A stretch of 32,466 nucleotides of DNA from Gemmatimonadota bacterium. GTDB taxonomy: Bacteria > Gemmatimonadota > Gemmatimonadetes > Gemmatimonadales > Gemmatimonadaceae. The stretch's first letter is position 1; each line of letters opens with the position of its first letter. The stretch is from positions 1 to 32,466 of the forward strand of contig JAJTGR010000001.1 of assembly GCA_021299375.1 (NCBI GenBank), read 5' to 3'. The notes under the pieces were generated by a model, which was not told where the DNA came from, ran no database searches, and saw nothing but the letters and a program-made list of their open reading frames with translations. Shown piece after piece: positions 1 through 32,466 of the stretch. The translations under genes were made by a program, and so were the position numbers.

Positions 1-114
1 CTTTTAGCTCGCGCCCTTTAGCTCGCGCCCTCTAGCTCGCGCCCTTGAGCTCGCGCCCCTTAGCTCGCGCCCTTTAGCTCGCGCCCTTGAGCTCGCGCCC
101 TTTAGCTCGCGCAG
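1..114. repeat. 14-bp tandem array A (AGCTCGCGCCCTTT units)
   Basis: Eight copies of the core AGCTCGCGC start at 6, 20, 34, 48, 62, 76, 90 and 104, exactly 14 bp apart. The unit is AGCTCGCGCCC plus a variable three-base tail (TTT, TCT, TTG, CTT). The first five bases fit the end of a further copy running off the window edge. Read on the minus strand, the array begins about 10 bases after the stop codon of the S23-like gene as GCGCGAGCT units. It is preceded by CGGAACTGCGCGAGCT, a boundary seen at other arrays here. There is no spacer diversity, so it is not a CRISPR. Function is unknown. Confidence 0.95.
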
Positions 115-122
115 TTCCGCAG

Positions 123-521
123 TCACTCCGCGCCATCCCGCCATCTCCCGTTCGCTGCGCGTGCCTCATCCTCCTCGAGGCGCCGGATGAGCGCCACCAG
201 CATCTTGCAGACCACGGCCCGCTTGCTGTCGCAGCGGGCGACGGTGAGCGGATCGAGCGCACCGGTGCGGCGCAGGATCCGCAGGTGACTGGCCGCTTCG
301 TTCGCCGACGCCAGCGAGAGGCGGAGCTGCCGCTTGAAGTTGGCCTCGGTGCCCAGATTGGCCGCCTCGGCGATGTTGGCGGCCACCGAACTCGCCGCCC
401 GCACCAGCTGCCCCCGTACCCCCGGCGCGCGCCGCACGTTCACCCGGTCCACCGACGCGAACACCGTCGCCGCCAGATCCTCGGCGGCGTCCAGCACACG
501 AAGTCTGCGCGAATCGGCCAT
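123..521 (-). CDS. four-helix bundle protein (S23 / 23S rRNA intervening-sequence protein family)
   Basis: 132 residues, mostly helical and Arg/Ala-rich. The stretch at residues 42-53 (AASSVAANIAEA) matches the family hallmark SxxANIAEG, and the following F-x-R-x-L-x-x-S-x-x-S/A-x-x-E pattern (about 62-76) is also typical. Solved relatives are pentameric four-helix bundles. The family includes proteins encoded in 23S rRNA intervening sequences and the Avd accessory protein of diversity-generating retroelements, but most members, like this one, are solitary and of unknown function. No reverse transcriptase or rRNA is nearby. The ATG at 521 was chosen because the family motif spacing fits and the upstream reading frame runs into repeats; no Shine-Dalgarno sequence is visible. 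The gene is bracketed on both sides by 14-bp arrays in the same orientation, which suggests it may have arrived or moved together with them (inference). Confidence 0.85.
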   Translation of the reverse strand: MADSRRLRVLDAAEDLAATVFASVDRVNVRRAPGVRGQLVRAASSVAANIAEAANLGTEANFKRQLRLSLASANEAASHLRILRRTGALDPLTVARCDSKRAVVCKMLVALIRRLEEDEARAANGRWRDGAE

Positions 522-596
522 GCGCCACCGTAGCACGTCGCCGCGTTCCCGCGTTACCCATTTCCACGCCAACCCGACCGTTTCCACGCGCCCGTC

Positions 597-679
597 AGCT
601 CGCGCCCCATAGCTCGCGCCCCATAGCTCGCGCCCCCCAGCTCGCGCCCCCCAGCTCGCGCCCCCCAGCTCGCGCCGTT
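597..679. repeat. 14-bp tandem array B (AGCTCGCGCCCCNN units)
   Basis: Six copies of AGCTCGCGCC start at 597, 611, 625, 639, 653 and 667, exactly 14 bp apart. Tails are CCAT in the first two and CCCC in the next three, so neighbouring copies are most alike, as expected for local duplication. The last copy ends in CGCGCCGTTCGCC, the boundary motif shared with other arrays. The array occupies the divergent gap between the S23-like gene (starts at 521, minus) and tamA (starts at 766, plus). It has the same orientation as array A. Confidence 0.95.
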
Positions 680-765
680 CGCCTCTCCCCCGCCATCCTC
701 GCATTTCCCTCACTCCCGTGGTTGACGCGCTCTCGACGACGGTTGAGGTTACTCTGCTATAGAAC

Positions 766-3021
766 GTGCGATATTCCGCCTCTCTTTTCCTCGCTGCCGT
801 TGCCGCCGGCGCTTTCGCGCTGGGGCGTCCGCTCGCCGCCCAGGATCTCTCCTGTGAGCGCGGGGACCGCGAGGTGCGGACGCTCCGCTTCAGCGGCAAT
901 CGCGCCTATCCCGCCTCGGTCCTCGCCGCCACCGTCGCCACCCAGCCGTCGTCGTTCGCCAATCTGCCGCTGGTCGGCGAGCGCCGCTGTCTCGACCCCG
1001 TGGAGTTCGCGCGTGACGTCCAGCGCCTCCTGACGCTCTATCGCCGCCGCGGCTTTCCCGACGTGCGCGTCGATACCATCGTGCGTCCCGTCACGCCCGT
1101 CGCGATCGACATCACCTTTGCGATCGACGAAGGCAACCCGATGCGGGTCTCGGCCTTCGCCCTGCGGGGCACGGATCGGCACCCCGCCATCGCCCAGGCG
1201 GCGCGCAACTTCCCCGTCCAGGTGGGTGGGCTGTTCGATCGCGGCGCCCTCGAAGCCGGGCGCGACACGCTCGTCCGACGCTTGCGCAACCTCGGCTGGC
1301 CGCAGGCCGAAGCGTTGCTGGCCTACACCACCCGAACCGCCCAGCGAAGCGCCGAAGTGGAGGTGGTGGTGGTGCCCGGCGCGCGGGCACGCATCGGACG
1401 GGTGGCCCTCGACGTGGAGGCGCCAACGGGGCGCCGGCATGTGTCCGACGCGCTGATTCGTCGCGCCATGGCCCTGCACACGGGAGATTGGTACTCGGCG
1501 CGCCAGCTCATCGACGCCCAGCGCAATCTCTACCAGACCGATGCCTTCCAGCGCGTGGATCTGCAGCCCGACAGCATCCAGCCTCCCGGTGACACGATCG
1601 TCAACCTCACCGCCTATCTGGTCGAAGGCGATCGCTATGCCGCCAATGGCGGCCTCGGATGGGCCACGCTCGACTGCTTTCGGGCCCAGGGTTCCATCAC
1701 GGACCGGGATTTCCTGCCGTACGCGCAGCGGCTCGAACTCACGGCGCGGCTGAGCAAGATTGGCATCGGGGAACCCCTCAACGGTGCGCCGGAGCTGTGC
1801 CAGGGGCAGGCGCGCTCCGATCCGTACTCCCGGACGCTGAACTACTACACGTCCATGACGCTCCGGCAACCGGTGCGGGCGGACCAGGCGCGCGTTCCGT
1901 CGGTGACGGTCTTCAGCTCGACGTTGTCGGAGTTTCGCGCCTACCTGCGCCGCACGCCGATCGGTGGAGCGGTCTCGCTTGCCGACCCATTCGCGCGCCG
2001 CGCGGCTGTCCGCACCCCGAGCACCTTGTCGTACCAGCTGGAGCTTGGGCGAACCGAGGCCGAGCCGGCGTTCTTCTGCGCCGTGTTCAACGCCTGCGAT
2101 GCAGAGCTGCGCAGCTTCCTGCAGCGGAACAACCGGCTGGCGGCGCTCGAGTTTTCGATCTCGCGTGAGCGCCTCAACGACCCCATACGGCCCACGGGTG
2201 GGACGGTCGTGCGGGCCACGCTGCGACACGCGAGCACACTCATCGGCTCCGACCGCACGCAGCAGTTCAATCGGGCCACGGGCGATGTGTCGTGGTACCA
2301 GCAGTGGGGCGGGGCCACGATCACGGCGCATGTGCGCGCCGGCATCGTGGGAGGGCGGGGAAGTGGCGGTGGTGTCGGCCGCTTCGTCCCGCCGCAGGAG
2401 CGGCTGTACGCCGGCGGGCCCACGACCGTGCGCGGCTTCCGCCAGAACGAGCTGGGCCCGGCCGTGTACATCGTGAGCGGCTACACCGCCGTGGTGGAAA
2501 ACGGGACGACGTTTTATCGGGTCGACGAGCGGACCGTCGCCGAGCGCGTGGTCCCGACCGGCGGCAACACACTGGTCGTGGGGAATCTCGAAGCGCAGTG
2601 GCCAAGCCCTGTGCTCCCGCGCGTGCTCCAGCTGGCGGCGTTCGCCGATGCCGGGCGGCTGTGGAATCGCGGCGCCACGCAGCGCGATGCGGCGCTACGC
2701 GCCGATGGCGCGATCATCAAGGTCACACCCGGCCTCGGCGTACGTGTCGCCTCGCCGTTCGGGGCCATCCGCGTGGACTTCGGATACAATCCGCATGCGT
2801 TGCCGGCGGGCGCCGCGTATTTCAACGCCCCATTGCAGGCGGGGGTGGCGCCCCTCTACTGCGTGAGCCCGGGCAACCAGCTGCCGGTGCGCGCGTCGCT
2901 CCTCGCAGGGGCGCCGCCGGTCCAGGACGCGGGGAACTGCGGCTCGACCTATCGACCCATCCGGCGCACCGGCGTGCTCGGTCGGCTGAATCCGAGCATC
3001 TGGATCGGGCAGGCGTTCTGA
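766..3021 (+). CDS. tamA: TamA/BamA-like outer-membrane protein (Omp85 family)
   Basis: 751 residues starting at GTG. A signal peptide (about 1-26, ending LAAQ) is followed by POTRA-like modules (about 33-290, alternating beta-alpha-beta with a typical LYRRRGFPDVRV stretch). A C-terminal beta-barrel of about 430 residues carries the diagnostic loop-6 motif VRGF at 555-558 and ends in a terminal Phe. Omp85 proteins fold and insert proteins into the outer membrane. The directly coupled tamB downstream argues for the TamA role rather than BamA, though length and POTRA count alone do not settle this. About nine cysteines in the mature chain (for example near 430-440 and at the C-terminus) are unusual for a barrel and may form loop disulfides. 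The stop codon overlaps the tamB start (TGATG). A TATAGA lies only two bases before the GTG and no Shine-Dalgarno sequence is at normal distance. Confidence 0.88.
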   Translation: MRYSASLFLAAVAAGAFALGRPLAAQDLSCERGDREVRTLRFSGNRAYPASVLAATVATQPSSFANLPLVGERRCLDPVEFARDVQRLLTLYRRRGFPDVRVDTIVRPVTPVAIDITFAIDEGNPMRVSAFALRGTDRHPAIAQAARNFPVQVGGLFDRGALEAGRDTLVRRLRNLGWPQAEALLAYTTRTAQRSAEVEVVVVPGARARIGRVALDVEAPTGRRHVSDALIRRAMALHTGDWYSARQLIDAQRNLYQTDAFQRVDLQPDSIQPPGDTIVNLTAYLVEGDRYAANGGLGWATLDCFRAQGSITDRDFLPYAQRLELTARLSKIGIGEPLNGAPELCQGQARSDPYSRTLNYYTSMTLRQPVRADQARVPSVTVFSSTLSEFRAYLRRTPIGGAVSLADPFARRAAVRTPSTLSYQLELGRTEAEPAFFCAVFNACDAELRSFLQRNNRLAALEFSISRERLNDPIRPTGGTVVRATLRHASTLIGSDRTQQFNRATGDVSWYQQWGGATITAHVRAGIVGGRGSGGGVGRFVPPQERLYAGGPTTVRGFRQNELGPAVYIVSGYTAVVENGTTFYRVDERTVAERVVPTGGNTLVVGNLEAQWPSPVLPRVLQLAAFADAGRLWNRGATQRDAALRADGAIIKVTPGLGVRVASPFGAIRVDFGYNPHALPAGAAYFNAPLQAGVAPLYCVSPGNQLPVRASLLAGAPPVQDAGNCGSTYRPIRRTGVLGRLNPSIWIGQAF

Positions 3022-6000
3022 TGGCACCGCGTCGGCGCACGATCGTGCTGGGCACGTCGGCCGTGCTGCTGCTGCTGATGGCGGCGGTGGCGGGCGGCAT
3101 CGTGGGGCTCACGCAAACCGATCGGGGGCGGGCCCTCATCCTGCGGACGCTGCTGCCGGTGGCTCGGGCCGCCATCCCGGGACGGCTGTACGTGGGCGCG
3201 GTGCATGGTACGCTCTTCACCGACCTCACCATCGACTCGCTCGACATCCGCACGGCAGACGGGCGGCCGTTCGTGAGTTCGGGGCCCATCCGCGCCACCT
3301 ACGACCCGCGGGACCTGCTGAACGGACGCATCATCGTCAAGTCGCTCGACGTCCTGCGGCCGCAGATCACGCTCATCGACTACGGCAACGACGACTGGAA
3401 CTGGAAGCGGGCGCTGCGCCGTGGGCCGTCCAGGCCCTCGACGGGGCAGAGTCGCTTCGGTCGCTTCATCGTGATCGACACGACCACGCTGCACGAGGTG
3501 ACGTTCGTGGCCCGCCTGCCGTGGACGCTGTCCGACACCCTCACGGGCGCCAAGCGGGACAGCGCGCTCACCTACAACCTCACGCGACTCGATGGCGAGA
3601 TCCGTGCCGAAGACAACCGGCTGGTGCGCGTCCATCGCTTCGTGCGCGGCCACGTCGCGCTTGGGCGCACGCGGCTCGCCGATCCCGACAGCGCCGGGCA
3701 GCACTTCCCCGTGCGGCGCCTCGATGTGGTATGGGTGTATCCGCCGTTCTGGTTCAGGAACCTGGAGGGCGACTTCACGAAGCTCGGCGACACGATGTTC
3801 GTCGCCGGCACCCGTTTCGCGCTTCCTGGCTCGCGGGCGCACGGCAACGCGAAGATCGTGTGGGGCGGCGGCAAACCCGTGCGATATGACGTGCAGCTGC
3901 AGCTCGACACCGTGTCGCTGTCGGATCTCGCGTGGATCAATGCGACGGTGCCGCATATAGGCGGCGGGCGCGCCCGGCTGCGCATGCGCAATGATCCGGC
4001 GAACCTGAACATCATCGACTACGCGATCACGAACATGGACGCGCGGTCCCTCAAGTCGCGACTACGCGGCAACATGACGTGGGGCGTGGGCGGTCCGGTC
4101 ACCCGTCTCACGGACGTCGACCTGTCGCTGGAGCCGGCCCACACCGACCTGCTGACGTGGTTCAACGGCGAGCCCTTTCCCTACGACTGGCGCGGCGCCG
4201 TGACGGGGCGCGTGAGCGGGCGCGGTGGCTACCTCACCGACTGGCGGCTCGACGAGGCGCGCGTCGCCTTTGCCGACGCGCACGTGCCGGGCGCCGTGTC
4301 GAAGGCACGGGCCGCGGGGCGACTCAACATCTTCACGCCGGCGGAGGCGATTCTCAAAGGCATCGACGCCGACATCGAGCAGCTCGACTTCCGCACCCCG
4401 CGGTTCGTGAATCCGAATTTCATGGAGCTCAACGGGTTTGCGCGCGGTCGTGTGCGCCTGGACTCGCTCTGGTACGATGCGCGCTTCTCCCGGGCCGACG
4501 TCGAACTCGTCGACGGACCCGGTCAGCCGTCGCGCTTCACCGGGAGCGGCCGCTACACGCTGGTGACCGAGGGGGTGCGCTTCGATGTGAATCTCGAGGC
4601 GGTGCCGCTGTCGTACACGACCATGTCGCGCTCGTACCCCGACATGCCGCTGCGCGGATCGGCGGTGGGCCGCATCGTGGCCAAGGGGATGGCCGAGCAG
4701 TTCGACGTGCAGACCACGCTGGCCGGCGAAGGGGGCGAGTTGACGTTCACCGGCGTGGCGGATGCCTTTGGGACGACCATGGGCGCCACCGGCGACTGGC
4801 GGCTGCGCGGTGGGAACCTGCAGAGTCTCTTCGGCAGCAGCAGCCTGCCCACCACCACGCTCAACCTCTCGGGGACGATGGACCTGCGGGCCGATGTCGA
4901 TGCGCAGGACGAGTTCATCATCAGCTCGATCCGCGGCCCGCTGCGCGCCACGATCGACCAGTTCTCGCGGGTGGCGGACGCCCGCCTATTCGGTGGCGTG
5001 GCGGCCGTCGTCTTCGATTCGGGGCACGTGCGGGTCGACACGCTGGCCATCGAAAGCTCGGCGTTGCGCACGGTGGCGCGCGGTGGCCTCGGCCTCGACC
5101 GCAGCCGGCGTGACTCGCTGCACGTCTCCGTCGCGATCGATTCACTCGGCGGGCTGCGCCCGTGGGTGTCGCCCAGCGATTCCTCACGCCGCGCGCTGCT
5201 GCTCCCGACGGACACGCTGCGTGGCAGTGCCGAGTTGGCCGGGTCGCTGTTCGGGTCGATCGACACGCTCGACACCGAGGGTCTCGACCTCGACCTGCGG
5301 GCCGACTTGCGCGACATCGCGGTGACAAGTGCGCGCTCGATGCGGGCCGCATTCGACCTGCGTGTACGCGATGCTCTCCGTGGAGCGAACGGGACCCTCA
5401 CGGCGTCGGCCGATTCGCTCTCCGTGGGCGGCCTCGATGTCGCCTCGGCGGTGGCACGGTCGACGCTGCGGGGCGGACTCGCCGAGCGCTTCGGCGTGGC
5501 GTTGCGTACACCGTCGGAGTCACGCATTGCCGTTGGCGGCGGAGTCACGCGCCGTGGTGACTCGACGAGCGTCCGTTTCGACACGATCACCATTCGCGTC
5601 GACAGCGGGTTGGCGGCGCCCCGCGGCTTCGCGCTCACGGGGCCGGCCACACTGCTCCTGCTGGCCGATGGACGCGGGCAGCTCGATTCGCTGGTGCTCC
5701 AGCATACGGACACGGGGCGCATGGTCGTCCGCGGCCAGCTCGGTGATTCGGGTGCGGTGCGGGGCTCGTTCGTCGCTGATCGGGTACCGCTCGGTGATCT
5801 CGGGCGACTCCTGCGTCGCTCGGGGTTGGCACGCGGGTCGGCCAGCGCGGATCTCACCGTGCGTGGCACCCGCATGGCACCGCGGATGGATGGCACCGTC
5901 CGCCTCGTCGATGCCGTGGCCGGGCGGGTGCGGTTCGGGGAGCTGTTCGCGCGGGCGCACTACGACTCGCTGCGACTCACGCTCGATGGGGCGCTGCGCG

Positions 6001-7604
6001 TGCAGGGAGAGGCCGCGCTCGAGGTGGCGGCCTCCCTGCCGCTCGACCTCGCACTGGCGACGCGCAGCACCCGCCGGCTCAATGAGCCGCTGTCGGGGCG
6101 CATCGTCAGTGATCGCACCGACCTCGCGCTGCTCGAATCGCTGTTCCCCGACGTCACTCGGGCGCGCGGTACGCTCGAAACCAACGTGCAGCTCACCGGC
6201 AGCTGGGACCGGCCCCGCCTCCGCGGCCAGGTTCGGCTCGACAGCGCATCGCTGTCGCTGGACAACCTCGGCATTCGTCTTGACCAGGCGCGAGCCGACA
6301 TCGGGCTGACCGGCGACAGCATCCTCATTCGGCGATTCGGGGCCATCAGTGGCGCCCCGAGCGATTCTGTCGGCCTGTCCGGCGTCATCGGCATCACGGA
6401 GATCGCGAGGCCCTCGTTCAACCTGCGGCTGGCCGCCAACAACTTCCTCGCCGTGGACAAGGCCCGGACGGCGACCCTCACGCTGACCACGACCACGCCC
6501 ATCACGCTCACGGGGTCGGGCGAGGCGCCCCTGCTGCGGGGGGCGGTGCGGGTCGATCGCGGGCGGGTGTATATCAGCCAGCTGGCCCAGCGGCGGGCCC
6601 TCGATGTGAGCGACAATCTCGACCTCATCGACACCACGCGCTTCGGTGTGAACGCCTTGTTACCGTCGGCGTCCGGGCTGGTCATGCGCAACCTGCAGCT
6701 CGACAACGTGCGCATCGGCATCGGCGACGACGTGTGGCTGCGGTCGCCCGAGGCGAACCTCAAGCTCGGGGGGCAACTGCGCGTGACCCGTGCGCGCTCG
6801 CGCGACGCGTCTGGCGCTCAGCTGGCCCTGTCCGATTCGCTGACCGTGCAGCGCGGCACCTACCAGCTCAACCTCGGCATCGCCCGTCCGAGCTTCGAGG
6901 TGGAGCGCGGCGTGGTGCGCTTCTTCGGCGATCCCGATCTCCAGCCGTCGCTCGACATCACGGCGCTGTACACGGTGCGCGAGACGCGCGCCAACTCGAA
7001 TCGGCAGGATGTGCGCATCCGCGTCAACCTCGGTGGGACGCTGGAGCGTCCGTCGCTGACGCTCACCAGCGCCGACAATCCGCCATTGCCGGAGAGTGAC
7101 ATGCTCAGCTACCTGGTGACCGGGGAACCCGCCTACACGGTGCTCGGCAGCACCTACGCCGAGCAGGGCGCCACGCTCGCGCTGCGCCTGGCGGGGTCGT
7201 ATCTGTCGAGTCGCCTGGCGGGGGGGCGCTTCGACGTGGTGCAGGTGGAGCCCACCGCGCTCAACCCCGGCGATGCCGCCAATTTGCGGCAGAACGGCCT
7301 CGGCATTCTCGCCTCCACCCGCGTGGGTGTGGGGGGGCAGGTGGCCCGCAACACCTTTCTGACGTTCAGTACCGGCCTCTGTGGTCTGGCCCCGCAAGCG
7401 GGCGCCAGTGGTGATGCCCTGTCGCTGTTCGCCCAGGGGCTGGGCGTCAAGGTGGAACGGCGCTTCGAGGGCGGCCTCAGCCTCCAGATGGGATTGGAGC
7501 CGGGGTCGAGCGCCCAGGCCTGCGGCCGGCTGGGGATCAGCCGTACGTTCCAGCAGACGCCTCCGCAGATCGGCATCGACTTCTTCCGGTTCTGGACCTT
7601 CTGA
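3021..7604 (+). CDS. tamB: TamB-like translocation and assembly module protein (DUF490, AsmA-like)
   Basis: 1527 residues from the ATG that overlaps the tamA stop by one base. An N-terminal membrane anchor (about residues 8-29) precedes a very long repetitive beta-strand region typical of the AsmA-like/TamB bridge proteins. These span the periplasm with a lipid-binding groove. The C-terminal DUF490 domain (about 1190-1527) has the family-typical stretch SFEVERGVVRFFGDP, followed by the PxLPESDMLSYLVTGEP-type segment. TamB works with TamA in outer-membrane protein assembly, and TamB-like proteins also carry phospholipids between membranes. E. coli TamB is about 1259 residues, so this is a long version. 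The start is fixed by the TGATG coupling and by the anchor lying immediately after it. The gene stop again sits in a TGATG, leading to a small possible ORF. Confidence 0.93.
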   Translation: MAPRRRTIVLGTSAVLLLLMAAVAGGIVGLTQTDRGRALILRTLLPVARAAIPGRLYVGAVHGTLFTDLTIDSLDIRTADGRPFVSSGPIRATYDPRDLLNGRIIVKSLDVLRPQITLIDYGNDDWNWKRALRRGPSRPSTGQSRFGRFIVIDTTTLHEVTFVARLPWTLSDTLTGAKRDSALTYNLTRLDGEIRAEDNRLVRVHRFVRGHVALGRTRLADPDSAGQHFPVRRLDVVWVYPPFWFRNLEGDFTKLGDTMFVAGTRFALPGSRAHGNAKIVWGGGKPVRYDVQLQLDTVSLSDLAWINATVPHIGGGRARLRMRNDPANLNIIDYAITNMDARSLKSRLRGNMTWGVGGPVTRLTDVDLSLEPAHTDLLTWFNGEPFPYDWRGAVTGRVSGRGGYLTDWRLDEARVAFADAHVPGAVSKARAAGRLNIFTPAEAILKGIDADIEQLDFRTPRFVNPNFMELNGFARGRVRLDSLWYDARFSRADVELVDGPGQPSRFTGSGRYTLVTEGVRFDVNLEAVPLSYTTMSRSYPDMPLRGSAVGRIVAKGMAEQFDVQTTLAGEGGELTFTGVADAFGTTMGATGDWRLRGGNLQSLFGSSSLPTTTLNLSGTMDLRADVDAQDEFIISSIRGPLRATIDQFSRVADARLFGGVAAVVFDSGHVRVDTLAIESSALRTVARGGLGLDRSRRDSLHVSVAIDSLGGLRPWVSPSDSSRRALLLPTDTLRGSAELAGSLFGSIDTLDTEGLDLDLRADLRDIAVTSARSMRAAFDLRVRDALRGANGTLTASADSLSVGGLDVASAVARSTLRGGLAERFGVALRTPSESRIAVGGGVTRRGDSTSVRFDTITIRVDSGLAAPRGFALTGPATLLLLADGRGQLDSLVLQHTDTGRMVVRGQLGDSGAVRGSFVADRVPLGDLGRLLRRSGLARGSASADLTVRGTRMAPRMDGTVRLVDAVAGRVRFGELFARAHYDSLRLTLDGALRVQGEAALEVAASLPLDLALATRSTRRLNEPLSGRIVSDRTDLALLESLFPDVTRARGTLETNVQLTGSWDRPRLRGQVRLDSASLSLDNLGIRLDQARADIGLTGDSILIRRFGAISGAPSDSVGLSGVIGITEIARPSFNLRLAANNFLAVDKARTATLTLTTTTPITLTGSGEAPLLRGAVRVDRGRVYISQLAQRRALDVSDNLDLIDTTRFGVNALLPSASGLVMRNLQLDNVRIGIGDDVWLRSPEANLKLGGQLRVTRARSRDASGAQLALSDSLTVQRGTYQLNLGIARPSFEVERGVVRFFGDPDLQPSLDITALYTVRETRANSNRQDVRIRVNLGGTLERPSLTLTSADNPPLPESDMLSYLVTGEPAYTVLGSTYAEQGATLALRLAGSYLSSRLAGGRFDVVQVEPTALNPGDAANLRQNGLGILASTRVGVGGQVARNTFLTFSTGLCGLAPQAGASGDALSLFAQGLGVKVERRFEGGLSLQMGLEPGSSAQACGRLGISRTFQQTPPQIGIDFFRFWTF

Positions 7605-7675
7605 TGGCGGCGTACCCGCAGGTCGTGCCCCCGCGTGTTTCGGGTCAGCGAGTTGGCTCGTCCCTGAGCAGCTGA
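7604..7675 (+). CDS. possible 23-residue coupling ORF between tamB and the hybrid kinase
   Basis: An ATG overlaps the tamB stop (TGATG at 7602-7606). It opens a 23-codon frame whose TGA overlaps the kinase ATG in a second TGATG (7673-7677). The frame therefore bridges the 70-base gap exactly, as a translational-coupling leader would. The peptide (begins MAAYPQVVPP, ends SLSS) has no recognisable domain. It could also be chance, since the gap is short. No Shine-Dalgarno sequence precedes it, so translation would depend on terminating tamB ribosomes. Confidence 0.35.
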   Translation: MAAYPQVVPPRVSGQRVGSSLSS

Positions 7676-10600
7676 TGCGTCCATTTTTCACCTCCCCCAC
7701 CGTGCCGGCAGCCCAGCCCCTCTGCGATCTGCTCGATGCGATCGATCGGGGCGAGACGACGGGCGCGCGCCTCCAGATCGCCGCGGAGCTGCTGTACGGC
7801 CTCGGGTTCGATCGTGTGGTCGTCACGTTGCGGGACGCGTCGCTGAACCCGACGGTGGTGGCGCAGGCCGGGGTGCCGGAGAGCGAGTCGCTGACCGGCC
7901 TGGCCCTCAAGCCCCTCCCGGGATCCGTGTGGCGGCGGCGCTTGCCGCATCTCGAGCGCTTTCGGGTCGATGACCTGTGCCTGCTGGATGGAAGCGATCC
8001 GTGGGTCGCGCGCGAGTTCTTCGCCGCCGAGCCCGTGGTTGTCGAGGATCCCGATCGCTGGTTGCCGACGGACCTCATCGTCGGCGTCATGCGCGGCGCC
8101 CGTCATGACGTGCTCGGTATCATCAAGCTGTCCGGCCCGCGCGATGGGCGCCGGCCGAGTGCCCTGCTGCGGCGGGATATCGGGGCCATCATGCGGCACC
8201 TCGCGGCACGCATCGCCTTCGACGCTCTCGAAGCGTTGGCTCGGCAGCGGCACGAACGCCTCCAGCTGCTGCAGGAGGCGGGCGCCTCGTTCGCGCGCTC
8301 GCTGGACGAACCGGAGATCATTCGCGAGCTGGTGCGGCAGGCCCAGCGCGCCGTCCGGAGTGACGGGATCGCGATCCTGGTGCCCGATCTGCACAACGAC
8401 ATTCTCACGACGACGCTGCGGGTCGTACGCGGTGTCGAGCGCACCCGGGGGCCGGTGCGCCTGGGCGATGGGCTCGTGGCGGAGGTGGCGCGCAGCGGGC
8501 GACCGGCACGCGCGGGCGATCGGGATGCCGACCGGGCACGCGAGAAGGCCGGCCTCGCGCCCCCGCTTTCGATGTACGACATCGTCGGCGAGTCGGGGGC
8601 CGCGAGTTCGGTGCTGGCCGTGCCCGTTCGCGTGGGCACACGCCTCCTGGCGGTCCTTGCGGTCCATGCCAGTGCCAGTGACGTCTACTCCGCCGAGGAC
8701 GAAGAGGTGCTGGCGACCATGGCCTCGCAGGCGGCAACCGCCATCGCGAATGCCCGCCGGTACGCGGAAAGCGAGCGGGAGCGGCGGACCACGGAGGCGC
8801 TCGCCGACGTGGCGCGCGCCGTGGGCGAATCGCTGCGCTTGGGCGAGGTCTTGCGGCTCATCCTGCGGCATGCGGTCTCGCTGCTGGGGGTCGAAGGTGC
8901 CTGCATTGCGCTGCGCACCGGGGATTACCTGCACATCGTCGCCGCCATCGGCAGCGCCGACGTGTTGAGCGGTGTGCACCTCCCGGTGAGCGGGAGCCTG
9001 ATCGGACGGTCGGTGCTGAGCAACGAACTCGTCCTCGTGAACGAATTCGGGCACGAGATGGTCTTCAGCCGGGCCATGCAGCACCTGGCCCGCATCCAGC
9101 GCACGATCATTGCGCCGTTCGTGACCGCGCAGGGGACGATTGGCAGCATCGCCGTCATCAACCGCGAGCGGCCATTCGATCAGGACGATGGCAAGGTGCT
9201 GCAGCGCCTAGCCGACCAGGTCTCCGTGGCCATCGTGAACGCGCGCCTGTTCGAAGAGATCGAGCGGGCCACGCGCGAGTGGAAGGTGGCCTTCGACAGT
9301 ACGGCCAGTGGCATGGTGGTGCTCGAGGAATCGCTCACCGTGAGCCGCTGCAACACGCGTGCGGCCGAGCTCTGCGGTGTCGCGATCCCCACGCTGCTCG
9401 GTCAGCGTTTTCGCAACGCCCTCATCGGTCCCGACAGCAGTCCCGACGGCCGCGCGGTCGATGCGTTCATCGCCCGGGCGATGCAGCAGGGAGTGCCGGT
9501 GCGCGAGACCGTGCGGCACCTCGCCACCGGGCGGCTGTATTCGCTACTGGCGGCGCCGCATCCGGATGGCGGGTGCGTCATCACGTTCGACGATGTGACC
9601 GAGTCCTCGCGCCTCGCTGAGCAGCACGCGAAGGTGCTCGATACGGTGTCGGATGCGATCATCATCACGAGTCATGACGGCGGCATCACCTTTGCCAACT
9701 CTGCGGCACAGGTGCTGTTCGCGCGGGAGCGGCTCGTCGGGGTGTTGTCCGAAACGCTGGTCCCCGGCGAATGGCTGAGCCAGGTCAGGATGCACGAAGC
9801 GGCGGCCCGTCGCGGTGAGCGGGCGCGATATGAGTGTGAAGTGCTCCGGTCCGACGGGTCGCGTCGGGCGGTGCAGGTGAGCACGGCGCCGCTCTACGAG
9901 CTGGGGGAGATCGTCGGGACTGTCGCTTGTCTGCGCGACATCACCGAGCGGCGCGCCGAGGCAACCGCCCTCGAACGATCGGAGCAGCGGTATCGCCGGC
10001 TGGTGGACACGGCGACGGACGCCATCTTCACGGTCGACGCCAACGGCCGGCTCACCTCGGTGAATCCCGCATTCCTGCACGAGGCAGGGCTCACGGTCGA
10101 GCAGGTGCTCGGTCAGGACTTTCTCCGCCTCGTCGATCCGATCGATCGCGACCTTGCCGACCGGGAGATGCGCGCCACCCTGCGCGGCGAGCGATGCCGG
10201 GTTCAGCTGCGCTGCCTGGGGGCCTCCGGGTCGCGCCTGACCACGGTGACCACGGCGCCCTTCGAGCAGGACGGCCGAGTCGTGGGAGCGCTCGGCATCG
10301 TGCGTGACATCACGAACGATGAGGTCCGTCGCGAAGCGCAAGTGCAGCAGGCCCGACTCGCCGCCGTGGGCCAGTCGCTCGGACGCGTCGCGAATGAACT
10401 GAACAATCCGCTCGCCAGCCTGTTGGCCGTGGCCGAGTTGGAGGCGGCGTCGCCGACGTTGCATGGTGACGACCGGCGGGCGCTCGAGCAAATCCTCGAG
10501 GAAGCGCGGCGCGCCTCGCAGATCGTGGGACAGCTGCTCGACACCACTGCGGACACGCCGTCGCCGGTTGGTGGCCGGGCCCCGGTGGACCTCAACGCCG

Positions 10601-11508
10601 TGCTGCGGCGCAGCCTCGAGCATCATGGCTACTCGCTGCGGGCGGCCGGGATCACGGTCGAGCGTCAGTTGGCCGACGACCTGCCGATGGTGGAGGGCGA
10701 TGCCTTGCAGTTGCAGCAGGTGCTCTCCAACCTGATCGTGAACGCCGAGCAGGTGTTGGGTGAGCATCAGGGAGCGCGCCAGCTGGTCGTCACGTCGACG
10801 GTGCAGGGCCGTGAGGTGCGGGTGACGGTGCAGGACAGCGGGCCGGGTATCCCGGCGCTGTATCTGGCGCGTGTCACCGCGCCGATGTTCACCACGCGGG
10901 CCGCGCGCGGGCATCGGGGACTGGGACTGACGATCGCGAACACCATCGTGCTCGATCACTCTGGCACACTCGACATCGAATCACCGACCGCAGGCGGTGC
11001 CGCATTCACCGTGCGCCTGCCGATCATGACGGCCACGGCACTCTCGGCCCATGCCGAGGCCGTCGCGCGGGCCGAGTCGGAGCTGGTGGCCCGGCAGACG
11101 CCGTCGAGCGGGAGTCGCCCGGTGTCCGCGAATCGGCAGCGCCGCATCCTCCTCATCGAGGACGAGGTCACGCTTCGCACGGCGATCAGCCGTTTCCTGC
11201 AGAGCTGCGACTACGCCGTCGAGATCGCGGAGAGCGGGGCCGCCGCGCTGGCGGTCCTCGCCCATCAGCAATTCGACCTGATCCTGCTCGACCTGCGCAT
11301 GCAGGAGATGAGCGGTGAGCGAGTCTACGAGGCCATGCAGGCCGCGCTGCCGGATCAGGCCGAGCGCGTGGTGTTCGTGACCGGCGACCTGCACAGCGAG
11401 CACGCCGCCCAGTTCATCCGGCAAACCGGGCGGCCGGTGCTGGCCAAGCCGTTCACGCTCACGGAACTGGCCACGCGTATTGCGCAGCTGCTGGGCGCCG
11501 AGGCTTGA
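7675..11508 (+). CDS. multi-sensor hybrid histidine kinase with C-terminal receiver; H-box His replaced by Asn
   Basis: 1277 residues with no clear membrane segment, so probably cytosolic. From the N-terminus I read three GAF-like domains (about 15-190, 205-358, 372-529), three PAS domains (about 532-642, 652-762, 767-882) and a HisKA dimerisation region (about 888-962). A HATPase_c domain (about 1005-1115; N-box NLIVNAEQ, G-boxes DSGPGIP and GHRGLGLTIA) and a receiver domain (about 1157-1275) follow. The receiver is complete: acidic pair ED, phospho-acceptor Asp1206 in LLDLRM, Thr in VTGD, Lys in AKPF. The H-box reads VANELNNPLASLL, so residue 907, where the phospho-acceptor His normally stands (AHELNNPL), is Asn (AAT at 10393-10395). 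Autophosphorylation by the usual route is therefore doubtful. Start chosen at the TGATG overlap at 7675. It is followed after seven bases by a peptidase gene, probably in the same transcript. Confidence 0.9.
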   Translation: MRPFFTSPTVPAAQPLCDLLDAIDRGETTGARLQIAAELLYGLGFDRVVVTLRDASLNPTVVAQAGVPESESLTGLALKPLPGSVWRRRLPHLERFRVDDLCLLDGSDPWVAREFFAAEPVVVEDPDRWLPTDLIVGVMRGARHDVLGIIKLSGPRDGRRPSALLRRDIGAIMRHLAARIAFDALEALARQRHERLQLLQEAGASFARSLDEPEIIRELVRQAQRAVRSDGIAILVPDLHNDILTTTLRVVRGVERTRGPVRLGDGLVAEVARSGRPARAGDRDADRAREKAGLAPPLSMYDIVGESGAASSVLAVPVRVGTRLLAVLAVHASASDVYSAEDEEVLATMASQAATAIANARRYAESERERRTTEALADVARAVGESLRLGEVLRLILRHAVSLLGVEGACIALRTGDYLHIVAAIGSADVLSGVHLPVSGSLIGRSVLSNELVLVNEFGHEMVFSRAMQHLARIQRTIIAPFVTAQGTIGSIAVINRERPFDQDDGKVLQRLADQVSVAIVNARLFEEIERATREWKVAFDSTASGMVVLEESLTVSRCNTRAAELCGVAIPTLLGQRFRNALIGPDSSPDGRAVDAFIARAMQQGVPVRETVRHLATGRLYSLLAAPHPDGGCVITFDDVTESSRLAEQHAKVLDTVSDAIIITSHDGGITFANSAAQVLFARERLVGVLSETLVPGEWLSQVRMHEAAARRGERARYECEVLRSDGSRRAVQVSTAPLYELGEIVGTVACLRDITERRAEATALERSEQRYRRLVDTATDAIFTVDANGRLTSVNPAFLHEAGLTVEQVLGQDFLRLVDPIDRDLADREMRATLRGERCRVQLRCLGASGSRLTTVTTAPFEQDGRVVGALGIVRDITNDEVRREAQVQQARLAAVGQSLGRVANELNNPLASLLAVAELEAASPTLHGDDRRALEQILEEARRASQIVGQLLDTTADTPSPVGGRAPVDLNAVLRRSLEHHGYSLRAAGITVERQLADDLPMVEGDALQLQQVLSNLIVNAEQVLGEHQGARQLVVTSTVQGREVRVTVQDSGPGIPALYLARVTAPMFTTRAARGHRGLGLTIANTIVLDHSGTLDIESPTAGGAAFTVRLPIMTATALSAHAEAVARAESELVARQTPSSGSRPVSANRQRRILLIEDEVTLRTAISRFLQSCDYAVEIAESGAAALAVLAHQQFDLILLDLRMQEMSGERVYEAMQAALPDQAERVVFVTGDLHSEHAAQFIRQTGRPVLAKPFTLTELATRIAQLLGAEA

Positions 11509-11515
11509 GGGCGGC

Positions 11516-12295
11516 ATGTCCACGTCGCTCACGCTCTCGACGGCCGACCGTCTCACCGTGCGCTCGGCGATTGCCCCGTTACTGGCCGACGCCCGCATCG
11601 CGTCGCCGCTGACTTCGCAGCTGCTGGGCGGGGATGTGGTGCACCTCGTCGATGGCCGCGGTGACTGGCTGCTTGTGCGCGGCGCCGACGACTACGAGGG
11701 ATGGACGCACATCGGGTATCTGACGAGCTGTGCCGGCACGGAGATCACCTGGCGGATTTCGCTTGGTTGCCAGATGCGGGACGCGACCGGTGCCACGCGG
11801 GCCCTGCCGCTGGGCGCGCGGGTCGCGCCCGGGGCGGAGGTCATTGACGGCCTCGCCATTCCTCCTGAGGCGCGCGCCACACGCTTTCCGCGCGAACGCG
11901 CGGCCATCGCCCGCAGTGCTGCCACGCTGTTCACCGGAGCGAGCTATCTGTGGGGCGGGGTGACGCCGTGGGGCGTGGACTGTTCCGGTCTGGCCCAACG
12001 CGTGTTTGCGCTGCACGGCGTACCGCTGCCGCGTGATGCCTGGCAGCAGGCGGAGGCGGCACCGCAGGTGGCAGACGACGCCGACGCTGCACACGAGCCG
12101 GCCGACCTGCTGTTCTTTTCCGACCGCGAGGACCGCCGCATCACGCACGTCGGCATTGCGTTGGGCGACGGACACATGGTACACAGTGCGTTGATGCGCG
12201 GCGGTGTGCACATCGAGCGGCTCGACGCCGACGACCCGTACGTCGCGCGGCTGCGAGCCCAGTGCACGGGAGTGCACCGGGTGCGAATGGGGTGA
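11516..12295 (+). CDS. SH3-like plus NlpC/P60 cysteine peptidase, YkfC-like
   Basis: 259 residues. The N-terminal half (about 10-75) is SH3b-like, and the C-terminal half (about 130-255) is an NlpC/P60 domain. The catalytic Cys156 is in WGVDCSGL, His211 in THVGIAL and a third polar residue, His223, in MVHSA. The layout matches YkfC-type gamma-D-glutamyl-L-diamino-acid endopeptidases, which cut peptidoglycan-derived peptides. No signal peptide is visible, so an intracellular murein-peptide recycling role is more likely than wall lysis (inference). The ATG at 11516 follows the kinase stop by seven bases with a GAGGG sequence just upstream. Two alternative upstream starts inside the kinase end are less likely. 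The stop codon is followed at once by repeat array C. Confidence 0.87.
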   Translation: MSTSLTLSTADRLTVRSAIAPLLADARIASPLTSQLLGGDVVHLVDGRGDWLLVRGADDYEGWTHIGYLTSCAGTEITWRISLGCQMRDATGATRALPLGARVAPGAEVIDGLAIPPEARATRFPRERAAIARSAATLFTGASYLWGGVTPWGVDCSGLAQRVFALHGVPLPRDAWQQAEAAPQVADDADAAHEPADLLFFSDREDRRITHVGIALGDGHMVHSALMRGGVHIERLDADDPYVARLRAQCTGVHRVRMG

Positions 12296-12315
12296 CGACT
12301 GGGAACGGCGGGACG

Positions 12316-12440
12316 GCGCGAGCTAGAGGGCGCGAGCTAGAGGGCGCGAGCTAGACGGCGCGAGCTAGAACGCGCGAGCTAGACGGCGCGAGCTAGACGG
12401 CGCGAGCTAGAACGCGCGAGCTATAACGCGCGAGCTAACG
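12316..12440. repeat. 14-bp tandem array C (GCGCGAGCTAGANG units)
   Basis: Nine cores GCGCGAGCT start at 12316, 12330, 12344, 12358, 12372, 12386, 12400, 12414 and 12428, each 14 bp apart, with a decayed copy at 12440. Seven of the nine continue into CTAG, the later two into CTAT and CTAA. Because the period is not a multiple of three, the TAG/TAA triplets fall in all three plus-strand frames. The array begins 20 bases after the NlpC/P60 stop codon, after a GGGAACGGCG boundary motif. Confidence 0.95.
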
Positions 12441-12465
12441 CGCGCAACCCACGTCGCGCCCCCCG

Positions 12466-12545
12466 GTCTCGCGCCGGTTCGCTCGCGCCCTTCAGCTCGC
12501 GCCCCTCAGCTCGCGCCCTTCAGCTCGCGCCCTTTAGCTCGCGCC
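12466..12545. repeat. 14-bp tandem array D (inverted partner of C)
   Basis: Cores AGCTCGCGCC or close variants start at 12466, 12480, 12494, 12508, 12522 and 12536, again 14 bp apart; the first two are degenerate. This is the reverse complement of array C, with the switch in orientation near 12445-12460. On the minus strand it begins 12 bases after the stop of the DUF6941-like gene. Both convergent genes therefore end in sense-oriented GCGCGAGCT units. Together C and D could pair as a long imperfect hairpin. Confidence 0.93.
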
Positions 12546-12557
12546 TTCCGTCTGCCC

Positions 12558-12989
12558 TCAGCTGACCATCTGTCCCGGTCCTGCCGGCACCACCGGCGGT
12601 GCGCCGCCGCGGACATGCAGCACCAAGTCGGCGGCGTCCCGCTGGCCGATGGCGACACGCATGTGGTAGTCGCCGAGCATGTCCAGCGGCAGGTCGAGCT
12701 GCACGATGATCGGCATGTCCAGTTCCGTCGTGCCCGGCGGGGGCGGCCCGACCTCGAGTTGGGCCTCGGACGTCCACAGGTCCAGTCCGCGCGGGTTGAC
12801 CCAGCGAAGGACCATGGTGTGATGCCCCACGTCGACGGCGGTGGCCTTGAGGCGCAGCACGAACGTCGTGCGCGGGTGCAGGGCAGGGAACTGCCCGACA
12901 TGGACCGCATCGAAGATCCCCAGGATGTTCAGCTTGCCTTCCTGGGAGATGTTGGCGGCGTCGGAGAAGAGGGCGAAGGAAACGTGCAT
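12558..12989 (-). CDS. DUF6941-like hypothetical protein
   Basis: 143 residues, with no signal peptide and no membrane segment. The opening (MHVSFALFSDAANISQEGKL, then LGIFD) resembles a small conserved family I know as DUF6941, whose members share an N-terminal cytosolic-looking beta-rich fold. Sequence alternation suggests a beta-sandwich: residues about 40-60 and 85-125 read as paired strands. Function is unknown. The family assignment is from memory of the N-terminal pattern and is only moderately sure. The ATG at 12989 lies six bases after a TACTTT -10-like hexamer, so the mRNA may be leaderless. It diverges from the EamA gene across 65 bases. Confidence 0.7.
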   Translation of the reverse strand: MHVSFALFSDAANISQEGKLNILGIFDAVHVGQFPALHPRTTFVLRLKATAVDVGHHTMVLRWVNPRGLDLWTSEAQLEVGPPPPGTTELDMPIIVQLDLPLDMLGDYHMRVAIGQRDAADLVLHVRGGAPPVVPAGPGQMVS

Positions 12990-12995
12990 GGTGGG

Positions 12996-13001
12996 AAAGT
13001 A
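12996..13001 (-). promoter_or_regulatory. -10-like hexamer for a leaderless DUF6941-like transcript
   Basis: TACTTT reads on the minus strand from 13001 to 12996, with six bases (CCCACC) between it and the ATG at 12989. That is the distance expected when transcription starts on the start codon. No convincing -35 is visible. Confidence 0.4.
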
Positions 13002-13043
13002 ACGGGGCTACGGCGCAGCTACCTGCCTCGACCGGGGACCGCC

Positions 13044-13049
13044 TACATT
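13044..13049 (+). promoter_or_regulatory. -10-like hexamer for a leaderless EamA transcript
   Basis: TACATT on the plus strand is followed by GCGTG and the ATG at 13055, so the expected transcription start falls on or next to the start codon. No Shine-Dalgarno sequence and no clear -35 are present. It mirrors the hexamer of the divergent gene. Confidence 0.4.
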
Positions 13050-13054
13050 GCGTG

Positions 13055-14035
13055 ATGACCTCGTTGTCCACGGCCGAACGCCCCGTCGTCGTCCCCCCAG
13101 AGCGCACACCGGCGGCCGCGCCGCACGGGTTCAGCGCCACCGACGCCGGGCTGGTGCTCATGGCCGTGATCTGGGGGGTGAACTACAGCGTCGTGAAGGC
13201 CGGCCTGCGCTCCCTGACCCCCTTGGCGTTCAATGGCGCGCGCGTCACCCTGGCCGCTGTGGTGCTGTTCGCCGTGGCCGCCCTGGTGCGCGATGCGCGC
13301 TGGCCATCACGGCGGGACACGGGGCGTCTGCTCGCACTCGGGCTCATGGGTAATGGCGTCTACCAGGTGCTGTTCATCTTCGGCATGGCTCGTACCCGTG
13401 CCGGGGTGGCGGCGCTCATCGTCGCCGCTGGCCCGGCGTGGATTGCCATCATCTCGCGGCTCATGGGGCGTGAGCGGCTGTCGTCGATGGGGTGGACGGG
13501 CATCGGGCTGCAACTGGTCGGCGTGGCCTGCGTCGTGGGCAGCGCGCGCGGGTTCGACGGGGGACGTGAGGTCATGTTCGGCGCCGCCCTCATCGCCAGT
13601 GGGAGCATCTGCTGGGCGCTGTTCAGCGTGCTGCTGCAGCCCTATACGCAGCACGCGCATCCGCTGCATCTCTCGGCCATCACCATGGCGAGCGGCGCCC
13701 TGCTCATCGTACTGATGGCGCTCCCCGACCTGCAGCGCCTCGAGTGGATGGCCGTCCCCGCGGCGGCCTGGGGCGCGGTGGCATACGCGGGCATCGGCGC
13801 GCTGGTGGTGGCCTACCTGCTGTTCTATCGCGGTGTGCGGGTGCTCGGGCCGACGCGGACGGCCGTGTACGGCAACCTGCAGCCCATCATTGCGCTGGCT
13901 GTCGCATGGGTGATGCTGCACGAGCGGCCGACCGCGTGGCAGCTGACCGGCACCGGCTTCGTGATGGGTGGCCTGCTGCTCTCGCGCCTGGCGCGCGTGC
14001 GGCCCGCGCCGCTGGCCGTGGGAGCGCGGCGATGA
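13055..14035 (+). CDS. EamA-family (DMT) transporter
   Basis: 326 residues with about ten hydrophobic helices in two EamA repeats (roughly 25-160 and 170-310). The first opens with AVIWGVNYSVVKAGLR, the usual W-G-x-N-[YF] signature. The second closes with the YGNLQPIIALAVAWVMLHERPT pattern (Pro in the helix, Glu at its end) typical of RhaT/YdcZ-like drug/metabolite exporters. Substrate cannot be told from sequence; metabolite or amino-acid export is common in the family. Either GTG 13052 or ATG 13055 could start; ATG is preferred because of the -10-like hexamer spacing. The stop overlaps the HAD gene start (ATGA). Confidence 0.9.
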   Translation: MTSLSTAERPVVVPPERTPAAAPHGFSATDAGLVLMAVIWGVNYSVVKAGLRSLTPLAFNGARVTLAAVVLFAVAALVRDARWPSRRDTGRLLALGLMGNGVYQVLFIFGMARTRAGVAALIVAAGPAWIAIISRLMGRERLSSMGWTGIGLQLVGVACVVGSARGFDGGREVMFGAALIASGSICWALFSVLLQPYTQHAHPLHLSAITMASGALLIVLMALPDLQRLEWMAVPAAAWGAVAYAGIGALVVAYLLFYRGVRVLGPTRTAVYGNLQPIIALAVAWVMLHERPTAWQLTGTGFVMGGLLLSRLARVRPAPLAVGARR

Positions 14036-14721
14036 AGGTGGTGCTGTTCGATATCGATGGCACCCTGCTGCGCACCGACGGCGCGGGCCGCCGTGCCATG
14101 GAGCACGCGTTGCGCACCGTGTTCGGGGTGGGGGGGGATCCGTCGTATCGCTACGACGGCAAGACCGACCGCCAGATCACGCGCGAGCAAATGCGCGCCG
14201 CCGGTTTCGAGGACGCCGAGATCGATCGGCGCCTGCCCGACGTCCTCGACACGTACGTCGCACACCTGACCGCCGATCTGACGGCGCGTCCCGAGCAGGC
14301 GCAGCTCTGCGCCGGCATTCCGCTGCTGCTCGCGCGACTCCGCACGATGCCCGGCATCACGCTCGGTCTGCTCACCGGTAACATCGAGGAGGGGGCACGA
14401 CAGAAGCTGCGCGCGGTGGACGTGGCGTGGGAACAGTTCGTGGTGAATGCCTTCGGCAGTGACCACGAGCATCGTCCCGCACTGCCGGCGGTGGCCCAAC
14501 ACCGGGCGCGTACCCTGCTCGGCCGCGATGTCCCCGGGCATCGCATGGTCATCATCGGTGACACGCCTGCCGACATCCATTGCGGCCGCGCGCTCAACGT
14601 GCGGGCCATCGGCGTGGCCACCGGCCACTACTCGGTGAGCGACCTCTCGGCGCACGATCCGGCGGCGGTATTCCCGACCCTCGAGGCGACGGAATCGGTG
14701 ATCGAGGCCATCCTGGCGTGA
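14032..14721 (+). CDS. HAD-superfamily hydrolase (phosphoglycolate phosphatase-like)
   Basis: 229 residues. HAD motif I is DIDGT at residues 7-11 (nucleophile Asp7, acid Asp9). Motif II is the Thr in LLTGN, and motif III/IV is IGDTPADI near the C-terminus. An alpha-helical C1 cap sits between (about 17-85; DGKTDRQI resembles the PGPase G-x-x-D cap). Such enzymes remove phosphate from small metabolites; phosphoglycolate is one possibility, but the substrate is not readable. The start overlaps the EamA stop by ATGA, and its own stop overlaps the next gene by GTGA. The three genes are therefore one transcription and translation unit. Confidence 0.85.
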   Translation: MKVVLFDIDGTLLRTDGAGRRAMEHALRTVFGVGGDPSYRYDGKTDRQITREQMRAAGFEDAEIDRRLPDVLDTYVAHLTADLTARPEQAQLCAGIPLLLARLRTMPGITLGLLTGNIEEGARQKLRAVDVAWEQFVVNAFGSDHEHRPALPAVAQHRARTLLGRDVPGHRMVIIGDTPADIHCGRALNVRAIGVATGHYSVSDLSAHDPAAVFPTLEATESVIEAILA

Positions 14722-15473
14722 GCAACGCCGGCCCGACCGGTCTGCCGTCCGCCACGGGTCCGCTCCCGGTGCGCGTGGTGGGCATCGTGCGCGGGCGCGA
14801 CATCGATGCCGAGGCCACGGTGGCACTCGACGACGCGGCGCTGGTGCTGTCGTGGCCGCAGGCGGCAGCGTGGCGCCTCGGCCTCACCGGCATCGAGGGG
14901 GTGGCCGTGGGGGCGCGGACGCTGACGGCCTACCTGCGGGATCACGACGTGCTCGAACTCACCGGCGACGAGACGCTGCGCCCCCTGGCGCTGGCGCTCA
15001 TCGGTCGGGCGTGTCAGCTCCCCGAGTTGACGCGCGGCTTGCGCGGTTTCGGCGCCGTGGGCACGGCGGCGCCGCTGCACGACGCTCATGACCGCTGGTT
15101 CGCGCCGCTGTTGGAGGCGCGCCGCGCCGTCCACGGCGTCAGTGATCCGACCCGCCACGTCGCCCTCATGGACGGCGTGGCGCTGGCCGACCTGATGCGG
15201 CAGCGCATCGCCCAGATCGCGGCGCGGCAGGTACCCGGTGATGCCGCCGAGCAGCGTGCGCTGGAGGCGGCCATCGAAGACGAGGCGTCACCAGTGTTCG
15301 CGGCCCTGGCGCGTCTCGCACTGGCCGGAGACGTGGTGCGGCACGGCAGTGAGGAGACGCGCCTGGCCGATTGGCGCCGCTGGGTGGACGCGGCGCAGCG
15401 CGTGTTCGCGGAGGCGGACGAAGGCTGGCGCGCCGTGGAAGAGCTGCTGGGCGCTGGGGGCGGATCGAGGTAA
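14718..15473 (+). CDS. hypothetical protein, third gene of the EamA-HAD unit
   Basis: 251 residues from a GTG that overlaps the HAD stop (GTGA). I do not recognise the family. There is no signal peptide or membrane helix. The N-terminal 90 residues alternate short beta strands (VRVVGIVRGRDID, ALVLSW, VAVGARTLTAYL, VLELTGD), somewhat like a PH-like or small beta-barrel fold. The remainder is helical and Ala/Arg-rich, with a conserved-looking GFGAVGTAAPLHDAHDRW turn in the middle. Context says only that it is co-translated with a transporter and a phosphatase. Later in-frame starts exist, but the overlap favours this one. Confidence 0.65.
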   Translation: MSNAGPTGLPSATGPLPVRVVGIVRGRDIDAEATVALDDAALVLSWPQAAAWRLGLTGIEGVAVGARTLTAYLRDHDVLELTGDETLRPLALALIGRACQLPELTRGLRGFGAVGTAAPLHDAHDRWFAPLLEARRAVHGVSDPTRHVALMDGVALADLMRQRIAQIAARQVPGDAAEQRALEAAIEDEASPVFAALARLALAGDVVRHGSEETRLADWRRWVDAAQRVFAEADEGWRAVEELLGAGGGSR

Positions 15474-15497
15474 CGGCGTTACTGCGCAAGCCAATGG

Positions 15498-15593
15498 GCG
15501 CGAGCCACGAATCGCGAGCCCTCGTACGCGGCACGCAACGGGGCTCGCGACTGCGGGCGTTCGCCCCCATGCTCGCGCCCCCGCGCTCGCGCC
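15498..15593. repeat. degenerate inverted 14-bp array E
   Basis: On the plus strand, GCGCGAGC-type cores sit at 15498 and 15512 (14 bp apart). After a short gap the reverse-complement form (GGCTCGCG, TGCTCGCG, CGCTCGCG) appears at 15542, 15570 and 15584, with a decayed copy at 15556, still in 14-bp register. It lies between the convergent ends of the 251-residue gene (stop at 15473) and the FeoB-associated gene (stop at 15620). Each gene sees the sense-oriented core after its stop. The right boundary CGCGCCGTTCCGCC matches the edge motif of arrays A and B. Confidence 0.85.
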
Positions 15594-15619
15594 GTTCCGC
15601 CGTTACAAGAAACCCGCCG

Positions 15620-15748
15620 TCACCCGCATCCGCAGTCTCCGCCGCAACCGGCCTTCGCTCTGCGCGCCGCTGCCAGCGACCGCCATGCGCGCCGCCCGAT
15701 GAATGCGGCCGCGCCCGCAACGATCAGCACCACGATCAGCGTGTCCAT
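15620..15748 (-). CDS. FeoB-associated Cys-rich small membrane protein
   Basis: 42 residues. A short N-terminal transmembrane helix (about 3-18, TLIVVLIVAGAAAFIG) is followed by a basic stretch and a C-terminal Cys cluster, GCGGDCGCG, with Cys35, Cys39 and Cys41. This is the layout of the FeoB_associated family (PF12669-type), small proteins encoded right after feoB and thought to help ferrous-iron transport or bind iron. The ATG is three bases after the feoB stop, and GGGAGG inside the feoB end gives a good Shine-Dalgarno sequence. The gene is short enough to be missed by length-filtered gene callers. Confidence 0.88.
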   Translation of the reverse strand: MDTLIVVLIVAGAAAFIGRRAWRSLAAARRAKAGCGGDCGCG

Positions 15749-15751
15749 GGC

Positions 15752-17908
15752 CTAGCCTCCCAGGCCCAGCGCGGTCCCCGCCGCGTACACGAGCCATGCC
15801 GCGATGTAGGCAAGCCCCAGCATGTACGCGAACTGCACCGCGGCCCACTTCCACCCCAGCGCACCGCCACCGGCCTCACGCACCGTGACGGCCGTCGTGC
15901 TGATGCACATGAGCGCGAATACGTAGAACACCATCAGCCCCACCGCCACCAGCGGCGTGTACACGCGGCGACCCGTGGCCGGATCGGTCTCGTTCACCAG
16001 GCGCTCGGTGAGCGCCGACTCGTCGTCGCTGCCGACCCCGTAGATCGTGCCCATCGTGGACACGAACACCTCGCGGGCCGCGAAGCTGGCCGCGATCGAC
16101 ACGCCGATCTTCCAGTCATACCCCAGCGGACGTACCGCGGGCTCGATCGCCTTGCCGATGCGTCCCAGCACCGAATGCTCGAGCTGCTGCTCCTGCTGGA
16201 GCGCGGGCGGGAGCGATGCGTCGAACGACGCCTTGGGATACGTGGCCATGGCCCAGAGGACGATGGACAGCGCCAGGATGACGGTGCCCGCCCGCCGCAG
16301 GAACAGCTGGCAGCGCTGCGCCACCGACACCACCAGACTCCACAGGCTCGGCAGCCGGTAGGGCGGCAGCTCGAGAATCATGGGGCGCACGGGCCCCTTG
16401 AGGAGCGTGCGCTTGAAGAGCGCCGCCACCGCCAGCGCGGCCACCGTGCCCAGCAGGTACATGCCCAACATGGTGGCGCCCTGCAGCGTGAGCCCCGGCA
16501 TGAGCGAGGTGGCCGGCACGAAGGCGCCAATGAGCAGCGTGTACACCGGCAGCCGGGCCGAACAGCTCATCAGCGGTACCACCATGATGGTGGCCAACCG
16601 GTCTTTCGGATCTTCGATGGTGCGCGTGGCCATGATGCCGGGCACTGCACACGCATAGCCCGAGAGCATGGGAATGAAGCTCTTGCCGTGCAGCCCCACG
16701 GTGCGCATCACGCGATCCATGAGGAACGCGGCGCGGGCCATGTACCCCGAGTGCTCCAGCAGCGTGATGAACGCGAAGAGGATCGCGATCTGCGGCAGGA
16801 ACACCAGCACCGAACCGACGCCGCCGAAGACGCCAGCCACCACCAACGAGCGCAGGTCGCCGTCGGGAAGCTGCTCGCCCACGAGGCCGCCGAGGCTGCC
16901 GATCAGGACCTCGATACCGTCCATGAGCGGTGTGGCCCAAGAGAAGACCGACTGGAACACCACCGCCATGAGCAGCAGGAAGATCACCGGACCGAATACC
17001 CGGTGCAGGACCACGGCGTCGATCCGGTCGCTGAGGTTGCCCTGGGTGCGTCGCGCCCGGGTGACCGTGCGCTCCACCACCTGCGCGATCCACGCATAGC
17101 GCACCTCCGACTCCAGGCGCGACGGTGTGAAGCCGGCGGCGCGCAACGCCTCCGACGAGCTCGTCACCGCTTCGGCAAGTCGCGGCACCCGCGCCAGGTG
17201 CGGTTCGGTCCGCTGCACACTGAGCAGGCGAAGCGCCTCCATGGCAGCGGCGCCGGGAGCGAGCCCCTCCCGCCTGAGGCAATCCTCGAGCGGGGCCAGA
17301 GCGCGCTGCGCCTCGGCAGGCAGCAGGAACCGGCGTCCGGGGGCCGGCAGCGTCGCCGCCGTGAGCAACGCCCGCTTGAGCGGCTCCAGCCCCTCGCCTC
17401 GCTTGGCCACCGTCGGCACGACGGGCACGCCAAGCTCGTGGATGAGCTCGGGCACGTCAATGGAGAGGCCTTCGTTGGCGGCGACATCGACCTGATTGAG
17501 CGCGATCACCACCGGCACACCGAGCTCGATGACCTGGCCGGCGAGATAGAGGTTGCGCTCGAGGTGTACCGCGTCGACCACGACCAGTACCACATCAGGA
17601 CGCCAGCGGTCGGCATCACGCTGCAGCAGCACGTCGAGGGCGATTTCCTCATCGGGCGAGCCGGCGGACAGGGAGTAGCTGCCCGGCAGGTCGAGCACGG
17701 TGATACGGCGCCCATCCGGCCCCTTGAAGCCGCCTTCCACCCGCTCGACGGTGACGCCGGCAAAGTTGCCCACGCGCTGCCGCAGTCCGGTCAGCGCGTT
17801 GAAGAGCGTGGTCTTGCCGGTGTTCGGGTTGCCGATGATGGCCACCCGGAGAGCCTCGCGGGTGACCGGGAGGCCGTCTTCGGTCGCGGGCGTCTGGAGC
17901 GTACTCAC
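15752..17908 (-). CDS. feoB: ferrous iron transporter FeoB
   Basis: 718 residues from GTG 17908 (a TTG one codon upstream is also possible). The N-terminal GTPase domain has G1 GNPNTGKTT (26-34), G3 DLPGSYS and G4 NQVD. It is followed by a helical GDI-like domain and a polytopic membrane domain with two Gate regions. Conserved permease stretches include SGYACAVPGIMATRTI and PLMSCSARLPVY, whose Cys and Ser residues are implicated in the iron path of FeoB. It imports Fe(II) across the inner membrane. feoA lies upstream and the Cys-rich helper downstream, forming a feoA-feoB-small-protein unit. Expression is probably Fur-controlled through the box upstream of feoA. Confidence 0.96.
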   Translation of the reverse strand: MSTLQTPATEDGLPVTREALRVAIIGNPNTGKTTLFNALTGLRQRVGNFAGVTVERVEGGFKGPDGRRITVLDLPGSYSLSAGSPDEEIALDVLLQRDADRWRPDVVLVVVDAVHLERNLYLAGQVIELGVPVVIALNQVDVAANEGLSIDVPELIHELGVPVVPTVAKRGEGLEPLKRALLTAATLPAPGRRFLLPAEAQRALAPLEDCLRREGLAPGAAAMEALRLLSVQRTEPHLARVPRLAEAVTSSSEALRAAGFTPSRLESEVRYAWIAQVVERTVTRARRTQGNLSDRIDAVVLHRVFGPVIFLLLMAVVFQSVFSWATPLMDGIEVLIGSLGGLVGEQLPDGDLRSLVVAGVFGGVGSVLVFLPQIAILFAFITLLEHSGYMARAAFLMDRVMRTVGLHGKSFIPMLSGYACAVPGIMATRTIEDPKDRLATIMVVPLMSCSARLPVYTLLIGAFVPATSLMPGLTLQGATMLGMYLLGTVAALAVAALFKRTLLKGPVRPMILELPPYRLPSLWSLVVSVAQRCQLFLRRAGTVILALSIVLWAMATYPKASFDASLPPALQQEQQLEHSVLGRIGKAIEPAVRPLGYDWKIGVSIAASFAAREVFVSTMGTIYGVGSDDESALTERLVNETDPATGRRVYTPLVAVGLMVFYVFALMCISTTAVTVREAGGGALGWKWAAVQFAYMLGLAYIAAWLVYAAGTALGLGG

Positions 17909-17967
17909 CAATTCACGTGCGGAGGTCGCGCGATCGGCGCGACGGACACAGCATCAGCACCGCGCCC

Positions 17968-18249
17968 TCAGGCGCGCGCCGCGACGGGCTGGACCGTGAT
18001 GCCAGCGGTCAGGGCACCGCCGAGCGCGAGACGGGTCCCACGCACTTCCAGCAGCATCGAGTCGCGGGCGTCGATCACGTTTACCGCCGTGCCCTCGCAG
18101 AACCCGAGGGCCCGCAGCCGACAGGCCTCGTCGCCGGAACACTCGATGTCGACCACTGTCACCCGGGTTCCGGCGCGACAGGCATTCAGCGCACAGGTGC
18201 GGGGCGCGGTGTCAGCGTTCTGGAGCGTGGGAAGGAAAGCCGTCGGCAC
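17968..18249 (-). CDS. feoA: FeoA-domain protein
   Basis: 93 residues from a GTG start. The SH3-like FeoA fold spans about residues 22-90, with the usual GD..C.RLRALGF core followed by a G-x-x-V-x-V-I strand pair and a C-terminal LALGGALTAGITVQP segment. FeoA binds FeoB at the inner face of the membrane and is needed for ferrous-iron uptake. Five cysteines (19, 24, 37, 43, 51) are many for a FeoA and could bind metal or a cluster (inference). The gap to feoB is about 60 bases. The GTG lies about 10 bases beyond a Fur-box-like palindrome. Confidence 0.88.
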   Translation of the reverse strand: MPTAFLPTLQNADTAPRTCALNACRAGTRVTVVDIECSGDEACRLRALGFCEGTAVNVIDARDSMLLEVRGTRLALGGALTAGITVQPVAARA

Positions 18250-18258
18250 GGGTCTAGA

Positions 18259-18273
18259 TGAGAATGTTTCTCA
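18259..18273. promoter_or_regulatory. Fur-box-like operator upstream of feoA
   Basis: TGAGAATGTTTCTCA is an inverted repeat with one mismatch in its 7-1-7 arms. It fits the Fur consensus core TGAtAATnATTaTCA at most positions. It lies between the likely feoA promoter and the feoA start, where Fur bound to Fe(II) would block transcription when iron is plentiful. Assignment to Fur rather than a DtxR-type regulator is inference. Confidence 0.72.
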
Positions 18274-18286
18274 AAGCTCTGCTCGG

Positions 18287-18316
18287 AGTATACATGCGTA
18301 CCGCCGGGAAATGCAA
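18287..18316 (-). promoter_or_regulatory. probable feoAB promoter
   Basis: Minus-strand TATACT (18292-18287) is a good -10. TTGCAT (18316-18311) is a weak -35, with an 18-base spacer. The expected start near 18280 puts the Fur-like box just downstream. The promoter separates the feo unit from the lgt end at 18354. Confidence 0.5.
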
Positions 18317-18353
18317 TGGGGAGATTCCGGCTCGGGTATTCCCCTACGACCTG

Positions 18354-19172
18354 TCAGGTGGTTGCCGGTTGCCGTCGGGCGATCAGCAGCGCCAGACCGA
18401 TCGTGGCGATCGTGACGCCGATACCCTGCGCCGTCGTGAAGTCACCGATGAGCCGGTCGTCCTTGGCCCGGAAGAACTCCACGATGAACCGCTCCACGCC
18501 GGCGACGAGGCAGTACATCCCGAAGAGCCAGCCGGCCTGGTGGGTGTGCTTCCGGAAGGCCCACAAGATCGCGAACATCGTGAAGCCCATGACGGTCTCG
18601 TAGAGCTGCGTGGGGTGCACGGCGACCACGTCCGACGGATTGGTGCCCGGCGGAAAGACCACGCCGAACTGCTGGCTCATGACCGCCACGGTGCTCGGCG
18701 GGGCGCCCTCGGGGAACTGGGTGGCGAGAAAGCCGTTCCACGGACGGCCGTAGTCGTCGCCCACCGCCCAGCACCCGGTGCGCCCCACCGAGTAGCCGGC
18801 CGCGATCGCGATGCCGGCGACATCGGCAATACGCAGGAAGTCGAGCTTCTTGTAGCGAATGGTGGCCCAGCAGAGCGCCACTGCCCCCATGAAGCCGCCC
18901 CAGAACACGAACCCGCCGCGGCTGAAAAAGGCGCCCGGGTCGCCGGTGAGCACCACGTAATAGCTCTTGGCGCCGATCAGCGTGCCGATGAGCGCCGCCA
19001 TCACGATGTCGGGGATGGCGTCGGCCTCCGCGTTCTGCCCCCGCCGCCACAGCTCGCGCTGGCAGATGATCTGGGAGATGGCGAAGGCCGCCAGAACGGC
19101 CAGGCCGAACCCGGTCAGTTCGATCGGGCCGAGCTTGAATGCCGTGGGGTGGTGCAGGATCGGAGAGAGCAT
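18354..19172 (-). CDS. lgt: prolipoprotein diacylglyceryl transferase (divergent Lgt family)
   Basis: 272 residues with about seven membrane helices. Lgt moves diacylglycerol from phosphatidylglycerol to the lipobox Cys of prolipoproteins at the inner membrane. Family features are the GR at 130-131, HPTQLYE (186-192) and ERFIVEFFR (227-235). The residue aligned with E. coli His103 (in SFHGGL) is Trp91 here (VFWGGF). The essential Asn of GRLGNF is Cys134 (GRTGCW), followed by GDDYGRP. This variant signature occurs in a divergent branch of the family, so the name is likely but activity is less certain. The ATG is one base after the tsaD stop, so the two are co-translated. Confidence 0.82.
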   Translation of the reverse strand: MLSPILHHPTAFKLGPIELTGFGLAVLAAFAISQIICQRELWRRGQNAEADAIPDIVMAALIGTLIGAKSYYVVLTGDPGAFFSRGGFVFWGGFMGAVALCWATIRYKKLDFLRIADVAGIAIAAGYSVGRTGCWAVGDDYGRPWNGFLATQFPEGAPPSTVAVMSQQFGVVFPPGTNPSDVVAVHPTQLYETVMGFTMFAILWAFRKHTHQAGWLFGMYCLVAGVERFIVEFFRAKDDRLIGDFTTAQGIGVTIATIGLALLIARRQPATT

Positions 19173-19173
19173 G

Positions 19174-20229
19174 TCAGAAGATACCCGGAATGGGCAGCGA
19201 TGCCGTGGCCGTCATGGAGGGGTCGGCGAACTCCTGCCGGTGCAGGCGAAAGAGGCCGGCGGCGCCAATCATGGCCGCGTTGTCGGTGGCCAGCCGTGGC
19301 GACGGCGCGAACACCTGCCCGCCCCGCGCGCCCAGACGGTCGCGCATGGCCTGCTGGAGCGCCTGGTTGCAGGCGACGCCTCCGCCGAGCACCACGCGCG
19401 TGCGGCGGTGCTGCCGAGTCGCGCGAGCGACCTTCTCTACGAGCGTGTCGATCACGGCGTCCTGGAAGCCACGCGCGATGCTCGCCCGCTGCGCGTCCAG
19501 ATCGCCCGCCTTCTCAGCGTCACGCACGGCGTGCAGCACGGCGGTCTTGAGGCCGCTGAAGGAACAGTCGTAGAAGTCGTCGTCGCCCGGCTGTGCCGTC
19601 TTGCGCAGCATGGGGCGCGCGAAGCGGTGCGGATGCCGCTGCACGGGCGGCTCGGCGGTGGCCGCGAGCTGCTCGAGGGGGCGTCCGCCGGGATAGGGTA
19701 GCCCCAGCAGCTTGGCCACCTTGTCGAAGGCCTCGCCCACGGCATCGTCGCGGGTCTGCCCCAACAGGCGGTAACGCCCCCACGCCGGCACGTCGAGCAA
19801 CATGGTGTGTCCGCCGCTCACCAACAGCGCGGTGAAGGGGGGCGTGGCGTGGGCGTACTCGAGCAGCGTGGAGAACAGGTGCCCCTCGAGGTGATGCACC
19901 GGCACCAGTGGGATGCCGCGGGTGAAGGCGAGGGCCTTGGCGTAGCTCGTGCCCACGAGCAGCGCGCCCACGAGGCCGGGCGCATGCGTCACCGCGATCG
20001 CGTCGAGCGCGTCCAGCGTCACCTGCGCCTCACGCAGCGCCGCGTCCACCGTCGGCACGATGCCGGTGAGATGCTGCCGGCTGGCGATCTCCGGCACCAC
20101 GCCGCCGAACAGTCGGTGCACGTCCTGCGACAGGATCACGAGCGACTCGAGCGACATGGCCTCCGGCGTACCGCACACCACGGCCGCCGAGGTTTCGTCG
20201 CAGGAGGTCTCGATGCCGAGAACGCGCAC
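19174..20229 (-). CDS. tsaD: tRNA threonylcarbamoyladenosine synthase subunit TsaD
   Basis: 351 residues from a GTG start. TsaD (Kae1/Qri7/YgjD family) transfers the threonylcarbamoyl group to A37 of ANN-decoding tRNAs together with TsaB and TsaE. It opens with LGIETSCDETS, the ASKHA phosphate-1 motif. HHLEGH holds the metal ligands His113 and His117. SGGHT, GEAFDK and the C-terminal LATDNAAMIG (metal-binding Asp) are all present. Length is normal for the family. The GTG lies ten bases past the stop of the TlpA-like gene. tsaB and tsaE are not in the window. Confidence 0.96.
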   Translation of the reverse strand: MRVLGIETSCDETSAAVVCGTPEAMSLESLVILSQDVHRLFGGVVPEIASRQHLTGIVPTVDAALREAQVTLDALDAIAVTHAPGLVGALLVGTSYAKALAFTRGIPLVPVHHLEGHLFSTLLEYAHATPPFTALLVSGGHTMLLDVPAWGRYRLLGQTRDDAVGEAFDKVAKLLGLPYPGGRPLEQLAATAEPPVQRHPHRFARPMLRKTAQPGDDDFYDCSFSGLKTAVLHAVRDAEKAGDLDAQRASIARGFQDAVIDTLVEKVARATRQHRRTRVVLGGGVACNQALQQAMRDRLGARGGQVFAPSPRLATDNAAMIGAAGLFRLHRQEFADPSMTATASLPIPGIF

Positions 20230-20239
20230 GCGGCTGCGC

Positions 20240-20791
20240 TTACGGCGCGGGCTGCGCGAGCAGCTGCTCGAGGAGGCGCCGATTGCCGTCCGAATTCCAG
20301 TCGTCGGCGCCGATCCACTTCTTGCGGATCACGCCCTGGCGATCGAACACGAACGTCTCCGGAACCCCGGTCGTGCGATAGAGGCCCTGGATGGTGCCGG
20401 CTGCGTCGTGCAGGACCTCGAACGTGAGATCGTACTCCTTCACGAAGTCGCGAATCTTCTGCTCCTCGCCGGCGTTGTCCACGCTCACGGCGACGATGCG
20501 GAGCCCCTTCGGTCCGAGCTGCTTGTACAGTGCTTCCATGCTGGGCATTTCCGTGCGACACGGAATGCACCAGGTGGCCCAGATGTTGAGCACCACGACG
20601 TCGCCACGATAGTCGGTGAGCGTCTTCATCGTGGGGGTGGGGTCGAGCGTCTGCACCGCGAACCCCGGTGCGTCGGAGCCCACGGTGATGCTGGTGAGTT
20701 CGTCCTCGAGAACGCGCGACGCGATGAAGGCGCCGCCGGCCAGCACGGCGACGATGCCAAGCACCACCATCCACTGCTGCTTGACGGTCAT
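20240..20791 (-). CDS. TlpA/ResA-like membrane-anchored thioredoxin-fold protein
   Basis: 183 residues. An uncleaved N-terminal signal anchor (about 7-26) is followed by a thioredoxin-like domain on the periplasmic side. The active site is WCIPC with Cys75 and Cys78, and a cis-Pro motif TGVPETFV follows. The central insertion typical of TlpA/ResA/CcmG is present. Such proteins reduce disulfides outside the cytoplasm, often of apocytochrome c. The partner is not shown by this context, since no cytochrome maturation genes are here. The ATG overlaps the rpe stop (ATGA). Confidence 0.9.
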   Translation of the reverse strand: MTVKQQWMVVLGIVAVLAGGAFIASRVLEDELTSITVGSDAPGFAVQTLDPTPTMKTLTDYRGDVVVLNIWATWCIPCRTEMPSMEALYKQLGPKGLRIVAVSVDNAGEEQKIRDFVKEYDLTFEVLHDAAGTIQGLYRTTGVPETFVFDRQGVIRKKWIGADDWNSDGNRRLLEQLLAQPAP

Positions 20792-21453
20792 GCCTGCTCC
20801 ACGCAGCGGGTGCGCAACACGGCGATCTCGGCCTGCGGGCTCGCGGCGCCGAAGATCGCGTTGCCGGCCACGAAGGTGTCGGCGCCGGCGGCCCAGCAGC
20901 GCTGGATGGTGTCGCGCGAAATACCGCCGTCCACCTCCAGCGCAGCGCTGCTGCCGGCCTGGTCGAGGAGAAACCGGGCGCGGGCGATCTTGTCGACCGA
21001 GTACTCGATGAACTTCTGCCCGCCGTACCCCGGGTTCACGCTCATGATGAGCAGCAGGTCGAGCATGTGGACGACCTCTTCGATGGCGCTGAGCGGGGTG
21101 CCCGGATTGAGCGCCACACCAGCCCTGGCGCCAAGCTCCTTGATGCGCACGAGCTGGCGATCGAGGTGCGGCGCGGCCTCGGCGTGAATGGTGAGCACGT
21201 CGGCGCCCGCCTTCACGTAGTCGTCGAAGTAATTCTCCGGCTCGACCACCATGAGGTGCACGTCGATGGTCTTGCTGGTGGACTTCTTCGCCGCCTCGAT
21301 GACCTTCACGCCGAAGGACAGGTTGGGCACGAAGCGGCCGTCCATGACGTCCACGTGGATCCAGTCGGCGCCACCGGCGTCGCACATGGCGATCTCCTCG
21401 CCGAGCTTGCGGAAGTCGGCACTGAGCACGGACGGGGCAATGCGAACGGACAT
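20788..21453 (-). CDS. rpe: ribulose-phosphate 3-epimerase
   Basis: 221 residues, a TIM barrel of normal length. It interconverts ribulose 5-phosphate and xylulose 5-phosphate in the pentose phosphate pathway. Metal and catalytic residues are seen in HVDVMDG (His33, Asp35, Asp38), DVHLMV (His66) and EVDGGI (Asp175). The phosphate loop is MSVNPGYGGQ. The ATG is two bases after the stop of the PASTA gene, and its stop overlaps the tlpA-like start. Confidence 0.96.
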   Translation of the reverse strand: MSVRIAPSVLSADFRKLGEEIAMCDAGGADWIHVDVMDGRFVPNLSFGVKVIEAAKKSTSKTIDVHLMVVEPENYFDDYVKAGADVLTIHAEAAPHLDRQLVRIKELGARAGVALNPGTPLSAIEEVVHMLDLLLIMSVNPGYGGQKFIEYSVDKIARARFLLDQAGSSAALEVDGGISRDTIQRCWAAGADTFVAGNAIFGAASPQAEIAVLRTRCVEQA

Positions 21454-21455
21454 GG

Positions 21456-22013
21456 TCAGGGTGTCGGAAACGAGGGAGAGCGCCGTGGCGAGTCCGTCAT
21501 ACCGACAACATCGGCGGGCGGACGTCCGTCGCTGAGCACGAGCGACACGGCGGTGAGCGTGGGGACGCGCGCCCCGCTGACCGGGGAGGTGGCGAGCACG
21601 GTGCCGGCGGGCTTGGCCGATGCCTGGAACTGCACCTCACCCACCTGCAGGCCGGCATCGAGAATGGCGGTACGGGCGGTGCCCTCCTCGAGGTCGACCA
21701 CGGCGGGCACGAGCACCAGCGTCGGCTCTGCGGGCGTCGCGGCGCTGTCAGCAGCGACTCGAGGGGCCTCCGTGGCGACAGGCTCCGGCGACGCGGGGGG
21801 GGCGGCCGCCGTCTTGGCGATGCGCCCCGTGGCAATGCTGTCGAGCATGACCTGGAGCGAGTCGACTCCGGTGCCGGGCCCCGGCTCGAGTTTCTGCACG
21901 CTGAACACGCCACCGGCGCCACCGATGGCGAGCCCCAGCACGACGGCCACCAGGGCGCGACCGAGCCAGCGGCGGCCTGGTGTGGCGGCCTTCCGGGCCT
22001 TGGCGGCGGTCAT
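21456..22013 (-). CDS. single-pass membrane protein with one PASTA domain
   Basis: 185 residues. A basic N-terminus (MTAAKARKAATPGRR) precedes one transmembrane helix (about 17-37). A Pro/Ala-rich linker (about 60-95) leads to one PASTA domain (about 96-165; VPAVVDLEEGTARTAILDAGL, then VLATSPVSGARVP). PASTA domains bind peptidoglycan fragments or muropeptides and are usual at the end of PknB-like kinases and penicillin-binding proteins. Here there is no kinase or transpeptidase part, so it may be a stand-alone wall sensor or tether. The ATG overlaps the rsmB stop (ATGA). Confidence 0.82.
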   Translation of the reverse strand: MTAAKARKAATPGRRWLGRALVAVVLGLAIGGAGGVFSVQKLEPGPGTGVDSLQVMLDSIATGRIAKTAAAPPASPEPVATEAPRVAADSAATPAEPTLVLVPAVVDLEEGTARTAILDAGLQVGEVQFQASAKPAGTVLATSPVSGARVPTLTAVSLVLSDGRPPADVVGMTDSPRRSPSFPTP

Positions 22014-23356
22014 CAGGCGCGCCTCCGCATCCGCGCCGCAAACGCGCCGTCGGTGCCGTGACGCTGCGGCAGGACGCGCAGGCGGCCGCCGTCGAGGACG
22101 GTATCGGGCACGACGCCAGGTTCCGGTGGCTCGAGGGTGAAATCGGGGTGCGCGGCGAGGAACGCGTCGATCTGGTCGTCGTTCTCTTCCGACTCGAGCG
22201 AGCAGGTGCTGTAGATGAGCAGGCCGCCGGGCTTCACCACGGTTGCTGCGGCGCGCAGGATCTGCTTCTGCCGCGCACCCAGGACGGCGAAGTCGCTCAC
22301 ACGCAGGCGCCAGCGGGCATCGGGGTGGCGACGGAAGGTGCCAGTGCCGGTGCAAGGTACGTCTACCAGCACGGCGTCCACCGGCGCGATCGCGGGGGCG
22401 CCGGCATCGGCCACCATCGGCAGCACCCGGTCGGCGTCAAGGCGCGTCAACCCGTTCACCATGCGCGCCACGCGCGCGCGGTGGCGATCGGCGGCGATGA
22501 CCAGGCTGGCACGCCGCGAGAGCTCGAGCGCCTTGCTGCCCGGGGCGGCGCACAGGTCGGCCACCGTGCCGCCGGCGGGCACATGCGCGTACTGCGCCAC
22601 GAGCGTGGCGGCCGGATCCTGCACGTAAAGCAGCCCCTGCTTGAAGGCTCCGAGTTCCGTCAACGCCACGCCGGGCCCGAGTTGGACCGAGTCGGGTACC
22701 AGCGGCACCTCGGTGGTGTGCACGCCGGCGGCCTCAAGCATCGCCTCGAGCTGCTCGCGGACCACGCCGTACGGCCGCACGACGATCGGGGCGGCCTCGT
22801 TGTTGGTGGCCAGCAACCGTTCCGTTTCGGCAAGCCCCCACCGTTCCGCCCAGCGGGCACTGACCCAGCGGGGGTGGGAATGGCGTTGCGCCAGCGCGTC
22901 GAGCGCGTCGGACGGGACGGGCGGTTCGATGGTTGCGCGTTCGCGGTCGACCCGACGCAGCACGGCGTTGACCAGCTTGCTCGCGCCGATGCCGTGGCGG
23001 CGCTTGGTGAGCTCCACCGTCTGGCCGATGGCGGCGTATGGTGGCACGCTGTCCATGTGCAGCAGCTGATACGCGCCGATGCGCAGCAGGTCGGCCACGT
23101 CGGCATCGAGCTTTGCGAGCCCGCCGCGCACCCGGTGGGCGAGCAGCGCGTCGAGGCGGCTGCGCGAGCGCAGCATGCCCCACACCAGCTCCTGCACCCA
23201 GCGCCGGTCACGGGCGTCGAGCGGCGCCGTGCGGCGCTCGAACGCGCTGTCGAGCAGCTGGCCGCTGCGCAGGTCGGCCAGGATGAGGGCAGCGGCGGTG
23301 CGTGACTCGGTCACGCCGGGGCCAGTGGAGCGGGTGGGCGGCACGACGGAAGTCAT
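22013..23356 (-). CDS. rsmB: 16S rRNA (cytosine-967-C5)-methyltransferase RsmB
   Basis: 447 residues. An N-terminal NusB-like RNA-binding domain (about 20-145) is followed by a Rossmann SAM-dependent methyltransferase domain (about 240-445). SAM-binding motif I is LCAAPGSKA, motif IV is DVPCTGTG with Cys335, and motif VI is YSTCSLE with Cys385. These are the two cysteines of the m5C mechanism. It methylates C967 of 16S rRNA in E. coli numbering. Starts and stops overlap fmt and the PASTA gene by ATGA. The def-fmt-rsmB order is widely conserved. Confidence 0.95.
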   Translation of the reverse strand: MTSVVPPTRSTGPGVTESRTAAALILADLRSGQLLDSAFERRTAPLDARDRRWVQELVWGMLRSRSRLDALLAHRVRGGLAKLDADVADLLRIGAYQLLHMDSVPPYAAIGQTVELTKRRHGIGASKLVNAVLRRVDRERATIEPPVPSDALDALAQRHSHPRWVSARWAERWGLAETERLLATNNEAAPIVVRPYGVVREQLEAMLEAAGVHTTEVPLVPDSVQLGPGVALTELGAFKQGLLYVQDPAATLVAQYAHVPAGGTVADLCAAPGSKALELSRRASLVIAADRHRARVARMVNGLTRLDADRVLPMVADAGAPAIAPVDAVLVDVPCTGTGTFRRHPDARWRLRVSDFAVLGARQKQILRAAATVVKPGGLLIYSTCSLESEENDDQIDAFLAAHPDFTLEPPEPGVVPDTVLDGGRLRVLPQRHGTDGAFAARMRRRA

Positions 23357-24324
23357 CAGGCTGGGAGTACGAAGGTGTCACCCGCGGCCACGCCACGTCC
23401 GCGCGCCCACGACGCGGCCGTCATGCGCGGCTTGCCGCTGGGTTGCACGTCCAACAGGCGCACCGCGCCGATACCGCAGCGTACCAGCAGGCCGTCGTCG
23501 TCGGCGCTGCGTACGGTGCCCGGCGGGCTGGCCAGAGCGGGGTCATCAAGGGCGGCATCAGAGCCGTCGCCCGCCAGGCGGGCGCCGAAGCACTTCACCT
23601 CCTGCCCGCGCAGCGACGCGTAGGCCCCGGGACGCGGGTCGAAGGCGCGCACGACGCGCGCCACCTCGATGGCGGGACGCGTGAAGTCGAGACGTGCCAT
23701 GTGCCGCTCGACCTTGGGCGCGTACGTGGACTGCGCGTCGTCCTGCGGAATGGCGCGCGATACGCCGGCCTCGATGAGCGTCAGCGCCTGCACGATGGCG
23801 AGGGCACCCATTTCGGCCAGCTGGTCGTGCAGTTCGCCGTACGTCGTGTCGGTGCCGATCGGGGTGCGCAGCACGTGCAGCATGGCGCCGGCATCGAGCG
23901 CCGGCACCATCTGCATGATGGTCACGCCGGTTTCCGTCATGCCTTGCAGAATGGCGGCCTGAATGGGCGCCGCGCCGCGCAGCACCGGCAGCAGCGACGC
24001 GTGAATGTTGAGGGTGCCGTGCGGCGGCAGGTCAATGACGGCCTTGGGGAGGATGTGCCCGTAGGCCACCACCACCGAGATGTCCGGCGCGAGCGCCCGC
24101 ACCTCGGCCATAAAGGCCTCGCCGCGCGGCTTCTCCGGCTGCAACACCGGCAGCCCTTCTTCGAGGGCAACAACCTTGACCGGCGAGGGGTCGAGCTGGG
24201 TGCGAGAGCGGCCGCGGGGCTTGTCGGGTTGGGTGACCACACCCACCACGTCATGTCCCTCGCCAAGCAGCGCGCGCAGCGGCAGCACGGCGAACTCCGG
24301 GGTGCCCCAGAAGAGAATCCGCAT
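23356..24324 (-). CDS. fmt: methionyl-tRNA formyltransferase
   Basis: 322 residues. It formylates the initiator Met-tRNA using 10-formyl-tetrahydrofolate. The N-terminal catalytic domain opens RILFWGTPEFAV and carries the Asn106-His108 pair in LNIHASLLP, followed by RGAAPIQ and Asp144 in PALDAG. These form the usual formyltransferase Asn-His-Asp triad. The C-terminal OB-like domain (about 205-320) binds tRNA. The ATG is 15 bases beyond the def stop and its stop overlaps the rsmB start. Confidence 0.96.
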   Translation of the reverse strand: MRILFWGTPEFAVLPLRALLGEGHDVVGVVTQPDKPRGRSRTQLDPSPVKVVALEEGLPVLQPEKPRGEAFMAEVRALAPDISVVVAYGHILPKAVIDLPPHGTLNIHASLLPVLRGAAPIQAAILQGMTETGVTIMQMVPALDAGAMLHVLRTPIGTDTTYGELHDQLAEMGALAIVQALTLIEAGVSRAIPQDDAQSTYAPKVERHMARLDFTRPAIEVARVVRAFDPRPGAYASLRGQEVKCFGARLAGDGSDAALDDPALASPPGTVRSADDDGLLVRCGIGAVRLLDVQPSGKPRMTAASWARGRGVAAGDTFVLPA

Positions 24325-24339
24325 GGGGCGCCCCCCCGG

Positions 24340-24927
24340 TCAGGGCCTGGCGGCGTCGGTCGACGCGGCGGCCTTGGTGGCGTCCTTCTCGGGCGGCAGG
24401 TCACCCACCGGCAGCACCCGCAGGGTCTTCGGGTACTTGGTCTTCTCGTAGTCCCACTCCTTCATCGCGGCGCGACGCTTGAGCAGGCTGAGGCGGTCGG
24501 TGAACAACCGCCCGTGCAGGTGGTCGATTTCGTGCTGCAGACAGCGGCCGAGCAGGTTGGCGGCCTGCTCGATTTCATACCAGGTGCCGTCGATGTCCTG
24601 CGCCCGCACGGTGACGCGCGCGTAGCGGTCCACATCGGCGTACACCTCGGGGATGGAAAGGCACCCCTCCTCCCCCCGCACGATGCCGCCCTCCTTGTGG
24701 ACGATCTCGGGGTTGATGACCACGAGCCGCGTGTCGTCGGCATCGACCACACACAGCCGCTCGCTGCGGCCCACCTGGGGCGCGGCGAGGCCGACGCCCT
24801 TGGCCACTTCCATCGTCTCGAACATGTCGTCGACGAGGCGGCGGAGCTCGGGCGTGATGTGCTCCACCCGCGTGGTGTCCTGCCGGAGGATGGGGGAGCC
24901 GAGGACGTGGATGTCGAGCAGCGACAC
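24340..24927 (-). CDS. def: peptide deformylase
   Basis: 195 residues from a GTG start. It removes the formyl group from nascent N-terminal Met. All three metal-enzyme motifs are present: GVGLAAPQVG (44-53), EGCLSIP with Cys89, and QHEIDHL with His132, Glu133 and His136. The chain continues about 30 residues past the usual end with a charged, Ala-rich tail (PPEKDATKAAASTDAARP) that looks disordered. An upstream in-frame ATG would add about 40 Arg/Ser-rich residues lying inside yajC, so the GTG, which gives the standard LLDIHVLGSPILR opening, is preferred. Confidence 0.94.
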   Translation of the reverse strand: MSLLDIHVLGSPILRQDTTRVEHITPELRRLVDDMFETMEVAKGVGLAAPQVGRSERLCVVDADDTRLVVINPEIVHKEGGIVRGEEGCLSIPEVYADVDRYARVTVRAQDIDGTWYEIEQAANLLGRCLQHEIDHLHGRLFTDRLSLLKRRAAMKEWDYEKTKYPKTLRVLPVGDLPPEKDATKAAASTDAARP

Positions 24928-24940
24928 GGGGCCTCGCCGG

Positions 24941-25291
24941 TTACGCGGCCGGCGCCGACGAGCCGACGCGCGAAATGCGGCCACGCTCGATGATGAGCCG
25001 CGACTCGCCCGACTTGATCGTGATGCGGTCGTCCATGGTGGCGGCACCGTCCTTGCCCTGCGCGGCGATGTGCAGCACCTCGCCCACGATGCCGCCGGCG
25101 GTGACGATCTCGTCGCCCTTCTTGAGTGAACGCACGAGCTGGTCGTGCGCCTTGCGCTGCCGCTGCTGCGGGCGGATGAGCACGAAATAGAAGATCGCGA
25201 AGATCGCGCCGTACATGAAGATCATCTGCGGGATCGCCGACGTGGGCGAGGCCTGCAGGAGCGCAAAGCTGGCGATGACGGAAGCGGTCAT
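24941..25291 (-). CDS. yajC: preprotein translocase subunit YajC
   Basis: 116 residues. One transmembrane helix (about 20-40, QMIFMYGAIFAIFYFVLIRP) is followed by the diagnostic RPQQRQRKAHDQLVRSLKKGDEI-type segment and a small beta domain (TAGGIVGEV). YajC associates with SecDF and the Sec holotranslocon. Here secD and secF do not follow; def does instead. The ATG overlaps the tgt stop (ATGA), keeping the common tgt-yajC linkage. Confidence 0.94.
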   Translation of the reverse strand: MTASVIASFALLQASPTSAIPQMIFMYGAIFAIFYFVLIRPQQRQRKAHDQLVRSLKKGDEIVTAGGIVGEVLHIAAQGKDGAATMDDRITIKSGESRLIIERGRISRVGSSAPAA

Positions 25292-26445
25292 GAGGGTGTC
25301 GAGCGGGAGTGATAGCGGGCGAGCCAGTCATGGCTCCAGCCCTCGAACGTACCGGCTAGAACGGCGGCCCGGGCGTCGCGCATCAGCGCGACAAGGAAAT
25401 GTACATTGTGCAGGCTGAGGAGGCGGAGTGCGAGGATCTCCTCTGCCACGAAGAGGTGCCGGATGTAGGCCCGGGAGAACCGGGCGCAGGCCACGCAGGT
25501 GCACGACGCGTCCAGCGGGGCACTGTCGGTGCGCCACTGGGCGTTCCTGATGTTTCGGCGGCCGGTGGTGGTGAAGAACGCGCCCGTCCGCCCCATGCGG
25601 GTGGGCGCCACGCAATCGAAGAGATCGACGCCGCGGGCCACCCCCTCCACGAGATCCTCCGGAAAACCGACCCCCATGAGGTACCGCGGCCGGTCGGTGG
25701 GCAGCACCTCGTTGACCACGTCGAGCATGGCGTACATGTCGGGCTTGGCCTCGCCTACCGACAGTCCGCCGATGCCATACCCCACCCAGTCGCCGGTGTT
25801 GCGGATGGCCTGGGCAGACGCCCGCCGGAGGTCGGCGTGGATGCCGCCCTGCACGATGGGGAACAGTGCCTGGACGGGGGTGGGCGCCAGGGGGTCCTCG
25901 GCCTGCAGCCGGTCGAACTCGGTGCGGCAGCGCACCAGCCAGCGGATGCTGCGCTCCATGGCCACCTGGGCCAGGTCGTGGGGCGACTGGCCGGGCACCA
26001 CGTGGTCGAACTGCATGATCACGTCGGCCCCGAGGTTGCGCTCAATGCGCATGACCGACTCTGGGGTGAACTGCTGCAGCGACCCGTCGAGGTGGCTGCG
26101 GAACTCCACCCCCTCTTCCTCGATGGTGCGCAGCCCCTCGAGGGAAAACACCTGGAAGCCGCCGGAGTCCGTGAGGATGGGGCCGTCCCACTGCATGAAA
26201 CGGTGCAGGCCGCCCATGGTGCGCACGAGGTCGTCGCCCGGGCGCAGCCGCAGGTGATACGCGTTGGCCAGGATCATGGTCGCCCCGAGCCGGTGCAGGT
26301 CGTCGGGGTCGAGCGCCTTGACGCTGGCCAGCGTGCCCACCGGCATGAACTGCGGGGTCTCCACGGGGCCGTGCGGGGTGTGGAACACCCCGGCGCGGGC
26401 GTGGCCGTCGGTGTGCTGGACGTCGAAGGAAAAGGGGCCGGTCAC
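25288..26445 (-). CDS. tgt: tRNA-guanine(34) transglycosylase
   Basis: 385 residues from GTG 26445 (TTG 26448 also possible). It exchanges G34 for preQ1 in tRNAs with GUN anticodons. Substrate-pocket motif LTDSGGFQ includes Asp93, and the nucleophile Asp277 is in FDCVAPTRMGRTG. The zinc site CxCxxC is Cys315, Cys317 and Cys320, with His346 at the standard spacing. The segment usually reading FDECTPYP is FDHVVPGQS here, a natural variant that leaves the catalytic residues intact. Upstream queA makes the next step of queuosine biosynthesis. Confidence 0.95.
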   Translation of the reverse strand: MTGPFSFDVQHTDGHARAGVFHTPHGPVETPQFMPVGTLASVKALDPDDLHRLGATMILANAYHLRLRPGDDLVRTMGGLHRFMQWDGPILTDSGGFQVFSLEGLRTIEEEGVEFRSHLDGSLQQFTPESVMRIERNLGADVIMQFDHVVPGQSPHDLAQVAMERSIRWLVRCRTEFDRLQAEDPLAPTPVQALFPIVQGGIHADLRRASAQAIRNTGDWVGYGIGGLSVGEAKPDMYAMLDVVNEVLPTDRPRYLMGVGFPEDLVEGVARGVDLFDCVAPTRMGRTGAFFTTTGRRNIRNAQWRTDSAPLDASCTCVACARFSRAYIRHLFVAEEILALRLLSLHNVHFLVALMRDARAAVLAGTFEGWSHDWLARYHSRSTPS

Positions 26446-26464
26446 CAAGGTGCTGCGCGAAAGG

Positions 26465-27535
26465 CTACAGCAGACACATCGCGTCGCCGTACGAATAGAA
26501 CCGGTACTGGTCCGCGACGGCCGTGCGATACGCGTGCATGGTGAGGTCGTAGCCGGCGAACGCGGCGACGAGCATGATCAACGTGGACTTCGGCAGGTGG
26601 AAGTTCGTGATCAGGTGGTCGACGGCGCGGAACGTGTACGGCGGGCGCAGGAAGAGATTGGTCTCCCCGCGGAACGGGTGCACGACGCCGTGTTCGTCGG
26701 CCGCCGTCTCGAGGGTGCGCACGCCGGTGGTGCCCACCACCCAGAGCTTGTTGCCGCGGGCGCGGATGGTGTTGAGCCGGGCCGCGGCGTCGGTGGTGAC
26801 TTCGCACCACTCCTCGTGCATCACATGCAGCGCGGGGTCGTCGTCGGCGATGGGTCGGAACGTGCCTGGCCCCACGTGCAGCAGCACCTCCACCCGTTCC
26901 ACGCCCTTGGCCTCGAGGCCGGCGAGCAGTTCGGGGGTGAAGTGCAGGCCGGCGGTGGGCGCCGCCACCGAGCCATACTGATTCGCGTACACCGTCTGGT
27001 AGCGCGCGGTGTCGCCCGATTCGTCGGCGCGTTCGATGTAGGGCGGCAGCGGCACGTGGCCGTGCTGCTCGATGGCGTCCAGCGCCGGGCCGGTGGTGTG
27101 CAGCCGCACGATGCGCGTGTGGCGCGGCGTGGTATCGACGATCTCCACCGTGAAGCCGGGGGCGATGGTCACGATCCGCCCCGGACGCAGCTTGCCGCCC
27201 GGATGGATCATGGCCTCGTAATGCGTGTCATCGACGGGGCGCAGCAGCAGGATCTCCGCCGGGCCGCCACTCTCGCGATGCCCCAACAGCCGCGCCCGGA
27301 AGACCCGTGTGGTGTTCACCACGATCGCATCACCAGCCGGGATCAGGTCGAGTACGTCCCGGAAGGTGCGATGCGTCAGGGCGCCCGTCGCGCGATCGAC
27401 TACCAGCATGCGGCTCGCGTCACGCGGCTCGATGGCGTGTTGCGCGATGCGCTCCTCGGGGAGCTCGTAATCGTAGTGGGACGTGCGCGACCCGAGCGGG
27501 GCGGCAGCGTCCACGACTTCGGACGGGGTGGTCAT
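26465..27535 (-). CDS. queA: S-adenosylmethionine:tRNA ribosyltransferase-isomerase
   Basis: 356 residues from the ATG at 27535. QueA turns preQ1 in tRNA into epoxyqueuosine using the ribosyl part of SAM. Recognisable blocks are the opening YDYELPEERIAQHAIEPRDASRM, the GGPAEILLL turn, the SVAAPTAGLHFTPELL segment and the C-terminal TNFHLPKSTLIMLVAAFAG. Length is normal. A longer upstream frame exists but overlaps the GWxTD gene and lacks homologous sequence. It is followed by tgt after about 20 bases. The upstream gap of 160 bases contains no gene. Confidence 0.95.
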   Translation of the reverse strand: MTTPSEVVDAAAPLGSRTSHYDYELPEERIAQHAIEPRDASRMLVVDRATGALTHRTFRDVLDLIPAGDAIVVNTTRVFRARLLGHRESGGPAEILLLRPVDDTHYEAMIHPGGKLRPGRIVTIAPGFTVEIVDTTPRHTRIVRLHTTGPALDAIEQHGHVPLPPYIERADESGDTARYQTVYANQYGSVAAPTAGLHFTPELLAGLEAKGVERVEVLLHVGPGTFRPIADDDPALHVMHEEWCEVTTDAAARLNTIRARGNKLWVVGTTGVRTLETAADEHGVVHPFRGETNLFLRPPYTFRAVDHLITNFHLPKSTLIMLVAAFAGYDLTMHAYRTAVADQYRFYSYGDAMCLL

Positions 27536-27695
27536 AAGGCGGCCGGAAAGACAATCGAATCGGGTTCCCTGCGCAACAGCCGGGCCCGCATTGGCCCCAG
27601 GCTGCTGCGCGGAGGAGCCGCCGCCTCTTGGATTCGGCTCCCCGCCCTCGATGCGATTGTGCCGACCGAACGCTCCCGTGGCGGCAGGCGTTCCG
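27536..27695. other. non-coding gap between the GWxTD gene and queA
   Basis: These 160 bases show no convincing ORF. On the minus strand there is a 7-bp stem, GGAGCCG paired with CGGCTCC, with a loop of about 14 bases and no T-run, so it is not a standard terminator. No clear promoter for queA is visible. It is the only notable break in the ruvB-to-tsaD series and might hold an unrecognised promoter. Confidence 0.4.
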
Positions 27696-30080
27696 TCAGC
27701 GGATCCGGAACTGCGTCTCGCGGCTGGTACGGCGCTGGGTGGCGAGGTCCAGCACTTCCACGCGGAGCCGGTAGGTGCCCGACGGCGACTCGGCGAGGTC
27801 CAGCGACAGGTAGTCCACCGTGGTGCGGGCGGCCGCTGCCTGCCGATCGAAGGTGATGGTGAACGTGTCGCGCCCCTGCTGGGCGCGACCAACCGCCCGT
27901 CCGAGGCCGTCGAAGAGGCGGATGCCGAAGCCGGCGGCGCCGCCTTTCTCCTGACGCTCCACCGAGATTGCCACCCGGTACTTGCTGGTACCATCGCGCA
28001 CCGCCAGGTCGTACGCCTCCCAGAGCAGCCCCACGGAGCTGCCACGCGCGAAGTCACCGGTGCCCGGTTCCATGTCCACCTCGCGCCAGCTGCGTGGCGC
28101 CTGGGTGGCGTCACGCGGCACCGGCCTGGTGCCGAGCAGCACGTCGCTCATGCCGAAGCCGCCTGACTCGAAGGGCATCAGGCGCGCCATGGCGCGGGCT
28201 GCGCGGCGGCTGTCGGCCTGCAGGGCCTCCACGCGCACCACGTTGATGCCCGGGCCAAGCCGCCGCGTCCACGCCCGACGCGCGGGGCCGGACACGGAGT
28301 CCGGGCGCAGGGCGATCTGCAACGACTCCACGCCCTGCACGCGCACGAACTGGTCGAACACCCGGAAGTCGATGTCGAGCGGCACACGATCGACGTCGAG
28401 CCCGCGCAGCAGCGAGTCGAGCGGCATGCCGGCGACCACCACCGCATCCGTCGAGTCGCCGGCGGCGCGGAAGCGCGCGATGCGCACCGGAATCGTGTCG
28501 ATGAGCGCGGTGGTGGGCATGTTGGTCCACGTGACCGGCACGGCGTTCTTGAGCTCTTCGACGGTGTTCCGGTCGTTCATGGCAATGCGCGCCGTGCCGA
28601 AGCCCGGCGTGAGGTCGAAGAAGAACGTGAAGCCGGCCTTGTACGCCCACACGATCGTCACGCCCGAAGTAAGCGTGGCGTTCTGGAACGTTGCATTGCC
28701 CTGGATGCCCATCTCCGTATCGGGCGGGCCGTAGCGCACGTAAATGTCGCCGCGGTCGCTGTCGGCGCCACGCAGGTTCAGGTCGTCGTCGGTCCAGCGG
28801 AAGTCCGCAAACACCACCCGGGCGAGAAACTCGAGGCGGTACTCGTTCTCGTTGGTGAGGGTGAGCGGGTCGTTCATGTACCAGTACATTTCTTCGAGCC
28901 CGCGGCGCTGGCCTTCGGGGAGACCGGCGTACTGGGCCGAGTCGCCGCCGGCCTCCCGTGATGCCTTGGTGGGGCGCGGGCGGAGAATGCGCGTGAAGCG
29001 CACGAGCCGCTCGCGCTCCTCCTCGTCCATCAGCACCAGCGCACTGTCGAAGGCCACCTTGGCGTCGGCGTAGCGCTGCAGGCGGTGCAGCGCGAGCCCG
29101 CGCGCGAGGCGCGCCTGGAAGTCGAGCGGAAACTGGCGCGCCCGACGGGTGCCCACGTCCAGCAACTCATCCCACCGCTTGCGCTCGGCGAGTGCCATGA
29201 AGAGGTGGCGGCTGTAGCGCTGGTTGGTAGAGTCGGCGTCGACCGCTTGCCGGAAGCGCTCGAGCGCCGCCGTGTAGTCGCTGGTGCCGGTGGGTGGCTC
29301 GATCTTCTTGGCGAAGCTGGTGACGTAGTCGTACGCCTTGTCGCGCGGCCAGTTGTTGTTCTGTGCCAGCTGGATGCGCTGCCCGTCCTCGGTGAGGGCG
29401 CGGTTGGCCGATGCCTCGTAGCGCCGCCACATCGCCATGCCGGTGAGGTCGGCCGCTTCGGCCAGCAGCAGCCGGTCGCCGGTCTTTTCAGCGGCGTCGA
29501 GCGCGTTCCCCACCTGCCCCTGTGACGAGAATCGCATGGTGGAGTAGCCGGACTGCAGGTTGAAGCGGCTGAGCGAGAGCCAGTAGCGCGCACTGTCGGG
29601 GGCCAGCTGGGTGGCGATGCGCATGGCGCTGTCGGCCACCTGGAGCGCCTTGATGACGGTCTTGTCCTTGATGTACGTGGCGCTGCGCCCCTTGCGGCCG
29701 CGTTCCCAGTTGATGAGCCCCAGCAGGTACCAGCTGGCGGGGTCCTTGAAGTTCGTGCGGACGGCAGACTCCAGCACCGCCAGGGCGGCCGAGGTGTCGC
29801 CGCGCAGCACGAGCGAGTCGGCGATGGCGGCGGGGGTACCGGGCGCAGCACCGAGGGGGGCGCGCTGGGCGGTGGCCTGGGTGGGGGACAGCGGGGATAG
29901 CGCGAGCGGGAACAGCGCGAGATTGAACGGGGCGAGCGGGAACAGCGCGAGCTTGAACGACGCGAGCCGGAACAGCGCGAGCGGGAACAGCGCGAGCTTG
30001 AACGGCGCGAGCTTGAACGGCGCGTTGGGGCGCGGCGCGGGCGCTGCGCGCCGCGCTTCGGGGGGCTGCACAAAACGCAT
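27696..30080 (-). CDS. GWxTD-domain protein with N-terminal TPR-like repeats and an in-frame repeat expansion
   Basis: 794 residues. From about 85 to 330 it has helical, TPR-like pairs (LAVLESAVRTNFKDPASWYLLG; LARGLALHRLQRYADAKVAFDSAL). A GWxTD-type domain (about 390-520) follows, with ADSDRGDIYVRYGPPD in place of the canonical GWxTDRGRVYIRYGPPD. The C-terminal part (about 540-794) is beta-rich. GWxTD proteins are exported proteins of unknown role, common in Bacteroidota and Gemmatimonadota. The N-terminus is odd: residues about 18-61 are an LF[PKRN]LA pentapeptide repeat encoded by array F, followed by a TQATAQ stretch that could be a signal-peptidase site. The ATG lies two bases after the ruvB stop, which supports this start despite the strange leader. 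It separates ruvB from queA, which are usually adjacent. Confidence 0.82.
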   Translation of the reverse strand: MRFVQPPEARRAAPAPRPNAPFKLAPFKLALFPLALFRLASFKLALFPLAPFNLALFPLALSPLSPTQATAQRAPLGAAPGTPAAIADSLVLRGDTSAALAVLESAVRTNFKDPASWYLLGLINWERGRKGRSATYIKDKTVIKALQVADSAMRIATQLAPDSARYWLSLSRFNLQSGYSTMRFSSQGQVGNALDAAEKTGDRLLLAEAADLTGMAMWRRYEASANRALTEDGQRIQLAQNNNWPRDKAYDYVTSFAKKIEPPTGTSDYTAALERFRQAVDADSTNQRYSRHLFMALAERKRWDELLDVGTRRARQFPLDFQARLARGLALHRLQRYADAKVAFDSALVLMDEEERERLVRFTRILRPRPTKASREAGGDSAQYAGLPEGQRRGLEEMYWYMNDPLTLTNENEYRLEFLARVVFADFRWTDDDLNLRGADSDRGDIYVRYGPPDTEMGIQGNATFQNATLTSGVTIVWAYKAGFTFFFDLTPGFGTARIAMNDRNTVEELKNAVPVTWTNMPTTALIDTIPVRIARFRAAGDSTDAVVVAGMPLDSLLRGLDVDRVPLDIDFRVFDQFVRVQGVESLQIALRPDSVSGPARRAWTRRLGPGINVVRVEALQADSRRAARAMARLMPFESGGFGMSDVLLGTRPVPRDATQAPRSWREVDMEPGTGDFARGSSVGLLWEAYDLAVRDGTSKYRVAISVERQEKGGAAGFGIRLFDGLGRAVGRAQQGRDTFTITFDRQAAAARTTVDYLSLDLAESPSGTYRLRVEVLDLATQRRTSRETQFRIR
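29900..30027. repeat. 15-bp in-frame tandem array F
   Basis: GCGCGAGC-type cores begin at 29900, 29915, 29930, 29945, 29960, 29975, 29990, 30005 and (decayed) 30020, exactly 15 bp apart. The unit is GCGCGAGCGGGAACA or GCGCGAGCTTGAACG on the plus strand. The intervening GGGAAC(A/G) matches the edge motif of the 14-bp intergenic arrays. On the coding (minus) strand it reads CTGTTC(CCG/AAG)CTCGCG, that is L-F-P/K-L-A, so the frame is kept. It lies entirely within the GWxTD gene. Confidence 0.93.
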
Positions 30081-30082
30081 TG

Positions 30083-31111
30083 TCAGAAAAGTCCGGGCTG
30101 CTCGGCGGCGCCTATTGGTGGGACAAACCCCAGATGACGGTACGCGTGGGCCGTAGCGACGCGGCCGCGGGGGGTGCGCTGGAGGAATCCGTGCTGCACG
30201 AGGAATGGTTCATAGACGTCCTCGATGGTGCCAGGGTCCTCGCCGATGGCGGCGGCGATCGTCCCCAGACCCACCGGGCCCCCGTCGAACTTCTCGATGA
30301 TGGCCTTGAGCAGGCGGGTGTCCATGTCGTCGAGACCGAAATGGTCCACGTCCAGCAGCGACAGGGCGGCCTGCGCCACCTCGAGGGTGATGCGGCCGTT
30401 GGCACGCACCTGGGCGTAATCGCGCACGCGGCGCAGCAGGCGGTTGGCCACGCGCGGGGTGCCGCGGGAGCGCTTGGCAATCTCGTGGGCACCGGCGGCG
30501 TCCATCTCCACCTTCAGCACCTCGCCAGTGCGGCGCACGATCACCTCCAGTTCCTCCACGGGATAGAACGCCAACTGGTGCAGCAGGCCGAACCGGGCCC
30601 GCATGGGAGCCGTGAGCATGCCGAGCCGGGTCGTGGCGCCAACGAGGGTGAACCGCTCGATATTCATCGTCACCGTCTGCGCCTTCGGGCCCTCGGAGAG
30701 ACGAATGTCGATGCGGTAGTCCTCCATGGCCGGATAGAGGAACTCCTCGATCACCGGGCGCAGACGGTGGATTTCGTCGATGAACAGCACGTCCCCCTCA
30801 CGCAGGTTGGTGAGCGGTCCCACGAGGTCGCCCGGCTTCTCCAGCGCTGGCCCCGAGGTGGTGGTGAGGTTCACGCCCAGCTCTCGGGCGATCAGGTCGG
30901 CGAGGGTGGTCTTGCCAAGCCCCGGCGGCCCAAAGAACAGGGTATGGTCGAGTGGTTCCCGGCGAGCCCGGGCGGCATCGATGGCGATGGCCAGGCTCTC
31001 CTTGATCTTCTTCTGGCCGATGAACTCGGCCAACCGCTGCGGACGCAGCGACAGCTCGACGACACTCTCCTCAGAGAGGGCTTCCGGGGTGGTGATCTCG
31101 GCGCGGGACAT
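30083..31111 (-). CDS. ruvB: Holliday junction branch-migration helicase RuvB
   Basis: 342 residues. RuvB is the hexameric AAA+ motor that drives branch migration with RuvA. Walker A is GPPGLGKTT (61-69), Walker B includes Asp112-Glu113 in LFIDEIHRL, and sensor 1 is GATTR. The C-terminal winged-helix domain has LAEFIGQ-type and [22 protein letters not shown] signatures. The upstream reading frame is longer but the family starts here. TATCTT (31124-31119) lies seven bases before the ATG, so the transcript may be leaderless. ruvA and ruvC are not in the window. Its stop is two bases from the GWxTD start. Confidence 0.97.
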
Positions 31112-31118
31112 GAACCGG

Positions 31119-31124
31119 AAGATA
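31119..31124 (-). promoter_or_regulatory. -10-like hexamer of a possibly leaderless ruvB transcript
   Basis: TATCTT on the minus strand ends seven bases before the ruvB ATG at 31111. No Shine-Dalgarno sequence lies between, and no clear -35 is visible in the GC-rich upstream DNA. Confidence 0.35.
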
Positions 31125-31243
31125 CCCCGGCACCCCGGCCGGCGGCGGGGGTATCCGCCGGGGGCGCAGCACGCGTGCGCCGCACGGGCGCCCGGCACCG
31201 CTGCCGTATGCCGCTGCCCTCCAGCATTCCGGCCGCGGCCGCG

Positions 31244-31264
31244 TATCTTTGACAGACTCCTGTC
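31244..31264 (+). promoter_or_regulatory. possible promoter and inverted repeat upstream of the DUF3299 gene
   Basis: TATCTT (31244-31249) could be a -10. It overlaps a TTGACA (31249-31254) that could serve as a -35, but no -10 follows that at normal spacing. GACAG-ACTC-CTGTC (31251-31264) is a perfect 5-bp inverted repeat near the likely transcription start and could be an operator. The site lies in the divergent ruvB/DUF3299 gap. Confidence 0.35.
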
Positions 31265-31282
31265 CCATTTCCGAGACCGTCC

Positions 31283-31789
31283 ATGCCTCGTCGCTTCTCC
31301 GCCGTCCTGTCGCTCGCCGCCATCGCCGCCGTGGTGGCCGTAGCGTCCGCGTTCACGACCCCGCCCACGCCGGCGCCCAAGGCCAAGGTGGCGCCGACGG
31401 TCGCGCCCGCGGCCGACGAAGCGGTCAACATCGACTGGCGGGTGCTGGCCGGCCTCGACTATTCCAACGGCAAGGCCACCGACACGCTCAAGAAGCTCGA
31501 GGGCAAGCTGGTGCGCATCCCCGGCTTCGTGGTGCCCCTCGATGATTTCCAGGAGGAAGGCGCCGAGTTCCTGCTCGTGCCCTACTACGGGGCCTGTGTG
31601 CACACGCCGCCGCCGCCGCCGAACCAGATCGTGATGGTCGAGATGACGGGCAAGAAGGCCATCAAGCTCAACCTGTTCGACGCCGTCTGGATGTCGGGGC
31701 GCCTCAAGATCGCCTCGGTGGAAAGCCCGTACGGCACCGTGGGCTATCAGCTCGAAGGGCTCAAGGTCGAACCCTACTCGGCGAAATGA
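31283..31789 (+). CDS. exported DUF3299-family protein
   Basis: 168 residues. A signal peptide (about 1-23) and a Pro/Ala/Lys linker (about 25-45) precede the DUF3299 domain (about 48-165). The domain has the typical core FVVPLDDFQ, then [20 protein letters not shown], with Cys105 and His107 as likely metal ligands or reactive residues. DUF3299 proteins are often encoded beside a MacB/LolD-type ABC transporter. In Vibrio a related set (zrg genes) is linked to zinc. Here the next gene is exactly such an ATPase, overlapping by ATGA, so both belong to one unit. The metal role is inference. Confidence 0.82.
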
Positions 31790-32466
31790 GCGACGCGACG
31801 GCCCCCGCCGTCGAGCTGTCGCGCCTCCGCTTTGCCTACCGCGCCGGGCACGACGTGCTGGCGATCGACCACCTGACCATCGCGCGCGCTGAGACGGTGT
31901 TTCTGCACGGGCCGAGCGGCAGTGGCAAGACCACGCTGCTCGGCCTTCTTGCGGGTGTGCTGCAGGCCACCAGCGGGCAGGTGCGCGTGCTCGGCCAGGA
32001 CTTCAGCACCATGTCGAGCGGCGCCCGCGACGCGTTTCGGGCGCGGCACCTCGGCTACGTGTTCCAGATGTTCAACCTCATTCCGTATCTCTCGGTGCGG
32101 GAGAACATTCTGCTGCCCATCCGGCTGGAAGCGGCCCGGCGGGCGCGTCTGGGGACCGCGTCCTTCGAGGCGGCGGTGCAGGACGTGGCGGGGCAGCTGG
32201 ACATCGCGCGCCATCTCGATTCGCCCATCGCGGAACTCAGCGTGGGACAGCAGCAGCGGGTGGCGGCTGCCCGCGCGCTGATCGGCAGCCCGGAGGTGGT
32301 GATCGCCGACGAGCCCACGAGCGCGCTCGACACCGACCGACGCGAGCGGTTCCTCGAGCTCCTGTTCCAGTCGTGTGCGAAGGCCCACGCCACGCTCGTG
32401 TTCGTGAGCCATGATCACACGCTCATGCCGCTCTTCTCGCGCATCGTGGAACTGCCGGAGATCAAC
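31786..32466 (+). CDS. ABC transporter ATP-binding protein, LolD/MacB-like (truncated by window edge)
   Basis: 227 codons are visible and the frame runs off the window. Walker A is GPSGSGKTT (42-50). The Q-loop is in [18 protein letters not shown], a hallmark of the LolD/MacB/FtsE group. The signature is LSVGQQQR, Walker [11 protein letters not shown], and the H-loop SHD. It would power a membrane permease expected just downstream. The start overlaps the DUF3299 stop by ATGA, so the pair is co-translated. Probably only a few residues are missing. Confidence 0.92.

Follow-up and report, generated by a model that had tools for sequence, protein, structure and literature searches.

To our knowledge, pseudo-histidine kinases are rarely documented, DivL being the case studied most. 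This accepted pseudokinase has Tyr in place of the phospho-acceptor His and is without phosphatase activity (PMC4211667). In Rhodobacterales, the DivL partner, DivK, was lost along with degeneration and truncation of the kinase part of DivL (PMC4211667, PMC9430884). Experiments on the HisKA kinase CrdS separated the contributions of individual residues: the Asn at H+4 is required for phosphatase activity only, and the Glu at H+1 for kinase activity only (PMC3510030). Exchange of the acceptor His for Ala in CrdS (H371A) abolished kinase activity and left most of the phosphatase activity, the half-life of the regulator phosphate being 2.6 min with H371A, 0.7 min with the wild type and 53.5 min for the regulator alone (PMC3510030). 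The equivalent exchange in PleC (H610A) removed both activities (PMC3510030).

The window (the complete stretch of DNA analysed, 32,466 nucleotides) encodes a 1,277 aa GAF/PAS hybrid pseudo-histidine kinase on the forward strand (7675..11508, ATG at 7675 and stop at 11508), supported by its Pfam domains and by full-length orthologs from the genus Gemmatimonas. Reading along the same strand, GAF domains occupy approximately residues 189-530 (8239..9264; Pfam GAF/GAF_2 at 213-357 and 389-520) and are followed by PAS domains of several Pfam PAS families at about residues 541-883 (9295..10323). Next are the DHp (HisKA) domain, residues 886-965 (10330..10569; Pfam HisKA at 901-956), and the CA domain (HATPase_c, 10696..11025; Pfam 1008-1117), in which the N, G1, F and G2 boxes are intact. 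A fast-evolving linker, residues 1121-1155 (11035..11139), served as a near-neutral internal yardstick for dN/dS, and a receiver completes the protein (11140..11505; Pfam Response_reg 1158-1269). HisKA scores 33 bits in the 1,277 aa protein, and both it and the HATPase_c domain that follows exceed their Pfam cut-offs, as is required of a histidine kinase fold. The protein is taken to be soluble, as no transmembrane segment is apparent, the best 19-residue hydrophobicity mean being 1.75, in the GAF part.

Codons 10390-10413 (GCG AAT GAA CTG AAC AAT CCG CTC) read A-N-E-L-N-N-P-L. The original prediction had placed Asn907 in the H-box VANELNNPL, and the codon AAT at 10393-10395 (forward strand) is confirmed in the frame that opens at ATG 7675. 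The box is otherwise canonical, and Asn907 stands where the acceptor His required of an autokinase would be. All of the remaining 27 HisKA boxes found in the source genome have His (27/27). The segment from Glu908 (H+1) to Asn911 (H+4), at 10396..10407 on the forward strand, spans the kinase- and phosphatase-specific positions (PMC3510030), and Asn911 provides the Thr or Asn that would be expected at H+4 of a HisKA phosphatase. Also present are the ATP-site residues (Asn1023 of the N box, Asp1054 of the G1 motif DxGxG, and GLGL of G2) and the residues expected of a hybrid-kinase receiver, namely the acid pair E1162/D1163, the phospho-acceptor D1206 (GAC, 11290-11292), T1236 and K1258.

Alignment with homologs, which had been proposed as a check on whether Asn is fixed in a subfamily, showed that it is. 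Asn occupies the acceptor column in 24/24 Gemmatimonas orthologs with an intact box, including those of the single-contig genomes G020, G083 and G084 (many of the compared genomes are drafts from metagenomes), whereas the 26 orthologs compared from other Gemmatimonadaceae genera all have His there (26/26), with no instance of Asn. Full-length Gemmatimonas orthologs recovered by a protein search of 40 relatives are 53-72% identical, and all have Asn. A DNA pattern for ANELNNP, which detects that exact wording and would pass over other wordings of an Asn box, has a single match in each of 24 Gemmatimonas genomes and no match in the genomes of 34 further genera of the family. Among 395 genomes drawn from across the phylum, the only matches were in Gemmatimonas (21 genomes). 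A wide spread of the Asn form was thus rejected, as this exact-wording pattern located none beyond the genus in either the family scan or the phylum-wide draw. We found no described case of a natural His-to-Asn H-box in the literature searched, which excluded most subscription journals.

At codon 907, 16 of the 24 orthologs use AAC and 8 use AAT. Mapped on the tree, the codon underwent at least eight synonymous changes and no replacement, a pattern with a chance near 3e-6 under a simple and rough neutral model with a transition bias of 3. The N box, G1, G2, the Glu at H+1, the Asn at H+4 and the five receiver residues (E, D, D, T and K) are invariant (24/24), which extends to the whole set the original claim that the N and G boxes and the receiver residues, including Asp1206, are intact. 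Pairwise dN/dS values (Nei-Gojobori, trustworthy for closer pairs only) are mostly 0.04-0.2 for close pairs in the DHp domain, 0.06-0.35 in the CA domain and 0.04-0.3 in the receiver; those of the linker between CA and receiver, at about 0.4-2, are well above all three. Conservation is lower in the CA domain than in the GAF part. By these comparisons, purifying selection acts on the DHp, CA and receiver domains of the Asn form in most species. With its acceptor His replaced across the clade and its fold under selection, the protein has two attributes of a DivL-like pseudo-histidine kinase; lack of autokinase activity and binding of a phosphorylated receiver would be predicted.

Upstream of the sensor gene is tamB (2169..7604, forward strand, start approximate), recognized by Pfam TamB and by synteny in Gemmatimonas and other genera; an Omp85 gene lies upstream of tamB in the window. 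Based on tblastn synteny, the sensor gene lies behind tamB in Gemmatimonas and in each of the other genera examined, wherever the contig reaches. The order tamB, sensor, (regulator, P1-type peptidase), NlpC/P60 and EamA recurs across many genera (window positions 763-14035, and loci L093-L138). These neighbours raise the possibility that the sensor may serve envelope biogenesis.

Downstream of the kinase gene, most of the other genera inspected carry an NtrC-type regulator gene and then, in many cases, genes for a P1-type peptidase, NlpC/P60 and an EamA transporter. None of the Gemmatimonas members and nearest relatives inspected has the regulator gene at the locus, so that Gemmatimonas does not have the NtrB/NtrC-type arrangement of a regulator encoded beside its kinase. 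NlpC/P60 is usually the next gene in the genus (in G083 a peptidase intervenes), and in the window it starts 7 bases downstream of the kinase gene (11516..12295, forward strand), in the place taken by the regulator of most other genera. Locus regulators group in a single clade, and none of the NtrC-like proteins sampled from other Gemmatimonas loci falls within it. Relocation of the partner within the genome was considered and rejected, as the most similar NtrC-like proteins fall in other clades, one of which is also represented in a genome where the locus copy is retained. Sigma-54 loss was likewise rejected as the explanation, because rpoN was found in 20/21 genomes searched, the exception being an 84% complete draft. 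The separateness of the locus clade and the retention of sigma-54 thus indicate that a specific partner was lost, rather than the whole regulatory class.

A quick tree of the sensor part places Gemmatimonas beside a sister clade (L093, L094, L166 and L171) that has deleted the kinase module; its proteins stop inside the PAS domains or downstream of them. The next relatives, g20 and g44, are joined to the others by a moderately supported branch (93); they are without regulator and without receiver, and they keep His. One of them, L099 (g20), has His and degenerate N and G2 boxes, and is also without receiver and regulator. Most simply, regulator loss predates the His-to-Asn change. The change itself may have come before or after the split from the sister clade, whose members are without the kinase module. 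Four loci within Gemmatimonas (L031, L067, L137 and L138) are truncated or broken, although some of these may be draft-assembly faults.

Damage of other kinds was observed elsewhere in the family. In genus g45 (L096 and L122) His is kept, the N-box Asn is replaced by Arg and an earlier N-box Asn by His; thus, the ATP site rather than the acceptor looks broken. The sensor of g43 (L118 and L119) is without a kinase module and is directly followed by an NtrC-type regulator. In L098 (g29) the acid pair and Lys of the receiver are replaced, and His and the ATP site are intact.

On balance, we consider it somewhat probable that the Gemmatimonas protein is a lineage-fixed pseudo-histidine kinase that acts as a receiver-binding or phosphatase switch, driven by GAF/PAS signals and ATP. 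It descends from a TamB-linked, NtrB/ZraS-like hybrid kinase that retains His in most other genera and is followed there by a dedicated sigma-54 (NtrC-type) regulator. Loss of the regulator gene took place in the clade that includes Gemmatimonas; within Gemmatimonas the acceptor His changed to Asn and has not changed since. In the present protein, the GAF/PAS part and ATP binding may set the conformation of the DHp-CA core, and the DHp face (ELNN) may bind a phosphorylated receiver, its own or that of another protein. The phosphate of the bound receiver, charged from elsewhere, would be held or removed, and output would be allosteric or of phosphatase type rather than by phosphotransfer. The invariant Asn at H+4, together with the phosphatase activity of CrdS H371A, would allow either phosphatase action or, as in DivL, the reading of a phosphorylated receiver; that the ATP site, DHp surface and receiver have all been kept speaks for a role other than phosphotransfer. 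Each of the three roles named in the original prediction, ATP-dependent scaffold, substrate of a partner kinase and phosphatase, is compatible with the sequence. Against this switch, a pure phosphatase would give no reason for the invariant Glu908 (H+1), which could instead serve in trans-kinase activity or in structure. By analogy with PleC H610A, which loses both activities, and with DivL, which is without phosphatase activity, the Asn may abolish phosphatase activity. The absence of an intact kinase module from the sister clade and from four Gemmatimonas members also indicates that the role is dispensable in some species.

A more specific proposal, which we put forward tentatively, is that of a hybrid kinase run backwards. 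The receiver would be the input, charged by another kinase or by a small-molecule phosphodonor. The DHp-CA core, which has ATP bound but no acceptor His, would read or erase the phosphate and thereby control a GAF/PAS protein linked through TamB to outer-membrane biogenesis. If this is true, the wider family would be a natural series that runs from a complete hybrid kinase with regulator to a kinase-less sensor.

A different role for the intact CA domain would be phosphorylation in trans, in which the protein forms a heterodimer with a His-bearing kinase, phosphorylates the His of that partner and has its own receiver charged in return. The CA catalytic residues are intact and selected, and E. 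coli NRII (NtrB) H139N, a laboratory-made protein with the same substitution, can reportedly still phosphorylate a partner subunit in trans. Heterodimers also form between the paralogous kinases ChrS and HrrS (PMC9491836). However, the locus has no gene for a partner kinase, and the genome shows no close paralog, the only own-genome paralog among the matches listed being 33% identical in the kinase core. We regard this alternative as unlikely.

Rather doubtful, too, is that the kinase part is a decaying remnant, on its way out after regulator loss, with Asn as a passive relic. The deletion of the module in L093, L094, L166 and L171, its truncated or broken state in the four Gemmatimonas loci and the lower conservation of CA relative to GAF would all suit decay. 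However, the other 24 orthologs keep every catalytic motif, their dN/dS is well under that of the linker, and the changes at codon 907 are synonymous only.

The original prediction also held that normal autophosphorylation is not to be expected, and named another His in the H-box as the possible exception. Chemistry very likely excludes the normal autokinase reaction, as the acceptor position is Asn and the DHp helix of the orthologs has no other conserved His to take its place. Nothing was found in support of a substitute acceptor in the DHp domain that would retain autokinase activity, the nearest largely conserved His columns being 984, in the DHp-CA linker, and 1095, in CA, and this alternative is highly improbable. 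Finally, a base error at 10393-10395 or a mutation private to the source genome, for which the 116-contig draft state of the source assembly gave some cause, is refuted by the 24 Asn orthologs, which come from independent assemblies, use two synonymous codons and include single-contig genomes.

Throughout a genus that apparently has cultured species among its members, the acceptor position is fixed for a residue that cannot be phosphorylated, in a protein whose ATP site and receiver are still selected. Its relatives show several stages: a kinase accompanied by its regulator, a kinase on its own, the Asn form, and a protein whose kinase module is deleted. They provide a natural series for the fate of a kinase after partner loss, a progression so far described for DivL and DivK in Rhodobacterales, and make non-catalytic kinase function directly testable in culturable bacteria.

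The closest precedent is DivL, found in Caulobacter and other alphaproteobacteria, which is similar in its PAS domains and DHp-CA core, its lineage-wide replacement of the acceptor His and its retained ATP site. DivL has no autokinase activity, and the same would be predicted for the Gemmatimonas protein from its sequence. The loss of DivK together with damage to the DivL kinase part in Rhodobacterales parallels the partner loss and kinase-part damage among Gemmatimonas relatives. Unlike DivL, the Gemmatimonas protein has Asn rather than Tyr, GAF domains and a C-terminal receiver with all phosphorylation residues, belongs to an unrelated lineage, and has no DivK or CckA neighbours among the genes identified in the window. 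Membership in the DivL family proper, which needs Tyr (Ala in one species) and CckA/DivK, was rejected on the same grounds. Among NtrB/ZraS-type HisKA kinases, ZraS is the closest solved kinase core by sequence (9jfj, E 1.7e-29), and the orthologs of other genera adjoin an NtrC-type regulator, whereas the Gemmatimonas form is without both the acceptor His and a regulator gene at the locus. CrdS of Myxococcus xanthus is likewise a HisKA kinase of an NtrC-type regulator, but the Ala of H371A is engineered, CrdS has no hybrid receiver, and its cognate regulator is present. In an evolved Corynebacterium glutamicum strain, ChrS likewise continues to influence signalling despite being catalytically dead (PMC9491836), although there the change is a laboratory-arisen frameshift in CA and His is kept. 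The Gemmatimonas protein is thus best placed as a pseudo-histidine kinase that is distinct from DivL in residue, domains, lineage and partners.
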